From: Colwellia psychrerythraea 34H
GTDB lineage: Bacteria > Pseudomonadota > Gammaproteobacteria > Enterobacterales > Alteromonadaceae
Assembly (NCBI RefSeq): GCF_000012325.1
Contig: NC_003910.7
Span: forward strand, 3,658,001 to 3,722,000
DNA length: 64,000 nt
Direction of reading: 5' to 3'
Below, piece by piece: positions 1-64,000 of this stretch. Each line of letters opens with the position of its first letter. Position 1 is the first letter of the stretch. Both the position numbers and the translations under genes were made by a program. Under the pieces are notes generated by a model. It worked only from the letters and a program-made list of their open reading frames with translations, was not told where the DNA came from and did no database searches.

Positions 1-753
1 ATGGAACCAATGGTTTCGACCTTCTCCGCCACGGTAAGTAATTTTTTGAAAACGTGCCATACCATCTTCTAATTTAACACCTGCACGTAACGTTTGTAAC
101 ATAGCTTCGTTGATTTCACCAAAGACACGTACTGCATATTCACGCTCTACTTTCTGTGACGGATGCATTAATCGGTTAGCTAATTCACCATCAGTGGTAA
201 ACAACAACATACCGGAAGTATTAATATCCAAACGACCGACAGCAACCCAACGACCCGCGTCAAGAGGAGGAAGACGATCAAAAACGGTTGGTCTTCCTTC
301 AGGATCTTTACGTGTACACATTTCACCTTCTGGCTTGTTATACACAAGTACGCGACAGATATCTTCATCTTGGGCAGTAAGTTTAACGTGATGTCCATCA
401 AGGCGAATTTGTTCGGTACCTGTGATTCGATCACCTAGAAAAGCGACTTTACCGTCAATACTGACACGACCTTCACTTATCATGGTTTCCATTTCACGGC
501 GAGAGCCTTTACCAGCACGAGCTAATACTTTTTGTACTTTCTCTGAGTCTGAATGCGTTGCTTTTTGAAACTCAACCTTCACTGCCTTTTCAGGCTCTTT
601 TTTATGCTGACCTTTTTTAGCTGCGCCCTTCTTTGCGACATCTTGCTTGGTCATGCCTTTTTTAGCAGTGCCTTTTTTCTCAGTACCACGCGTGCCATAT
701 TTTTTATCTAAGGCTTCGTCTTTTCTCGCTTGTTTTTTCTTGTCAACCGTCAT
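1..753 (-). CDS. rluB: RluB, 23S rRNA pseudouridine synthase (3' end cut by window)
   Basis: Reading the minus strand from an ATG at 751-753 gives an open frame of 251 codons running off the left edge. A lysine-rich tail of about 55 residues with repeated KKG units comes first. An S4 RNA-binding domain follows ([18 protein letters not shown]...). The catalytic RsuA/RluB domain has [12 protein letters not shown], whose Asp is the expected catalytic residue, and GEGRNHWFH at the cut end. The family makes pseudouridine 2605 in helix 90 region of 23S rRNA. The N-terminal basic extension is typical of RluB, as opposed to RluE or RsuA. It is followed downstream in the window by yciO and rnm on the same strand, an arrangement like the E. 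coli trp region. Confidence 0.9.
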
Positions 754-830
754 TATCTTTTACTCTGTTACGTCAGTAGCAGCTCCCTTGAAGCTAACTT
801 CTGGCTCATTGTTCAGGCTCAATTACCTTA

Positions 831-1094
831 TATACCCGTAATTATTCAAAATACTCGATTCAGAGTACTTGAGCTATTTCAGTTTTAGGCGTGTCAATTA
901 AATTAAGGTTATTCCCTATTTCTTTGACGCAACAATAAAATGACATTGCTCAAGCGCTTCTACGATGGGGCTAAAAACGATTTATACGTCGTTATTGATT
1001 TTGAGAATGGAACAACCATTTCCTACAATCAATGTCTTGCCTAAATCGTTTTTTTCTCCCACTGAAACATGCATTTTGAATGGTCACGGGTATA
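831..1094. repeat. MITE-like repeat element, copy 1, in the rluB-yciO gap
   Basis: The 374-bp gap between rluB and yciO has no gene. Most of it is a 264-bp element that begins TATACCCG (831-838) and ends CGGGTATA (1087-1094), an 8-bp perfect terminal inverted repeat. A second element with the same ends lies at 31697-31962 and is almost the same length (266 bp). The shared internal core includes a stretch around 991-1045 (TTATTGATTT, GGAACAACCATT, AATCAATG) flanked by inverted AAACGATTT/AAATCGTTT arms. No coding capacity is seen. I infer a non-autonomous mobile or palindromic intergenic repeat. Confidence 0.65.
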
Positions 1095-1127
1095 AAAGTG
1101 CATGTTTCACTTGCACTTTACTTCAGC

Positions 1128-1748
1128 TTATTGAAATGGAGTAGGATCACCCTCTCCCACGCGTATTATCTCAATACTGTCATTAGAAAAATCAATCACA
1201 GTGGTAGGGTGCTCCCCTAAATAACCACCATTGACGATAAGGTCAACTTGATGTTCTAACAAATCTCGAATTTGTTCAGGATCATACTCAGCCATTTCTT
1301 GGCCAGGCATAATTAAACTGGTAGACATTATAGGCTCTGCAAGTTCAGTCAACAAGGCTTGTGCAATAGTATTATCAGGCACTCTTATGCCTATTGTTTT
1401 CTTTTTAGGGTTTAACAGTCGCTTAGGGACTTCTTTACTACCTTTAAAGATAAAGGTGTAAGCGCCCGGAGTATTACTTTTTAGTAATCGATAAGCTGTG
1501 TTATCTACCCGTGTATATTCTGATATTTGTGATAGATCTTGGCAAACTAAGGTAAAGTTATGATCTTTATCTATGTCTCTAATGCGACAGATACGCTCTA
1601 ATGCTTTTTTATCACCTAAGTGACAACCTAATGCGTAGCCTGAATCTGTAGGGTAAACAATGACCCCGCCTTGCTTAATAATATCTGCCGCTTGCTTCAT
1701 TAAACGACCTTGCGGATTATCAGGGTGTACATAAAAAAACTGACTCAT
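1128..1748 (-). CDS. yciO: YciO, Sua5/YrdC/YciO-type protein
   Basis: A 206-residue protein spanning a single YrdC-like domain. Family signatures visible are VIVYPTDSGYALGC near residue 30, a KxR-type nucleotide-binding region around RIRDIDKDHNF, TPGAYTFIFKGSKEVPKRL near residue 95, and TIGIRVPDN and STSL further on. Sua5 and YrdC use this fold to make threonylcarbamoyl-AMP for tRNA t6A. YciO is a paralogue of uncertain physiological role that lacks the C-terminal Sua5 domain. The length matches E. coli YciO. It lies 88 bp downstream of rnm on the same strand, so the two are probably cotranscribed. Confidence 0.9.
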   Translation of the reverse strand: MSQFFYVHPDNPQGRLMKQAADIIKQGGVIVYPTDSGYALGCHLGDKKALERICRIRDIDKDHNFTLVCQDLSQISEYTRVDNTAYRLLKSNTPGAYTFIFKGSKEVPKRLLNPKKKTIGIRVPDNTIAQALLTELAEPIMSTSLIMPGQEMAEYDPEQIRDLLEHQVDLIVNGGYLGEHPTTVIDFSNDSIEIIRVGEGDPTPFQ

Positions 1749-1836
1749 GAGACTTTCCTTTCTTTAAAACTTTTTGATTGTTTCTTGTCAGTTGAAACGG
1801 CTAATTAATCTGTTGAGATACTTTCTATCGTTTGCG

Positions 1837-2742
1837 TTATTGCCATTGAGCCCAAATAGGTTTTGCACCAACAGGCATAGTCAGGTTACGACCTAAGTCA
1901 CTCCATTTATTTGGGTAGTGAAAATCTGATCCCATCGAAGCATATAAATTGTATTCTTGACAATAAGCCAACATCTTTCGTCTTTGATCCGGGCTCATTT
2001 GTGGTAATACCACTTCTAAACCATCACCTGAAACTTCGCTAAAGTGAACAATCAAACGCCGTAACCATTTAGCCGAAAGATCATATCTAATTGGGTGAGC
2101 CATCACTGCGCTTCCGCCAGCTTGATGTATAGCCACAATAGCTTCTTCAATACTACACCAGTTAGGTTTTACATAAGCGCGTTGCCCTTTTGAACCTTTC
2201 TTACCAATATATTTATCAAAGGCCTGTTGCATAGTACTAACATGCCCTTGTTGATGCAGTACTTTAGCAAAGTGAGCCCGTGTAATAGAGCCTTCACCAG
2301 CCATCGCTTTAGCATCGGTATAAATAGTTGGGAAACCACACTTCGTTAGTTTCTCACCCATTGAAATAGCGCGCTGTTCTCTCGCTTCTTGCTGCTGCTC
2401 TATAAGTGATTTTAATTCTGAATTTTTCTTATCAATATTTAAACCAACAATATGAATCTCAAACCCTTGCCATGCAGTAGATATTTCAATGCCATCAATC
2501 AATTTAAGTGGAATATTTTTGTCTTCAATATGCTTTTGCGCTATATCAAGCCCAGCGACAGTATCATGATCTGTGATAGCTAAAACATCAATTTGAAAGT
2601 TAGCCGCCCTATCTATCAAGGTTTGTGGCGACAAGCCGCCATCAGAGCAATTCGTGTGGCTGTGTAGGTCGATGCGTTTGTGGGCAAAACCCTCGGTTTT
2701 TACTATCAGATGCGGGAAATCAGTGGTTGACAGCAACGCCAT
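1837..2742 (-). CDS. rnm: RNase AM (5'-3' exoribonuclease Rnm / YciV), PHP domain
   Basis: A 301-residue PHP-family metallo-phosphoesterase. The metal-binding motifs are in place: HSHTNCSDG at residues 27-35, ITDHDT near 58-60, MAHP in the middle and GSDFHYP near the C terminus. The E. coli homologue (once called TrpH/YciV) trims the 5' ends of rRNAs and acts on short RNAs and pAp. It starts at the ATG at 2740-2742. The gene diverges from the trp operon, as in E. coli, which supports orthology. Its promoter must share the short space with the trp control region. Confidence 0.88.
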   Translation of the reverse strand: MALLSTTDFPHLIVKTEGFAHKRIDLHSHTNCSDGGLSPQTLIDRAANFQIDVLAITDHDTVAGLDIAQKHIEDKNIPLKLIDGIEISTAWQGFEIHIVGLNIDKKNSELKSLIEQQQEAREQRAISMGEKLTKCGFPTIYTDAKAMAGEGSITRAHFAKVLHQQGHVSTMQQAFDKYIGKKGSKGQRAYVKPNWCSIEEAIVAIHQAGGSAVMAHPIRYDLSAKWLRRLIVHFSEVSGDGLEVVLPQMSPDQRRKMLAYCQEYNLYASMGSDFHYPNKWSDLGRNLTMPVGAKPIWAQWQ

Positions 2743-2784
2743 AATAAGGTCTTCTATAGGGGTAAAACTTAGTCTTATGATAAG

Positions 2785-2813
2785 TTTACTGATAACGAGT
2801 AAACAATGATACT
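2785..2813 (+). promoter_or_regulatory. Probable trp operon promoter with overlapping palindromic operator
   Basis: TTTACT (2785-2790) and GATACT (2808-2813) are separated by exactly 17 bp, a good sigma-70 spacing. They lie 60 bp upstream of the first leader peptide. A perfect inverted repeat, GTTTACT (2784-2790) and AGTAAAC (2798-2804), covers the -35 box and spacer. That is a plausible repressor site, possibly for TrpR, although it does not read like the E. coli trp operator. Inferred from position only. Confidence 0.5.
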
Positions 2814-2873
2814 TTTTCCTTTATTATTAATCGAAAAGTAGATAAGACAATACATTTTAAAGGTACGTAAATA

Positions 2874-2930
2874 ATGAACACAGCAAATACAAACATAACA
2901 TTAATTTGGTGGTGGCATAACTCGACATAA
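2874..2930 (+). CDS. trpL: trp operon leader peptide TrpL (18 aa, Trp-Trp-Trp)
   Basis: ATG at 2874 opens an 18-codon ORF, MNTANTNITLIWWWHNST. Three consecutive TGG codons at 2907-2915 are followed by a TAA at 2928-2930. AAAGG at 2859-2863 is a ribosome-binding site 10 bases upstream. A strong terminator (2979-3010) follows 50 bases later. A GGGTT at 2933-2937 can pair with AACCC (2984-2988) in the terminator's left arm to form an antiterminator. This is the classic layout of translation-coupled attenuation: stalling at the Trp codons when charged tRNA-Trp is scarce would favour the antiterminator. It is too short for routine gene calling. Confidence 0.85.
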   Translation: MNTANTNITLIWWWHNST

Positions 2931-2978
2931 TTGGGTTGTGATAATTGCGTGTATCTTAAAAAAGATGAATCGAATTTC

Positions 2979-3010
2979 AAAAAAACCCGCTCCTGTTAGC
3001 GGGTTTTTCT
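2979..3010 (+). terminator. trp attenuator (intrinsic terminator)
   Basis: A perfect 11-bp stem, AAAAACCCGCT (2981-2991) with AGCGGGTTTTT (2998-3008), closes a six-base loop CCTGTT. It ends in a T-run on the plus strand. It sits between the WWW leader peptide and the structural genes, as an attenuator should. The flanking A-run would also let it work on the minus strand. Confidence 0.85.
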
Positions 3011-3049
3011 CGTTAAAGCGAACGAGAGTTAGTAAACAAAGGATTTAAA

Positions 3050-3106
3050 ATGAACAGAACAAAAACATGGTTTATTTGGTGGCTGTTGCCTATTTACGCA
3101 GGCTGA
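3050..3106 (+). CDS. Second Trp-rich mini-ORF upstream of trpE (18 aa)
   Basis: ATG at 3050 opens MNRTKTWFIWWLLPIYAG, stop TGA at 3104-3106, with an AAAGGA ribosome-binding site at 3038-3043. Three of 18 residues are Trp. The ORF has the same length as TrpL, and both begin ATGAACA and share an ATTTGGTGG core, so I infer a duplication of the leader peptide. It lies after the attenuator and 39 bases before trpE. No second terminator hairpin is visible after it. It might act through translational coupling, stalling or Rho-dependent control. It could also be a decayed relic, although the intact start, RBS and stop argue against that. Confidence 0.6.
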   Translation: MNRTKTWFIWWLLPIYAG

Positions 3107-3145
3107 CAATTTTTCGTTTAATAAACTCTAATAGAAGTATTCAAT

Positions 3146-4789
3146 ATGACTCAAAATTTACCAAGTAAAATCAAGGGTGAAGTAATCACCATACAAGATA
3201 GTACTTACTATCAAAATGATCCGTTAAGTGTTTACCAATTATTATGTCACCAACAACAACATAATATATTACTAGAATCTGCCGAGATTGATAAAAAGCA
3301 TTTATTAAAAAGCCTATTATTAACTGACGCGGCAGTAAAGATTGTATGTAATGGCAATACTGTCACTTTCTCTGCATTATCCTTAAATGGCGAAAGTGCT
3401 ATCGATTACGCGGCGACTCAACTAGAGTCACATGCTCAAGTAAGTTTTGCTGATGATGGAAAATCATTTCAAGCAACATTTAGCGAGGTTGCTAAAGACC
3501 TTGATGAAAAAGCGCGATTAAGTGCAACCAATCAATTTCACAGTTTACGATTATTCAATCAACTCACCGATGATAAAAGTCACCCTTTCTCCGTATTTTT
3601 AGGGGGTGTTTTTGCTTTTGATCTTATGGCAATAGCAGAGGAATTACCCACTGTTGCTCAAGGTGATAATACTTGCCCTGATTTTGTTTATTACTTAGCT
3701 GAAACGTTAGTAATTATTGACCATGAATTACAAAGCACCGAAATTATAGGTAATATTTTCAACTGCAATGATTCTGAAAAAACCAAACAAAGCCAAGTAG
3801 TGATTTCCAATCGTGTTGCTCAGATTAAAGAAACGCTTGCTAAGTCTATTGATGCCGAACAGGTATTGCAATTAAGCCCTTCATTTACCGATATAGCCGA
3901 TAAAGATAAACTCAATGAACAATTGCAAGTTGATATTAGTGACGAACGTTTTTGTGAAATAGTTGATCAATTAAAAGAAAATATTCGAGCAGGTGATATT
4001 TTTCAAGTAGTGCCATCACGTACTTTTAGCTTACCTTGTTTTGATTCTATTGCTGCTTATAAAGCCCTCAAGATTAGTAACCCTAGTCCTTATATGTTTT
4101 ATTTAAAAGATAGTGATTTTTGTATTTTTGGCGCATCGCCAGAATCGTCATTAAAATATCAAGCGAGTAATCGTCATGTTGAGATTTACCCAATAGCGGG
4201 GACTCGCCCTCGCGGTTTCGATCAACAGGGTAATATTTCACTCGACTTAGACAGTCGAATAGAATTAGAACTGAGGCAAGATAAAAAAGAATCTGCCGAA
4301 CATATCATGTTGGTTGATTTAGCACGAAATGATGTTGCTAGAGTTTCACAACCCGGTACTCGTTATGTTGCCGACTTACTCAAAGTTGATCGATACTCTC
4401 ACGTAATGCACTTAGTTTCACGAGTATGCGGTACCTTACAAACCGATTTAGATGCGTTACATGCCTATCAGGCTTGCATGAATATGGGCACGTTATCTGG
4501 TGCCCCTAAAGTAAAAGCAACCTCCCTTATTAGGGCAGTTGAAGGTAAACGACGTGGTAGTTATGGCGGTGCGGTTGGTTACTTAACTGGTACTGGTGAA
4601 ATGGATACTTGTATTGTTATACGCTCCGCCTTTGTTAAAGATAATATTGCTCAAGTACAAGCGGGTGCTGGTGTGGTCTATGATTCAGACCCAATAAGTG
4701 AAGCAAATGAAACAAGGCAAAAAGCCCAAGCGGTTATTAGTGCCATTATCACGGCTAATACGTCGGCAAAGGAGCAAGCTCATGACTAA
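3146..4789 (+). CDS. trpE: Anthranilate synthase component I
   Basis: A 547-residue TrpE. It takes chorismate and ammonia or TrpG-derived NH3 to anthranilate, the first committed step to tryptophan. The feedback-inhibition motif LLES is at residues 42-45. The C-terminal chorismate-binding domain shows DIFQVVPSRTF, SPYMFYLKD, the GASPESSLK stretch, PIAGTRPRG, ELRQDKKESAEHIMLVDLARND and GTLSGAPKVKA. The length is usual for the gamma-proteobacterial form. It overlaps the trpG start by eight bases, implying translational coupling for a 1:1 complex. Expression is expected to be controlled by the two-peptide leader upstream. Confidence 0.97.
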   Translation: MTQNLPSKIKGEVITIQDSTYYQNDPLSVYQLLCHQQQHNILLESAEIDKKHLLKSLLLTDAAVKIVCNGNTVTFSALSLNGESAIDYAATQLESHAQVSFADDGKSFQATFSEVAKDLDEKARLSATNQFHSLRLFNQLTDDKSHPFSVFLGGVFAFDLMAIAEELPTVAQGDNTCPDFVYYLAETLVIIDHELQSTEIIGNIFNCNDSEKTKQSQVVISNRVAQIKETLAKSIDAEQVLQLSPSFTDIADKDKLNEQLQVDISDERFCEIVDQLKENIRAGDIFQVVPSRTFSLPCFDSIAAYKALKISNPSPYMFYLKDSDFCIFGASPESSLKYQASNRHVEIYPIAGTRPRGFDQQGNISLDLDSRIELELRQDKKESAEHIMLVDLARNDVARVSQPGTRYVADLLKVDRYSHVMHLVSRVCGTLQTDLDALHAYQACMNMGTLSGAPKVKATSLIRAVEGKRRGSYGGAVGYLTGTGEMDTCIVIRSAFVKDNIAQVQAGAGVVYDSDPISEANETRQKAQAVISAIITANTSAKEQAHD

Positions 4790-5411
4790 ATTATTTATGC
4801 TCGATAATCTAGATTCTTTTACATATAACTTGGTCGATGAATTTCAATGTTTAGGGTTTGAGCCCAGTGTTTATCGAAATACACTCAGTGCTGATTTTAT
4901 TTTCAGCAAAATGCTTGAACATACCCAAAAAACATCAGAGCCGGTATTACTTGTTTTATCCCCTGGCCCAGGCGAGCCAAATAAAGCGGGTTGCCTGATG
5001 GCTTTGATCAAAATGTGTGCTGGACGTATTCCGATGCTAGGTATTTGTTTAGGACATCAAGCATTAATTGAACACTATGGTGGTCTGGTAGACAGAGCTG
5101 AAGAAATTGTGCACGGTAAAGCATCAAGTATTACTCATAGTGGCTGTGGTGCATTTGAAAATATTCAAAACCCTTTACCCGTTGCTCGCTATCATTCATT
5201 GATAGGCAAAGATATACCAAAATCATTAGACGTGATAGCCCAGTATAACGGTATGTGTATGGCCATTAGTAAAGATGAAGACGCTGTTTTAGCCTTTCAA
5301 TTTCATCCCGAATCAATATTAACGACATTTGGTGCAACCTTGTTGGCTCAGAGTATTCAGCATTTACTTACCTTAGCCCCATCACTTAATAATAAAGTTA
5401 CTGGAGAATAA
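4782..5411 (+). CDS. trpG: Anthranilate synthase component II (glutamine amidotransferase)
   Basis: A 209-residue class I glutamine amidotransferase that feeds ammonia to TrpE. I place the start at ATG 4782, inside the end of trpE, because AAGGAG (4769-4774) precedes it and the protein then begins MTKLFMLDNLDSFTYN as in the family. A longer in-frame extension would be translated out of trpE codons. The catalytic triad is intact: Cys89 in GICLGHQ, His175 and Glu177 in FHPES. SPGPGEP forms the oxyanion region. TrpG is a separate gene here, whereas E. coli carries a TrpG-TrpD fusion. Confidence 0.96.
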   Translation: MTKLFMLDNLDSFTYNLVDEFQCLGFEPSVYRNTLSADFIFSKMLEHTQKTSEPVLLVLSPGPGEPNKAGCLMALIKMCAGRIPMLGICLGHQALIEHYGGLVDRAEEIVHGKASSITHSGCGAFENIQNPLPVARYHSLIGKDIPKSLDVIAQYNGMCMAISKDEDAVLAFQFHPESILTTFGATLLAQSIQHLLTLAPSLNNKVTGE

Positions 5412-5412
5412 A

Positions 5413-6558
5413 ATGACGAATCCACTAAATACTGACTCCAATAGTATAGGTTCCAAAGAGATGGCTTCAACCAGTGCTGCCTCAAATGAGTTAGTTTCAT
5501 CAACTATCAACACTATTTTACCTACCTTAGTTGATGGCCTTGATTTGAATCAAAGACAAAGCCATGACTTTTTTCAGCAAGTACTCCAAGGCAACATCGA
5601 CCCAGCTTTAATGGCGAGTGTATTAACAGCACTAAAAATTAAAGGTGAAACACCAGAAGAAATCGCTGGTGCGGCAATTGCTATTCGCGCAGCTGCGACT
5701 CCTTTTCCTGAACGTAATAAAGAAGATATTGTCGCCGATTGTGTTGGTACTGGTGGTGATGGTGCTAATACCATTAATATTTCAACTACTGCTGCGGTTC
5801 TAGCAGCAGCTTGTGGCTTAAAAATGGCGAAACATGGCAATAGAAGTGTTTCAAGTATGTCTGGCTCGGCTGATTTACTCGAAGCATTTGGCGTCAATTT
5901 ATCCATGTCACCTGAAACAGCCAATCACTGTCTAGCACAAACAAATTTATGTTTCTTATATGCCCCTGCTTACCACTCTGGTTTTAAATATGCCGGACCA
6001 GTGAGAAAAGCTATGGGCATTCGTACCTTATTCAATATCTTAGGGCCGCTAGTTAATCCTGCTAAGCCAAATATAATGTTACTCGGCGTATATACGCCTG
6101 AATTATTAATGCCGATGGCTCAAGCACTCCAGCTGACCGGTGTTAAACGCGCTTTTGTTGTTCATGGTAGTGGCTTAGATGAAATTGCGTTACACGGCAA
6201 TACGCAAGCCATTGAAATTAACAATGGTGAACTAATTGAACGTACGATTTCACCACAAGACTTTGGCTTAAAAAATTACACTCTTGAAGAGATTAAGGGT
6301 GGCACGCCTGCAGAAAATGCCGATATTATTAGAGATATTTTATCTGGTCAAGGAAAGGATGCACACAATGCAGCAGTAATAGTTAACTGTGCTGCATTAC
6401 TGTATTTACACGATAAAGCTGAGTCACTTACTCAAGCTGCACAACTTGCAACAGAGGTGCTTGCTTCAGGTAAAGGCTTAAGCACTTTATTAACCTTGGT
6501 TAAACTTTCAAACCAAGATGTTTCATCGACTCAAACTGAATTAAAGGCTGATAAATAA
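5413..6558 (+). CDS. trpD: Anthranilate phosphoribosyltransferase
   Basis: A 381-residue TrpD that joins anthranilate to PRPP. It carries a Ser/Thr-rich N-terminal extension of about 30 residues before the helical domain (LDLNQRQSHDFFQQVLQGNID). The PRPP-binding loop GTGGDGANTINIST and KHGNRSVSSMSGSADLLEAFG are intact, as is GVKRAFVVHGSGLDEI. The ATG at 5413 follows the trpG stop by one base, with a GGAG ribosome site overlapping the trpG end. The N-terminal extension is slightly longer than usual, so translation could begin at Met17, but the upstream RBS favours the longer form. Confidence 0.95.
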   Translation: MTNPLNTDSNSIGSKEMASTSAASNELVSSTINTILPTLVDGLDLNQRQSHDFFQQVLQGNIDPALMASVLTALKIKGETPEEIAGAAIAIRAAATPFPERNKEDIVADCVGTGGDGANTINISTTAAVLAAACGLKMAKHGNRSVSSMSGSADLLEAFGVNLSMSPETANHCLAQTNLCFLYAPAYHSGFKYAGPVRKAMGIRTLFNILGPLVNPAKPNIMLLGVYTPELLMPMAQALQLTGVKRAFVVHGSGLDEIALHGNTQAIEINNGELIERTISPQDFGLKNYTLEEIKGGTPAENADIIRDILSGQGKDAHNAAVIVNCAALLYLHDKAESLTQAAQLATEVLASGKGLSTLLTLVKLSNQDVSSTQTELKADK

Positions 6559-6559
6559 T

Positions 6560-8002
6560 ATGAATACCGACACAAATACTTCAGCTGAAAAGAATATTTT
6601 AGAACAAATAGTTGACGATAAACGTATTGAAATTGCGGCTTTAAAAATTAAGAAACCATTATCAAGCTTTATTGATGAACTAGTGCCAACAACTAAAGAT
6701 ATGTATGCGGCATTAACAAGAACTAAAGATAAACCTTATGCTGGTTTTATCCTTGAATGCAAAAAAGCATCACCTTCTAAAGGGCTTATCCGCCCAGATT
6801 TCGATGTTAAAGCCATTTGCCAAATTTATGATAAATATGCAGCCGCTATTTCAGTATTAACGGATGAAAAATATTTCCAAGGTAATTTTGATTACCTCAA
6901 AATAGTAACCCAATCGGTAAAGTGCCCGGTACTTAATAAAGATTTCTTTGTTGATAGCTATCAAGTGTACTTAGCAAGATACTACGGTGCTGACGCAGTT
7001 TTATTGATGCTTAGTGTATTATCAGATGAAGAGTACCTTGAGTTATCGGCAGTTGCCGAACAATATAACTTAGCAGTACTAACAGAAATATCCACCGAAG
7101 CTGAGCGCGATAGAGCAATAAAGCTCAATGCAAAAATGATCGGTATTAATAATCGCAACCTACGTGATCTAAGTACTGATATTTCACGTACATTCGACTT
7201 TGCACCAACTATTCCGGACGATAGAATCATTATTTCTGAATCAGGCATTTATTCTCACTCTCAAGTGAGAGAATTAGCCCCTGCTGTTGATGGGTTTTTA
7301 GTAGGGAGCTCATTAATGGATCCCAAAAACAACGCTTATCAAGATATTGATTTAGCGTGTCGCAAGCTCATTTATGGAAATAATAAAGTCTGCGGATTAA
7401 CAGATATAAAATATGCTACCGCAGCCGCTGATAAAGGAGCACGTTTTGGCGGACTTATTTTTGCAGAGAAGTCGCCTCGATATGTTACCAAGGAGCAAGC
7501 TCAGGTAATTATCAAAGCAGAGCCCAAATTAGAGTATGTCGGCGTTTTTGTTAATGAAGATCGTGATCAGATTATTGAATTAGTTCAAGCGCTACATTTA
7601 AGTGCAGTGCAACTTCATGGGAGTGAAGATATTCAGTATATAGAGGCTTTAATTGCCGAACTTGCCCTGAAAAATTGCGATTTTTGTCAAATATGGCAAG
7701 CGAGTCCCGTAGCACAAAGTGTGCCTTTGCTTAATCCAAATGTCAGCCATCATGTACTTGATGGTCAAAGCCCTGGCAGTGGTAAAACCTTCGATTGGCA
7801 AGTGTTAGCCTTGAGTGAGCAAAATTTATCAAAAAGCTTTTTAGCTGGAGGTTTAAATAATGACAATATTGGTCAAGCCCTCGAGCAGTTAACCCATGTA
7901 GATTTATTTGGCCTAGACCTCAACTCAGGTGTAGAAGATAGCCCAGGTATTAAATCAAGTGACAAACTAGCGCAAGTATTTTCGAAAATTAGGAATTATT
8001 AA
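6560..8002 (+). CDS. trpC: Bifunctional indole-3-glycerol phosphate synthase / phosphoribosylanthranilate isomerase
   Basis: A 480-residue fusion of two (beta/alpha)8 barrels. Residues 1-265 are the synthase, with [34 protein letters not shown] and [11 protein letters not shown]. Residues from about 270 are the isomerase (TrpF), with the catalytic Cys in KVCGLTD and Asp in [13 protein letters not shown]. They carry out the third and fourth steps of the branch in reversed physical order, as in E. coli TrpCF. The gene begins one base after the trpD stop. Both catalytic sets look complete. Confidence 0.95.
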
Positions 8003-8003
8003 G

Positions 8004-9266
8004 ATGTCAGATACAAATAAGAATACTCAAGAGACAAAATCAAATAAAACTCGCTTGCCTGCCTACTTTGGTGAGTTTGGTGGTATGTACGTTGGTGAGT
8101 TATTAGTCCCCGCACTAGAGCAATTAGAGCAAGCTTTTATCGAGTCTCAAACCGATGAAGCCTTTTTAACCGAGTTCAATAATTTATTAACAAAATATGC
8201 TGGAAGACCAACACCATTAACGTGTTGTCGTAACATTGTAAAAAACCCTCTAGCTAAAATTTACTTGAAGCGTGAGGATCTATTACATGGTGGAGCACAT
8301 AAAACGAACCAAGTTTTAGGACAAGCTCTACTTGCTAAGCGCATGGGTAAAACTGAAATAATTGCTGAAACGGGTGCTGGACAGCACGGTGTTGCAACCG
8401 CGATTGCCTGTTCATTACTTGGGTTGAAATGTAAAGTTTACATGGGCGCTGTAGATTGTCAGCGACAACAGCCTAATGTTTTTCGTATGGAATTAATGGG
8501 CGCTGAAGTTATTCCTGTAACGGCTGGCTCAGGTACATTAAAAGACGCTGTTAATGAAGCACTAAGAGATTGGTCTGCAAATTATGAAAATGCACACTAC
8601 TTATTAGGTACAGCTGCCGGGCCTCACCCATTTCCTACTATAGTGCGTGAATTTCAAAAAATGATTGGTGAAGAAGCCAAAGCACAGTTTTATGATGAAG
8701 AAGGTCGTTTACCTGATTATGTTATCGCCTGTGTTGGCGGTGGTTCAAATGCTATCGGCATGTTTCACGATTTTATTAAAGAAGAGGGTGTTAAGCTTAT
8801 TGGCGTTGAAGCCGGTGGTAAAGGTATTGATACCAACGAACACGGTGCAACACTTGTTGCTGGTACAAAAGGAATGTTGCATGGTAACTACACCTATATA
8901 ATGCAAGATGATTTTGGCCAAATTCAAGAATCTTACTCAGTATCTGCTGGTCTTGACTACCCTGCGGTTGGTCCACAACATGCCTTTTTGAAAGATACTG
9001 GACGTGCTCAATATGTTCCTATTAATGATGATGAAGCATTGGCAGCATTTCAAGCCTTAGCAATGAATGAAGGCATTATTCCTGCACTTGAATCATCTCA
9101 TGCCCTTGCCCAAGCATTAAAAATGGCAGAGTCTGCAACCGAAGAAACTATTTATTTAGTTAACTTGTCAGGTCGTGGCGATAAAGATTTAGCCCATGTC
9201 CATGCTATTCTTTCACCTGAAGAAGCTTCATCCACAACAAAAGTTAAACACAGAGGAGAGGCATAA
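8004..9266 (+). CDS. trpB: Tryptophan synthase beta chain
   Basis: A 420-residue PLP enzyme condensing indole and serine. Lys100 in [11 protein letters not shown] is the Schiff-base lysine. The [10 protein letters not shown] loop, the phosphate-binding [10 protein letters not shown] and the C-terminal NLSGRGDKD are all present. It has a short Lys/Asn-rich N-terminal tail and a 20-residue C-terminal tail. It begins one base after the trpC stop, and its TAA overlaps the trpA ATG. The product works with TrpA in an alpha2beta2 channel complex. Confidence 0.97.
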
Positions 9267-10114
9267 TGTCAAACTCAAACATTCAACAAGCTGGTGCCCG
9301 ATACCAAGCCTCATTCGCGTCATTAAAAGAAAAAAATGAACAAGCCTTCATCCCTTTTGTCATGATTGGCGATCCTAATGCTGAACAGTCAATTGCTGTT
9401 ATCAAAAGTTTAATTGATGCTGGAGCTGATGCCTTAGAGTTAGGTATTCCATTTTCGGATCCAAGTGCTGATGGTTTGACTATTCAAAATGCAGCTCTTC
9501 GTGCTTTAGGTGCTGGCATCAACACCGATATTTGTATTGATATATTAAAAAGAGTAAGAGAATACGCGCCACAGATACCTATTGGTTTATTGCTTTATGG
9601 CAACTTAGTTTTTGCACGCGGTATTGATGCCTTTTATCGGGATATGAGCGCAGCTGGAGTTGATTCAGTTTTGATTGCTGATGTACCTATTAGAGAGAGT
9701 GAACCGTTTAGAGAAGCGGCATTAAAATACGGTATTGCTCCTATTTTCATTGCGCCTCCTAATGCGAGTGATGAAACCTTACGTGAAGTGTCCTCATACT
9801 CTCGTGGTTATACCTATGTATTAAGTCGCGCAGGCGTGACCGGCGTAGACACGGCAGAAAGCCCCAAAAACACTGTTACGACGACAGCAAACAAGTTAAT
9901 TGATAGTTTAGCAAAATATCATGCTGCGCCTCCTGTGCTAGGATTTGGAATTTCAACACCACAACAAGTTAAAGATGCCCTCAAAGCAGGCGCTCTTGGT
10001 GCAATTAGTGGATCGGCAGTAGTTAAAATCATTGAAGATAACTTAGCCGACGAAAGTAAAATGCTCATTGATTTAACGCATTTTGTTAAAGATATGAAAG
10101 CTGCTACGAGGTAA
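9266..10114 (+). CDS. trpA: Tryptophan synthase alpha chain
   Basis: A 282-residue barrel enzyme that releases indole from indole-3-glycerol phosphate. The catalytic acids are Glu58 in ALELG and Asp69 in DPSADG. The phosphate loop [10 protein letters not shown] is near residue 230. Its ATG shares one base with the trpB stop (TAATG), implying coupled translation. It is the last gene of the operon and is followed by a strong terminator. Confidence 0.97.
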
Positions 10115-10162
10115 TAAACGCCTAATAACGTTAAGTTATCAAGTGACCGGCTAATTAATAAC

Positions 10163-10200
10163 AATAAAAAAAGGAGCAATTATATTGCTCCTTTTTTATT
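10163..10200 (+). terminator. trp operon terminator (bidirectional)
   Basis: AAAAAAAGGAGCAAT and ATTGCTCCTTTTTTT form a long stem around a TAT loop, followed by a T-run. The A-run on the other side allows it to stop the convergent minus-strand gene as well. Confidence 0.85.
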
Positions 10201-10208
10201 ATGTTTAT

Positions 10209-10565
10209 TTAAATTCTCAACATGCGGACTGATAAAAAAACTATCACTAACGTTAAACCGATAAAGAGCAATGCTAAAAGATGATACAAACTTCGTTGCA
10301 ATTTAATTTTAGCCCGTGTAAACACGCCTTGTGAGACTTCATCGTTCTTTGGGAGATTATGGAAAAGAGAAAGTAATATATTAAATAGTAATAACCATAT
10401 CAAGCCAACAAAACTTAACATAGCTGTAGGATCGGTTGATTGCGTTGGCAAAGATGTTTGCAGCACCTGAGCAACAATAACTGCAATGAGCAGTACTGCC
10501 ACTATATAAGTCAATTTACGAAATGGTTGTAGCTTTGAAGACAGTTTTTCTAATATTTCCAACAT
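10209..10565 (-). CDS. Small predicted membrane protein, unknown function
   Basis: A 118-residue protein if started at the ATG at 10563-10565 (MLEILEKLSSK). A TTG start nine codons further upstream is possible. Three hydrophobic segments are visible: residues about 20-38 (YIVAVLLIAVIVAQVL), 53-73 (MLSFVGLIWLLLFNILLSLF) and 96-114 (LLALLFIGLTLVIVFLSV). Basic residues lie between the second and third. I do not recognise a family. It converges with the trp operon at the shared terminator and lies downstream of the two CsrB-like RNA genes on the same strand. Confidence 0.6.
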   Translation of the reverse strand: MLEILEKLSSKLQPFRKLTYIVAVLLIAVIVAQVLQTSLPTQSTDPTAMLSFVGLIWLLLFNILLSLFHNLPKNDEVSQGVFTRAKIKLQRSLYHLLALLFIGLTLVIVFLSVRMLRI

Positions 10566-10693
10566 GAACAGCCCAACTCTCAAATGACTCAATGATTTTC
10601 GAATAAATGACGTTCAAAGCATACGGTACTGGTTGATAATGATTTTCCCTAGTAAATCATATCGATAAACGAACATAGATTATAATCTAAACA

Positions 10694-10726
10694 TAAAAAA
10701 ATGCGACTCAATGAGTCGCATTTTTG
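10694..10726 (-). terminator. Terminator of CsrB-type RNA copy A
   Basis: ATGCGACTCA (10701-10710) and TGAGTCGCAT (10712-10721) pair perfectly. The A-run at 10695-10701 gives a U-tail on the minus strand. The identical stem recurs at the end of copy B. Confidence 0.85.
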
Positions 10727-11341
10727 TAACTAGCTTATACGGTGCGTCCTGCACACATATTAATGATCTCATTTCTTCCTTGAACAACTATCCTTAGTAT
10801 ATCCTTTATGAATCCATTCATGTCCATGTTGGGTAACGGTTACGTTTCCTATTCAATCATCCATAATTAGTGTCTTCCTGACCCTATTTCCTTTAAAGTA
10901 TACAATTCAACAATTCCGTGTTTTATCCTTTAGTTAACCTTCCTTAGCTAACATTCCTTGGTAATAGTCTTCCGTAACTATTGTCTTCCTGACCTTGGTT
11001 ATCCTCACCAAGCCACATCCTTGTTTATATCATCCATAGCGGCATCCTACCACTAGACTTCATCCTTAAAGCCTCCTTGTTAAACCCTATTATTAATAGC
11101 ACTAACGTGTTATTAATAATTAAAGCATCCTGCTTTAGGTTTTCCTTCTCTCTTATACAAGCATCCTTACTCATATATTCCTTGAAATGCATCCATTGCA
11201 TTATTCCTGCTCAACTCAATCCCTGAGTCATGTTACCGTCCTCGGTAAGTCCTTAAGTTACTATATCCATCTTAGTAACCGCATCTTCCTTAATCACGTT
11301 ACAAGTAACGCCGAAGCCCCCTGCTCCTTGTCTCCCTGACA
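10694..11341 (-). ncRNA. csrB: CsrB-type sRNA, copy A (about 650 nt)
   Basis: No protein-coding gene fits this stretch. Read on the minus strand it contains about 35 GGA trinucleotides, many in CAGGA, AAGGA or GGAAG contexts. These are the CsrA-binding signature of CsrB/CsrC/RsmZ sponge RNAs. It ends in a perfect hairpin (ATGCGACTCA / TGAGTCGCAT) with a U-tract. A -10-like TAATAT lies at 11348-11353, and an 18-bp UvrY/GacA-type palindrome at 11508-11525. A related copy lies directly upstream. CsrB RNAs titrate CsrA and so relieve its translational repression. Ends are estimated from the promoter and terminator. Assignment is by motif and context, not by alignment to known CsrB. Confidence 0.8.
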
Positions 11342-11347
11342 TGATTG

Positions 11348-11353
11348 ATATTA
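11348..11353 (-). promoter_or_regulatory. -10 element of CsrB-type RNA copy A
   Basis: TAATAT on the minus strand, in the block GGTGTAATAT that is conserved as GGTGTATTAT in copy B. No good -35 box is visible, which suits an activator-dependent promoter. The predicted RNA start is near 11341. Confidence 0.5.
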
Positions 11354-11507
11354 CACCTAAATATCGTTTATCGAAGCGAGTAATAACAAAGTTCAAAATG
11401 TAAAAATAATGTAACAAAAACTTTTTTTATTTTACTCTTATTAATCAGTACGATAGGATTTATTGGTCTTATGTTCTAGCTGAAATTGCCAACATATCTC
11501 ACACTGA

Positions 11508-11525
11508 TGTAGGACATGTCTTACA
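11508..11525 (-). promoter_or_regulatory. UvrY/GacA/VarA-type upstream activating site, copy A
   Basis: TGTAGGACATGTCTTACA is one base from a perfect palindrome and matches the TGTAAG-N6-CTTACA site bound by GacA-family response regulators at csrB/rsmZ genes. It lies 172 bases upstream of the -10 element, exactly the spacing of the copy B site. The surrounding ~45 bases are also conserved between copies. Confidence 0.75.
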
Positions 11526-11639
11526 AAGAATACAGAGGTTTGGCGGTGTTATTATTTATCCAGAGATGAACTAGAGTAAATACGGTTTGAAGCGGGGTTG
11601 TCGAGTAATTTTTATAACTGGGTGATTTATTAGGATCTA

Positions 11640-11672
11640 TAAAAAATGCGACTCATTGAGTCGCATCTTTAT
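11640..11672 (-). terminator. Terminator of CsrB-type RNA copy B
   Basis: The same 10-bp stem as copy A, ATGCGACTCA (11646-11655) with TGAGTCGCAT (11657-11666). The A-run at 11641-11646 gives the U-tail on the minus strand. Confidence 0.85.
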
Positions 11673-12175
11673 AACTAGCTTATATGGTGCGTCCTGCACA
11701 CATATTTAATGATCTCATTTCTTCCTTGAACAACTATCCTTAGCACATCCCTTATGAGTCCACTCATATCCATTTAGAAAAACGATTAGTCTCTCATTTA
11801 ATCATCCATAATTCATGTCTTCCTGACATTGGCTATCATCACTAAGCCATATCCTTTCATTTCTTCCTTTGTGGTATCCTACCACTCGACTCTATCCTTA
11901 AAGTCTCCTTATCAAACCCTATCCTGAATAACACAAAAATATTATTTAGAATTAAAGCATCCTGCTTTAGGTTTTCCTTTTATCTGACACAAGCATCCTT
12001 ACTTATATCTTCCTTGAATAGCATCCGTTGCATCCAACTTTCTCAACTCAATCCTTAAGTAATAATTACCGTCCCGGTAAGTCCTTAAGCCACTAGATTC
12101 CATCTCAGTAACTTGCATCTTCCTTAATAGCATTACAAGTAATGCTGAAGCCCCCTGCTTCTTGTCTTCCTGACA
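11640..12175 (-). ncRNA. csrB: CsrB-type sRNA, copy B (about 535 nt)
   Basis: A second GGA-rich RNA on the minus strand (about 26 GGA in ~510 bases), clearly homologous to copy A. Both start with a GTCAGG-AGACAAG block and a GCAGGGGGCTTC hairpin. They share a TTACCG..GGTAA region, GCATCCTGCTTTAGGTTTTCC read on the plus strand, and identical terminator stems. Copy B is about 110 bases shorter, lacking part of the middle repeats. A 63-codon ORF that can be read inside it is a by-product of the low stop density. Its own palindromic activator site lies at 12342-12359 and its -10 at 12182-12187. Confidence 0.8.
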
Positions 12176-12181
12176 GGAATA

Positions 12182-12187
12182 ATAATA
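12182..12187 (-). promoter_or_regulatory. -10 element of CsrB-type RNA copy B
   Basis: TATTAT on the minus strand, in the conserved block TTTAGGTGTATTAT. Predicted RNA start near 12175. Confidence 0.5.
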
Positions 12188-12277
12188 CACCTAAACATCA
12201 TTGGTCGAAGCAGGTTAACAATTAAGATCCAAATACAGAAACAACATCACAATTAATGACAAAAAATAACCGATTAC

Positions 12278-12290
12278 AATCAATAACTTA
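12278..12290 (+). promoter_or_regulatory. Candidate IHF site upstream of CsrB copy B
   Basis: AATCAATAACTTA fits the IHF consensus WATCAANNNNTTR at every position. It lies between the activator palindrome and the promoter, where DNA bending would bring them together. IHF involvement at csrB is known in E. coli. Copy A has a weaker match at nearly the same offset (near 11443). Confidence 0.45.
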
Positions 12291-12341
12291 AGGTTGTGAT
12301 TTAAATAAAGCAGCAGAAATTGCCAATATATCTCACAGTGA

Positions 12342-12359
12342 TGTAAGACATGTCTTACA
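12342..12359 (-). promoter_or_regulatory. UvrY/GacA/VarA-type upstream activating site, copy B
   Basis: TGTAAGACATGTCTTACA is a perfect 18-bp palindrome with the GacA-family half-sites TGTAAG and CTTACA six bases apart. It sits 172 bases upstream of the copy B -10 element. Confidence 0.8.
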
Positions 12360-12361
12360 AA

Positions 12362-12398
12362 AAAAATAGCACTTTGTCAGTGCTATTTTTTTTAGGGA
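12362..12398 (-). terminator. Terminator of the GNAT gene (bidirectional)
   Basis: AAAAAAAATAGCACT and AGTGCTATTTTTTTT form a long stem around TTGTC. It isolates the GNAT gene from the CsrB-type RNA locus downstream. Confidence 0.8.
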
Positions 12399-12455
12399 AT
12401 GAAATTAGGGAACAAGAGACCTACAGTAGCTTCAATAAAAGCAAATAAATAACAT

Positions 12456-13127
12456 TTATTCTTCTTTATCTCGATAGTGAACCATCACAGAACCACAGAC
12501 ATTGCCTACTGTCACCTCTTTAACCGTGTGATAATCAACCTGTTTGAAGAATTCTTTAAATTTTCCTGAGGTTGCATACACCGCAACACCCTCACTATCG
12601 GGATGTTCATCAAGAACTGTATTTACAGCGGCCATTAAGTAGTGACCAAAACCATGCTGTTGATGCAGTGGATGAACTGCGATAAAGGATAAAAAGTGAA
12701 ATATTTTTAACGGCACAGCAGCCAATACAGTGTGCTCTTTTTGCATCATTTGTTTGGTACTAAAGTAACCTGCATTCAACAGCATCTTTAAACGCCAATG
12801 CCAAAAACGATCACTCGCCAATGTTTCATCAGGGCTATTAATACAAGCAACACCAACCATAGCCTCACCTAGATACAGTCCAATCATAGGCTGTTTAGCT
12901 TGCCAGAAAGCATTAAGTTCTTCCCTGATAGCACCACGAAGACGTTGCTCATAATCTTCTTTATCGCTTTTAAAAATATCCAAAAAAACGGGGTCATCAT
13001 GATAGGCCTGATATAAAAGGGACGCGGCTAATTTCAATTCATGAGCACCCAAATATGTCGCTCGAATATTAACGTCTTGATTTATATTGCTATCAACACT
13101 ACTTTCTACCGATACTGTCTCACTCAT
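12456..13127 (-). CDS. GNAT-family N-acetyltransferase
   Basis: A 223-residue protein. The acetyl-CoA binding motif A of the GNAT fold is visible near residues 145-170: FLSFIAVHPLHQQHGFGHYLM, a Q-x-x-G-x-G-type pyrophosphate loop, followed by a helix and GVAVYATSGKFKEFFKQVDYH. About 20 residues of Ser/Asn-rich sequence precede the domain. The substrate cannot be told from sequence. It is a single gene with its own terminator. Confidence 0.75.
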   Translation of the reverse strand: MSETVSVESSVDSNINQDVNIRATYLGAHELKLAASLLYQAYHDDPVFLDIFKSDKEDYEQRLRGAIREELNAFWQAKQPMIGLYLGEAMVGVACINSPDETLASDRFWHWRLKMLLNAGYFSTKQMMQKEHTVLAAVPLKIFHFLSFIAVHPLHQQHGFGHYLMAAVNTVLDEHPDSEGVAVYATSGKFKEFFKQVDYHTVKEVTVGNVCGSVMVHYRDKEE

Positions 13128-13245
13128 TATTATCCCTACTCTGACGATGGATGATCATTAATTTAACAACCCACCATACCAGTATAATTTCAAATAGGTC
13201 AAATATAATAAGTTTATAACAAACTGTTACTATAGATGTGGAGAT

Positions 13246-13275
13246 AAAAAATACCCCGCTATGCGGGGGATTTAA
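13246..13275 (-). terminator. Terminator of the DUF3192 lipoprotein gene
   Basis: CCCCGC and GCGGGG pair around TAT, with an A-run on the plus side that becomes a U-tail on the minus strand. It lies just beyond the lipoprotein stop. Confidence 0.75.
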
Positions 13276-13295
13276 AAATTCAAGAAAACTGATAA

Positions 13296-13688
13296 TTAAT
13301 TTGCTATAACCTTATCAATTTTTGAATAATCTCCACCATTACCTGTTTCTACTAGTTGGCCATTAATAAACTGGAGGAAAGTACATTCATCTTTTGTCGT
13401 TAAACCATCTTTATGTTTGCGTTGGGTGCGATAATATAGAACGCGCACTGTATTATCGCCATCAGCATAAGTCTCAGAAAAATCAGAAACACCTAAATTT
13501 TCTTGTATATCCATAAATGAAGTGCCTAATTGTACTTTGGCAATTTTCTTACGATTTTTATAAGTTCGGTCTTCGCTATCACCAACAAAACCATGATCCA
13601 TTCCGTCGTCATTTATTTTAATAACACATCCAGATAATGTCATAGCTAGTGGAGCTGCAATCAGTAAAGCTATTATTGATTTTTTCAT
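13296..13688 (-). CDS. DUF3192-family lipoprotein
   Basis: A 130-residue protein with a lipoprotein signal peptide: a basic start, hydrophobic core and lipobox LSGC with Cys at residue 21. The mature part has VQLGTSFMDIQENLG, then VRVLYYRTQRKHKDGLTTKDECTFLQFINGQLVETG, the DUF3192 signature. The function is unknown. The fold resembles small beta-rich outer-membrane-associated lipoproteins of the SmpA/BamE kind, which is an inference only. A paralogue with an uncleaved membrane anchor instead of a lipobox is at 21913. Confidence 0.8.
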   Translation of the reverse strand: MKKSIIALLIAAPLAMTLSGCVIKINDDGMDHGFVGDSEDRTYKNRKKIAKVQLGTSFMDIQENLGVSDFSETYADGDNTVRVLYYRTQRKHKDGLTTKDECTFLQFINGQLVETGNGGDYSKIDKVIAN

Positions 13689-13880
13689 GTCTATATTTCC
13701 TAAGGTGTTTTAATATTTATTATAATGCTCAGATGTATTAAGGCAAAAAACAAGCCAAATAATTAAGTGACTGAATTTAAAGAGTTTTAAAAAATAAGAA
13801 AATGAAAACCAAGACATCTTTAGTTATATTGGCTAAAATATAGTTAAATTAATTATTCATATTCCAAATCAGTAAGTAAA

Positions 13881-14246
13881 ATGACAATTATCGATGAAAT
13901 TTTAATCTGCGCAAATCAATTAGCTAATGCCGGAACAAAGCCGACAGTTGCTTTAGTAAAAGCAAAGCTAAGTCAACGTGCTCCATTAGCTACGGTAATA
14001 ACTACTCTGAAAGGCTGGCAGCATCAACCCGACTTTATTGCTCCTACTATTAATGAAGAACAAGTAGTGAATAACGATTCATCGGCAAAAAACACGTCGG
14101 AGTTACTGGAATCCTTACTTGAAAATGGTGTGATAAAAAAAGTGATTCAACAATCATTAGCTTTGGAATTAACTGAAATGAAAAAAGAACTATATGAGAT
14201 GAAGTTGCTCATCAACAACTTAAGTGAGCAACTGACTAAAAAGTAG
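13881..14246 (+). CDS. Small protein with KfrA-like N-terminal region and C-terminal coiled coil
   Basis: A 121-residue protein. The start (IDEILICANQLANAGTKPTV) looks like the N-terminal helix-turn-helix of KfrA-type DNA-binding proteins (A-L-x-x-x-G-x-x-P-T-V-A-x-V). The last 45 residues form a predicted coiled coil (LELTEMKKELYEMKLLINNLSEQL). The middle is acidic and probably disordered. It might be a small DNA-binding or nucleoid-associated factor, but I would not name a function. It converges with syd. Confidence 0.55.
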   Translation: MTIIDEILICANQLANAGTKPTVALVKAKLSQRAPLATVITTLKGWQHQPDFIAPTINEEQVVNNDSSAKNTSELLESLLENGVIKKVIQQSLALELTEMKKELYEMKLLINNLSEQLTKK

Positions 14247-14266
14247 GAATGATTTAATCTTTGCTA

Positions 14267-14869
14267 TTATGATTTTTCACTCACTACATTTTTATGAGTT
14301 AACTGACTTATAAACTCAGCTAATGAATCGCTGAGTTTTTTATGCGGCTTACAACCAACTTGTTCGACCCAGACCTCTCCACTACTGTTATCTACAGAAA
14401 TAATCATGTCTTCCTCGTCGGTAACAGCGAAAAAAACAGTTTCAACTTGCTTTAACTTTTGTTTCATTAAAATATGACCGATGATATTTTCTTGTAATCG
14501 TTCAAAATCGTCTTTGTTCCAAGCAAAAAGAAGAGATAATTCACCGTCATCAGACTGCGCTTCAATATCACCGCTAAAAATAGTGGTGAAATATATTTTA
14601 ATATCCGGATGTAATTCAATATTTAATGCTGACTCGACATTCTCAAAAGAGAGTGCTTCTTCTTTGTTATCAGCTAATTGAACACTTTCCATTGCAACGG
14701 CTTGCCAGTAATGGTGACTAGTATCATGTGAACCTAAGTCACACGGTGATGGCCATTGTTCATCATGTTCTACTGTAGGAAGATGTCCAAATTGCTCGAC
14801 GTGTTGTTGACTATAGCTTTTACTGAAGTTTAAAATCGCTTGCGTTAAAGTTTTATTTGTAGATGTCAT
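14267..14869 (-). CDS. syd: SecY-interacting protein Syd
   Basis: A 200-residue Syd protein starting at the ATG at 14867-14869 (MTSTNKTLTQAILNF). A longer reading begins 21 codons earlier but would overlap the queF start, and it lacks family similarity. AAAGGA lies just upstream of the chosen ATG. Family features are the W-P-S-P-C motif, IKIYFTTIFSGDIEAQ, the DDFERLQENIIGHILMKQ stretch and ISVDNSSGEVWVEQVG. Syd is a peripheral inner-membrane protein that binds SecY and monitors faulty SecYE complexes. It is divergent from queF, the usual arrangement in this group. Confidence 0.93.
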   Translation of the reverse strand: MTSTNKTLTQAILNFSKSYSQQHVEQFGHLPTVEHDEQWPSPCDLGSHDTSHHYWQAVAMESVQLADNKEEALSFENVESALNIELHPDIKIYFTTIFSGDIEAQSDDGELSLLFAWNKDDFERLQENIIGHILMKQKLKQVETVFFAVTDEEDMIISVDNSSGEVWVEQVGCKPHKKLSDSLAEFISQLTHKNVVSEKS

Positions 14870-14924
14870 ATAAAGAAAAGATCCTTTAAAATAGCGAGAT
14901 ACTAGCTCACTACTGAAAAATTTT

Positions 14925-15785
14925 ATGGCCAATTATCAAAATGCAACGGAACTCAGCAAATTAACACTGGGGAAAAGTACACAATATTGCAGCGAATATA
15001 CCGCAGATTTGCTACAAGGAGTACCTAGAAGTTTAAATAGGGACGACTTAGCACTAAATCAAAGTAATTTACCTTTTGTAGGTGAGGATGTTTGGTATGG
15101 ATATGAACTATCATGGTTAAATGGAAAGGGTAAGCCCGTTGTCGCTGTTGCTGAATTTCGATTTGCTTGCACCAGTGACAATATTGTTGAATCAAAGTCG
15201 TTTAAACTTTATTTAAATAGCTTTAATCAAACACGGTTTTCCAGCATTAAAGACGTAGAGAAAGTATTAACTAAAGATCTATCAAAAATAGCTGGCTCTG
15301 AGGCAAGCGTAAATTTGTTTGGTGTTGATCACTGCCCTGCCTTAGATATTGCCAAAAAATCAGATAAATGTATTTGTATTGATGGTGAAGATATCAGCAT
15401 AGACAATTATCAATATGACCCACAATTGCTCGCTACAGCACAAGATGAAAGATCAGGATCTCAAATTGAAGAGTATTTAGTTAGCCATCTATTAAAATCT
15501 AATTGTTTAATAACTAATCAGCCAGATTGGGCGAGCATCTATATCCATTACCGTGGTAAAGCGATAGATCATTCATCATTGCTAAAGTATTTAATATCCT
15601 TTCGCCAGCACAATGAATTTCATGAACAATGTGTAGAGAGAATCTACTGTGATTTACAGCAATTTTGTCAACTTGATGAGTTAACCATTTTTGCACGCTA
15701 CACCAGACGAGGAGGGTTAGATATTAACCCATTCAGAAGTAGTCATATTGAACAAGCTCCTTTTGCCAGAACATTGCGCCAATAA
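14925..15785 (+). CDS. queF: NADPH-dependent 7-cyano-7-deazaguanine reductase
   Basis: A 286-residue type II (two-domain) QueF that reduces preQ0 to preQ1 in queuosine synthesis. The catalytic Cys194 and Asp201 lie in SNCLITNQPDW. The N-terminal half carries EFRFACTSDNIVESKSFKLYLNSFNQTRF. RYTRRGGLDINPFRS ends the protein, as in other QueF enzymes. The start overlaps the upstream region of syd, 55 bases from its ATG, so both promoters share a very short divergent spacer. Confidence 0.95.
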   Translation: MANYQNATELSKLTLGKSTQYCSEYTADLLQGVPRSLNRDDLALNQSNLPFVGEDVWYGYELSWLNGKGKPVVAVAEFRFACTSDNIVESKSFKLYLNSFNQTRFSSIKDVEKVLTKDLSKIAGSEASVNLFGVDHCPALDIAKKSDKCICIDGEDISIDNYQYDPQLLATAQDERSGSQIEEYLVSHLLKSNCLITNQPDWASIYIHYRGKAIDHSSLLKYLISFRQHNEFHEQCVERIYCDLQQFCQLDELTIFARYTRRGGLDINPFRSSHIEQAPFARTLRQ

Positions 15786-15795
15786 CAGAGAGCAC

Positions 15796-15852
15796 TCCTA
15801 TAAAAAAAAAAAGCATAGAGCGACATAACATGCGTGCTTTATGCTTTTATAT
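15796..15852. terminator. Bidirectional terminator between queF and the M61 peptidase
   Basis: AAAAGCATAGAGC and GCTTTATGCTTTT form an imperfect stem around a 14-base loop. A-runs precede it and T-runs follow, lying between two convergent genes. Confidence 0.6.
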
Positions 15853-15854
15853 GA

Positions 15855-17687
15855 CTATTTCTTCTCTGGAAAATCGACACCCATCCATGCTTTAAAAAAT
15901 GCTTTTTGTTCGACACTTGCCTTTGCAATTGGAATGATTTTTAACTTATTTTTAGGTATCGCTGCCAGTTTAAGACGGCTAGTTATTAACTTATCTCTTC
16001 GAAAATAGGTAACCGTAATAGTTTGTTTCGGTTTAAAATCTTTTAAACGGTTATCAAGTTCATTGTCGAGCAGGCGCAGTCCATCGATTGCAACAATGAC
16101 ATCTTCTGTCGTAAGTCCTGCGTCCCATGCTGGACTATTTTTCTCTACCGATGAAACAATTAAATCATGGTTATCTAGCTTAGTTTTAAGACCAGTCCAA
16201 ACTTTAGATTGCTCACTCGATTTATCCTTAACATTTTTAGCATAACTCATCTTTAGACCAGCTTTAGCTAATAAACGGTTAAAATTAATTTTTGTTGTTC
16301 CTTGGATATTTTTTTGCCACCAAACTTGATAGTCGTCACCTGTTATCTGTTCTAATATACTTAAAACATCTTGTTCATCATAGCCTTTTGGCAGGCGATG
16401 TTGTTGGTAAAGTTGATTGTGTGCATTTCGATAACTTTTCGATAATGCAGTTTTAGCGAGAATATCAAAATCAAGTAACCAAGAGGCTAAAAATCCTTCT
16501 GAATAAATGTTCACGCTATGATTATTACCATAATCTCCTCCCTCACTTATCCAAGCATCAAAGCTTGCTTGTGCCACACTCTGACTTTCTTTCCCTGGTT
16601 TATGAGCATGCGCGGTAATTCGTTTAGCTAACGCAGTAAAAAATTCATCTGTCGTCATTAAATTACCACGTAATAAAAGCTGGTATTGCAAATAACTGGT
16701 TGAACCTTCTACTAACCATAACAAGTTAGAGTAATTTTCTTGTTGATAATCGTAAGGCACAATGCCTTTCGGGCGATACTGCTTTACATTCCATGTATGA
16801 ACAAATTCGTGAGCAGCAACAGCAATAAAACTGAGGTAATCTTTTCGGGTTGAAAATTTAAAACGCGAACGCTGAATTATGGTTGAATTTACATGCTCTG
16901 TTGCACCGCGAGCACCACTCGTTGCGTGCACCATAAATACATAACGCTTAAAAGGGTATCCCTGCCAAACATGCTTACTTTGTTTTACCAATATTTGTAA
17001 ATCTTTAACCATTTTCGCACTGTCGTAATTACCTTCTCCCCATATGACCAGTTCATACTGTCGATTATCAACGCTAAACTGATAGTGTTCATTAATACCG
17101 CTTTCAATAGGAGAATCTACTAGTTGATCATAATCATGGGCAATAAATTGATGGCTATTATTACCGGATTCAAGACCAGAAAAGCTTTTCCATAATTTAG
17201 GCACTGAAAGCTGTACGATATGTTCTGAACTTCGACTTGCCTGACTGTACATAACAACGGCGGAGCTATCTAAAAAAGCATGGCTATCATCAATATGACG
17301 AGTTCTTTTCGCCAATTGGTTTGCATAAACTTGGTAAGTTAAAGTGATTTTTTTGTTTTTAGCATCACTCACCTGCCACGTATTTTTATCTATTTTATGC
17401 CAGCTAAGCACATTACCTTGGCTATCTTGAGCAATGAATTCACGAATTCCATTGGCTAAGTTGAGCGTCTCGTATCGACCGGTACGCCAAGTAGGAAGAT
17501 AAAAGTTAACTTTACTTTCATTTACTTGCTCAAATTTAAGTTCAACGTTCGCTAAATGGTGCTCTGGTTGCTCTACGCTGATGTTAACTTCTACACTCGC
17601 ATTAGCTGATATCAGCTGTGTAAAAAATAAAGATATTGCTATTATTAATTTAATTTTATAATTAAATACGCGCGTAAATTCGCTCAT
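15855..17687 (-). CDS. M61-family (glycyl aminopeptidase-like) metallopeptidase with PDZ domain
   Basis: A 610-residue exported zinc peptidase. An N-terminal signal sequence (LIIAISLFFTQLISANA) is followed by the all-beta M61 N-domain. The zinc site HEFVH is at 293-297 in AAHEFVHTWNVKQYRPKG, with the third ligand Glu in WLVEGSTSY near 328. A PDZ domain (ENSPAWDAGLTTEDVIVAIDGLRL) is near residue 510. The family cleaves N-terminal glycine or alanine from peptides. Length and domain order are normal. It is monocistronic and converges with queF. Confidence 0.88.
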   Translation of the reverse strand: MSEFTRVFNYKIKLIIAISLFFTQLISANASVEVNISVEQPEHHLANVELKFEQVNESKVNFYLPTWRTGRYETLNLANGIREFIAQDSQGNVLSWHKIDKNTWQVSDAKNKKITLTYQVYANQLAKRTRHIDDSHAFLDSSAVVMYSQASRSSEHIVQLSVPKLWKSFSGLESGNNSHQFIAHDYDQLVDSPIESGINEHYQFSVDNRQYELVIWGEGNYDSAKMVKDLQILVKQSKHVWQGYPFKRYVFMVHATSGARGATEHVNSTIIQRSRFKFSTRKDYLSFIAVAAHEFVHTWNVKQYRPKGIVPYDYQQENYSNLLWLVEGSTSYLQYQLLLRGNLMTTDEFFTALAKRITAHAHKPGKESQSVAQASFDAWISEGGDYGNNHSVNIYSEGFLASWLLDFDILAKTALSKSYRNAHNQLYQQHRLPKGYDEQDVLSILEQITGDDYQVWWQKNIQGTTKINFNRLLAKAGLKMSYAKNVKDKSSEQSKVWTGLKTKLDNHDLIVSSVEKNSPAWDAGLTTEDVIVAIDGLRLLDNELDNRLKDFKPKQTITVTYFRRDKLITSRLKLAAIPKNKLKIIPIAKASVEQKAFFKAWMGVDFPEKK

Positions 17688-17968
17688 TATTGGTACACAA
17701 AGTTGTTGCTATAAGATGGCGCTATTTTACCAATGAAAAATTGCTCAATACTATTAAAATTTACTGTAGAACAATGAAAGTAATCTTTTTTCACTCACAT
17801 ACTGATAAATAACATTTTTATGGTATAAACTGTCTTATAATAAGAACAAAGTAATAGTATAGTAATAAACTATTTATCAAGATAAATAGCAGAAAACAAA
17901 GCATTAATTATGTTATTTAGACTATATTACGCACTAACTATTCCTCTGCATTAGGATTTATTGGTTTT

Positions 17969-19579
17969 ATGAATGACAGTTCTGTTGCCCAAAAGCAGCT
18001 AGTTGCACTAAAAAGAAAACTTGATACTGCCATCGAGTCTCGTAGTTCACTAGAAGATGATTTTAATCTGCAATCTAATCTGCTCATTCAATTTATTGGT
18101 AAATTAACGCTAGTTTCCAAAGGCATTGATCTTGAGCTGGATAACCGTCTGGCGCAATTAAGAACCCTATTTACCAAGTCAGCTCCAATCTCTGAGATTG
18201 AAGAGAAAATTGCAGTTATCTCGAAATTGTTGCAACAACACAGCATAACCAATAGAAAGAATATTTCTCATGTCCATGAGCAGTTTAGCCAAGCAGGTGA
18301 AAGCTTACAAAAAATAAATGGCTTACCTGGAGATTTACGTAGAGATCTGCGTACCTTGTTAACAGAAACCAAAGAAGGTAAAGATTCTTTAATCCAGTAT
18401 ATTCCTCTATTAAGTCAATTATTGACCTTTTATGATCATTCTCTAAAAGCCAAAAGTGGTATGGCTAATCAAGGTATTTTGCAGGCTCCTCCTGTTACTT
18501 CACCCGAAAATAAAAATGCTATAGTCGGTGGCTCTGTAATCTTGGATGCTCAATTTCTTGAAAAAATTTCAATTTCACTCGGTGCTTTGCCATTATCTAA
18601 AGCGCACACGAGTGATTTATTAGCCATTAAGAAAAAACTAATGACTAATCAATCAAGTGAGAAAGTACTGCAAAATTTCATTGATATTTTTGATGTTATT
18701 GTCGCTGATTTTAAAGATGAGCAAAAAAATGCTAAAAACTTTTTAACCACGCTAAGTGCCACGTTAACAACGGTACAAAGTGCCGTTAAAGATACCATTG
18801 TTACACAGAAAAACTCGCAAAAAGCCAACGATATAATCAATCTCAAGTTACAAAGCCAGTTACTCGATATGACTGGGACCGTAGAGAAAGCGTTAACATT
18901 GAGTCAAGTAAAAGAAGATATTAATGAAAAACTACAAGTCATTGCTAATACGTTAGAGCAAAAATCAAAATTTGAACAACAAAATCACCAGCAATTAGCT
19001 GATAAGCTTAATGATATGTCGGCCAAAGTTGAACAACTTGAACAACAGAGCGAGATGTTTGAAGAAAAACTGGCCGAACAGCAAAGAAAAAGTATGCAAG
19101 ATGCTCTAACCAAACTAGCTAACAGAGCTGCTTTTGATGATTTCTTTGCAAAATCAATGATCCGTTTTCATCGTAAATCATTCCCGCTTGCCTTAGTCGT
19201 TATTGATATCGATGACTTTAAAAAGATTAACGATACATATGGACATACCGCTGGCGATAAAACATTACAAGTCATTGCTAACTCAATTGTAAAAAATGTA
19301 AGTAAAGGGGTTTTTGTTGGTCGTTATGGTGGCGAAGAGTTTGTTCTTATTTATTCTAAAATCCAAGAAGAAGCATTAACCGCTGAACTCAATGCTTTGA
19401 ATAACTTCGTAGCTCGCTTACCTTTTAAGTTTAAAACGAATAAAGTAAGCATTACCCTTTCAATTGGCGCAACGCATATAAAACCTGACGATAACATCCA
19501 TATTGCTTTTGAACGCGCAGACCAAGCGATGTATAAAGCAAAAAAACAAGGCAAGAACCAAGTTATTTACGTTAAGTAG
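17969..19579 (+). CDS. Diguanylate cyclase with long coiled-coil N-terminal region
   Basis: A 536-residue cytoplasmic protein. Residues 1-370 are helical with heptad-rich stretches (for example LEQQSEMFEEKLAEQQRK at 345-370) and match no domain I recognise. The C terminus is a GGDEF domain: DALTKLANRAAFDD, VVIDIDDFKKINDTYGHTAGD and the active-site GGEEF near residue 454. The RxxD inhibitory site is missing (SKGV occupies it), so product inhibition is unlikely. No membrane segment is seen. c-di-GMP synthesis should respond to whatever the coiled-coil region senses or binds. Confidence 0.9.
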   Translation: MNDSSVAQKQLVALKRKLDTAIESRSSLEDDFNLQSNLLIQFIGKLTLVSKGIDLELDNRLAQLRTLFTKSAPISEIEEKIAVISKLLQQHSITNRKNISHVHEQFSQAGESLQKINGLPGDLRRDLRTLLTETKEGKDSLIQYIPLLSQLLTFYDHSLKAKSGMANQGILQAPPVTSPENKNAIVGGSVILDAQFLEKISISLGALPLSKAHTSDLLAIKKKLMTNQSSEKVLQNFIDIFDVIVADFKDEQKNAKNFLTTLSATLTTVQSAVKDTIVTQKNSQKANDIINLKLQSQLLDMTGTVEKALTLSQVKEDINEKLQVIANTLEQKSKFEQQNHQQLADKLNDMSAKVEQLEQQSEMFEEKLAEQQRKSMQDALTKLANRAAFDDFFAKSMIRFHRKSFPLALVVIDIDDFKKINDTYGHTAGDKTLQVIANSIVKNVSKGVFVGRYGGEEFVLIYSKIQEEALTAELNALNNFVARLPFKFKTNKVSITLSIGATHIKPDDNIHIAFERADQAMYKAKKQGKNQVIYVK

Positions 19580-19670
19580 CGATAAAAAGACACGGCTTAA
19601 TCGCAGCCTTCACATCTCACCAAGAACAGCTGTATTTTATCATAAGTGATTAGCATAAAAGGAGTGAGCT

Positions 19671-21017
19671 ATGCATACTCAAATTAATCCGGTTGGAAAT
19701 ATGAACTTGCTTTCGCAAGCAGAAGTTGACCAACTGCAACAATCCGTTAGTAGTACCTTATACACACTTTATAGAAATTGTTCTCTCGCTGTCCTCAACG
19801 CAGGCTCAAATACTGATGATGCCGAAGAAATTTATCAAAAATATCTTTCATTCGAAATACAGGTATTAAGACGAGAGCGTGGCGTAAAAATTGATTTAAA
19901 AAATCCACCAACTCACGCTTTTGTTGACGATAAAATAATCCGAGGTATTAGAGAACATCTATCGGCAGTATTGCGCGATATTCTTTTTCTCCATAGTAGC
20001 TACAGAAGAGTCCCTTCCTCGTCGGAAGGTATTACCGATGAAATTTTTGACATATTAAGAAATGCCGATCTAATATTACCAGAAACTGGGGCGAACTTAG
20101 TCACTTGCTGGGGTGGTCACTCAATTAAACACAATGAGTATAAATATACTAAAGATGTCGGTTACCAACTTGGTTTACGCGGATTTAACATATGTACAGG
20201 TTGTGGTCCAGGCGCAATGAAGGGCCCTATGAAAGGCGCAACCATTGGCCACGCTAAGCAACGTATCAAAGAAGGACGTTATATAGGCTTAACCGAACCA
20301 AGCATTATTGCAGCAGAGCCACCAAACGCAATAGTTAATGAATTAGTAATCATGCCCGATATTGAAAAACGCTTAGAAGCATTTGTACGCATGTCACACG
20401 GCATAATTATATTCCCGGGTGGAGCTGGAACGGCCGAAGAGCTGCTCTATATTTTGGGCATTATGCTTAACGAAAATAATTCGGAGCAACAGTTACCTAT
20501 TATTCTGACAGGGCCTGCAAGCGCTGTTGAATATTTTAATGAAATAGATCTTTTTATTGGCGCCACTCTTGGCAAAAAAGCACAGTCGCTGTATCAAATA
20601 GTCGTTGATGATGCTGTTAAAGTAGCCCAAGTAATGAAGCAAGGTTTAGATAAAGTACTTGCACATAGAAAAGCAACAGGTGATGCCTTTCACTTTAATT
20701 GGTCACTTATGATTGCCGATGACTTCCAACACCCTTTTGAGCCTACACATGAAAATATGGCAAATCTAAACATTAGTAACGAACTCCCTACGGCTGAACT
20801 CGCTGCTAATTTGCGCCGCGCCTTTTCAGGGATAGTTGCAGGTAACGTAAAATCAGGGGGCATCAAAGCAATTAGAGAATTTGGTCCTTTTGAAATATCT
20901 GGGGATAAAAAGATCATGGCGCTAATGGATAAACTACTTGCCTCGTTTGTAACACAACAACGTATGAAGTTACCTGGTAGTGAGTATATTCCCTGTTATA
21001 AAGTTATTGAGGGTTAA
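19671..21017 (+). CDS. ppnN: Pyrimidine/purine nucleotide 5'-monophosphate nucleosidase PpnN
   Basis: A 448-residue PpnN (YgdH). The central LOG-like Rossmann domain shows the phosphate-binding [16 protein letters not shown] and [13 protein letters not shown] motifs. The N- and C-terminal regions match the longer enteric-type enzyme. PpnN cleaves the N-glycosidic bond of nucleoside monophosphates and is controlled by (p)ppGpp in E. coli. An AAAGGAG ribosome site precedes the ATG. xni follows two bases after the stop, the same pair as ygdH-xni in E. coli. Confidence 0.93.
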
Positions 21018-21019
21018 TA

Positions 21020-21892
21020 TTGTCCGCTCACTTAATACTCATTGATGCTCTAAATTTAATTCGTCGTGTGTACGCTGTACAAGAGCGTCCTTTTATCCAA
21101 ATAAAGCAGGATCACGACGATGAGCTATCAGCCAGCACCTTAAAACAAGTACTATTTAATACGCAAAATACCTGTGTAAACGCTTTAATAAAAATTATCG
21201 ACCAACATCAGCCGACGCACGCATTGACTGTATTTGATAGTCAAGAGCCCTGCTGGCGGTATCAATTATTTGAGGGGTACAAGAAAGGCAGAAAGAAGAT
21301 GCCTGATCACCTTGCAAATAAATTAATTGATATACAAGATGCTTTTATGGAACAAGGTGTTGATTCACTGACATCAGACGAAGATGAAGCTGATGATCTT
21401 ATCGCTACTTTAGCGGTGAAGATGGCACTTCACGGTCAAAAAGTGACTATTATTTCGACCGATAAAGGTTTCCTACCTTTACTTAGCCCTAACATACATA
21501 TTTATGATTACTTTAATCGCCGCTATTTGGATGAAGAACATGTTCAAAGTAAGTTTAGTGTTAAGACGTCTCAACTGATAGATTTTTGGACGCTAACTGG
21601 CGATAATACCAATAAAATTGAAGGTGTTAGTGGTATTGGCCAAGTTACTGCAGCAAAGTTACTTAACCAATATGGTTCATTGAAGGCGATACTTGAAGCG
21701 ACTGATTTAAAAGACTCGCTTGCAGAGAAGTTAACACAAAGCCTCGAACAGATGGATTTGGCAAGAAAGCTATTAACATTGAAACAAGATATCCCTTTAG
21801 GCTTTAATTTAAAAGATATCCGCTTAACAACCTCTTCATCTGCCCACGAGATTAATGCTAATATAAACCTAACTACTGATGATAAAAGTTAA
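21020..21892 (+). CDS. xni: Flap endonuclease Xni (ExoIX)
   Basis: A 290-residue protein of the 5'-3' exonuclease/flap endonuclease family. It is annotated from a TTG start with GAGGG upstream, overlapping the ppnN stop region. Motifs include LILIDALNLIRRVYA, LTVFDSQEPCWRYQLFEGYKKGRK, SDEDEADDLIATLA, STDKGFLPLL and the helix-hairpin-helix GVSGIGQVTAAKLL. Xni proteins keep the DNA-binding core but lack some metal ligands of Pol I. No polymerase domain is present. Translation is probably coupled to ppnN. Confidence 0.9.
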   Translation: MSAHLILIDALNLIRRVYAVQERPFIQIKQDHDDELSASTLKQVLFNTQNTCVNALIKIIDQHQPTHALTVFDSQEPCWRYQLFEGYKKGRKKMPDHLANKLIDIQDAFMEQGVDSLTSDEDEADDLIATLAVKMALHGQKVTIISTDKGFLPLLSPNIHIYDYFNRRYLDEEHVQSKFSVKTSQLIDFWTLTGDNTNKIEGVSGIGQVTAAKLLNQYGSLKAILEATDLKDSLAEKLTQSLEQMDLARKLLTLKQDIPLGFNLKDIRLTTSSSAHEINANINLTTDDKS

Positions 21893-21912
21893 TACTAGAA
21901 AGAAAAATAACT

Positions 21913-22338
21913 ATGAATAAAAAAATAATCGGTCGAATCCTACTTGCCCTGACGGTTTATGGCATTTTTGTTGCCCTTGTTATGACTTTTTATGATGACA
22001 GCCCTGATCAGATGAAATGGAAAGACAGAGAAGCGTATAATCGTCAATTCATTGCAAAAGTAATGCTAGATAATTTTACTTTTGAGCAAGCATTGACTCA
22101 ATTAGGAAGTCCTGACATCACTGAAGCGAGAACAATTGATAAAATAAACTACCAAGTTATGTTTTATCGTACTCAGCACGTAAAATCGGATGGTATCACT
22201 ACGCAAGATGAATGTACCTTTCTACTATTTGTAAATGGGACTCTTAAAGAAATTGGTCTAGGCAATAATTACCCTGAGCAATGGGGAATAGTTAGCAATC
22301 ATGTAAGTGTAAGTAAAAATCGACCAATTGTAGACTAA
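21913..22338 (+). CDS. DUF3192-family membrane-anchored protein
   Basis: A 141-residue protein with one N-terminal transmembrane helix (ILLALTVYGIFVALVMTFY) and no lipobox. The soluble part carries FTFEQALTQLGSPDI and YQVMFYRTQHVKSDGITTQDECTFLLFVNGTLKEIG. The latter closely matches the DUF3192 lipoprotein at 13296-13688. Function is unknown. It follows xni by 20 bases on the same strand and may be the last gene of the ppnN-xni transcript. Confidence 0.75.
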   Translation: MNKKIIGRILLALTVYGIFVALVMTFYDDSPDQMKWKDREAYNRQFIAKVMLDNFTFEQALTQLGSPDITEARTIDKINYQVMFYRTQHVKSDGITTQDECTFLLFVNGTLKEIGLGNNYPEQWGIVSNHVSVSKNRPIVD

Positions 22339-22538
22339 AGTCAGATTGCTACTAGCTACCTAACCCTCTACTATTATTTGTTAAGTTACTAGCCCGTTAA
22401 AACATCACCGTTTTGTCGGTAAAAGTAAAAGCTTTCAAGCTCGCATACATAGCATTTCCATGATATAAAATGCCCAAATAAAAGCACTGAGCTGACCTTT
22501 TAATATATCAGCTATGCATTACGTAATTAATTAAATGT

Positions 22539-22572
22539 ATGTTGTCGCTTAGTACAAATTAAGAGACGACAT
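22539..22572 (+). promoter_or_regulatory. Imperfect palindrome in the isocitrate dehydrogenase leader
   Basis: ATGTTGTCGCTTA (22539-22551) and TAAGAGACGACAT (22560-22572) are inverted repeats matching at 11 of 13 positions. They end 34 bases before the start codon. It could be an operator or an mRNA hairpin. The rest of the 268-base gap (22339-22606) shows no gene. Confidence 0.4.
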
Positions 22573-22606
22573 ATTACCCCCGAAGTATTATGACAAGGTG
22601 AACTTA

Positions 22607-23614
22607 ATGACTAAACAAACCATCACGGTAATTCCTGGCGACGGTATCGGTCCGAGCATTATAGATGCTACGATTAAAATATTAGATAAAGCAGGCTGTG
22701 GTTTTGATTATGAATTTGCAGATGCAGGTTTAACCGCCTTAGAAAAGCATGGTGAATTAGTACCAGAAGAAACGATCAACCTTATCGAAAAAAACAAGAT
22801 CACTTTAAAGGGGCCATTAACGACTCCTGTAGGTGAAGGTTTTACTTCAATCAACGTAACCTTACGTAAGCAGTTTAAATTATACGCAAACCTTCGTCCT
22901 GTATTATCATTTAAGGGCACAAAAGCACGTTATGAAAACATTGATATTCTAACGGTTCGTGAAAATACTCAAGGCATGTATTCTGGTGCTGGCCAAGTTA
23001 CTTCTGAGGACGGTACTGAAGCTCAAGCAATGAGTATTGTTACTCGTGAAGGCGCTGAAAAAATATTAACATTTGCTTACGAGACTGCAATTAAAGAAGG
23101 TCGTAAAAAAATAACAGCTGTTCATAAAGCTAATATCCTAAAATCGACTTCAGGTTTATTTTTAAAAGTTGCTCGTGAAGTTGCCCAGCGTTACCCACAA
23201 ATTGAATCAACAGAAATGATTGTTGATAACTGTTGTATGCAACTGGTTATGAACCCTGAACAGTTTGATGTTATCGTAACAACGAATCTATTTGGTGATA
23301 TTTTATCAGACTTATGTGCTGGTTTAGTTGGCGGCCTTGGTATGGCGCCAGGTGCTAATATTGGTGAAGATTGTGCGATTTTTGAAGCGGTACACGGTAG
23401 TGCACCAGATATTGCTGGTAAAAACTTAGCAAACCCAACGTCTGTGATATTAGCAGCAATTCAAATGCTGGAATACTTAGACATGGGTGATAAAGCAGAA
23501 AAGATCAGAGCTGCTATTACAGATGTTATTGCATCAGGTGATAGAACTACCGGTGATTTAGGTGGTACTCATGGTACTACGGACTTTACTGAAGCAGTAC
23601 TTGAGAGACTATAA
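22607..23614 (+). CDS. Isocitrate dehydrogenase, NAD-type
   Basis: A 335-residue short-form isocitrate/isopropylmalate-type dehydrogenase. I take ATG 22607 because AAGGTGA sits 8 bases before it. A GTG three codons upstream is the alternative. PGDGIGP, RENTQGMYSG, the substrate-binding KANILKSTSG and LFGDILSDL are in place. In the cofactor loop (HGSAPDIAGKN) the residues equivalent to E. coli Lys344-Tyr345 are Asp-Ile, which marks NAD rather than NADP use. This is the small NAD-IDH found in many marine gammaproteobacteria beside the monomeric NADP enzyme. It has its own leader and terminator. Confidence 0.85.
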   Translation: MTKQTITVIPGDGIGPSIIDATIKILDKAGCGFDYEFADAGLTALEKHGELVPEETINLIEKNKITLKGPLTTPVGEGFTSINVTLRKQFKLYANLRPVLSFKGTKARYENIDILTVRENTQGMYSGAGQVTSEDGTEAQAMSIVTREGAEKILTFAYETAIKEGRKKITAVHKANILKSTSGLFLKVAREVAQRYPQIESTEMIVDNCCMQLVMNPEQFDVIVTTNLFGDILSDLCAGLVGGLGMAPGANIGEDCAIFEAVHGSAPDIAGKNLANPTSVILAAIQMLEYLDMGDKAEKIRAAITDVIASGDRTTGDLGGTHGTTDFTEAVLERL

Positions 23615-23644
23615 GTACTAGTTTTCTGATAACAAACCGCATAC

Positions 23645-23690
23645 AAAAAAAGCCATCAAGTTCAGTAGTGAACTTGATGGCTTTTTTATT
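23645..23690. terminator. Bidirectional terminator between IDH and rlmM
   Basis: AAAAAAAGCCATCAAGTTCA and TGAACTTGATGGCTTTTTT form a long perfect stem around GTAG, between two convergent genes. Confidence 0.9.
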
Positions 23691-23723
23691 TTCAGCGCTA
23701 GCTGATTAAACTATATAGTATAT

Positions 23724-24830
23724 CTACTCTTTAGCTCTTAATGGCGCTGGAGAAAGTAAGCGTGCATGTACGGTGACTTCTTCACGATCATAATATAGGT
23801 GTTTTGCATAAAGCTCATACTTCACATTATGTTTAGTAAAAGCATCTTTGATTGTTTGTAAATCATTGGTAACTTGTTGATAACGCCCTTTCATTGGTAG
23901 CTTTAAGTTAAACATAGCTTCTTTACAATGACCATGTAATAACCACTCACTCATTAGCTTAGCTACTCGTTGTGGTTTTTCTATCATGTCACACACCAAC
24001 CAATAAACATTTTGCTTCAGTGGTACGTATTTAAAGCCATCCATCATCTTATGTTTTACTTGTCCCGTTTCCATTAAGGATTCAGCCATAAGACCATTAT
24101 CTATTGCTGTTACCATCATGCCACGGCGCACTAATTGATATGTCCAACCTCCTGGGGCTGAGCCTAAATCAACGGCATTCATACCTGATGTTAATCGTTC
24201 ATCCCATTCATCACGAGGAATAAAATGTAAAAACGCTTCATCAAGTTTTAAAGTAGAGCGACTTGGTGATGCGCTAGGGAATTTTAATCTAGGGATCCCC
24301 ATAACATGTGGAGAGCTATTACGGGCTAATGAAAAGCCTAAAATCACTTCTTGTCCGCTCAGAAATAACGCATGTAAAATAGCGCCTTCAGGATCATCCG
24401 CTGAATTATTGCCTTTCTGGGTAAGCACTTTATTCTTACGTAAAGCTTGGCGTAAAGGTACTGAGAGTTTACGACAAAATTTACTTAACGACTTACCATC
24501 GTTATCATCAGCCATTTCCATACGCAAATCACTGTATTGCCAATCATTACCTAATGCTTCGGTAATAGCTTCAACGCGATTATAATCTGGAAGGTCAATT
24601 TTATCAGTTACCGTAACAAACCACTGACGAGCGAAAATAAGTCGCTTAAGCGGCAACTTATTCATTAATGCTTCACCATGTGCACTTTCGTGTAAGTGAA
24701 AAAAAACTAATCCTTGGTTTATCTTTAGCTCTAAATAGCCATACATTTCATTCCAAGCAGCTTTTTCTTGGATTTCTGCACCACACTCTTTTTCAAAGCC
24801 TGGTCGACAGAATAATACGATGGAGGTCAT
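23724..24830 (-). CDS. rlmM: 23S rRNA 2'-O-ribose methyltransferase RlmM
   Basis: A 368-residue RlmM (YgdE), which methylates C2498 of 23S rRNA. An N-terminal THUMP-like region (TSIVLFCRPGFEKECGAEIQEKA) precedes a Rossmann methyltransferase with the SAM loop AVDLGSAPGGWTYQL. VCDMIEKP and FNLKLPMKGRY complete the K-D-K-type active site. The length is usual. The gene lies beside ygdD and gcvA, the same neighbourhood as in E. coli. Confidence 0.95.
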   Translation of the reverse strand: MTSIVLFCRPGFEKECGAEIQEKAAWNEMYGYLELKINQGLVFFHLHESAHGEALMNKLPLKRLIFARQWFVTVTDKIDLPDYNRVEAITEALGNDWQYSDLRMEMADDNDGKSLSKFCRKLSVPLRQALRKNKVLTQKGNNSADDPEGAILHALFLSGQEVILGFSLARNSSPHVMGIPRLKFPSASPSRSTLKLDEAFLHFIPRDEWDERLTSGMNAVDLGSAPGGWTYQLVRRGMMVTAIDNGLMAESLMETGQVKHKMMDGFKYVPLKQNVYWLVCDMIEKPQRVAKLMSEWLLHGHCKEAMFNLKLPMKGRYQQVTNDLQTIKDAFTKHNVKYELYAKHLYYDREEVTVHARLLSPAPLRAKE

Positions 24831-24910
24831 ATGTTATTTTACCTTCTATAGCTAATGTTCATCTTTAATGATGTATGAACATAAGCGTATTAACACTACA
24901 AAAAGTGTTG

Positions 24911-25339
24911 TTAAAAATTATTTTTACCTTCTAGCGCTAACAATAGCCAAGCGAGAGCAAAAGAAATACCACCAAAAGGTGTTAACTTCCCAATAATGGC
25001 AAGTTCAAAAAAAGACTTAATATATATTGTGCCGCAAAAGCATAAAATCCCGACGACAAAGGCGATACTTGCACCAAGTAATACCTTTGAGGACTTAGCT
25101 ATTTTCAACCAAACCAATGTAGCTAATAGCGCAAGAGTATGAATAAATTGATATTGTAGTGCAGTTGATAAACTAGCTTGCACATTTACCGGCAATGCTT
25201 GGCCACCATGTGCTAGCCAAGCGCCGAATAGTACAGAAAAACAGCCACTGATACCAACAAAAATCATCAACCATTTAAGTAAAATTGCCATACTATTTAA
25301 TTTTATATCCTGATGCTGATTTATATTAGTAGAATTCAT
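24911..25339 (-). CDS. ygdD: DUF423 inner-membrane protein YgdD
   Basis: A 142-residue protein with four hydrophobic segments. The DUF423 pattern GAWLAHG...QYQFIHTLALL...GTIYIK...LTPFGGISFALAWLLLAL is complete. Function is unknown in the family. The first 16 residues are hydrophilic, and translation may instead begin at Met17 (MAILLKWLMIF), which would match the family's usual length. It lies between the hydrolase gene and rlmM on the same strand. Confidence 0.88.
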   Translation of the reverse strand: MNSTNINQHQDIKLNSMAILLKWLMIFVGISGCFSVLFGAWLAHGGQALPVNVQASLSTALQYQFIHTLALLATLVWLKIAKSSKVLLGASIAFVVGILCFCGTIYIKSFFELAIIGKLTPFGGISFALAWLLLALEGKNNF

Positions 25340-25366
25340 ATCTTTTTCTCATGTTTGGCTTAGTTG

Positions 25367-26077
25367 TTAACTGCTAATAGTTACCCGTTCAATAAATGTC
25401 ACAATTTCTTCAACAGCACTTTGCATGTGTGCCTGATGAGTAAAACCTGATTTAACTCTTGGTTTTAAACTGTGATCGCCATCTTCTAAAAAAACACATT
25501 GGCAGTGCTCAGCTAGCCGATAACTGGCAATCTCAACTTTATTACCCAAAGTATCACGGTCACCTTGTACAATTAATACTGGCTTATTGGCATCAACCAA
25601 AGGTTCAAGACGTAGTTTTTCAGGTTTTTTCGCTGGATGAAATGGATAACCTATACAAAAAACGCCAGAAATGTGATTAAGTAAACGACTCTTTAATAGA
25701 TCAGAATCAGCCACCAAGCTTGCCGCAACACGCGAGCCCATAGACTTACCACCAATAAATAAAGGTAACTGATGACTTAGTTTTTTATCAACTACGTATT
25801 CGATCACGGTTTCATAACAAAGCAACAGCTTAGGCATTCTATCAGGGGGGTATTTTTTACCTGTCAGTGCCCTTTTATCCATAAAAGGGAAATTAAAACG
25901 TAAAACATTGATGCCCAAGTGATTAAGTAACCGCGATGTTTCATTCATGAACTCATGTGACATATTAGCGCCCGCGCCATGGGCAAATATAACGAGTGCT
26001 TTAGCATTTTGGACAGTGTTCAACAATATATTGATATCGCTACCATCTTCGCTAGCAATTGTATCTTGGTGGGTCAT
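25367..26077 (-). CDS. Alpha/beta-hydrolase-family protein (KANL3/Tex30-like)
   Basis: A 236-residue alpha/beta hydrolase. The oxyanion region is LVIFAHGAGANMSHEFM and the nucleophile elbow is GGKSMGSRVAA. The acid probably lies in LIVQGDRDTLGNK and the His in LEDGDHSLKP. Substrates of this family are not defined. Its start codon shares a base with the gcvA stop, so the two are translationally coupled. Confidence 0.8.
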   Translation of the reverse strand: MTHQDTIASEDGSDINILLNTVQNAKALVIFAHGAGANMSHEFMNETSRLLNHLGINVLRFNFPFMDKRALTGKKYPPDRMPKLLLCYETVIEYVVDKKLSHQLPLFIGGKSMGSRVAASLVADSDLLKSRLLNHISGVFCIGYPFHPAKKPEKLRLEPLVDANKPVLIVQGDRDTLGNKVEIASYRLAEHCQCVFLEDGDHSLKPRVKSGFTHQAHMQSAVEEIVTFIERVTISS

Positions 26078-27009
26078 TAACTTATTTGTCCATCAGTAAT
26101 TTGTGCTTGCTCTGCTTCAACCATGTCTAACATCCACTCTCTAAAAGCAGTAATTTTACCAATATCTTTTTGATTTTCACGACAGACGATGAAATAAGCA
26201 TTCTTACTCACTAAAACATCGTTAAAAGGGCAAACTAATCGTCCTGAGTCTATATCAGGCTTTGCTAACACGCTGTAAGCCAACGCAATGCCTTGTCCGT
26301 GTAACGCCGCTTGTAAAACCATAGCGGAGTGACTAAAAATAGGGCCATGATTGACATTAGCCCCTTTAACGCCCACTTGTTTGAACCAGCGTTTCCAATC
26401 TTTACGTGAAGTATCATGTAATAATGTATGTTCAGACAAATCCTCTAATGTTAAAAGAGGTGGCTTGCCATTAGCAGCATTTTCTTGCACTAACAATGGT
26501 GAACAAACGGGAATTAGGTATTCGGTATGCAATTTATCAGCATGAATATTTGGCCAACGACCTCGACCATAATAAATCGCGATATCAACATCTTCAGTCA
26601 ATGAGTTCTCAGGCTGATCAACCGCTTTGATCCTAACATCAATATCCTGATGCAATGAATTAAAAGCCGTTAACCTAGGGACTAACCATTGGATAGCAAA
26701 ACTTGCTTGCGAACTAACCGTTATGGCTCCTTTAGCCCCACGAGCCAGTAAGCGCTCAGTGGCTTCATGCAACGAGGTAAAAATATCTTTAATGTCCAGA
26801 TAATACGATTGTCCTTCTTCTGTCAGTAGCAAGGCTCGGTTTTTTCGCATAAACAATTTAATGCCTAAATGATCTTCTAAAGATTTAATTTGATGGCTTA
26901 TTGCAGCCTGCGTTACAAAAAGCTCTTCTGCTGCTCGCGTAAAGCTAAGCTGCCTTGCCGATGCGTCAAATGCTCGCAAAGCGTTTAATGGTGGGAGTCT
27001 ACTAGCCAA
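26077..27009 (-). CDS. gcvA: LysR-type regulator GcvA
   Basis: A 310-residue LTTR. The N-terminal winged helix reads LPPLNALRAFDASARQLSFTRAAEELFVTQAAISHQIKSLE, typical of the GcvA/AmpR branch. A type 2 periplasmic-binding effector domain follows. GcvA controls the glycine-cleavage operon in E. coli with glycine and purine as signals. The neighbourhood gcvA-ygdD-rlmM is conserved with E. coli, supporting orthology over other GcvA-like paralogues. Whether this copy controls gcvTHP cannot be seen here. Confidence 0.8.
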   Translation of the reverse strand: MASRLPPLNALRAFDASARQLSFTRAAEELFVTQAAISHQIKSLEDHLGIKLFMRKNRALLLTEEGQSYYLDIKDIFTSLHEATERLLARGAKGAITVSSQASFAIQWLVPRLTAFNSLHQDIDVRIKAVDQPENSLTEDVDIAIYYGRGRWPNIHADKLHTEYLIPVCSPLLVQENAANGKPPLLTLEDLSEHTLLHDTSRKDWKRWFKQVGVKGANVNHGPIFSHSAMVLQAALHGQGIALAYSVLAKPDIDSGRLVCPFNDVLVSKNAYFIVCRENQKDIGKITAFREWMLDMVEAEQAQITDGQIS

Positions 27010-27154
27010 AATTCACCCTAGAATATTCAATAAAATTTAAATTATGTCGTTAATAACTGCATAAAAACCTATAAATAGAGCATAACAATTATTTATTAGT
27101 TTTTCTAATGAATAACATTAATTAAAGTCATTTTTATTTTTTTACTAACTTGCG

Positions 27155-27244
27155 TATTATTCACGCCGTAGATGAAGGACATCATCTCAACGTTTTATGA
27201 AACTCAGGTATAGCGTGTGCTCCCAACCATACGCTTTATTTTTT
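27155..27244 (+). ncRNA. Possible short terminated transcript divergent from gcvA
   Basis: The 320-base gap upstream of gcvA contains a TATTAT -10-like box (27155-27160). About 50 bases later comes a good intrinsic terminator: AGCGTGTG (27212-27219) with CATACGCT (27228-27235) and a T-rich tail. Between them GATGAAGGACATCATC can fold into a small hairpin with GGA in its loop. In E. coli the sRNA gene gcvB occupies this position. I see no GcvB-like GU-rich seed, so it may instead be a leader attenuator for the next gene. Confidence 0.3.
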
Positions 27245-27271
27245 AAGAATAAAACCAGTGCGAGAAATGGT

Positions 27272-27310
27272 CCTAATAAATCTATAGGGTACTACAAATT
27301 TATTATTAGG
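27272..27310 (+). promoter_or_regulatory. Inverted repeat in the leader of the small exported protein
   Basis: CCTAATAAAT (27272-27281) and ATTTATTATTAGG (27298-27310) can form a hairpin ending 20 bases before the start codon at 27330. It could be an operator or mRNA structure; nothing identifies the regulator. Confidence 0.35.
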
Positions 27311-27329
27311 TCATACATAGGACAAACAC

Positions 27330-27617
27330 ATGAAACAAAGCATTAAAAAAACTAATTTACTTGTCGCATTATTCGCCACTACTTTATTAAGTACTGCAGC
27401 TACAGCTGCGGTACCAAAAACGGCACTTGTTAAAGCTGAGCCAGTGAACCGAACTCAACTTACAACTGCTGCACATAAAAGCCTAAAGGTTTCTTTAGCA
27501 CCCGCTAAAATTATATTTACACAACAATCGACTGACGCAGGCTTTGCTAAACAAAAGCAAACAGCTAATCAAAACAAGTCTATTACGATAACTAACGCAA
27601 GTTTAATTGCTGAATAA
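27330..27617 (+). CDS. Small exported protein, unknown function
   Basis: A 95-residue protein with a clear Sec signal peptide: KKTN start, hydrophobic LLVALFATTLLSTAATA, cleavage likely after ATAA near residue 27. The mature part (~68 residues) is basic and rich in Ala, Thr, Gln and Lys, with no Cys and no recognised domain. AGGACAAACAC gives an AGGA ribosome site upstream. It is monocistronic with its own structured leader and terminator. I cannot assign a family. Confidence 0.6.
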   Translation: MKQSIKKTNLLVALFATTLLSTAATAAVPKTALVKAEPVNRTQLTTAAHKSLKVSLAPAKIIFTQQSTDAGFAKQKQTANQNKSITITNASLIAE

Positions 27618-27760
27618 TTAAAGTGAACTACACTGTGTAAAGTAATACTAACCACAGTGGTTATCACTCTTCATGTCGGTTCGTTTTAACCCGCATGTTA
27701 CCATATTTCAAAATGCTCGCACATTTACTGAAGTAAGATCTTAGTTATTAAGATCGCAAA

Positions 27761-27793
27761 TAAAAAAAGGTGTCCTAGGACACCTTTTTTATT
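27761..27793. terminator. Bidirectional terminator between small exported protein and kdsA
   Basis: AAAAAAAGGTGTCC and GGACACCTTTTTT make a perfect stem with a TA centre, flanked by A- and T-runs. Confidence 0.85.
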
Positions 27794-27864
27794 GCTTAAA
27801 TTATAAGTTACCACTTACTTAACGAATAATAAGTAGGCTCAAAATACGTAAGATGGATCAAATT

Positions 27865-28716
<852 letters not shown>

Positions 28717-28915
28717 CTAAAAAGTATTCCTAAAAAAGTACCGTAATTCTATTATCAGATATGTGCAAAAAGTAGCTTTAAGTAATGCTTCAACTTTAAG
28801 CTGTATAAATCAATTTAAAGGAAAAAGCACTGAGTTGACACTTATCAATTAGAAAAGTATCAATGAGCACTTTTGACACCTAAATTCGTTCATACATCAA
28901 CAAGGTGATGTTTTA

Positions 28916-30178
28916 CTAACTACCGATAATACGTAATAGTTGTCCACACATCCAAGCCATATAAGTACCTAGGGCATAACCTAGTACTGCAAGTAATACA
29001 CCAACAGGTGCTAATGATGGGTGGAATGCAGAGGCAATCACTGGGGCAGAAGCTGCACCACCAATATTAGCTTTACTACCTACCGCTAAGTAAAATATTG
29101 GCGCTTTAATGAATCGGCCAACAGCAAATAATAAAGCGACGTGTATTGCCATCCAAATTAAACCAATAACCACATACTTCGGCGCTTCTGCTATTTGGGT
29201 AACATCCATATGCAAACCAATGGTTGCAACAAGAATATATAAGAAACTACTACCAACTTTAGAGGCACCTACCGATTCAAGTCGTCTAACTTTAGTAAAC
29301 GATAAAGCCAAGCCAATTGAAGTTACTAAGACAATAATCCAAAATAATTTACTGTGTAGACTGAATTTTTTTAGATCAGGGAAATTTTGTTGGAAAAACG
29401 GTACCAGTAAATCAGCTGCAAAATGGGCAAAACCAGCTGCACCAAAAGCGATGGCAATAATAAATATAAAATCTTTCAATTCTGGCGTTCGTTTATGCTC
29501 TTTGTCAAAAGCTTCAACATCAGCAATTAATTTATCAATACCCGAGGTATCTGCACCACTTTTAGCATCAATAGCTTTATGGTTTGCAGCAATATAAAGT
29601 AATACTGCCATCCAAATATTAGCCACTACAATATCTACTGTGACCATAATGGTAAATATCTTACCATCCGCTTCAAATATTTCTTTCATCGCTAACATAT
29701 TAGCGCCACCGCCAATCCAGCTACCAGCAAGAGCGGCCATACCACGCCATACAGCTTCAGGACCGGTAACACCAATAAGCTCAGGCCAAATAGCAGAGAC
29801 AATTAGCAAAGCAATTGGACCACCAATTACGACCCCGACGGTACCAGTTAAAAACATAATAATAGCTTTGCTACCAAGGCCTGCAATGGCTTTTACATCG
29901 ATACTTAACGTTAACAGTACTAAACAAGCAGGTAGAAGAAAGTATTTTGCTACTTCATCAACTTGGCTAACCTCAGCACTCACTATGCCAAAGGTATTTA
30001 AAAAAGAAGGCAGTAAATAGCACATTAATAACGCAGGTACATATTTATAAAATTTTTGACAGGCGGAATTCTTACTCGTGGAAGTATAAAAAACCAAGCC
30101 TAAGATAAGCGCCAAAAGTCCCAATACTACTGCATCATTGGTAATGAGTGGCGCATTCGCCACAATATTTTCTTGCAT
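28916..30178 (-). CDS. DUF819-family membrane protein
   Basis: A 420-residue polytopic protein with about ten to eleven hydrophobic segments and a long charged loop near residues 205-235 (KSGADTSGIDKLIADVEAFDKEHKR). The DUF819 (YjcL-type) signatures are GSWIGGGANMLAMKEIF and VGSKANIGGAASAPVIASAF. Function is unknown; the repeated G-G-x-x-N/A motifs suggest an inverted-repeat transporter. AAGGCA precedes the ATG, and the leader before it (30183-30245) is a low-complexity A-rich run with ACAAAA repeats on the sense strand. It sits between sirB1 and kdsA. Confidence 0.85.
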   Translation of the reverse strand: MQENIVANAPLITNDAVVLGLLALILGLVFYTSTSKNSACQKFYKYVPALLMCYLLPSFLNTFGIVSAEVSQVDEVAKYFLLPACLVLLTLSIDVKAIAGLGSKAIIMFLTGTVGVVIGGPIALLIVSAIWPELIGVTGPEAVWRGMAALAGSWIGGGANMLAMKEIFEADGKIFTIMVTVDIVVANIWMAVLLYIAANHKAIDAKSGADTSGIDKLIADVEAFDKEHKRTPELKDFIFIIAIAFGAAGFAHFAADLLVPFFQQNFPDLKKFSLHSKLFWIIVLVTSIGLALSFTKVRRLESVGASKVGSSFLYILVATIGLHMDVTQIAEAPKYVVIGLIWMAIHVALLFAVGRFIKAPIFYLAVGSKANIGGAASAPVIASAFHPSLAPVGVLLAVLGYALGTYMAWMCGQLLRIIGS

Positions 30179-30254
30179 TATTTTGCCTTTTATCTTTATT
30201 TATATTTTTGTTTTTGTTTTTGTTCTTATTTTTATTCTTGATAAAGTAAAAATT

Positions 30255-31076
30255 CTAGTGAAGTACGTTATTACCAACATCAATTTTTTCAAGTTGAATT
30301 TTTAATATTTTCGCTGCGGGATCTTTAGGGCATTGCTCTACGAAATAACGGTAATCATCAACCGCCACTTTAAAACAATCAAGCTGGTGCAGCAAGAAAC
30401 CACGGTCTCTACGTTGCAATGGATCGTCAGGATTTAATGACAAGATAACATCAACGCATGTTAATGCTTTATCAAAGGCCTGTTCATGGATCAAAACGTT
30501 TTTCAGTGCTGATAGGTGTTCTACCAAAGCGACACTGTCATCGATTGCTTTTAATTCTTGCTCTCCAGGATCGCCATCTAACTCATCTAAACGCACATCA
30601 AGCTCAGTCCAATCGAGTGACTCTCCTGTTATTGCATCAAAAATAATAGCGTACTGCTCATCACAGCACAGGCGTACCATAATTTTATTGGGGATAAATA
30701 CTAAGTCTGTCTCAAAGCCACAAGCGGTAATGATTTCTTTAACTAAAGCCGCCTTAACAACAGGTGACATAGCACGTTGATTCAGACCTTTTGCGACACT
30801 ATAAGCAGAAATAGGCCAGCGGGTCTGATAACGGTCTATAAATAAGTGCTGAAAATATAATTCATTAAGTAAAGCTTCTGCTTTTTCTAATGGTGATTCT
30901 ATTTCACTTATGATGGCAATACACTGGCTGATAATTAATTCTAAGCTATCCAAAGATGCTTCAGTTTGCACAGGTTCTTGAGCACTATCGGCAAAAACAT
31001 GCTCTTCAATTAGTACAAGTTTCTGTAGTAAATCTTTATCGGCAGACTTTAATTCTGATAAAAACAATTCATTCAT
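30255..31076 (-). CDS. sirB1: SirB1-family protein (transglutaminase-like and TPR)
   Basis: A 273-residue SirB1/YchA protein. The N-terminal transglutaminase-like region includes LNELYFQHLFIDRYQTRWPISAYSVAKGLNQRAMSPVVKAAL. A tetratricopeptide-like C terminus follows from about 195 (ALTCVDVILSLNPDDPLQRRDRGFLLHQLDCFKVAVDDYRYF). The canonical catalytic Cys of transglutaminases is not evident, as usual in this family. The cellular role is unsettled. Position downstream of sirB2 matches E. coli. Confidence 0.85.
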   Translation of the reverse strand: MNELFLSELKSADKDLLQKLVLIEEHVFADSAQEPVQTEASLDSLELIISQCIAIISEIESPLEKAEALLNELYFQHLFIDRYQTRWPISAYSVAKGLNQRAMSPVVKAALVKEIITACGFETDLVFIPNKIMVRLCCDEQYAIIFDAITGESLDWTELDVRLDELDGDPGEQELKAIDDSVALVEHLSALKNVLIHEQAFDKALTCVDVILSLNPDDPLQRRDRGFLLHQLDCFKVAVDDYRYFVEQCPKDPAAKILKIQLEKIDVGNNVLH

Positions 31077-31170
31077 AACTAATTATCTTAATGACTCCGT
31101 TGGATGCTTAACCAATAAATTCGATTTTGCACTTTAGTTCAGACTTAAACTTTATTTTTAACTGTTATTG

Positions 31171-31536
31171 TTAGCTAAAAAACATCGCTTCGCGAGTTAT
31201 TGCTAAGCGAACTATCAACATTACCCAACCCATAGCACCTAAAAAACCAAGTATTTGCATCGGTCTATTACGCGCTAATTTCAAGGTGTAATAGCCAGTA
31301 AATATATAAGCAAACAAAGCTAAAATCTTTTCAGCTAACCACATTTGTTCCATTGGGTTTAAATGTAATTTTACGGCTAACGAAATACCAGCAATAAGTA
31401 AAAAAGTATCGATAACATGAGGGCTTATCTTTAACCATTTACGGTCAAGATTCTTTGATGCCATTAACGTTAAAATAAAACGGTAGGTGAATAAGCTAAT
31501 GCTAAGTACTGCAAGGGTTATATGTAAATGTTTCAA
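31171..31536 (-). CDS. sirB2: SirB2-family inner-membrane protein
   Basis: A 121-residue protein with four hydrophobic segments. I choose the TTG at 31534-31536 (then KHLHITLAVLSISLF) because AAAGGA lies six bases before it and this is where family members start. The longer ATG reading adds 19 residues without family similarity and without a good ribosome site. The C terminus has GYYTLKLARNRPMQILGFLGAMGWVMLIV. Function is unknown despite the name. In E. coli it directly follows prmC; here a repeat element lies between them. Confidence 0.82.
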   Translation of the reverse strand: MKHLHITLAVLSISLFTYRFILTLMASKNLDRKWLKISPHVIDTFLLIAGISLAVKLHLNPMEQMWLAEKILALFAYIFTGYYTLKLARNRPMQILGFLGAMGWVMLIVRLAITREAMFFS

Positions 31537-31696
31537 AGTTATTCCTTTTATTTGAGCAAATGGTTCTATTAATTTGTCCAATTGCTTATGCAATTATTTT
31601 CTCATAGTGTATCGATTTTAGGTTATCAAAACGTTTCAAAGTGTAACCCTAAAGCAAAAATCAACGATTAAGTTAAACAACAAGTATTAACCGACT

Positions 31697-31962
31697 TATA
31701 CCCGCTCCACCTGAAGATGTTTGTTTCAGGAGATCTGAGCGAATCATAATCAAGGCACATTTTTTTGTTAAGGGTTATTCCCTTAAAAATAAATGTAACG
31801 AAGAGTATGGTTTGCTCAGTTCTCCCCAAAGGGCTGGTTTATAAATGCTTTATGCTACGTTATTGATTTCGATAAGGGAACAACCATTCTCTTCAATCAA
31901 TGCCTTCCCTAAAGCATTTATAATTCCAGCTGCATCCTGCATATTCAAGTGGGACGGGTATA
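31697..31962. repeat. MITE-like repeat element, copy 2, between sirB2 and prmC
   Basis: A 266-bp element bounded by TATACCCG (31697-31704) and CGGGTATA (31955-31962). It matches the element at 831-1094 in ends, length and internal core (TTATTGATTT, GGAACAACCATT, AATCAATG). Inside, AAATGCTTTATG and CCCTAAAGCATTTA are inverted arms, and a second small palindrome (AAGGGTTATTCCCTT) lies in the left half. It fills most of the 351-base gap and overlaps the last six codons of prmC. No ORF of its own. Confidence 0.7.
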
Positions 31963-32829
31963 TAAACTTGCCCAAGTGATACGCTCGTGACCATTGAAGT
32001 CTCTAACGGTTTGTACATTGTCATAACCTAAAGCCGTTAAGATATTTCTTACCGCTTGACCTTGCTCAAAACCATGTTCAAAAAATAGAGAACCGTGAGT
32101 ATTGAGAAACTTTAGCGCTTGTTGTGCTATGTGCTTAATATCACCAAGCCCTTGCTCATCGGCAACCAAAGCAGATTCAGGTTCACAACGCACATCACCT
32201 TGGCTTAGATGCTTATCTAATGCATCAATATAAGGGGGGTTAGAAACAATCACATCAAACTTACGCTCATTAACTGCATTAAACCAATCACTTTGGAATA
32301 TATTCACATGCGATAAGTGTAAGTCTTGTGCGTTTTGCTTGGCTAGTTTTACTGCATCAAGACTAAAATCAATAGCGTCAATTTGCCAGTTTGGTTGTTC
32401 TGATGCAAGCGCTAGTGCGATTGCACCAGTGCCAGTACCAAGATCTAAGCAATGTAAGGTATCCAACTCACCAAAATGTTCAAGGACTAGTTCAACTAAA
32501 ACTTCGGTGTCAGGACGTGGGATAAGCGTAGCCGGTGAAACCCGAAATGGCAGAGACCAAAACTCTTGTACTCCAACAATATAAGCTATTGGCTCACCCA
32601 TTATCCGCCTTTGTAATAAGGCAAGATACTGTTGTTCAGATTGCTCAGTTACTTCTTTCTCTGGCCAAGTAAGTAAGTAACTACGTTCCTTATCAAGCAC
32701 AAAACACAAGAGGATTTGTGCATCGAGCTTAGCACTATCTGAACAGGAAACTAATTGTTCCTGTCCGTGTGCTATCCAGTACGCTATGGTGTTATTTTCC
32801 ATTGATATTACTGATAAAGTGGCTGACAA
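31945..32829 (-). CDS. prmC: Release factor glutamine methyltransferase PrmC
   Basis: A 294-residue PrmC (HemK) that methylates the GGQ glutamine of release factors 1 and 2. The SAM-binding CLDLGTGTGAIALALA and the active-site NPPYI are intact, and the N-terminal helical domain has GEPIAYIVGVQEFW. It starts nine bases after prfA stops. The final residues (SLYTRPT and stop) are encoded inside the TATACCCG repeat element, so the native C terminus appears to have been replaced by repeat sequence. The catalytic part is unaffected. Confidence 0.93.
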   Translation of the reverse strand: MSATLSVISMENNTIAYWIAHGQEQLVSCSDSAKLDAQILLCFVLDKERSYLLTWPEKEVTEQSEQQYLALLQRRIMGEPIAYIVGVQEFWSLPFRVSPATLIPRPDTEVLVELVLEHFGELDTLHCLDLGTGTGAIALALASEQPNWQIDAIDFSLDAVKLAKQNAQDLHLSHVNIFQSDWFNAVNERKFDVIVSNPPYIDALDKHLSQGDVRCEPESALVADEQGLGDIKHIAQQALKFLNTHGSLFFEHGFEQGQAVRNILTALGYDNVQTVRDFNGHERITWASLYTRPT

Positions 32830-32837
32830 AACTACGA

Positions 32838-33926
32838 TTAATGTTGTTCGGCTAATTCAGCTAACAAATCAGCTTGGTTTTCTTGCATTATCGGCTCCAT
32901 CACCAGTTGTAAACTACCTTCCATAATTTCGTTTAAACGATATAAAGTCAGGTTAATACGGTGATCACTCATGCGACCTTGTGGAAAGTTGTAGGTACGA
33001 ATACGTTCAGAGCGATCACCACTGGCAACAAGGTTACGACGTGATGATTCTTCTTCACTACGACGTTTTTCATCTTCAGCCTGCTGCAGGCGTGCTTGAA
33101 GTACTGACATCGCTTGCGCTCTGTTTTTATGCTGTGAGCGTTGTTCTTGACACTCAACCACAACACCCGTAGGAATATGGGTAATACGAATAGCCGAGTC
33201 TGTTTTGTTAACATGCTGACCACCTGCACCTGATGCACGGAAAGTATCAACTTTTAAGTCAGCTTTATTAATTTCAATCGCATCTGCCTCTGGAATTTCA
33301 GGCATAACAACTACAGTACAAGCCGAGGTATGTACTCTACCTTGAGATTCAGTCGCTGGCACACGTTGTACACGGTGACCACCCGACTCAAATTTCATAT
33401 GACCGAAAACGCCTTCACCATTTACTTTCATGATCAGTTCTTTATAACCGCCCTGCTCACTTTCATTGGAGTTCATTACTTCAATTTTCCAGCCTTTCTT
33501 TTCTGCATAACGGCTGTACATTCTAAATAAATCACCAGCAAAAATAGCCGCTTCATCACCACCAGCTCCAGCACGAATTTCAACAAAACAGTTGTTATCA
33601 TCGTTAGGATCGCGTGGAAGTAATAAAATTTGTAATTCATCCGCAATATCAGCAACCGCTTTTTTCGCGTCTTTGAATTCTTCCTGTGCCATTTCTCGCA
33701 TATCAGGATCGTCATCTTTAAGCATCAGCTCTGCTGTAGAAAAATCATCTTCAGCACTTTTATAATTATTAAAAACTGAAGTCACTGCATCAAGCTGCTT
33801 AAACTCTTTAGATAAAGCACGGAACTTTTCTTGGTCGCTAATGGTTGCAGGATCGGATAATAATGCCTGTACTTCTTCAAAGCGCTCTACTAGCACTTCA
33901 AGTTTCTGATAAACTGATGATTTCAT
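32838..33926 (-). CDS. prfA: Peptide chain release factor 1
   Basis: A 362-residue RF1, which reads UAA and UAG. The codon-recognition tripeptide is PAT in [14 protein letters not shown], and the catalytic GGQ is near residue 235 in [25 protein letters not shown] precedes domain 2. It lies between hemA and prmC, the widely conserved order, so the factor and its modifying enzyme are made together. Confidence 0.97.
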
Positions 33927-34177
33927 TGGGAATATTCTTATATTTTAGATAAGGATGACTAAATTACTGCTATTCTAACACAGTAATAACGCAATCCACC
34001 ATGTCCGCTGCAAATTGTCATGGCGGTGCACTAGCAGAGTCAGGGCATGTTAATCTTTCAGGGTTAAAATTTGTTCACATTAAAGCGGATTTAATTACAG
34101 TCGAATTTTTAGCATAGCCATGCTAAATAAATCAAATAAGGTCTTTGCTTTTATGAGTACATAAAATAATACGAGGT

Positions 34178-35446
34178 CTACTCTTGTGAATCTATATTAA
34201 AGATGTCACGTAAATAGATAAGTTTATCCAGTTCACCACCTTGGGCAGCAGACTGGAGAGCACTGGTAGGTGCATGCATGAATTTATTGGTAAGTTTATT
34301 GGCAAGTTCAGCTAGAACAGCTTCTGAATTTTTACCATTTTTTAATTGTATGAATGCTTTTTCGAGTAAAACATCACGGTTATCTAAACATTGTTTACGA
34401 TAACTAATGACAGTGTCCTGCGTATTTAAACCGCGCAGCCATGCCATAAAATTATCGGACTGGCTATTCACAATGCTTTCAGCTTGAACTGCAGCTTTAC
34501 GTCGATTGGCTATATTCTTAGCAATAATGCCTTGTAAGTCATCAACGGTATATAAAAATACATCTTCAAGTTCTGAAACTTGTTCTTCAATATCACGAGG
34601 AACAGCAAGATCAACCATAAAAATAGGTTGATGCTTACGTGACGCTAACGCTTGCTCAACCATGCCTTTACCAATGATAGGTAAAGTAGATCCGGTAGAG
34701 CTGATAACAATATCAGCATTACACATATGTTCAGGTATTTGCGCTAAAGTAATAACATCAGCGCCAATTTTCGTTGCCATGTTTTCAGCACGTGCAAGTG
34801 TTCTGTTAGCAACGGTAATTTTACCGACATTATTTTCATATAAATGTTTTGCAACTAACTCAATAGTTTCACCTGCACCAACAAGCAATACTTTAGTTTT
34901 TTCAAGGCCGCCAAAAATATGCTTGGCTAAGTTTACTGAAGCAAAGGCAACAGATACTGCACTGGCACCAATTTCAGTTTCTGTGCGAACTTGTTTTGCT
35001 ACGCCAAAAGTACGTTGAAATAACCGGTCCATAATCAATGACATAGAGCCAGCAGCTTTCGCTTGACTATAAGCTTGTTTCATTTGCCCTAGGATTTGCG
35101 GTTCGCCTAAAACAAGAGAGTCTAAACCACAGGCTACGCGCATCATATGATTAACGGCTTGCTGGTCTTTATGCCAATATAGGCTAGGTAAAATAGTCGA
35201 GGCGGGTACGTTATGGAAACTTTCTAGCCATTTAATTAGGCGTTGCTGAGTAACATCAAAGTCACCATCTTGTACTAGGTATAACTCTGTTCTATTACAG
35301 GTAGAAAGAATAGCAACTTCACGACACTGTACTGCATTAAGCATTTCTTGAAGGGCAATAGAAAGCTTATCTGGATTAAAAGATATTTTCTCTCTGACCG
35401 CAACAGGCGCAGTTTTATGATTAATTCCAACAGCAACGATAGACAC
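34178..35446 (-). CDS. hemA: Glutamyl-tRNA reductase
   Basis: A 422-residue HemA that reduces Glu-tRNA(Glu) to glutamate-1-semialdehyde, the entry to tetrapyrroles. The nucleophile is Cys50 in ILSTCNRTELY. GINHKTAPVAVREKISF is the N-terminal signature and VLLVGAGETIEL the NADPH-binding loop. QRTFGVAKQVRTETEIG is complete. The C-terminal dimerisation domain is present. A 250-base gap separates it from prfA. lolB diverges from it across 195 bases, the standard arrangement in gammaproteobacteria. Confidence 0.97.
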   Translation of the reverse strand: MSIVAVGINHKTAPVAVREKISFNPDKLSIALQEMLNAVQCREVAILSTCNRTELYLVQDGDFDVTQQRLIKWLESFHNVPASTILPSLYWHKDQQAVNHMMRVACGLDSLVLGEPQILGQMKQAYSQAKAAGSMSLIMDRLFQRTFGVAKQVRTETEIGASAVSVAFASVNLAKHIFGGLEKTKVLLVGAGETIELVAKHLYENNVGKITVANRTLARAENMATKIGADVITLAQIPEHMCNADIVISSTGSTLPIIGKGMVEQALASRKHQPIFMVDLAVPRDIEEQVSELEDVFLYTVDDLQGIIAKNIANRRKAAVQAESIVNSQSDNFMAWLRGLNTQDTVISYRKQCLDNRDVLLEKAFIQLKNGKNSEAVLAELANKLTNKFMHAPTSALQSAAQGGELDKLIYLRDIFNIDSQE

Positions 35447-35641
35447 AGTAATAAACCTATTTTGTAAACATTTCCGACAAGTTTTATAGAACTTGTTTTA
35501 TATAGTAACGTAAGTATACCCTAAGCCCTGCTATTAAAATATGATCTGTGATAAAAGACCCTAAAAATAATACTGCTATTTACAAAGGCTAAAAAGCTAT
35601 GTTTCAATAACAATTATCATCGTTTTAAGCACTTATCATTA

Positions 35642-36289
35642 ATGTCCCAATTTATTAAAGCTCACCTTTATTCACCCTATTTACTCACCCTTACCTTATG
35701 TACGGTATTAGTATCAGGTTGTAGTACTCTGCCTAATAATGAAACTCAGGTATTAATTAAACAAACATCCCAACAAAGAATTGACGAACTGCAACACTTA
35801 CAGCAGTGGAAAATAAAGGGTAAAATAGCTTTTATAGAAAAAAAATCACGCAGTAGCGCAACATTATCTTGGCAAGTTGACGAAAATAAAAGCACCCAAA
35901 AACTCAATTTAACCACTTATTTAGGGATAAATGTTCTACAACTTGATTCGAATGCTAACAGCCATAAAATACAAGTAGATGGAAAAACCTATCAAGGCCA
36001 TAATTTAGAAGTACTTATTCATTCCATTACCGGTTTAACCTTACCAACCCAAGCACTGACGTTTTGGCTCAAAGGTATACCCTATCAAGAAGATGATAGT
36101 ATTCATTATCAAAAAACTACGCAGCTACCACTCACGCTATCAAGCTATTATAATAATGAATTATGGCAAGTCAGCTACGCTAACTATCAGCAAATTGATA
36201 GCTATAGCTTAGCGACTAAATTTTCGATTAAGAAAGATGATTTATTAATTAAAATTGTCGTCAATGACTGGTCTATTACCAACAAATAA
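35642..36289 (+). CDS. lolB: Outer-membrane lipoprotein LolB
   Basis: A 215-residue lipoprotein with a signal peptide ending in the lipobox VSGC (Cys near residue 27). The mature part has WKIKGKIAFIEKKSRSSATLSWQ and ISLNLTTYLGIN-like strands typical of LolB. It receives lipoproteins from LolA and inserts them in the outer membrane. It overlaps the region where ispE begins and forms the lolB-ispE-prs operon. Divergent from hemA. Confidence 0.92.
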   Translation: MSQFIKAHLYSPYLLTLTLCTVLVSGCSTLPNNETQVLIKQTSQQRIDELQHLQQWKIKGKIAFIEKKSRSSATLSWQVDENKSTQKLNLTTYLGINVLQLDSNANSHKIQVDGKTYQGHNLEVLIHSITGLTLPTQALTFWLKGIPYQEDDSIHYQKTTQLPLTLSSYYNNELWQVSYANYQQIDSYSLATKFSIKKDDLLIKIVVNDWSITNK

Positions 36290-36335
36290 TTGGCTATTGC
36301 CAAATAATATCACTCAAAATAAGCAGAATATTTAC

Positions 36336-37238
36336 ATGACTTGCGCTTCTAACTCGAACTCTTTTCTTAATAAAGCGATTGAATTTCCATCGCCAGCAAA
36401 GATTAACTTATTTTTACACATTGTCGGACAACGTGAAGATGGTTATCACAATTTAGAAACACTTTTTCAATTTATCGATCATAGCGATACTCTTACCTTA
36501 ACGGCGACCGAAACGCCTGATATAGAATTATTAACACCTATTGATGGTGTTAATAATGACGATAACTTAATTGTCAAAGCAGCACGATTACTAAAAAATA
36601 GAAGTAATACTGATTTGGGCGTTAAGATCAGTATCAATAAAATCCTACCAATGGGTGGAGGTTTGGGTGGTGGTTCATCAAATGCAGCGACCGTTTTAGT
36701 TGCACTCAATTTGTTATGGCAGTGCGAGTTTTCTTTAAGTGAATTGTCATCGTTAGGTTTGAGTCTTGGCGCCGATGTACCTATATTTATTCATGGTTTT
36801 TCTGCCTTTGCCCAAGGCGTAGGTGACCATCTCACCGCTATCAAACCTCAAGAGTCTTGGTATTTGATTACTAAACCTGAATGTAGCATCTCTACAAAGG
36901 AAATTTTTACTGCTGTAGATCTACCTAGAAATACTAAGAAACTTGACCCCACAGCCCTTAACACTAGCGACTTCGTCACTGAAAGCTTTCATAATGACTG
37001 CCAAACATTAGTAATAAAACAGTATCCCGAGGTTGCCAAGTTACTGGCTTGGTTGGTAGAATACGCACCCTCAAGAATGACAGGAACTGGAGCGTGTGTT
37101 TTTACGCAATTTTCTAGTTATCAAGAGGCGCGTTCATTACAAGCGAAACTCCCTAAAGGAATAAGCTCTTTTGTAGCGCAAGGACTGAATAAGTCTCCAC
37201 TCTGCTCTGTAATAGCAAAGCTATCATTGAGCGAGTAA
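36336..37238 (+). CDS. ispE: 4-diphosphocytidyl-2-C-methyl-D-erythritol kinase
   Basis: A 300-residue GHMP kinase of the non-mevalonate isoprenoid pathway. I take ATG 36336 (MTCASNSNSF). An earlier ATG at 36255 overlaps lolB and would add 27 residues not usual for the family, though translational coupling could allow it. FPSPAKINLFLHIVGQREDGYH is the N-terminal signature. LPMGGGLGGGSSNAATVL is the ATP loop and MTGTGACVFTQF the third GHMP motif. Confidence 0.93.
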   Translation: MTCASNSNSFLNKAIEFPSPAKINLFLHIVGQREDGYHNLETLFQFIDHSDTLTLTATETPDIELLTPIDGVNNDDNLIVKAARLLKNRSNTDLGVKISINKILPMGGGLGGGSSNAATVLVALNLLWQCEFSLSELSSLGLSLGADVPIFIHGFSAFAQGVGDHLTAIKPQESWYLITKPECSISTKEIFTAVDLPRNTKKLDPTALNTSDFVTESFHNDCQTLVIKQYPEVAKLLAWLVEYAPSRMTGTGACVFTQFSSYQEARSLQAKLPKGISSFVAQGLNKSPLCSVIAKLSLSE

Positions 37239-37398
37239 AGTTTTATAAAGATTTGCTAACTTAACCAATACGGCTGTTTTTAAGCACATTATTGTGCTAG
37301 AAAAAAGCTGTTACAGTTAAGCCGGCCTATACTGTTCAATGATTGCTTATCAATCAAAGAGCCTACTATTAATGTCAAATATTTCTGAGGAATCGAAA

Positions 37399-38343
37399 GT
37401 GCCTGACATGAAGATTTTTGCGGGTAATGCCACCCCTGAACTGGCCAAGAAAATTGCTAATCGCCTATATATGCCTCTAGGTGATGCTAAAGTCGGTAGT
37501 TTTAGTGATGGTGAAATTAGTGTTGAAATAAATGAAAACGTCCGTGGTGCTGATGTTTTTATTATTCAATCAACCTGTGCTCCAACCAACAATAACTTAA
37601 TGGAATTAATTGTAATGATAGACGCTTTGCGTCGTGCCTCTGCTGGCCGTATCACTGCTGTAATCCCTTATTTTGGTTATGCTCGCCAAGACAGACGCGT
37701 ACGTAGTGCTCGTGTACCTATTACTGCGAAAGTAGTTGCTGACTTCTTATCAAGTGTTGGTGTTGACCGTGTATTAACTGTTGACTTACACGCAGAGCAA
37801 ATTCAAGGTTTCTTTGATGTGCCTGTTGATAATGCGTTTGGTACACCTATCTTATTAGATGATATGCAAAATCGTGAGTTAGACAACCCTGTTGTTGTTT
37901 CTCCTGATATCGGTGGTGTAGTTCGTGCTCGTGCTGTAGCTAAGTTACTTGATGATGCTGATTTAGCCATTATCGATAAACGTCGCCCTAAAGCGAACGT
38001 TGCACAAGTTATGCATATTATTGGTGAAGTTGAAGGCCGTGACTGTATTATCGTAGATGATATGATTGATACTGGTGGCACTTTAGCTAAAGCAGCAGAA
38101 GCATTAAAAGAACATGGCGCAAAACGTGTTATTGCTTATGCTACTCACCCAGTACTATCAGGTAATGCAGCACAAAACCTTAGAGAATCTGTTATTGATG
38201 AAGTTGTTGTTACTGACTCAATACCTCTTTCTGATGAAATTAAAGCACTTAAAATGGTTCGTCAATTAACATTAAGTGGCATGTTAAGTGAAGCGATTCG
38301 TCGTGTAAGCAATGAAGAATCTATTTCTGCAATGTTTGACTAA
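37399..38343 (+). CDS. prs: Ribose-phosphate pyrophosphokinase
   Basis: A 314-residue PRPP synthase. The start is set at GTG 37399, giving [17 protein letters not shown] exactly as in E. coli Prs. GAGGAA lies six bases upstream. An ATG 20 codons earlier is in frame but its extension has no counterpart. The ATP-site [10 protein letters not shown], the metal-site [12 protein letters not shown] and the PRPP loop [10 protein letters not shown] are intact. PRPP from this enzyme feeds TrpD, among many others. A terminator follows. Confidence 0.97.
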
Positions 38344-38384
38344 TTCCTGACAATGATCGCCTAGCGATTAATGACAACTATTGC

Positions 38385-38417
38385 AAAAAAGCAGCCACTA
38401 CTTAGGCTGCTTTTTTA
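38385..38417 (+). terminator. Terminator of the lolB-ispE-prs operon
   Basis: AAAAAAGCAGCC and GGCTGCTTTTTT pair around an eight-base loop, ending in a T-run. Confidence 0.88.
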
Positions 38418-38568
38418 TTGCCCTTCTCTTCCCCCGATACCTCCGTCAATTATTCTGTTTATTTAATAGCTTTACCTAAGCCTAAATGTTATTATGCCGC
38501 GCCTTTTTTATCTAATGGCCTAGTTATTTATAGCTAAGCATATTTAATGTAGATTCAAATGGTGTCTC

Positions 38569-38619
38569 CTTGTTTTTGGTCGCAAAAAACAAGATAAAAT
38601 TTTTAAGTTTTTTAACTTA
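38569..38619 (+). promoter_or_regulatory. Two hairpins in the rplY leader
   Basis: CTTGTTTTT (38569-38577) pairs with AAAAACAAG (ending 38593). About ten bases on, TAAGTT-TTTT-AACTTA (38604-38619) forms a second stem ending 21 bases before the rplY start. They could control L25 translation or transcription; that is inferred from position. The rest of the 296-base gap after prs has only the prs terminator. Confidence 0.35.
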
Positions 38620-38639
38620 TATAACAAAAGAGTATTAAA

Positions 38640-39275
38640 ATGACTGATTTATTAACATTAGAAGCTGAAGTACGTACTGATTTAGGGAAAGGTGCGAGCC
38701 GCCGCCTACGTCACGCGAACAAAGTTCCTGCTATCCTTTACGGTGAAAATGAAGAACCTATTTCTTTAACTTTAGAGCACAAAAACGTTTTCCGTGCTCA
38801 ACAAGAAGAAGCGTTCTACTCGCAAGTATTAACATTGAACATCGCTGGCAAGCCAGTTGAATGTCTAATTAAAGACATGCAACGTCATCCGTTCAAGCAA
38901 GTTGTAATGCACTTAGATTTCTTACGCATTGATGCAAAGCATGCTGTTCATGCAAACGCTCCTATTCACTTCTTAAACGAAGATGAAGCGGCTAAAACTG
39001 GTGCGAACATTTCTCACCACATGAATGAAATCGCTATCACTTGTTTACCAAAAGACTTACCTGAGTTCATCTCAATTGACTTAGCTGGTTTAGAACTTGG
39101 TCAAACTATCCATTTATCAGACGTTACCTTCCCTGCAGGCGTTACTTCTGATGAATTGGCTAAAGGCGAAGATCACGATCTAGCTGTTGTTTCTGCTAAT
39201 GCACCGAAAGCTGCAAAAGTAAGCACTGACGATGAAGCTGCTGCTCCAGCAGAAGAAGCTCCAGCTGCTGAATAA
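38640..39275 (+). CDS. rplY: 50S ribosomal protein L25 / CTC-type
   Basis: A 211-residue long-form L25. Residues 1-95 are the 5S-rRNA-binding L25 domain ([29 protein letters not shown]). Residues about 100-190 are the TL5/CTC beta domain. An acidic Ala/Glu/Pro tail ([15 protein letters not shown]) ends the protein. E. coli has only the first domain. It precedes pth by 30 bases, an old and widespread pairing. Confidence 0.94.
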
Positions 39276-39305
39276 TAGCCACATTCATTTATAATATTAT
39301 AGATA

Positions 39306-39890
39306 ATGACTATTAAACTAATTGCGGGGCTGGGAAATCCTGGCCCCGAATATAGCAAAACACGCCACAATGCAGGTGTTTGGTTCGTAGAAGAACTAGC
39401 ACGTAGCCATAACATTTCCCTTCGTCCCGAAAAAAAATACTCTGGCCTTTACGGTAAAGGGTTAATTGCGGGAAACCTTGTTCACTTATTAATCCCCACT
39501 ACATTTATGAACCGTAGCGGTCAAGCAGTTGCACCTCTAGCTAATTTTTATAAAATATCGGTCGATGAAATTTTAGTTGCCCATGATGAATTAGACATGT
39601 TGCCTGGTGTTTGTAAGATTAAAAAAGGCGGTGGGCACGGCGGACACAATGGCTTGCGCGATATTATTGATCGCATGGCTAACAATAAAGATTTTTACCG
39701 GTTACGTATTGGTATTGACCATCCGGGTCATCGCGATAAAGTAACGGGTCATGTACTGGGTAAAGCGCCGAGTGCAGAACAAGCAAAAATTGAACAAGCA
39801 ATCGACGAAGCCAGTCGATGTTTAGATATTTGGCTAAAAGACGACTTAAAGAAAGCGCAAAATCGCTTACACTCTTTTAAAGCCGAGTAA
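39306..39890 (+). CDS. pth: Peptidyl-tRNA hydrolase
   Basis: A 194-residue Pth that frees tRNA from dropped-off peptidyl-t[23 protein letters not shown] contains the catalytic His of the TRHNAG motif. [23 protein letters not shown] and [13 protein letters not shown] contain the Asn, Asp and second His used in the active site. The length is normal. It lies between rplY and ychF, as in many gammaproteobacteria. Confidence 0.97.
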
Positions 39891-39938
39891 TTATACACAA
39901 GTAAATACACGCTAGAAATAATCAATAGGTAAAAAATT

Positions 39939-41030
39939 ATGGGTTTTAAATGTGGTATCGTTGGCTTGCCTAACGTCGGTAAATCAACACTATTCAATGC
40001 ACTTACCAAAGCAGGTATTGATGCGGCAAACTTCCCTTTTTGTACTATTGAGCCAAATACTGGCGTAGTACCAGTACCAGATCCTCGCTTAGATAAATTA
40101 ACAGCCATAGTAAAACCTGAGCGTGTATTAGCCACAACAATGGAATTTGTAGATATCGCAGGTCTTGTTGCTGGAGCATCAAAAGGTGAAGGTTTAGGTA
40201 ATAAGTTTTTAGCTAACATTCGTGAAACCGATGCCATTGGCCATGTTGTACGTTGTTTTGATAATGACAACATTATCCATGTTGCTAATAAAGTAAGTCC
40301 TGTTGATGATATCGATGTGATCAATACTGAATTAGCTTTATCTGATATGGACACAGCGGAACGTGCTATTTTTCGTTTAGCCAAAAAAGCTAAAGGTGGA
40401 GATAAAGACGCTAAATTTGAAATGCCGGTATTAGAGAAAATATTAAAGCATGTTGAAGAAGGCCACATGGTACGTTCTTTAGAGTTATCTAAAGAAGAAA
40501 AAGCAGCCGTCGATTACTTAAACTTTTTGACACTAAAACCAACAATGTATATAGCTAATGTCAACGATGATGGTTTTGAAAATAATCCTTATCTTGATGA
40601 AGTACAAAAAATAGCGGATGCAGAAGGTGCTATCGTTGTTGCTGTTTGTGCTGAGATTGAAAGTGAGTTGTCTGAAATGGATGACGAAGACCGTGTTGAA
40701 TTTATGGCTGATTTGGGTTTAGAAGAACCAGGACTTAATCGTGTTATAAATGCCGGTTATTCTTTACTACACTTGCAAACTTATTTTACTGCCGGCGTTA
40801 AAGAAGTACGCGCGTGGACAGTAAAACAAAATGCTACCGCACCTCAAGCAGCAGGTGTTATTCACACTGATTTTGAAAAAGGTTTCATTCGTGCCGAAAT
40901 TATTAGCTACGATGACTTTATTGAATTTAATGGTGAGTCGGGTGCTAAAGAAGCTGGCAAGTGGCGCTTAGAAGGTAAAGAGTATCGTGTAAAAGATGGC
41001 GATGTAATCCACTTCCGCTTTAATGTCTAA
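39939..41030 (+). CDS. ychF: Redox/ribosome-associated ATPase YchF
   Basis: A 363-residue Obg-family P-loop ATPase. The P-loop is [17 protein letters not shown] and the G3 motif is DIAGLV. The base-recognition motif reads NVND where GTPases have NKxD, the reason YchF prefers ATP. A C-terminal TGS domain holds [30 protein letters not shown]. The family is linked to ribosomes and oxidative-stress control. A terminator follows. Confidence 0.96.
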
Positions 41031-41051
41031 CACGCTGTAAAAATTATATTC

Positions 41052-41083
41052 TCAAAAAGGCTCATCATGATGGGCCTTTTTTG
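41052..41083 (+). terminator. Terminator of the rplY-pth-ychF operon
   Basis: AAAAAGGCTCATCAT and ATGATGGGCCTTTTTT form a nearly perfect stem with a T-run. The 500 bases that follow, up to the tRNA promoter at 41589, show no gene; ORFs there lack ribosome sites and family similarity. Confidence 0.8.
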
Positions 41084-41588
41084 TGCCTGTAAAACACTAA
41101 CTAGGGCAATTGAATTAAGTAAGGTTGCAATGTTTACTGTAAAAGGTGAAATAATCGAAAATATTAAGAATAAGGCGCTTGATTGAGCATAGTAGTATGC
41201 TGTTACCCCGTTCATTACTCTTCGTAATAATAATTGCTTAAGTACTTATTAAAAAGTCCTGCTGACTCCTGATATTTATAACAGACATACATAGGGAACA
41301 TTTATTAGTTTTCATCGTAAAAAATTATTGATTAGCGCTCTAACATTTCATCATTGGCAATTTACAAACAAATAATTTAGCTTGAAATAGATAATTTAAC
41401 AAAATATTCAACGCAACTAACCTAGTAAACCAAAGAATGGCAATCTCATCTCTTTCGCTATAAAGACAAATGTATTACCTAATTCATCAATTCACTGCTT
41501 TTTTCACTGTTTCCCTGCATAGTTATTCGTCAAACTGCACACGCAATAGCCAAACAAATAAAAAGTACAACTTTTTTGAAAATAACTG

Positions 41589-41617
41589 TTGACGGAAGGC
41601 AAGTAGATTAGCATAAT
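41589..41617 (+). promoter_or_regulatory. tRNA operon promoter
   Basis: TTGACG (41589-41594) and CATAAT (41612-41617) are 17 bp apart. The -10 is followed by ACGCCGC, a G+C-rich discriminator of the kind that gives stringent control of stable-RNA promoters. It lies 32 bases upstream of the first tRNA-Met. Confidence 0.75.
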
Positions 41618-41649
41618 ACGCCGCACTTGCTACAGAGCAGGTTGGTAAA

Positions 41650-41726
41650 GGCTACATAGCTCAGTTGGTTAGAGCACATCACTCATAATGATGGGGTCCC
41701 AGGTTCGAGTCCCGGTGTAGCCACCA
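41650..41726 (+). tRNA. tRNA-Met (CAT), elongator, copy 1
   Basis: A 77-base gene with CCA encoded. Acceptor GGCTACA pairs with TGTAGCC, anticodon loop CTCATAA reads CAT, and T-arm CCAGG-TTCGAGT-CCCGG is intact. The body matches the elongator tRNA-Met of E. coli (metT), not the initiator. An identical second copy is at 42464. Confidence 0.95.
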
Positions 41727-41790
41727 TTTTACTTCAGTATTTATACTTAAGTAAAAAGAGTTCAAGTCTCTTTAAAAACTTGAATGTAAT

Positions 41791-41895
41791 GCGGGTTTGG
41801 CGGAATTGGTAAAACGATACACGCGCTACTTTTTTTTATAGAGAGTAGGTTCCAGTATTACAAGATGTGAGAGTTCAAGTCTCTTTAAAAATTGA
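41791..41895 (+). pseudogene. Broken tRNA-Leu gene
   Basis: It begins like the intact neighbours (GCGGGTTTGGCGGAATTGGTA) and later matches TAGGTTCCAGTAT..CAAGATGTGAGAGTTCAAGTCTCT. About ten extra bases interrupt the D-arm and about fifteen, including a T-run, replace the 5' side of the anticodon stem. The 3' acceptor strand and CCA are missing and replaced by TTTAAAAATTG. It cannot fold as a tRNA. The intact copy follows six bases later, so this looks like a failed duplication. Confidence 0.8.
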
Positions 41896-41901
41896 ATGTA
41901 T

Positions 41902-41986
<85 letters not shown>

Positions 41987-42028
41987 TTTCAAAGCAACGT
42001 TGTTGCACGTAAAAAGTAAGTACATTGC

Positions 42029-42103
42029 AGGGATATAGCCAAGCGGTAAGGCAGCGGGTTTTGATCCCGTCATTCAGAGGTTCAAATCCTCTTATCCCTG
42101 CCA
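42029..42103 (+). tRNA. tRNA-Gln (TTG), copy 1
   Basis: A 75-base gene: acceptor AGGGATA with TATCCCT, discriminator G and CCA. Anticodon loop TTTTGAT reads TTG, and the body resembles E. coli glnU/glnW. Identical to the copy at 42167. Confidence 0.93.
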
Positions 42104-42166
42104 CTTTTTATCATCATTGTTAATTCAATTTTAATAAAAAGTATGCAATGTAACTTATTATCCTGG

Positions 42167-42241
42167 AGGGATATAGCCAAGCGGTAAGGCAGCGGGTTTT
42201 GATCCCGTCATTCAGAGGTTCAAATCCTCTTATCCCTGCCA
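42167..42241 (+). tRNA. tRNA-Gln (TTG), copy 2
   Basis: Identical in sequence to the copy at 42029, 63 bases downstream of it. Acceptor, anticodon TTG and encoded CCA are intact. Confidence 0.93.
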
Positions 42242-42293
42242 TTTTTTTAAAAATGGTACACAGAGCCAAGTCTCTTTAAACCTTGAATGTAAT

Positions 42294-42378
<85 letters not shown>

Positions 42379-42463
42379 TTTCAAATATCTAGAAAACAAA
42401 ACACTCCCCTTATTATCTAAAACTTAAGCACTGCTTATATTAGATAATTATTTGTGTTTCAAA

Positions 42464-42540
42464 GGCTACATAGCTCAGTTGGTTAGAGCACATCACTCAT
42501 AATGATGGGGTCCCAGGTTCGAGTCCCGGTGTAGCCACCA
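42464..42540 (+). tRNA. tRNA-Met (CAT), elongator, copy 2
   Basis: Identical in sequence to the copy at 41650. It ends the intact tRNA array. The 365 bases downstream contain no gene but hold tRNA-like scraps, such as a T-arm-like GGGGTTCAACTCCCCC near 42853. Confidence 0.95.
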
Positions 42541-42905
42541 TTTTTACCTCTGTAAAAATGCGTTCAATCCTCTTGAACCATACCCTTTCAAAATATCTAG
42601 AATCTCAAATAACACGTCAAGTACACTACAAATGATACTTACAAATTGAAACCTTATACTCAATTATTCGCTACTAATTACTCGTTATAAAAATCAGCCA
42701 TACTTCTATGCTATATATGTAAGGTTTTATAAGTAATCACGGCATGAACTACTAGTAATCTTACTCATAAATGCTACTTCCATAATGTTTATCACTTTAA
42801 GAGCCATTCCTGCTCATCAAAAGTACATTGTATAACTCTTTCATTCTAATGCTGGGGTTCAACTCCCCCGAACAATAATTTCCTATTTAACCTGCGGTAA
42901 CTTAT

Positions 42906-44111
42906 CTATAAACCACACGCATAAGCCAATGCTTTGTTTTTTATAGTCGAGTTTAGAACAGGTACTTTGTTAACCGCTAACAAGGCTAAATTACGGGCAG
43001 CTTTAATAAGTGGTGAAGGATGACTAAAACCAGCATATAAAGCATCCATAGTAGACATCATAAGTAAGTTATCTTTGCGTCTCATTTTTTCATAACGAAC
43101 TAACACAGCCTCATCATGCCATGCTTCACCATTGCCAATCGCTTCCGCGATAACATGCTGCAAGGCCAGTACATCTTTAAAGCCTAAATTTACCCCCTGC
43201 CCGGCCATTGGATTGATAGTATGAGCTGCATCACCTAATAACAAAACTCGCTTATGCTGATAGGTATTAGCGTGTCTACGTGTTAATGAAAAGTCACCTT
43301 TGGCCAGCACCTTGATATCACCCAATTGTGCAGGAAAGCATTTAAGTACTTCTTGTTGCAGTTGGCTATTTGATAACGAAGCTAAGCGGGTTATTTCATC
43401 TCGTTGGTGATACCAAACTAAAGAGGCATAACCACCTAATGGACTTTGTCCTGGCAATGGTAAAAAGGCTACTGGCCCTGTAGGTGAAAATTTCTGCCAG
43501 GTAATGTCTTGTTGGCACATTGACGTTTCAACATTAATCAACATGGCTGACTGTTGATAGTCCCAGCCTGTCATGCCAATAGCAGACATTTGCCTTACTT
43601 TTGATTGAGCGCCATCAGCGCCAATAACTAGCTTTGCCGTTACCACGCTATTAGTTAGTGTTAGTGTTGCTCTGTTATTGCCGGAGTCATCATCTTGGTT
43701 TAGGGAGAGTAAGCTTTCTGGGCAGTATGTGTGAATATTACTCATAGCAGTAACTTGTTGCCATAGCGCGAGTTGAATCAAACGGTTTTCTACGATATGT
43801 CCTAGATGTGACTGCTCAATGTCGTCAGCGTTAAATTCAGTATAAGCACTTTCATACTCCCAAACACCTAAACGTTTGTAAGGACAACTGCGCCATTGTT
43901 TAACTTGTTGCCATGCGCCAACTTGATTGAGTAAGTTTTGTGAAGCTAAAGAAATCGCTGATACACGTAAATCAAGAGGTTGCTCAGCACTGAAAGCTTG
44001 GGGCGTGAATTTCTCCACCAAAGCAACCTTTAAACCAAGTTGCGCTAAGGTCAATGCACTTGCTGCACCAACCATACCACCGCCAATAACCACACAATCA
44101 AAATGTTCCAT
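42906..44111 (-). CDS. ubiF: FAD-dependent 2-octaprenyl hydroxylase, UbiF-type
   Basis: A 401-residue UbiH/UbiF/VisC-family flavin monooxygenase of ubiquinone synthesis. The dinucleotide motif is VVIGGGMVGAASALTLAQLG, the DG motif is VIGADGAQSKVR, and the third FAD motif is LLLGDAAHTINPMAGQGVNLGF. UbiF adds the last ring hydroxyl (C6). I prefer UbiF to UbiH or UbiI because the gene lies between a Met-Leu-Gln tRNA array and miaB-ybeZYX-lnt, as ubiF does in E. coli. Sequence alone does not settle regiospecificity. Confidence 0.78.
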   Translation of the reverse strand: MEHFDCVVIGGGMVGAASALTLAQLGLKVALVEKFTPQAFSAEQPLDLRVSAISLASQNLLNQVGAWQQVKQWRSCPYKRLGVWEYESAYTEFNADDIEQSHLGHIVENRLIQLALWQQVTAMSNIHTYCPESLLSLNQDDDSGNNRATLTLTNSVVTAKLVIGADGAQSKVRQMSAIGMTGWDYQQSAMLINVETSMCQQDITWQKFSPTGPVAFLPLPGQSPLGGYASLVWYHQRDEITRLASLSNSQLQQEVLKCFPAQLGDIKVLAKGDFSLTRRHANTYQHKRVLLLGDAAHTINPMAGQGVNLGFKDVLALQHVIAEAIGNGEAWHDEAVLVRYEKMRRKDNLLMMSTMDALYAGFSHPSPLIKAARNLALLAVNKVPVLNSTIKNKALAYACGL

Positions 44112-44197
44112 ACTTTAATGTTCACAACAATATCGGAATAGACTGTTATTTTACCCAAGCACGCGAATAATTTCGACCCTTTATCAATTAATTAATA

Positions 44198-47100
44198 TCA
44201 ATCTAACCATTTAGGCGGATTACCCACTTGTTGGCATAAGGTAATCAGCGCTTTTGAGGCTATCGGTTTAGAGATAAAATAACCTTGGCCGTAATCGCAA
44301 CCTAATGAGCGTAGGTAGTCGTAGTGCTGCTTAGTTTCTATACCTTCACCAACCAGTTTTAACGATAAGCTATGCCCAATTAAAACGACTGCTTCAACTA
44401 AACTTGCATCGGTTTTATCATCAATAGATCCGGCGATAAAAGAACGATCTATCTTCATTACATCGATGGGAAAATGTTTTAGATAACTCAACGATGAATA
44501 ACCCGTACCAAAATCATCCATATAAATAGCAACGCCTAAACTACGAATATCTTGTAAAGTAGTCATCATTTCTTCTGAATTATCCATCAATGAACTTTCG
44601 GTAATTTCAACTTTCAAGCTAGATGGCGAAATATTATTAACTTTCAGGGCTTTTTTTATGATGTCTTTTATCGGCGTTTGACTTGTTTGTTTGCATTGTC
44701 GACTAGAGACATTAACGGCCACTTGTATTTTCAGACCAAGATCGTGCCAATACCTTAAATCAGTACATGCCTGTTCAATCACCCATTGTCCAATAGGTTC
44801 AATCAAGCCAGCTTCCTCAGCTATTTCTATAAAACTATCGGGGTAAATTAATCCTTTATCTGGGTGTTGCCAGCGAATGAGTGCTTCAGCGCCAATAATT
44901 TCCCCCGTATCGAGTGAAACTACCGGTTGATAATGCAAGACAAATTCTTGCCGCTTAATTGCTTGCCTTAAAGCTTGCTCTATATGCATCCGTCTACTGA
45001 CAGTTTCATTCATACTCTTCGTAAAAAATTGAAAAGTATTGCGGCCCGCAGCTTTTGCTTGATACATAGCAGTATCCGCATTTTTAAGCAGTAATTCAAC
45101 ATTGTCACCATCAACAGGGCCAATCGTAACGCCTATACTCGCAGAAACAACGGCTTCATTATTATTTCGTAAATGAAAAGGCATCGATAAACTAGTCAGG
45201 ATATTTTTAACGACTCGTTCAATAGCAAAACGATTAGATAGGCCTACTAATAGAACAACAAACTCATCGCCACCAAATCGAGCTACAGTATCCTTTTCAC
45301 GTATACAGTTTCTTAACCGAATCGCCGCCAACTTTAATAACTCATCTCCACTACTGTGTCCCCAGGTATCATTGACAAATTTAAACCGATCTAAATCAAT
45401 GAACAATAAAGCTACTTCACTATCTTCAGCTTTATCCCCCTTTAACTTATTATGTAATCTTTCGACACATAAACCACGGTTAGGTAGCCCGGTGAGTGAG
45501 TCATAATTAGCTTGTAACCAAATATCTTCCTCATATTTTTTATGCTTAGTGATGTCTGAAAATAAACTAATATATTGGAGTGGCTTTTTATCTTGGTCTC
45601 TCACCACTGAAATAGCTAAAAATTCAGGGTAAATTTCACCATTTTTTCTTTTATTCCAAATTTCACCTTGCCAGCTATTATCTTGCTCAAGAGATTGCCA
45701 CATTTTTTGATAAAAATGATTGTCATGCTTACCTGAGTTTAGAATATTAGGTGACTTACCTAATACCTCTTCTATGCTAAAACCACTGATATGACAAAAT
45801 GCAGGGTTAACCGTTTCAATCCTATTCTCTGCATTCGTGATCATGATTGCTTCTGAAGCATACTTAAATACTGCCGCAGAAATCCTTTGCTCGCCTTCTG
45901 ATTTAATACGTTCGGCTAACATTTGATTAAAAGCTATCACCATATCGGATATTTCATCCTTTCCTTTGACTTTCAATGGCTGATTAAATTTATGCTCAAC
46001 CTCCATTGTTGTCATTGCGGTGCTGATATATTTAATTTTCGCAACAATGCGCCTAACCGCTAAGAAAGAGAGGTATAAGGTTGTTATAAAGACCAAAATA
46101 AATGTTGTTATGTAGAGCACTAAACTATCGATTGCTTGTTGCTCTTCATGACTCGCTAAATTCTGCATTTCAGAAAGGATATGATTGCTTATTGCTCTAA
46201 ATTCATCAATGCGTAACGAAGACAAATGCCACCACTGCTCAGTATCAATACCGACATCATTTTGTTGTAGCTTCTTAATCGCAGCTACCGCTTGGCTATC
46301 ATCAATGCGAATTTCGTCATCTATTTGCTCAGCATGTCTGCCTTTGTCTCTTGACATTTTTGCTAATAAGATATGCTGGTGATAACGATTTAAGGTCTGC
46401 CCAATAATATCAACCGCTTGTTTTTCATCATTTGTTAAGTTGGCAATATCATTAAATGTTGTCAGATAGTTTTGACTGGAAGATAGGCGAGTTAGAAAAC
46501 TGTCAAAGTAATTGGTTTCTCCTCTTAATACATAATTTTTAAAATCATGTATTAAGCCGCCATAGCCTATTTCTCGTTCAAGTTGTGCCAATTGCTCAGC
46601 GCGTATTAATCTTTCATTGAGTAGGTCTCTAATGAGCAATACTTGCTGGTTATTTTCTGAATTAAGTTGCCGCTGTAACCACAGTTGATGATGCGATTTT
46701 GATACAGAAAATAAATCACTAATGAGCTCTGTTTGTGCATTTCCATAAGAGATAACTTGCTGGAGCTGGCTGGCGTATAGCTGTTTAGTATTCAAAAAAG
46801 CGTTTAAAGCACCACGTTCCTGTCCTGATTTTTCTTCTAGTCTGAGTAAATTAAGAAAGTCGATACTATCTCTATTTTGTTCAGTGCTTTTAAGATGAAC
46901 TTGTACTTGTGATATTAAACGTAATAGGTCTTCATTAAACTGGGAGTAGTAAGCAAAGTAATCTTGGCTCTCAGAATTATCAATTTTTCTCCGTGCTTTT
47001 GATAATCCTTTAATACTTACAAAAATGTCTTTAAGCACGTCATTTATTACCTGCTGACTGGCAATAGTATTAAGCTCTAACTGCGTTAATTCAATACGTT

Positions 47101-47491
47101 GGATGAACTCAATAGTGTGCTCGATACGCGAGTCTGTTTGCAGTCTTTGTTTTTGTAATTGAACTAACTTTTTCTTACTATTTCGGTCGATAACACCTGC
47201 AGATAAACCTCGTTCTTTTTGTAGTTCATGGATTAAGTCGTCAATTTCACTCGAAATTTCTATAGACAAAATAGCTTTACGCGCCAGTTTAATATCCTCT
47301 AAATACTCACTGGTATGGTTAAGTCCAAAGCATAAAATGATTAGCCAAGGAAGCAATAAAAACGTTTTTAGTCGTGCTCGAATACTAAAATGACAAGCAA
47401 AATTTTGGAACATTACAATAGATCTACTTATTTTAAGCAAAGGGTGAACTGGGCGTATTGCACGGATGCTATCACGAGTATTAAAAAACAA
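44198..47491 (-). CDS. NIT-HAMP-PAS-GGDEF-EAL membrane sensor protein
   Basis: A 1097-residue membrane protein. A first membrane segment (FLLLPWLIILCFGL) is followed by an all-helical periplasmic NIT-type region (DDLIHELQKERGLSAGVIDR). A second membrane segment (LVLYITTFILVFITTLYLSF) and a HAMP-like linker come next. A PAS domain (near 540-660), GGDEF (RFGGDEFVVLL near 745) and EAL (GAEALIRW near 865, with EITESS and DDFGTGYSSL) complete it. Both catalytic sets and the REKD inhibitory site look intact, so it may make or break c-di-GMP. NIT domains sense nitrate or nitrite in known cases; the ligand here is inferred. Met27 is an alternative start. Confidence 0.88.
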   Translation of the reverse strand: MFFNTRDSIRAIRPVHPLLKISRSIVMFQNFACHFSIRARLKTFLLLPWLIILCFGLNHTSEYLEDIKLARKAILSIEISSEIDDLIHELQKERGLSAGVIDRNSKKKLVQLQKQRLQTDSRIEHTIEFIQRIELTQLELNTIASQQVINDVLKDIFVSIKGLSKARRKIDNSESQDYFAYYSQFNEDLLRLISQVQVHLKSTEQNRDSIDFLNLLRLEEKSGQERGALNAFLNTKQLYASQLQQVISYGNAQTELISDLFSVSKSHHQLWLQRQLNSENNQQVLLIRDLLNERLIRAEQLAQLEREIGYGGLIHDFKNYVLRGETNYFDSFLTRLSSSQNYLTTFNDIANLTNDEKQAVDIIGQTLNRYHQHILLAKMSRDKGRHAEQIDDEIRIDDSQAVAAIKKLQQNDVGIDTEQWWHLSSLRIDEFRAISNHILSEMQNLASHEEQQAIDSLVLYITTFILVFITTLYLSFLAVRRIVAKIKYISTAMTTMEVEHKFNQPLKVKGKDEISDMVIAFNQMLAERIKSEGEQRISAAVFKYASEAIMITNAENRIETVNPAFCHISGFSIEEVLGKSPNILNSGKHDNHFYQKMWQSLEQDNSWQGEIWNKRKNGEIYPEFLAISVVRDQDKKPLQYISLFSDITKHKKYEEDIWLQANYDSLTGLPNRGLCVERLHNKLKGDKAEDSEVALLFIDLDRFKFVNDTWGHSSGDELLKLAAIRLRNCIREKDTVARFGGDEFVVLLVGLSNRFAIERVVKNILTSLSMPFHLRNNNEAVVSASIGVTIGPVDGDNVELLLKNADTAMYQAKAAGRNTFQFFTKSMNETVSRRMHIEQALRQAIKRQEFVLHYQPVVSLDTGEIIGAEALIRWQHPDKGLIYPDSFIEIAEEAGLIEPIGQWVIEQACTDLRYWHDLGLKIQVAVNVSSRQCKQTSQTPIKDIIKKALKVNNISPSSLKVEITESSLMDNSEEMMTTLQDIRSLGVAIYMDDFGTGYSSLSYLKHFPIDVMKIDRSFIAGSIDDKTDASLVEAVVLIGHSLSLKLVGEGIETKQHYDYLRSLGCDYGQGYFISKPIASKALITLCQQVGNPPKWLD

Positions 47492-47683
47492 ATTTGTTTG
47501 ATATCAAGATAGTCAGACAATGCTTGTTTACCCTGAAATATCCGCTATAGTAAAGAGCCAAGACATTGAAGTTAAATATAAATTTGTACTTTTTTACTTT
47601 GGGACAATTATTCAAAACAAGTGATATCATCTAGGTAACTTAGTTGAGAATAAAACGGTTAATCAAATCATTAAGGAAGCACT

Positions 47684-48157
47684 ATGTCTGCATTGTTACA
47701 GAAATCCACCACGGACCGAAATACCGAAGAAAAACGATTAAGTAAAGATATCAATTTAATCTATGATTTCACTGAAAAACCTAATCGAACTCATTTAAAA
47801 GCACATAGTGATAGAGCTGTGGTTGCTAAGCTTCGCGCTGATTTAGTATTACCTAACAATAAAATTCTAACCGTAGATATAGATTTTGATAGTACAAGCG
47901 GCTACCATGACAATACTATGATGGTTATGGATGACTTTGGTGTTGAGATGCTAGTCACTGCCTTCGCAGTAAAATACGGGCAGCAATTTGCTGATAAAAT
48001 ATCTAACGCTTGGGCAGAAAAAAACCATCAAAATGATCCTCGAAAACCCACTTACTTACTGGTACAAAAGCCAACCATTCATGATGGCTTGCCGCAAGTT
48101 TTTGTCGCCTGTGGAGAAAAAGAGCACAATAAAACTAAACCACAAAGTATCGTTTAA
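47684..48157 (+). CDS. Conserved-looking protein of unknown function (157 aa)
   Basis: A 157-residue soluble protein with no signal or membrane segment. It has alternating strands (AVVAKLRADLVLPNNKILTVDIDFDSTSGYHDNTMMVMDDFGVEMLVTAFAVKYG) and a basic, Gln/Pro-rich end. AAGGAAGC precedes the ATG. I do not recognise a domain. It ends 16 bases before the propeller sensor gene and is probably cotranscribed with it. Confidence 0.6.
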   Translation: MSALLQKSTTDRNTEEKRLSKDINLIYDFTEKPNRTHLKAHSDRAVVAKLRADLVLPNNKILTVDIDFDSTSGYHDNTMMVMDDFGVEMLVTAFAVKYGQQFADKISNAWAEKNHQNDPRKPTYLLVQKPTIHDGLPQVFVACGEKEHNKTKPQSIV

Positions 48158-48173
48158 TATCCAGCTAAATAAA

Positions 48174-50921
48174 ATGTTTAAGGCTAAGCTTTCTATACTT
48201 CTAGTGTTTAGCCTCTTATGCGTTAGCTTTTTAAGTGAAGCCAACAATGCAACATCGATTAAAACCCTAAGTAACGTTAATAAAATACTCCAAGACAAGG
48301 ACGGTTTTATCTGGTTAGCCGGTCAACAAGGGTTAACGCGCGTTGATGCCAATAGTAATATTACTTTTTCGCTCAGTAATCAAGAATGGCCACTGCCATA
48401 TTCTTGGATACATAATATGAGCCTTATTGATGACAACCTTTTACTTGCCACAGAAACTCACGGCTTATGGTTATTTCACACTCAAACCGGTACTGTTACA
48501 AAAATCCCTGTTGATATTCCACGGCAGAACCACTTTGATGCAGTAATGTTTAAAGATAAATATTACATCAATGCCCCAAATAAGTTGTATCGATATAACC
48601 CAAGTACTAAAGAAACTAATATTATTGAAAATGATATTAGTATTGATCATCTTGTTCATAATCAAAGGCACCTATACATATCGAATGAAAAAGGCTTATT
48701 TCAATTACAAGGTGACCGCCTTTCTATTATCATTAATGAGCCGATTACTGCATTAACGGCCATATCTAATGCAGTGATAGCCATAACAGCGAACAAGATT
48801 TACCGTTTTTCAGATGACGGAACAATATCAAATATAGGGCATAATGAGACCATCTATGGGCTAACTAAAGCGTTTGATAGTGATGATTTCTTTACAGTAA
48901 ATAAAAAAAATATTATCACCAAATATAATGGCCTGACACTTTCAACAATTCCTCATCACTATGGACAAAGTAAAACCGTACGTATTAGAGATATATTTCA
49001 TGATGCATCGGGAGTTTTATGGTTAGTGAGTAATCAAGGTATTGAACAAGTTAATGAGAACTACATTACCAATCATGAAGTTATTTTTGATATTCCAATC
49101 AATGCTAATGAAATCAAACTATTTGATAATGAGATCATTATTGGCAGTTATGGCGCTGGTTTACAAAACTTCTTAAAACCTATATTTAAACCAAGCGTAA
49201 ATACTGCCTTCACTAAAAAAGGCCTAAAAATATTTGATGCCATAGAGGTAAACAAAAACCTATACATCGCAAGTTTTGATGGTTTATGGCGCTATGATAA
49301 AAACCAAGAGAAAGTGAGTAAACTGAATATTATTGCAGATCAACTTGTATTAAAACTTAAGCATAAAAACAACTTACTCTACATAGCCACTAATGATGAT
49401 GGCCTCTATATCTATGACTTAAATAGTAAAAAAATTATAAATCATATCGATGTTAAAAAGGGATTGTTGAGTCCTGAGATTATTGATGTCTTACCATTAG
49501 AGGAAGGAAAAATATGGATTGCAAACAGCAGGCACATTAGCATTTACGAACAAGCAACCAACGTGACCACAACACTGAAGTCGCCAAATAAAAGTAAAGT
49601 TGTTTCATTTGTTTTAGCTGACAACAAAATTTTTGCCTCAACGCTCGGCGATGGTATTTTAGTGTTTAATCAACAAGGTGACTTATTAGCTCAGCTTTCT
49701 AAAGATCATAGCTTCACCGAAATGATAAAAATTAATGGTGACGTATGGGTATCTGGCCAGCCAGGTTTATATCGTATATCGCCAAAAAATTATCAAGTTA
49801 CTATGATAGAAAATACCCAACAGTATTCTTTTGTCAGCAGTATGTTAGTAAAAAATGACACCCTTTATGCCATTCACTACAGTGGTATTTTGGCACTCGA
49901 TCTATCTGAACAAAAACAGTTTAATCCGAATGTTATTATCAGCAAAACAACTATTTCAGGTAAAGCTTATTTACTTAATAAAACGATTAAGATTGAAAGT
50001 GGTAACGATGTCATCACCTTTGACTTGGCTAGTTTGGACTATCGCCCAGGGTTAGCGAAAAAATATCAGTACCGAATTAATAATAGCCAATGGCAGCAAA
50101 TTAGTAATAACCAATTAACCTTAACAGGCCTGGCTTCAGGTCATTATAATATTGAGATTATGGCAACTAATAGCTTAGGGCATTGGAGTGATGTAAAAGC
50201 TTATACTGAGATAGATGTCGCCTATCCTTGGTACTGGACAGTAGAACTGAAAATTATTTACATCATATTAATCTTGTTTATCGTGTTGTTGACCTCTTGG
50301 TTACTTTATTTACGGACGAAATCAATTAGAAACATTCACAATTTGCTCAAAGATGACATGAGAAATTGCGGTCGAGTGATGAAAACTATTCAACGTAATT
50401 TACAACTCACCTCTACGTCGCTAGCAAGTAATGAAGTAGAACAAAGTAAGCAATTGATTGAAAAAAGTATATTAGTGCTTAAAGAGAACCTTGATTCACA
50501 GGAACCCGATAGTCTTGCTGGCAAAGATTTAACTGTAGCGATTCCTTTTTTAGCTAACTATATTCATAGTAAATACGAAGTAAAACTATACTGTACTCTT
50601 GATGATAAAATCGATAGCTTAAATTATGAATTAAGATCAGATGTCTACAAAGTCATATTTGAAGCACTGATGTCGGCCATATTTAAGAGTGAAGCACAAA
50701 ACTTCAATCTTACGTTACAAGAGGTTAAGCAAAAATTATGGCTCACTGTTAATAGCGACAATGATTCTTTTAACCAACTCAACAGTAGAATCGACTTCGA
50801 TCTCGCTAGTTATACGATTCGTCAAATTACCAGTAAACACCACGCTTCACTCAATACTTTTGATAATGATGACGGTAGCAGCCAACTAGTCATTAGCTTC
50901 CCATTGATGACCTTAAATTAG
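48174..50921 (+). CDS. Two-component-regulator-propeller sensor with degenerate kinase end
   Basis: A 915-residue protein started at ATG 48174, where a signal peptide begins (FKAKLSILLVFSLLCVSFLSEA). An upstream in-frame start would lie inside the preceding gene. Residues ~30-590 contain Reg_prop-like repeats (DKDGFIWLAGQQGLTRVD, DASGVLWLVSNQGIEQV). A Y_Y_Y-type beta domain follows (YQYRINNSQWQQI), then one membrane helix near 690-712. The cytoplasmic end resembles HisKA_3-HATPase, but the phospho-acceptor His is absent (DDMRNCGRVMKTI). The N-box Asn is Ser (EALMSAIFKS), and the G-boxes are not recognisable. It is probably a pseudokinase or signal-relay protein. Confidence 0.75.
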   Translation: MFKAKLSILLVFSLLCVSFLSEANNATSIKTLSNVNKILQDKDGFIWLAGQQGLTRVDANSNITFSLSNQEWPLPYSWIHNMSLIDDNLLLATETHGLWLFHTQTGTVTKIPVDIPRQNHFDAVMFKDKYYINAPNKLYRYNPSTKETNIIENDISIDHLVHNQRHLYISNEKGLFQLQGDRLSIIINEPITALTAISNAVIAITANKIYRFSDDGTISNIGHNETIYGLTKAFDSDDFFTVNKKNIITKYNGLTLSTIPHHYGQSKTVRIRDIFHDASGVLWLVSNQGIEQVNENYITNHEVIFDIPINANEIKLFDNEIIIGSYGAGLQNFLKPIFKPSVNTAFTKKGLKIFDAIEVNKNLYIASFDGLWRYDKNQEKVSKLNIIADQLVLKLKHKNNLLYIATNDDGLYIYDLNSKKIINHIDVKKGLLSPEIIDVLPLEEGKIWIANSRHISIYEQATNVTTTLKSPNKSKVVSFVLADNKIFASTLGDGILVFNQQGDLLAQLSKDHSFTEMIKINGDVWVSGQPGLYRISPKNYQVTMIENTQQYSFVSSMLVKNDTLYAIHYSGILALDLSEQKQFNPNVIISKTTISGKAYLLNKTIKIESGNDVITFDLASLDYRPGLAKKYQYRINNSQWQQISNNQLTLTGLASGHYNIEIMATNSLGHWSDVKAYTEIDVAYPWYWTVELKIIYIILILFIVLLTSWLLYLRTKSIRNIHNLLKDDMRNCGRVMKTIQRNLQLTSTSLASNEVEQSKQLIEKSILVLKENLDSQEPDSLAGKDLTVAIPFLANYIHSKYEVKLYCTLDDKIDSLNYELRSDVYKVIFEALMSAIFKSEAQNFNLTLQEVKQKLWLTVNSDNDSFNQLNSRIDFDLASYTIRQITSKHHASLNTFDNDDGSSQLVISFPLMTLN

Positions 50922-51072
50922 ACCCTTCTTTTTTTGATAAAACAAAATAATGAAGACATTTGCCTTATTCATTCGAAATTAGTCACCAATTGGTATAAAA
51001 TACGCGTCCTTTTATCTGTACGGGGTTTGCTTAGGCATTTCCAGTACGAATTCGTGTGCAAAGAGTGAAGTA

Positions 51073-52515
51073 ATGAGTAAAAAGCTATATATCAAAACTT
51101 GGGGCTGTCAGATGAACGAGTATGACTCGCAGAAGATGGCAGAATTGTTGGATTCAACCCATGGTTTCTCGTTGGTTGAAGAAGCGGAACAAGCTGATGT
51201 TATTTTGCTTAATACTTGCTCCATTCGTGAGAAAGCTCAAGAAAAAGTATTTCATCAACTAGGTCGTTGGAAAAATCTAAAAGATAAAAAACCAGATTTA
51301 CTCATTGGTGTTGGTGGTTGTGTTGCCTCACAAGAAGGTGACTCTATACGTAAACGTGCTCCTTTTGTCGATATGATTTTTGGTCCACAAACATTGCACC
51401 GTTTACCTGAAATGCTAAATCAATTGCAGCACTCAAAGAGTCCAATTATTGATGTAAGCTTTCCAGAAATTGAAAAATTTGACCGATTGCCTGAACCTAA
51501 AGCTGACGGTGCCAGTGCATTTGTCTCTATTATGGAAGGCTGTAGTAAATATTGTACTTTCTGTGTAGTGCCTTACACACGTGGCGAAGAAGTTAGTCGT
51601 CCACTTGATGATGTATTATACGAAATAGCGCAACTTGCTGAGCAAGGTGTTCGTGAAGTAAACCTATTAGGCCAAAACGTAAATGCTTATCGTGGTGAAA
51701 CACATGATGGTTCAATTTGTCGCTTTGCTGATCTAGTACGTTTGGTTGCCACCATAGATGGTATCGATCGTATTCGTTATACCACTTCTCACCCGGTTGA
51801 GTTTACTGACGATATTATTGAAGCCTACACCGATGTTCCTGAACTAGTAAATCACTTGCATCTTCCGGTTCAAAGTGGCTGTGATCGCATTCTAACGCAA
51901 ATGAAACGTGGCCATACCGCGCTTGAGTATAAATCTCAAATTCGAAAATTGAAAAAAGTACGCCCTGAATTATCTATGTCTTCTGATTTCATTATCGGCT
52001 TCCCAGGGGAAACCGATGAAGACTTCACGGCAACGATGGATTTAATTAAAGCGGTTGATTTTGATTTAAGTTTTAGCTTTATCTATAGCGCTCGTCCTGG
52101 TACTCCAGCAGCCGATTTACCTGATGATATTAGTGATCAAACTAAGAAAGATCGTTTAAAGCTACTACAAGAGCAAATAACACATCAAGCATTACGCATT
52201 GCCAGACAAATGCTTAATACAGAGCAACGTGTTCTTGTTGAAGGTCCTTCAAGAAAAAATCCTATGGAATTACGTGGTAAAACAGAAAATAACCGTACGG
52301 TTAACTTTGTTGCCCCACATAGCGTTATTGGACAATTTGTCGATATCAAAATTACTGATGTAGTTGCCAACTCTTTACGTGGTGAATTAGTAAGAGAAGA
52401 AAAAGAAATGGGTCTACGTATAGCTCATTCTCCTGCTGATATTTTGGCAAATAACCATCACATGGCAACGCCAAGTAATCTTGACGAGTTAGGTGTGGGT
52501 ACTTTTACACCATAA
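51073..52515 (+). CDS. miaB: tRNA-2-methylthio-N6-dimethylallyladenosine synthase MiaB
   Basis: A 480-residue radical-SAM methylthiotransferase. The auxiliary-cluster Cys are in [21 protein letters not shown] and VGGCVAS. The SAM-cluster Cys are in [18 protein letters not shown]-terminal TRAM domain is present ([11 protein letters not shown]...). It completes ms2i6A37 on tRNAs reading UNN codons. It opens the conserved miaB-ybeZ-ybeY-corC-lnt cluster. Confidence 0.97.
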
Positions 52516-52533
52516 ACACCCTTTGGGGTTTAT
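52512..52533 (+). terminator. Weak hairpin between miaB and ybeZ
   Basis: ATAAAC(A)CCC and GGGGTTTAT pair with one bulge around TTT, followed by a U-poor stretch. It may moderate read-through from miaB into ybeZ. Confidence 0.3.
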
Positions 52534-52561
52534 ATAGCCTTTTAACTTTTACAAAACGGAA

Positions 52562-53674
52562 ATGAATTTGACGACATCAGCGACTAAACTAACCCGAGCC
52601 GTTTTCAGTTTGACGCCTGTAGACAACCATAGACAAGCAAATTTATGTGGCCCTATGGACGATAACCTGAAAACCATTGAACGCCGCTTAGGTGTAGAAA
52701 TAAGCTATCGTGGCCATGAGTTTACTGTCGTTGGTCAGCCGTCAAATTCTCAGGCCGTTGTTCAAGTATTGAAAGACTTGTATATTGAAAGCCAAGAAGT
52801 TAAAGGTGAAGGCAAAATAATCACTCCTGAGATGGTTCATTTAGCCATTCTAGAAGCTGATTGTCTCGAACAAGAGCAACCGAGCGATAAAGTATCATCA
52901 GAATTAGGCAAACAAATAAATAGTCAATTAGATAATAAATTTGATGATATGCTAACCATTAAAACAAAGCGTGGTGTCGTTAAACCCCGCAATGGTAATC
53001 AACAAGCTTATGTACAAAGCATAATAACGAGTGATATTAGTTTTGGTGTTGGTGTTGCAGGCACAGGTAAAACCTATTTAGCTGTTGCTTGTGCTGTCGA
53101 TGCGCTAGAACGTCAAGAAGTGCGTCGTATTTTACTCACAAGACCAGCTGTAGAGGCGGGTGAAAAATTAGGTTTCTTACCTGGTGATTTATCACAAAAG
53201 ATAGATCCTTATTTAAGGCCGCTTTATGATGCTCTTTTTGAAATGCTTGGCTTTGAAAAAGTCGAAAAACTCATAGAGCGTAATGTTATAGAAATTGCTC
53301 CACTGGCTTATATGCGTGGCCGAACACTTAATGATGCCTTTATTATTTTAGATGAAAGTCAAAACACTACCGTTGAACAAATGAAAATGTTCTTAACGCG
53401 TATTGGTTTTAACTCTCGTGCTGTTATTACCGGTGATATTACGCAAGTCGATTTACCTCGTCATCAGATGTCAGGGCTTCGTCATGCCATTGAAGTTTTA
53501 CAAGACATCAATGGTATTAGTTTTAACTTCTTCCAATCAAAAGACGTCGTTCGTCATCCCGTGGTTGCCCGAGTAGTTGATGCCTATGATAGTTATGAGC
53601 AAAAAATAAATAGACAAAAACAAGAAAAAAAACAGGCTCAACAAACAAGTAATGATAAAAGCGATGTAAGCTAA
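52562..53674 (+). CDS. ybeZ: PhoH-like ATPase YbeZ
   Basis: A 370-residue PhoH-family protein. An N-terminal KH-like region (LERRLGVEISYRGHEFTVVG) precedes the ATPase domain, with Walker A GVAGTGKTYLAVA near 165 and Walker B AFIILDESQNT. The C-terminal tail is Lys/Gln-rich. YbeZ partners YbeY in rRNA processing. The stop overlaps the ybeY ATG (TAATG), implying coupled translation. Confidence 0.95.
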   Translation: MNLTTSATKLTRAVFSLTPVDNHRQANLCGPMDDNLKTIERRLGVEISYRGHEFTVVGQPSNSQAVVQVLKDLYIESQEVKGEGKIITPEMVHLAILEADCLEQEQPSDKVSSELGKQINSQLDNKFDDMLTIKTKRGVVKPRNGNQQAYVQSIITSDISFGVGVAGTGKTYLAVACAVDALERQEVRRILLTRPAVEAGEKLGFLPGDLSQKIDPYLRPLYDALFEMLGFEKVEKLIERNVIEIAPLAYMRGRTLNDAFIILDESQNTTVEQMKMFLTRIGFNSRAVITGDITQVDLPRHQMSGLRHAIEVLQDINGISFNFFQSKDVVRHPVVARVVDAYDSYEQKINRQKQEKKQAQQTSNDKSDVS

Positions 53675-54141
53675 TGGCTCATGTGATTGATCTTCAAGTT
53701 GCCTGTACTCCCACCAAATTACCCACTAAAGAGCAATTTCAGTTATGGGTTGATACTGCCCTAGCCGAAGTTAGCAGTAGCCCAAATCAAGATTTTGAAC
53801 TTACCATTCGCTTGGTAAATAATGAAGAAAGCCAACAGCTGAATAAACAATATCGAGACAAAGATAAACCAACCAATGTTTTATCTTTTCCTTTTGAAGT
53901 ACCTGATGGCATTGAACTTAACCTATTAGGCGACTTGATTATTTGCATTGAAGTAATGAAGCAAGAAGCGCAAGAGCAAAATAAAGCCTTGTTTGAACAT
54001 TGGGCTCATCTTGTTATTCATGGCTGCTTGCATTTAGTTGGCTTTGATCATATAAGTGACACTGAAGCACTTGAAATGGAGTCTATTGAGATTACCATTT
54101 TAGAAAAACTAGGGATTAGTAATCCTTATTTAGAACAGTAA
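53674..54141 (+). CDS. ybeY: Endoribonuclease YbeY
   Basis: A 155-residue YbeY. The zinc motif H-x3-H-x5-H is complete in HLVIHGCLHLVGFDHISD. NKQYRDKDKPTNVLSFPFE is the family's other signature. It acts in 16S rRNA 3' maturation and ribosome quality control. One base overlaps ybeZ. Confidence 0.97.
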   Translation: MAHVIDLQVACTPTKLPTKEQFQLWVDTALAEVSSSPNQDFELTIRLVNNEESQQLNKQYRDKDKPTNVLSFPFEVPDGIELNLLGDLIICIEVMKQEAQEQNKALFEHWAHLVIHGCLHLVGFDHISDTEALEMESIEITILEKLGISNPYLEQ

Positions 54142-54243
54142 ATCATTAGTTTATAACGATAGAAATAGAATTAACTCATAATTTGATGAGTAACATGTTC
54201 GATTACATGCCCAATACCATAATACAGGAATACAAATAGCTCT

Positions 54244-55122
54244 ATGAGCGATGACACCCCCCACTCTAGTAACGGTTCAGCCAGTAAGTCCTTTTTAGAT
54301 AAAGTTATGCAAGTATTAACGCCTGAACCGAAAAATAAAGATCAATTGATTGATATATTAAATGATGCTCAAGACAGAGAATTAATCAATCCTGAAACCA
54401 AGCAAATGATTAAAGGTGTCTTAGACGTATCTGAAATGCGCGTACGAGAGATTATGATCCCACGTTCTCAAATGGTTACGATTGATATAAACCATAGCCT
54501 TGATGAGTTCTTACCTATTATTCTAGAGTCTGGTCATTCACGTTTTCCCGTTGTTAATGAGGATATCGATCACGTTGATGGTATTTTATTAGCGAAAGAT
54601 CTACTTGCTTTTGGCTTTAACTCTCAAAGTGATAATTTTAGCTTAAGTGACGTTATTCGACCTGCTATTATTGTTCCTGAAAGTAAAAAGGTCGAACCTT
54701 TATTAAAAGAGTTTCGTTCAAATCGCTACCATATGGCCATTGTTGTTGATGAATACGGTGGTGTTTCCGGTGTTATCACCATCGAAGATATTTTAGAACA
54801 AATTGTTGGTGAAATTGAAGATGAAACCGATGATGAAATTGAAGAAGAAATTAAGCACTTAGCAGGAAATGTTTATCTAGTAAAAGCGCTGACCGAGCTT
54901 GGCGACTTCAATGATTACTTTAACTGTAATTTTAATGACACCAATGCCGATACCATTGGTGGTATTGTTTTGCGTCAGTTTAATCATATGCCACAAAAAG
55001 GTGAACTATTTCGCTTAGGCAACTTTGAATTTAAAGTGCTAGTAGCCGATAGTAGACGTATGCAAATGCTACAAGTAAGTGTTGATAAAGGTCACGAAAT
55101 TAACGGTAAAGTGAGTGACTAA
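54244..55122 (+). CDS. corC: CBS-domain protein CorC (YbeX)
   Basis: A 292-residue cytoplasmic protein. Two CBS domains (residues about 70-190; VREIMIPRSQMVTIDI and MAIVVDEYGGVSGVITIEDILEQIVGEIEDE) are followed by a CorC_HlyC transporter-associated domain. The family was linked to Mg/Co efflux, and the E. coli protein is now tied to ribosome metabolism. It overlaps lnt by eight bases. Confidence 0.93.
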   Translation: MSDDTPHSSNGSASKSFLDKVMQVLTPEPKNKDQLIDILNDAQDRELINPETKQMIKGVLDVSEMRVREIMIPRSQMVTIDINHSLDEFLPIILESGHSRFPVVNEDIDHVDGILLAKDLLAFGFNSQSDNFSLSDVIRPAIIVPESKKVEPLLKEFRSNRYHMAIVVDEYGGVSGVITIEDILEQIVGEIEDETDDEIEEEIKHLAGNVYLVKALTELGDFNDYFNCNFNDTNADTIGGIVLRQFNHMPQKGELFRLGNFEFKVLVADSRRMQMLQVSVDKGHEINGKVSD

Positions 55123-56713
55123 CATCATTAAGGCTTCTGTTTTTCAATCAATAAAAAGCAAACTAACAAACCCAAGTAATTGGCTGTGTTTTCTTAGTGG
55201 CTTTTTCTTGGTTTTTGCTTACGCCCCCTTTTCTTATTGGTGGTTGGCATTAACGTTACCTAGCATCATGTTATATCAAGTCAAAAATTCCTCCCCAAGA
55301 GTAGCCGCTAAAAAAACAGCCCTTTTTGCCTTTGGCTGGTTTAGCAGTGGTATTAGCTGGGTTCATGTCAGTATCGACCAATTTGGTGGCCTGCCACTAA
55401 TAGTTTCTTTGCTATTAATGTTAGCGTTATGTGCTTACCTGGCATTATTCCCAGCACTTGCAGGTTACTTAACGGCGAGAATAGCCAAGAATAAACACGT
55501 TAATTTATGGTTATTCCCTTCTATTTGGTTACTGTGCGAATACTTGCGCGCGGTGGTGTTAACAGGCTTTCCTTGGCTATCGCTTGGTTATAGTCAAATA
55601 GATAGTCCGTTGGCCAGCTTTGCACCTGTTATCGGTGAAGTAGGTCTTACAGGCATTATCTTAGTATTAAATATTTGCTGGGTAAAAATTTACTGTTTTT
55701 GTTTAGATTATATCAATAACAAAAATCAAAAATCCTCAATCACGCTATCACACAAAAATTTACTTTTACCACTCAGCTTAATGGTAAGCATTATGCTTAC
55801 CAGCTTTAGTTTCGCCCATGTAAGCTGGACCGAGTTAACCGGTAAATCGACTAAAGTGGCGCTAATTCAAGGTAATGTAGCCCAATCAATAAAATGGCAG
55901 CCAGAGCAAGAGTGGCCAACCATGTTGAAATACCTAGATTTAACGCGTGTAAACTATGATGCCGATCTTATTGTTTGGCCTGAGTCGGCTATTCCAGCGC
56001 TAGAGCCTGCAGTACAAGACTATTTAGGTACAGTGAATAGCTCAGCGATTTTGAACAACAGCACAATAATTACGGGTTTAATTAACTACAATTTTGAAAG
56101 CAAAGAGTACTTTAATGCTTTGGTGGTTCTAGGTAAGAAAAATACTGAAGATGAACAAGGTTATTATTATAACCACAGCAATAGATACTATAAAAGTCAC
56201 TTATTACCTATCGGTGAATTTGTCCCGTTCCAAGAACTGCTTCGCCCAATAGCACCCTTTTTCAACCTACCGATGTCCTCTTTTACTGCCGGTAACTACA
56301 TTCAACCAAATTTAATCGCTAATAACTTACATATATTACCGTTAAACTGTTTTGAAATAGCTTTTCCAATGCAATTAGCAGCCAATTTCACTGATGATAC
56401 CGATATGATTTTAACAGTCAGTAATGATGCATGGTTTGGTGATTCTCATGGTCCTCACCAGCACTTTGAAATTGCTCGAATGCGGGCGTTAGAGTTTGGT
56501 CGCCCATTAGTAAGGGCAACAAATAACGGTGTGACAGGCATGATAAATCATTTGGGAGAAGTTACTGCGATTGCACCACAATTTGAAGAGGTAGTACTTA
56601 AAGGAACGGTTGAGTTTGTTAAGGGTGATACTCCCTATAGCCAATGGCCAAATCTAATATTATGGTTGATGATACTGTTACCATTGACCTTGATGAAAAT
56701 TTTTAAACTTTAG
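55115..56713 (+). CDS. lnt: Apolipoprotein N-acyltransferase
   Basis: A 532-residue inner-membrane enzyme that adds the third acyl chain to lipoproteins. It is read from GTG 55115, overlapping corC by eight bases. Six hydrophobic segments precede the periplasmic nitrilase-like domain. The Glu-Lys-Cys triad is visible as WPESAIP, YYKSHLLPIGEFVPF and LNCFEIAFP. SNDAWFGDSHGPHQH is the family motif. It serves lipoproteins such as LolB in this window. Confidence 0.95.
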   Translation: MTNIIKASVFQSIKSKLTNPSNWLCFLSGFFLVFAYAPFSYWWLALTLPSIMLYQVKNSSPRVAAKKTALFAFGWFSSGISWVHVSIDQFGGLPLIVSLLLMLALCAYLALFPALAGYLTARIAKNKHVNLWLFPSIWLLCEYLRAVVLTGFPWLSLGYSQIDSPLASFAPVIGEVGLTGIILVLNICWVKIYCFCLDYINNKNQKSSITLSHKNLLLPLSLMVSIMLTSFSFAHVSWTELTGKSTKVALIQGNVAQSIKWQPEQEWPTMLKYLDLTRVNYDADLIVWPESAIPALEPAVQDYLGTVNSSAILNNSTIITGLINYNFESKEYFNALVVLGKKNTEDEQGYYYNHSNRYYKSHLLPIGEFVPFQELLRPIAPFFNLPMSSFTAGNYIQPNLIANNLHILPLNCFEIAFPMQLAANFTDDTDMILTVSNDAWFGDSHGPHQHFEIARMRALEFGRPLVRATNNGVTGMINHLGEVTAIAPQFEEVVLKGTVEFVKGDTPYSQWPNLILWLMILLPLTLMKIFKL

Positions 56714-56802
56714 CAACGTAAACTGTAGTCACGTAAATTTAGTCATTTGCATAGTAATCGCTTTACTATTAACGATGCTTTCACGGTAAGCCTTGAATCA
56801 TC

Positions 56803-56848
56803 AGTAGAATAAATAAAATGAAGAGAGTGGCACTTTATTTATTCTACT
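56803..56848. terminator. Inverted repeat between convergent lnt and diguanylate cyclase genes
   Basis: A perfect 15-base inverted repeat, AGTAGAATAAATAAA (56803-56817) with TTTATTTATTCTACT (56834-56848), lies between two convergent genes. It is A/T-rich and has no long U-run, so it is an unconventional terminator or 3'-end stabiliser. Confidence 0.5.
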
Positions 56849-56855
56849 AGCTTAT

Positions 56856-57830
56856 CTATCTGTTTTGTTTCGGATGCAATGACGTTTTGTTACGACCTGT
56901 TTCTTTTGATTGATATAAAGCGGCATCAGCACATTCAACCCAAGCTTCATGGCTTGTAATACTCTCATCAACTTCAGCTACACCAACACTTATAGTGTAA
57001 TTAATATCAATATCATTGTAAGTCACAGTGGCCTTAGCCACTTCTTTTCGAAGACGTTCAGCAAATACGTAGGCATTTTTAAGGGAGGTATCTGCCAATA
57101 AAATGGCAAACTCTTCACCGCCATAACGACCACAAATATCGGTTTCCCTAACATGGTGGCGAATCAAGCTAGAAAGGTGGCGAATAACGACATCACCAAC
57201 CACGTGACCATAAGTATCATTTACATTTTTAAAGTGATCAATATCTAACATCACTAATGAGCTAGCATGTTGACTTCGGCCCCAACGCTTATGTTCAGCT
57301 AATAAACACGTCTCCCAGTGCGCACGATTGAACAATTGAGTTAAGCCATCTGTTTGACTTAATATTGCCAATTCTTCATTCGCTTTTTTCAAGCCTTGCT
57401 TATGCACAGCATTGTCTGTGACATCATAAACCAATAAACACAAGTGGCTAACGTCACCCGTAGAAGATAAAAGCGGAATGAACGTGGTGTTTTGATACAT
57501 GAAATCAGCGCTGCCAGTAACAGGGCGATAACTATCAAACTTAAACAAGTAGGGTCTTTGTTCCCATATGGTAAAGGCTTTATTTTTCAGTAAAAAAACT
57601 GATTCTGCCTTGCGAGTAAACCAATCTTTAGGGATTTCTTCAAAGAGATCAAATATCAACTTTCCCTTTACTTGACGAGGTAATAAACCACTATGGTTTT
57701 CCATAAAACCATTAAATATTTGAATGGTGAACTCTTTATCAAGCACAACTAGACCAACATCAATGTTATGCAACATTTCCATTAGCCAATGTAATTCATT
57801 TAATTGTGATTTTTCTAACGTCATAACCAA
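56856..57830 (-). CDS. PAS-GGDEF diguanylate cyclase
   Basis: A 324-residue soluble protein. A PAS domain occupies residues ~15-135 (NIDVGLVVLDKEFTIQIFNGFMENHSG). The GGDEF domain from ~155 has LFNRAHWETCL, VMLDIDHFKNVNDTYGH and GRYGGEEFAILL. The RETD inhibitory site sits five residues before GGEEF, so feedback inhibition by c-di-GMP is expected. The gene lies 77 bases downstream of a CheY-CheC-like regulator on the same strand, implying the regulator controls or is controlled with it. Confidence 0.92.
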   Translation of the reverse strand: MVMTLEKSQLNELHWLMEMLHNIDVGLVVLDKEFTIQIFNGFMENHSGLLPRQVKGKLIFDLFEEIPKDWFTRKAESVFLLKNKAFTIWEQRPYLFKFDSYRPVTGSADFMYQNTTFIPLLSSTGDVSHLCLLVYDVTDNAVHKQGLKKANEELAILSQTDGLTQLFNRAHWETCLLAEHKRWGRSQHASSLVMLDIDHFKNVNDTYGHVVGDVVIRHLSSLIRHHVRETDICGRYGGEEFAILLADTSLKNAYVFAERLRKEVAKATVTYNDIDINYTISVGVAEVDESITSHEAWVECADAALYQSKETGRNKTSLHPKQNR

Positions 57831-57907
57831 TTCCTGTCGTCGCTTAATCGCGCTAACTTATACTTATGTCATTTGCCATAAGTGATTTGTACCTGTTAAC
57901 TCATGAG

Positions 57908-59038
57908 TTAATCAATCAAATAGGCCAATTTATTATTAAGTGTTTGCATAGACTTTTCCGTAAAGAGTAATAACAAATCACACTTGATTGGATAGTCCTC
58001 TATGCTATAACTAATTTCTATTGCGAGTGTTTTTTTCCATTTATTGGCATTATTTGCAATTAAATCAGAAATTTTTCTATGTTGCCCTAAGACCTCAGGA
58101 TGTCCCTGACTAAACTGAATATCGAGCTGCTCTGATATTCCTTTTAAGCAGGCACCAATAAGTACATTTGCTAAGTCCATTAATAGTTCTAACTCAGTCC
58201 CCATATCTGCATCGTATTGATAATTCATCAGTGATGCGACATCTTTAAAGCTAGAGTCGTTAAGGATCAGCAAGGCTTCTCCTGAAATGCCTGCACTAAT
58301 AAAGCCTTGGCAAATACCCGATGTACTTTCATGATTTTCGATATCTTTCAACGCCATTCGAAGCTCACTCACTTCGATGAAATTAACATTAGGAATAGGT
58401 AATTCAACAAAAACGTTGAGTAAACGAGCAAGTAAATCACCCGCTCGACCCATAGCAACATTGGCTATTTCTTGATAACAATCGCGAACATCCGTTGATA
58501 AGGTAAGATTTGTCTCTGCAACTTGTGGTTCACTCTCAACCGTAGAGACATTAATTTGAGTAACCTTGGGTTTCTCAGGAGTATTTATAACAGCAGATGG
58601 TGTAGTTGCAGGAATATTAATTGACGTATTATGCGATGTGTCTAATTCATGATTCGTCGCTGGAATTTCATGAGAGAAAAGTCCATACGATGATAGTACT
58701 TCAGTGAGAATATCTTTATTGACCGGTTTTTGAATAAAACCTAGTGCGCCTAAACTCGTCACACGTTGATGAGCCTCAGGTTGAATATCACCTGATATTA
58801 CAATGGTAAGTGTTGGTAAATCTTGCGCCATAATGGCTTCAAGCACTTGATAGCCATCCATCTTTGGCATGTTAAGATCAAGTAATAGTACGTCGCCCTT
58901 CCCTGCCTTTATCGCTTCAATTCCCTCAACACCATCAGCGGCAAAACTTATTTCAACATCCCAACCATCAGGTAATGATCGCGCTACTTGCTTGCGCGCC
59001 ATATTAGAATCATCACAAATTAATAATTTAGTGGTCAT
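57908..59038 (-). CDS. CheY-like receiver fused to CheC/CheX-like phosphatase domain
   Basis: A 376-residue protein. Residues 1-122 are a receiver with the acidic pair in LLICDDSN, phospho-acceptor Asp in LLLDLNMPKMDG and Lys in FIQKPVN. A Pro/Thr-rich linker follows. Residues ~185-376 look like CheC: CYQEIANVAMGRAGDLLARLL matches the first E-x2-N phosphatase motif. The second, LLMDLANVLIGACLKGI, has Asp instead of Glu. It could dephosphorylate its own or another receiver. It is paired with the downstream PAS-GGDEF gene. Confidence 0.82.
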   Translation of the reverse strand: MTTKLLICDDSNMARKQVARSLPDGWDVEISFAADGVEGIEAIKAGKGDVLLLDLNMPKMDGYQVLEAIMAQDLPTLTIVISGDIQPEAHQRVTSLGALGFIQKPVNKDILTEVLSSYGLFSHEIPATNHELDTSHNTSINIPATTPSAVINTPEKPKVTQINVSTVESEPQVAETNLTLSTDVRDCYQEIANVAMGRAGDLLARLLNVFVELPIPNVNFIEVSELRMALKDIENHESTSGICQGFISAGISGEALLILNDSSFKDVASLMNYQYDADMGTELELLMDLANVLIGACLKGISEQLDIQFSQGHPEVLGQHRKISDLIANNANKWKKTLAIEISYSIEDYPIKCDLLLLFTEKSMQTLNNKLAYLID

Positions 59039-59210
59039 ATTAATCTTAGGCCTTACATAAACGATAACAATGGCCGAGTATTAAATATCTAGCCTCTATT
59101 GATAACCTTAAAGTATCCAACATAAAACACAATGATTAAGTTCTATTTATAGAATTTTTATCGCTAAACGGCTAATATAATTTCACCTTAACCATTAATT
59201 TCAATAAACC

Positions 59211-59897
59211 ATGAATTTTCCTACTTCAAACATTGCCTTATGTGCATTTTTTATCGCCAGTTTTACGATTGCTTTCACTAGCCATAGTGATAATTTTGAC
59301 TCAAAAAAACTTAAATCAACACAAAACCTAGTCAAAGCAGGAGATAAGTATGTCACCCTGTTAGGCGAACAGGTAAATGTTGGCGAGCAAGCTCCGCAGT
59401 TTAAAGTTGTAGATAAAAACTTTGCACCGGTGACATTGGCAGACTTTCAAGGACAAACGGTACTTATTTCAGTAGTGCCAAGCTTAGATACCGGTGTTTG
59501 TTCTATCCAAACAAAACGATTTAATGAAGAAGCAGCAAAGCTCCCTGAGAATATTACCATTTTAACCATCAGTAATGATTTGCCTTTTGCTCAAAAACGT
59601 TTTTGTGATGCTGAAAAAGTCGACAATATTAAAGTACTATCCGATTCAGTTTGGCGTGATTTTGGCACGAGCTATGGTTTATTAATTAAGGATATGGGAC
59701 TACTTACCCGTGCCATATTTGTTATAAATAACCAAGGAAAGATTGTTTACAAAGAGCTAGTTGCTAACATATCACAACATCCTAATTATGATAAAGCGCT
59801 AGCTAAAGTTAGATATACGGCGCCTGTTATCGTTATCGATCCTGAAGCCGAAGTTGATGCGACTAAAGAACTTCCCGTAAAAGAAACCGAAAAATAA
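59211..59897 (+). CDS. tpx: Thiol peroxidase with N-terminal signal sequence
   Basis: A 228-residue Tpx peroxiredoxin. The peroxidatic Cys is in LDTGVCSIQTKRF and the resolving Cys in AQKRFCDAEKV. About 55 residues precede the usual Tpx start (VTLLGEQVNVGEQAPQF). They include a hydrophobic stretch, IALCAFFIASFTIAFTS, that looks like a signal peptide or anchor. An acidic C-terminal tail adds about 20 residues. Export to the periplasm is inferred. It would remove hydroperoxides outside the cytoplasm. Confidence 0.87.
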   Translation: MNFPTSNIALCAFFIASFTIAFTSHSDNFDSKKLKSTQNLVKAGDKYVTLLGEQVNVGEQAPQFKVVDKNFAPVTLADFQGQTVLISVVPSLDTGVCSIQTKRFNEEAAKLPENITILTISNDLPFAQKRFCDAEKVDNIKVLSDSVWRDFGTSYGLLIKDMGLLTRAIFVINNQGKIVYKELVANISQHPNYDKALAKVRYTAPVIVIDPEAEVDATKELPVKETEK

Positions 59898-59974
59898 TGC
59901 TTTAAGCACAAACTTAAAATAGCACTTAAAAACAAATACTTGAAAAATAAAACACAAATTAATTCAACTTTATT

Positions 59975-60002
59975 CTTGAAAAATCAATAAACAATCCCAT
60001 CT
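59975..60002 (+). promoter_or_regulatory. Sigma-32 heat-shock promoter of ibpA
   Basis: CTTGAAA (59975-59981), a 14-base spacer and CCCATCT (59996-60002) match the sigma-32 consensus CTTGAAA-N11-15-CCCCATNT with one base missing. The predicted start near 60010 leaves a ~185-base leader before ibpA. Confidence 0.75.
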
Positions 60003-60171
60003 TTAATTGTGTAGTCGCCGTAAGGGGCTACACAACAAAAATTGCCTGTTCATTGTGAAAGGCAGCATTATTTTAAATGACATATGATTTTGTGATTAAA
60101 CGCTAGGCAATATTTTTGCTATAAAATCACTAATAACATCAACATCGCTATTTAAAATAATAATCACTTTA

Positions 60172-60196
60172 TTGCTATATTATAGGATAACTTATT
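60172..60196 (+). promoter_or_regulatory. ROSE-like RNA thermometer core at the ibpA ribosome site
   Basis: TTGCT (60172-60176) lies eight bases before the AGGA Shine-Dalgarno (60184-60187). The two can pair as U-A, C-G, G opposite G, U-A, the mismatched arrangement of the ROSE family that masks the ribosome site at low temperature. A separate hairpin, TTGTGTAG with CTACACAA (60007-60034), lies in the 5' half of the same leader. Inferred from sequence only. Confidence 0.5.
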
Positions 60197-60667
60197 ATGC
60201 GTAACTCTACAGACTACAGCCCTCTTTATCGTTCATTTATTGGCTTTGACCATTTAGCTAGTTTAATTGATAAAGCTTCCCAGCCGGGCAAACAATCATC
60301 ATACCCGCCATATAACATTGAGTTATTGGCCGAAAATCAATACCGGATTACTATGGCTGTCGCAGGCTTTCGTGAAGAAGATATTGATATTGAATCTAAA
60401 GACAATGGCTTAATCATTGTTGGTACCAAGCAACCCCCAGCTAATTCAACACAGGAAAGCGAAGCAACCACTCGTCATTTTTTACATCAAGGTATTGCAG
60501 AGCGAAATTTTGAGCGTAAATTCCAACTAGGAGAACACGTCAAAGTCATTGGCGCCTTTATGGAAAATGGTTTACTACACGTTGATTTAGAACGAGAAAT
60601 CCCAGAAGCATTAAAGTCTCGAAAGATAGCTATAAATGGTAAAAGTTTATTGAATGGAAATTCATAA
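60197..60667 (+). CDS. ibpA: Small heat-shock protein IbpA/Hsp20
   Basis: A 156-residue alpha-crystallin-type chaperone. The start (NSTDYSPLYRSFIGFDHLASLID) matches IbpA. The alpha-crystallin domain carries YNIELLAENQYRITMAVAGFREEDIDIE, and GLLHVDLEREIPE ends it before the RKIAIN tail (an I-x-I-like anchor). It binds unfolding proteins and hands them to ClpB/DnaK. It is preceded by a sigma-32 promoter and a probable thermometer, and followed by its own terminator. Confidence 0.95.
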   Translation: MRNSTDYSPLYRSFIGFDHLASLIDKASQPGKQSSYPPYNIELLAENQYRITMAVAGFREEDIDIESKDNGLIIVGTKQPPANSTQESEATTRHFLHQGIAERNFERKFQLGEHVKVIGAFMENGLLHVDLEREIPEALKSRKIAINGKSLLNGNS

Positions 60668-60714
60668 CTCCTAATTTATTTCATGTTTCTCCTTTTGTTT
60701 TATCTGTTGTTTTT

Positions 60715-60740
60715 GCCCAGTCTTTGACTGGGCTTTTTTG
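60715..60740 (+). terminator. ibpA terminator
   Basis: GCCCAGTC (60715-60722) and GACTGGGC (60726-60733) pair perfectly around TTT, followed by six T residues. Confidence 0.92.
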
Positions 60741-60790
60741 TTTTACTATGCTATTTAAATAGTGATAAAAATTATTTAAGTAGTTAGCCA

Positions 60791-62182
60791 TTGACTGAAC
60801 TTCCACAGTTAAAAAATAAAATCACCATCGCAGGATCTGGCCCTGTAGGCGCCATGCTAGCCATTATTTTATCACGTGCCAATTATCAGGTAGATGTCTT
60901 TGAATCACGCCCAGACCCCAGAACGCACATTGCTCAGCAAGGTAGATCTATTAATATTACTTTATCAGAGAGAGCATGGGCGGCACTGGCTATTATTGGC
61001 ATTGATAAGAAAGTTCGTCAATATGCTACGCCACTTTATAAGCGTGTATTCCATGGGCAAGATGGGATTATATCAGAACAAAACTATGGCAAAAAAAATC
61101 AAGCTATCTGGTCTATATCACGAGAAAAATTGACTGATATTCTGATCAGTCAAGCTGAGCAAGAAGCACAAGTTAACTTACACTTTGAGCAACGATTAAC
61201 ATACGTAGATTTTAGCACTGCTTGCTCCTCTTTCAGCTACTTGAAAGCAGGTAGAAAAGGCCATAAAGAGATAGATGCAGATTACGTCTTTGCTGCCGAT
61301 GGTGCTTTTTCTAAAGTACGTCGTCTTGCGCAGGAAACACCACGTTTTAGCTATTCTCAACGTTATATGAAGCAATCATACATAGAATTAACCATTTCCC
61401 CGAACAAAGATGGTAGTTCTAAATTATCGCCACATGCTAGTCATTTATGGCCTCGCAAGGGATTTTTATTGATTGCACTGCCAAATAATGATGGTAGTTT
61501 TACCTGTACCTTATACTTAAACTACCAAGGACCTATTTCATTTTCGTCACTGACAAGTGCAAAGGCTGTAGAGGATTTTTTTCTCCATCATTTTACTGAT
61601 GTTATGCCACTATTAGAAAGTCCTGTCACTGAATTCCTAAATAAAACACCTAGTCCACTATTTTTAGTGAGTGTCGATCCTTGGGTGATAAATAACAAAG
61701 TGGCTTTGATAGGCGATGCTGCGCATGCCATGCTGCCTTTCTATGGCCAAGGTTTAAATAGTAGTTTTGAAGATTGTCACGTACTCGCAAAGCTTATCAA
61801 GTTATACCGTGATGACTGGCTAAAAATATTACCCGCTTATTACTTACAACGTAAAAAAAATAACGATGCTATTAGTAAATTATCTAATGACTATTTTACT
61901 GAGATAAGCAGTCTTGATGATAATATTGATGAGCAATTGAATAAAAAGATAGCTCATCAATTCGCATTAAAGTACCCCGAACTTTGGCCTTCATTAGATC
62001 AAATGGTCAGTTTTTCTCCTGATATATCATACGTAAAAGCCAGAGAGATATCAGTAGCACAAAAGAGCATTATGGCTGAAATAATGCAAATTAAGAATAT
62101 TCACCAGTGTTGGCAGGAGGATCACATATACCAGGAGTTAGAAAAAATGGCCTTAACAAGACTTGCCCCTTTACTCAAATAG
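60791..62182 (+). CDS. kmo: Kynurenine 3-monooxygenase
   Basis: A 463-residue FAD monooxygenase that hydroxylates kynurenine in tryptophan breakdown. It is read from a TTG start. Features are the dinucleotide motif ITIAGSGPVGAMLAIIL, the KMO-typical GRSINITLSERAWAAL, FAADGAFSKVRR and ALIGDAAHAMLPFYGQGLNSSFEDC. A hydrophobic-plus-basic C-terminal part is normal. No kynurenine-pathway gene lies next to it, so the partner steps must be encoded elsewhere or the substrate differs. The start has only a weak ribosome site. Confidence 0.85.
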   Translation: MTELPQLKNKITIAGSGPVGAMLAIILSRANYQVDVFESRPDPRTHIAQQGRSINITLSERAWAALAIIGIDKKVRQYATPLYKRVFHGQDGIISEQNYGKKNQAIWSISREKLTDILISQAEQEAQVNLHFEQRLTYVDFSTACSSFSYLKAGRKGHKEIDADYVFAADGAFSKVRRLAQETPRFSYSQRYMKQSYIELTISPNKDGSSKLSPHASHLWPRKGFLLIALPNNDGSFTCTLYLNYQGPISFSSLTSAKAVEDFFLHHFTDVMPLLESPVTEFLNKTPSPLFLVSVDPWVINNKVALIGDAAHAMLPFYGQGLNSSFEDCHVLAKLIKLYRDDWLKILPAYYLQRKKNNDAISKLSNDYFTEISSLDDNIDEQLNKKIAHQFALKYPELWPSLDQMVSFSPDISYVKAREISVAQKSIMAEIMQIKNIHQCWQEDHIYQELEKMALTRLAPLLK

Positions 62183-62227
62183 CCCGGTTTGCATAAGTTA
62201 AGAATAAAACCTTAGAGTAGCGATTAG

Positions 62228-62605
62228 TTAAAATTCTAGTGAAAACAATAATTCTGATAAATCGGGCTTCCATTGGAATTCTTTTAGTTTGATCCTGCTA
62301 CCAATCACAACGACCTGCTCATCTTGCAAATGATGCTTTTGCTTATCAAAATTTTCACTGCCTGGAGGGAAAGAAATCTTACCCTGTGAGTTAATAACTC
62401 TAAACCAAGGTACCCTTTGCCCTCGCCAGCCATCTTTTGGTACTTTACCAAGCGATTTACCGACCAGACGCGCTCTACCAGGCAAACCGGCTAAATCCGC
62501 AATTTGCCCATAACAAGCCACCTTACCTTGCGGAATTAACTGTACCGTTTGCCATATTTGTTGGTAATGAGGATTTAGCATTGTGTTATTAGTCCTGTTT
62601 TTCAT
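62228..62605 (-). CDS. atl: Alkyltransferase-like protein (MGMT family without catalytic Cys)
   Basis: A 125-residue protein of the MGMT DNA-binding fold: WQTVQLIPQGKVACYGQIADLAGLPGRARLVGKSLGK, then VPWFRVINSQGKISFPPGS. The catalytic PCHR of true methyltransferases reads PWFR here, so it cannot accept an alkyl group. Such proteins (ATL) bind O6-alkylguanine and hand it to nucleotide excision repair. Met9 is an alternative start, with AGGA about 11 bases upstream. Confidence 0.82.
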   Translation of the reverse strand: MKNRTNNTMLNPHYQQIWQTVQLIPQGKVACYGQIADLAGLPGRARLVGKSLGKVPKDGWRGQRVPWFRVINSQGKISFPPGSENFDKQKHHLQDEQVVVIGSRIKLKEFQWKPDLSELLFSLEF

Positions 62606-62692
62606 CCGAATTGTTAATTACCGAATAAATTACGGTATCATAGCAGCATAAGTAAAAATAACGCGAGCGGTCAATAGACCCTGAGGAAAAAC

Positions 62693-63148
62693 ATGAAAAT
62701 TTGGGTTGATGCTGATGCATGTCCAGTGGTGATCAAAGAAATATTATTCAAAGCAGCTGACAGAACGAAAATAGCCATCACCTTGGTGGCTAATCATCAT
62801 GTCCGCATACCTCCTTCGCCTTTTATAAGTTTCATGCAGGTAAGTAGCGGCTTTGATGTTGCCGACGATGAAATAGTTAAGCGTATTGAAGCTAATGATT
62901 TAGTTATCACCAGTGATATTCCACTAGCAGATGAAGTGATAGATAAGTCGGGTATTGCCCTTAGTCCACGTGGCGAGCTTTATACTAAGGAAAATATAAA
63001 ATCGCGTCTCAATATTCGTGACTTTATGGACACCATGCGTGCTAGCGGCGTGCATACAGGTGGGCCACCTGCTTTAAATCAAACAGATAGACAAAATTTT
63101 GCTAACCACCTTGACCGTATTATTACCCAATTTAAGAAAACTCAATAG
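62693..63148 (+). CDS. yaiI: UPF0178 (YaiI/YqxD) family protein
   Basis: A 151-residue protein with the family motifs [48 protein letters not shown] and HTGGPPAL. The acidic cluster and fold are PIN/NYN-like, suggesting a nuclease, but no activity is established. TGAGGAAA precedes the ATG. Confidence 0.92.
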
Positions 63149-63287
63149 GTATAAAAGTACGTATTTTAGCTGGAACCTGCATACTCATGCGATTAGAGGA
63201 TAGGCAGATACTCAAGTGAGTATCTGCGAATTAACTTTAAGTGATTTTCAATTAAGACTATGCAAGTAACACAAGCCTATTTCACTC

Positions 63288-64000
63288 TTAGGTTTTGGCT
63301 AACAAGAGTGCTTTAATTTCTGCTATTTCACTTTCTAATTTATCAATTTGTGCGCGACTAGCGGGCTCACCGCCATCTCCACTTTCACCGTGTTGCTCTG
63401 CACGAAACTGCTCATGTTCTTGACTCATCACTTCTAATACCGTACCCACCATCATATTTAAAAAGATAAAGGCGGTTAAAAAGATAAAAGTTAAATAATA
63501 AATCCAGCTTAGTGGATGTACAGCCATGGTTTCGTACATAACATCGGTCCAATCTTCAAAAGTGGCAACACGAAATAAGGTCAACATAGAGATGGAAACA
63601 TCACCCCATAACACTTCGTTAATTGAGTGAAAGTACATGCTACCGATTGCGGCATAAATATAGAAAATTACAAACATAAGCAGCGCGATATACCCCATAC
63701 GAGGTATCGCTTTTAGTAATGCATTAATCAGTAAGCGTAATTCTGGCACCATGGATACTAAACGCAGAACACGAAAGACTCGCAATAATCGAGCGAGTAG
63801 CACACCTGAGCCACCTGATGGAACTAAGCTACCAATAACAATAACCGTATCAAAAATATTCCAGCCACTTTTAAAGAAGTTCTTTTTCTGGGGACACGCT
63901 AAATAACGAATAGATATCTCTATAGCAAAAAATACAGTCACCGCTACATCCATAAGCAATAAAATAGCGACTACGTTAGAGGATAGATTATGTGTTTTTG
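63288..64000 (-). CDS. Voltage-gated cation-channel-family ion transporter (5' end cut)
   Basis: The frame stays open to the right edge, so at least 13 more codons precede the first TTG at 63959. The visible 237 residues include S3-S4 of the voltage sensor, with Arg every third residue in ARLLRVFRVLRLVSMVPELRLL. S5, a pore loop TLFRVATFEDWTDVMYE and S6 (FIFLTAFIFLNMMVGTVLEVM) follow. A C-terminal coiled coil (QIDKLESEIAEIKALLL) would hold the tetramer together. The architecture is that of NaChBac-like channels. TFEDW differs from the LESW filter of NaChBac, so selectivity is uncertain. Confidence 0.85.
   Translation of the reverse strand, partial: KTHNLSSNVVAILLLMDVAVTVFFAIEISIRYLACPQKKNFFKSGWNIFDTVIVIGSLVPSGGSGVLLARLLRVFRVLRLVSMVPELRLLINALLKAIPRMGYIALLMFVIFYIYAAIGSMYFHSINEVLWGDVSISMLTLFRVATFEDWTDVMYETMAVHPLSWIYYLTFIFLTAFIFLNMMVGTVLEVMSQEHEQFRAEQHGESGDGGEPASRAQIDKLESEIAEIKALLLAKT

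Follow-up and report, generated by a model that had tools for sequence, protein, structure and literature searches.

Two paralogous candidate CsrB-type sponge RNA genes in Colwellia psychrerythraea 34H and apparent block-wise variation of their GGA content among relatives

We identified two related genes, here called A and B, on the minus strand of Colwellia psychrerythraea 34H that very probably encode CsrB-type RNAs sequestering CsrA. They lie in a stretch of 64,000 nucleotides (the window; feature positions refer to it). We consider this the best reading because the GGA excess, its placement in predicted hairpin loops, the upstream activator sites, the terminators, the CsrA, UvrY and BarA partners and a conserved layout agree. 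The sequence features, predicted folding, conservation and presence of the protein partners were seen directly. An earlier note on this DNA had arrived at the same sponge reading, which GGA excess, loop placement, activator sites, terminators, partners and genus-wide layout now support.

Gene A (10694..11342, minus strand) is the long form, with 649 nt and 35 GGA. Gene B (11639..12176, minus strand) is the short form, with 538 nt and 26 GGA, and is devoid of a block present in A; its 5' end was placed by means of the -10 box and of the start TGTCAGGAAGACA, which is conserved. B ends 296 bp before the inferred start of A, the genes share a strand and have similar ends, and their joint total is 61 GGA per genome. 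On one side of the pair lies a 127-aa ORF (10209-10592), on the other a GNAT-like one (12456-13127); the flank names trpA and GNAT used below are our assumed reading of the ORFs. The earlier note had called the stretch gene-free, and the only ORF of at least 60 aa in it was one of 63 aa (11999-12190) with a GTG start upstream of the inferred 5' end of B; none of at least 64 aa was listed. Its coordinates were also right, as A has its 3' end at 10694 and the GacA-type site upstream of B starts at 12359, and its lengths of about 650 and 535 nt compare with 649 and 538 nt measured from the inferred 5' ends.

We recounted GGA in segments of 652 nt (A) and 560 nt (B) and obtained the 35 and 26 copies given previously. 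In 1000 base-composition shuffles, the mean was 16.2 (maximum 30) for A and 12.9 (maximum 22) for B; in 500 dinucleotide-preserving shuffles, the mean was 19.7 (maximum 28) for A and 15.6 (maximum 23) for B. The chance expectation of ten and eight copies in the earlier note was too low, being valid for equal base frequencies only; the excess is still above every shuffle. When both strands of the window were scanned in segments of 500 nt, the 28 densest segments (at least 12 GGA) were all in the A/B locus. The median GGA spacing of the RNAs was 15. GGA lies far above chance within a noncoding stretch, as in the CsrB class. The number of CsrA sites in A, described as unusually many, is indeed high, but only modestly unusual, because a genome of another family (G045) has two dense segments with 33 GGA each; the extreme case is G020, with 68.

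The predicted folds placed the GG of GGA in hairpin loops for 17 of 35 motifs in A and 13 of 26 in B. In 100 dinucleotide shuffles of each, the mean share of loop GGA was 13% (A) and 11% (B), with maxima of 33% and 40%, and the folding energies of both RNAs were about 4.4 sd below the shuffle means. GGA motifs lying outside loops would have spoken against a sponge; half of them sit in predicted hairpin loops, and these are the loops of short hairpins, as in CsrB-class RNAs. Across 43 RNAs (A, B and 41 from relatives), 508 of 1226 GGAs had GG in hairpin loops, compared with 146 expected by position; E. coli csrB under the same treatment gave 9 of 22, compared with 2.5 expected.

Both genes end in an intrinsic terminator, another property of the class. 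The terminator of A (10697..10725, minus strand) was found by a simple terminator scan, and three of its ten pairs show two-sided changes in relatives. The terminator of B (11643..11669, minus strand) was missed by the simple scan and recognized from the sequence and the alignment of relatives. They had been described as identical: both read TGCGACTC-loop-GAGTCGCA, but they differ by one stem base, at its foot, and by one loop base.

We tested covariation in the 3' block of the 43 RNAs for three GGA hairpins that we named and for the terminator, with slid and letter-shuffle controls. In the named hairpins and terminator, 92.3% of cells paired versus 22-47% when slid, and two-sided changes numbered 53 versus 7-14. 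Of these 53, the terminator supplied 34, hairpin 1 supplied 17, and hairpins 2 and 3 one each; in hairpin 1, 74% of cells pair and 26% do not. Two of the five covariation measures did not exceed the letter shuffles clearly, namely the number of pairs with a two-sided change (reached by 61 of 500 shuffles) and the number of pair types (reached by 139 of 500). RNAalifold, unaided on the 3' block, called only part of hairpin 3 and the terminator. Because the two-sided changes come mostly from the terminator and RNAalifold calls little else, covariation supports the terminator well and the single 3' hairpins weakly.

Each gene is preceded by a GacA/UvrY-type upstream site. The site of B, TGTAAGACATGTCTTACA (12342..12359, minus strand), is a perfect palindrome and the sole zero-mismatch match to TGTAAGN6CTTACA in the whole genome (one contig, 5,373,180 bases); the site of A, TGTAAGACATGTCCTACA (11508..11525, minus strand), has one mismatch and is one of 16 such matches. 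A second conserved element follows in B, TGTGAGATATATTGGCAA (12320..12337, minus strand), 22 bp after the first site, and in A, TGTGAGATATGTTGGCAA (11486..11503, minus strand); both belong to a consensus of 49 promoters (43 of the genus and six of other genera), in which TGTgAGATATaTTGgcaa comes 22 bp after the site and the -10 region reads GtGTA.TATTA. The function of this element can only be guessed; it is possibly a degenerate second GacA site. The -10 boxes, TATTAT in B (12182..12187, minus strand) and TAATAT in A (11348..11353, minus strand), were recognized from the sequence and are conserved in the 49 promoters. Taking the best match in a stretch of about 190 nt per gene, we found the upstream site within two mismatches before each of the 45 genus genes for which upstream sequence exists: 25 sites are perfect, 14 have one mismatch and six have two. 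From the start of the site to the inferred 5' end, the distance was 175-186 nt in the 43 RNAs and 183 nt for both A and B. The upstream site alone is weak evidence, because the genome holds 204 matches within two mismatches versus 207 for a reversed-motif control; it is the constant placement of the site, not its mere presence, that carries the weight.

The protein partners are present. The genome has one CsrA gene; over 58 residues, its protein is nearly the same as E. coli CsrA (1y00). UvrY/GacA was found with 387 bits (cut-off 280) and BarA with 1233 bits (cut-off 890). CsrA therefore accompanies the two RNAs, as do GacA/UvrY and BarA/GacS the upstream GacA/UvrY sites, in keeping with the CsrB class.

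The earlier note had named an Infernal search with the Rfam CsrB/CsrC models as a check. We ran it, and A and B fell short of the curated cut-offs; at Rfam gathering scores, the 64-kb window gave nothing except tRNAs. At a relaxed threshold, CsrC (RF00084) scored 25.5 bits in A (E 3.3e-05, cut-off 61) and CsrB (RF00018) scored 20.6 bits in B (E 0.004, cut-off 71). Over the whole genome, RF00018 returned the A/B locus and two weak pieces elsewhere, with no score above 20.1 bits. Other sub-threshold Rfam names (OrzO-P, STnc250 etc.) lay mostly on terminators or A/T-rich hairpins and were dismissed as chance. Of 197 genomes of the order, 67 had a CsrB match above the model's cut-off, as did E. 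coli alone among 14 control genomes; with strict filters, the model gave no match at E <= 0.001 in either genus genome searched (G000 and G014). It did match six family genomes of other genera (G088, G126, G157, G219, G208 and G170) at E 4.8e-6 to 3.5e-16, which we judged from the E-values to be below the cut-off. Because the Rfam models stay under their cut-offs, it is architecture and relatives that carry the case for CsrB-type RNAs. We also searched the genome of C. psychrerythraea with a covariance model of the 3' block. The only convincing matches were A and B, each on its own strand, and the next best match away from the locus had E 0.27; such a search could have overlooked a diverged third copy whose 3' end differs.

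We then compared relatives, which are denoted by G numbers. The DNA of A matched all 37 genus genomes searched (36 relatives and its own), often over only part of its length, and the retrieved regions of relatives cover 36 of the 37. The 3'-block model had matches in 39 of 39 genus genomes; 34 of these contributed rows to the model, and G001, G027, G035, G330 and G331 did not. G330 and G331 each showed two 3'-block matches less than 1 kb apart, and G035 had a contig-edge match only. The genus yielded 47 dense genes, of which G001 and G032a are cut by contig ends, leaving 45; no RNA came from G005b, where no canonical terminator was found, or from G027, whose 5' end is a variant, and 43 remained. 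Two dense segments, L053 389-1010 and L069 2692-3070, had no upstream site and were not counted as genes.

At E <= 0.01, the 3'-block model matched 51 of 295 genomes of the order: two of the genus, eight of other genera of the family and 41 of other families. We examined seven of the eight family matches (all except G208) and nine of the 41. In six of the seven family genomes, representing five other genera, there is a GGA-dense gene preceded by a site; G307, the seventh, had no such gene, nor did any of the nine examined matches in other families. The remaining matches among the 41 were taken as terminator-like chance. The genes of other genera span 245-466 nt from first to last GGA, have the site 190-193 nt before the first GGA and, in two cases, adjoin a GNAT-like gene as in the genus. 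Fourteen family genomes had no 3'-block match, of which four (G088, G126, G157 and G219) were matched by RF00018; these 14 may hold diverged genes. The locus is old, being genus-wide and present in other genera of the family.

Where flanks were recognized in the genus, the genes lay on the side of trpA and the 127-aa ORF, on the GNAT side or between both; in many of the genomes with small RNAs, neither flank was found in the retrieved stretch. Two copies occur on one contig between the flanks in G000, G007, G014, G016, G026, G030 and G034; in G005, G010, G021 and G032 they are more widely spaced or on different contigs. Most other genomes have a single copy, among which we counted G004, with a second match on another contig. 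We built a tree from the bodies of 25 of the 43 RNAs. In it, the copies of B from G000, G032, G007 and G026 grouped (SH-aLRT 95), as did the A copies of G000, G007, G026 and G016 (SH-aLRT 83). Because B copies group and A copies group, the A/B pair seems to predate the split of those species, with modest tree support. In G030, G010 and G005, copies of both positions grouped together (SH-aLRT 93), as gene conversion or separate duplication would give.

The shortest of the 43 RNAs has 315 nt and the longest 1187 nt, and they hold between 15 and 68 GGA, at a density of 5.17 +/- 0.45 GGA per 100 nt (r = 0.967). A and B differ mainly by a block of 112 nt with seven GGA in A (10883..10994, minus strand), which corresponds to one base in B and lies beside direct repeats GTCAGGAAGACA. 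RNAs of 527-540 nt occupy the GNAT-side position in G000, G007, G026, G030 and G032 and the other position in G016, and the aligned GNAT-side copies (G000, G007, G030 and G026) are without the block. Because the short form sits on the GNAT side in these genomes and on the other side in G016, loss or gain of the block seems to have happened repeatedly. We ruled out that length is tied to position, since the copy on the side of the 127-aa ORF is shorter in G016 and G010 and longer in the window.

Two close relatives of each other carry a unit repeated in tandem. G020 has four tandem units of 147-148 nt that are 94-99% alike and a degenerate one, in an RNA of 1187 nt with 68 GGA; G002 has three tandem units that are 96-97% alike and a degenerate one, in an RNA of 1030 nt with 53 GGA. 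The units measure 146-148 nt, most commonly 147. Both genomes are draft assemblies (about 560 contigs for G020 and 220 for G002), so that the unit count may be wrong; that the units diverge and occur in both genomes makes it less likely that they are purely an artefact of assembly. A stretch of 173 nt in A (10863..11035, minus strand), which contains the block, is related to this unit: aligned with one unit of G020, it agrees at 111 of 147 bases, most closely over the first 86 (87%), and B aligns best over only the first 67 (79%). Shorter internal repeats were found in one RNA of G034 (G034_2, 759 nt), and the sequence of G022 contains N, which makes its length unsure. Total GGA and genome size gave a Spearman coefficient of 0.54 (n = 33), a value not relied on, as it is uncorrected for kinship, uses rounded sizes and includes hand-added counts of 28 GGA for G005b and 32 for the cut-off G032a.

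Sponge capacity seems to evolve by gain and loss of blocks, because the RNAs hold 15-68 GGA at near-constant density and two species have three or four tandem 147-nt units. We would give about even chances to a more specific idea, in which sponge capacity is a variable-number tandem repeat: a hairpin block with 7-10 GGA would move as a unit between short direct repeats and tune the CsrA titration threshold within one gene, in addition to tandem copies of the whole gene.

Transcription, activation by UvrY, CsrA binding and titration, and recombination are steps that we infer, as follows. A and B would be two paralogous CsrB-type sponge RNA genes. Phosphorylated UvrY/GacA, receiving its phosphate from BarA, would bind the TGTAAG-N6-CTTACA-type site about 183 bp upstream, and transcription would be switched on from a -10 box with a poor -35. 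The noncoding RNAs of 538 and 649 nt would fold into strings of short hairpins with many GGA loops at a spacing of about 15 nt, and RNA polymerase would stop at the intrinsic terminator. CsrA dimers would load onto the GGA sites and be withdrawn from mRNA targets. Across the genus, capacity would be adjusted by copy number and by internal hairpin blocks being gained or lost, with recombination between short repeats as the probable mechanism.

We weighed four other explanations. It is almost certain that A and B are not a coding gene or an mRNA leader with an accidental GGA excess. The 63-aa ORF overlaps B, and three divides both the net length of the A/B block (111 nt) and that of the commonest unit (147); however, that ORF begins upstream of the inferred 5' end of B, the longest open sense-frame stretches in the 43 RNAs are just 26-73 codons, and the repeat units vary between 146 and 148 nt. 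AGGA is also the core of the Shine-Dalgarno sequence, and dual roles are conceivable, so that the RNAs might act mainly by pairing with mRNAs or by offering AGGA to ribosomes. This is highly improbable, as placement in the loops of short hairpins, the GacA-type site and the set of CsrA, UvrY and BarA form the signature of CsrA sequestration, and GGA density holds steady over an almost fourfold range of length.

The remaining two explanations concern the relation of the copies. Read-through of the B terminator could yield one long B-A RNA, a bipartite sponge, given the common strand, the short gap and the similar ends. We regard such a single unit as very unlikely, since site, -10 box and terminator are present separately in each gene and conserved among relatives; in G010 and G026, where the two genes are 33 and 10 kb apart, both still have these parts. 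It is unlikely that only one copy works and the other is a decaying remnant. Decay of a single copy does seem to happen, as G005b illustrates with its lack of a canonical terminator, and the upstream site of A carries its one mismatch; however, A and B both retain site, -10 box, terminator and dense GGAs in loops, and the B-type and A-type groups of the tree suggest that both have been kept since before the species split.

Csr sponges set the threshold of a global switch for motility, carbon storage and biofilm. The present genes form a genus-wide, largely syntenic set, for which Rfam gave no match at its cut-off in those genomes of the genus that were tested. They also provide a natural series of one RNA with 15-68 GGA at constant density, in which the number of sites could be set against the amount of RNA in CsrA titration. 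The block-wise growth of the sponge in relatives is the part most worth specialist attention. We found no report on Csr RNAs in Colwellia, or on repeat-unit growth of a Csr RNA, in the open-licence literature. The 2006 prediction of CsrA-regulating RNAs by Kulkarni may list Colwellia. PMC5471319 mentions both Colwellia and CsrB, with Colwellia as a comparison genome.

The closest system by biology is Pf1-Pf3 of Pseudoalteromonas fuliginea, for which interaction with CsrA is reported despite little likeness to E. coli CsrB (PMC11882849, PMC9927453). Like A and B, these RNAs come from marine polar relatives and are GGA-rich, with a GacA-like site at Pf1 (PMC11882849, PMC9927453); unlike them, Pf1, Pf2 and Pf3 have 25, 21 and 9 GGA motifs by the count of the 2025 paper and occupy separate intergenic places (PMC11882849). 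In the searches described in those sources, the authors found Pf1/Pf2 matches in Pseudoalteromonas only and none beyond the genus (PMC11882849, PMC9927453). Shewanella oneidensis csrB1 and csrB2 depend on BarA/UvrY and are neighbors at one locus; as here, the locus holds two csrB genes with the same upstream box, TGTAAGN6CTTACA, but they measure 420 and 421 bp with a transposase gene between them, compared with 538 and 649 nt in Colwellia, according to the sections of PMC3171408 on these genes. This pair, together with neighboring Rfam csrB matches in other families (G044, G045, G174, G112, G191, G055 and G047, with five in G044 about 700 bp apart), rules out the tandem arrangement as a novelty. 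Vibrio csrB1-4 likewise comprise several copies, including a recent duplication of csrB4 from csrB3, but are mostly out-paralogues after duplication and relocation, as far as PMC6262261 describes them; its main text does not contain the words GGA and tandem. E. coli CsrB (RF00018) and CsrC (RF00084) share the string of GGA hairpins, the intrinsic terminator and similar loop statistics, whereas E. coli CsrB has 369 nt and 22 GGA, and the Rfam models score A and B far under the cut-off. CsrB-type RNAs and tandem csrB genes are thus known; what seems particular to the present case is the unusual length, the low Rfam score and the gain and loss of blocks in relatives.

Each of the two tandem CsrB-type sponge RNA genes, A and B, carries a second conserved promoter element, TGTGAGATATaTTGGCAA, on the minus strand 22 bp past the GacA-type site (window 11486-11503 in A and 12320-12337 in B). 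This element was kept across 49 promoters, as indicated by the promoter consensus; its sequence resembles that of a further GacA site, degenerate and in phase with the first.

A hairpin between an A-run and a T-run (12361-12393) immediately adjoins the upstream site of B and probably terminates transcription of the GNAT-like gene. On the A side, a symmetric terminator-like hairpin (10167-10197), detected on both strands in the terminator scan, separates the convergent trpA-like gene and 127-aa ORF. Elsewhere in the window, six tRNA genes lie on one strand (41650-42540, plus strand) in mirror order, i.e., Met(cat), Leu(tag), Gln(ttg), Gln(ttg), Leu(tag) and Met(cat).

In a genome of the genus, the csrB copy G005b (stretch L050) retained the GGA region and the conserved 3' block, and no canonical terminator stem was found at its 3' end. 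Genome G183 (stretch L124) contained a second GGA-dense stretch on the minus strand (5619-5921; 17 GGA; 5' start TGTCAGGATGACA), located 1.5 kb away from the orthologous sponge gene; upstream of it, no GacA-type site was found at two or fewer mismatches. In G044, which belongs to another family of the order, five tandem csrB hits were observed at a spacing of approximately 700 bp (L144, G044:C1:4532000-4539000).
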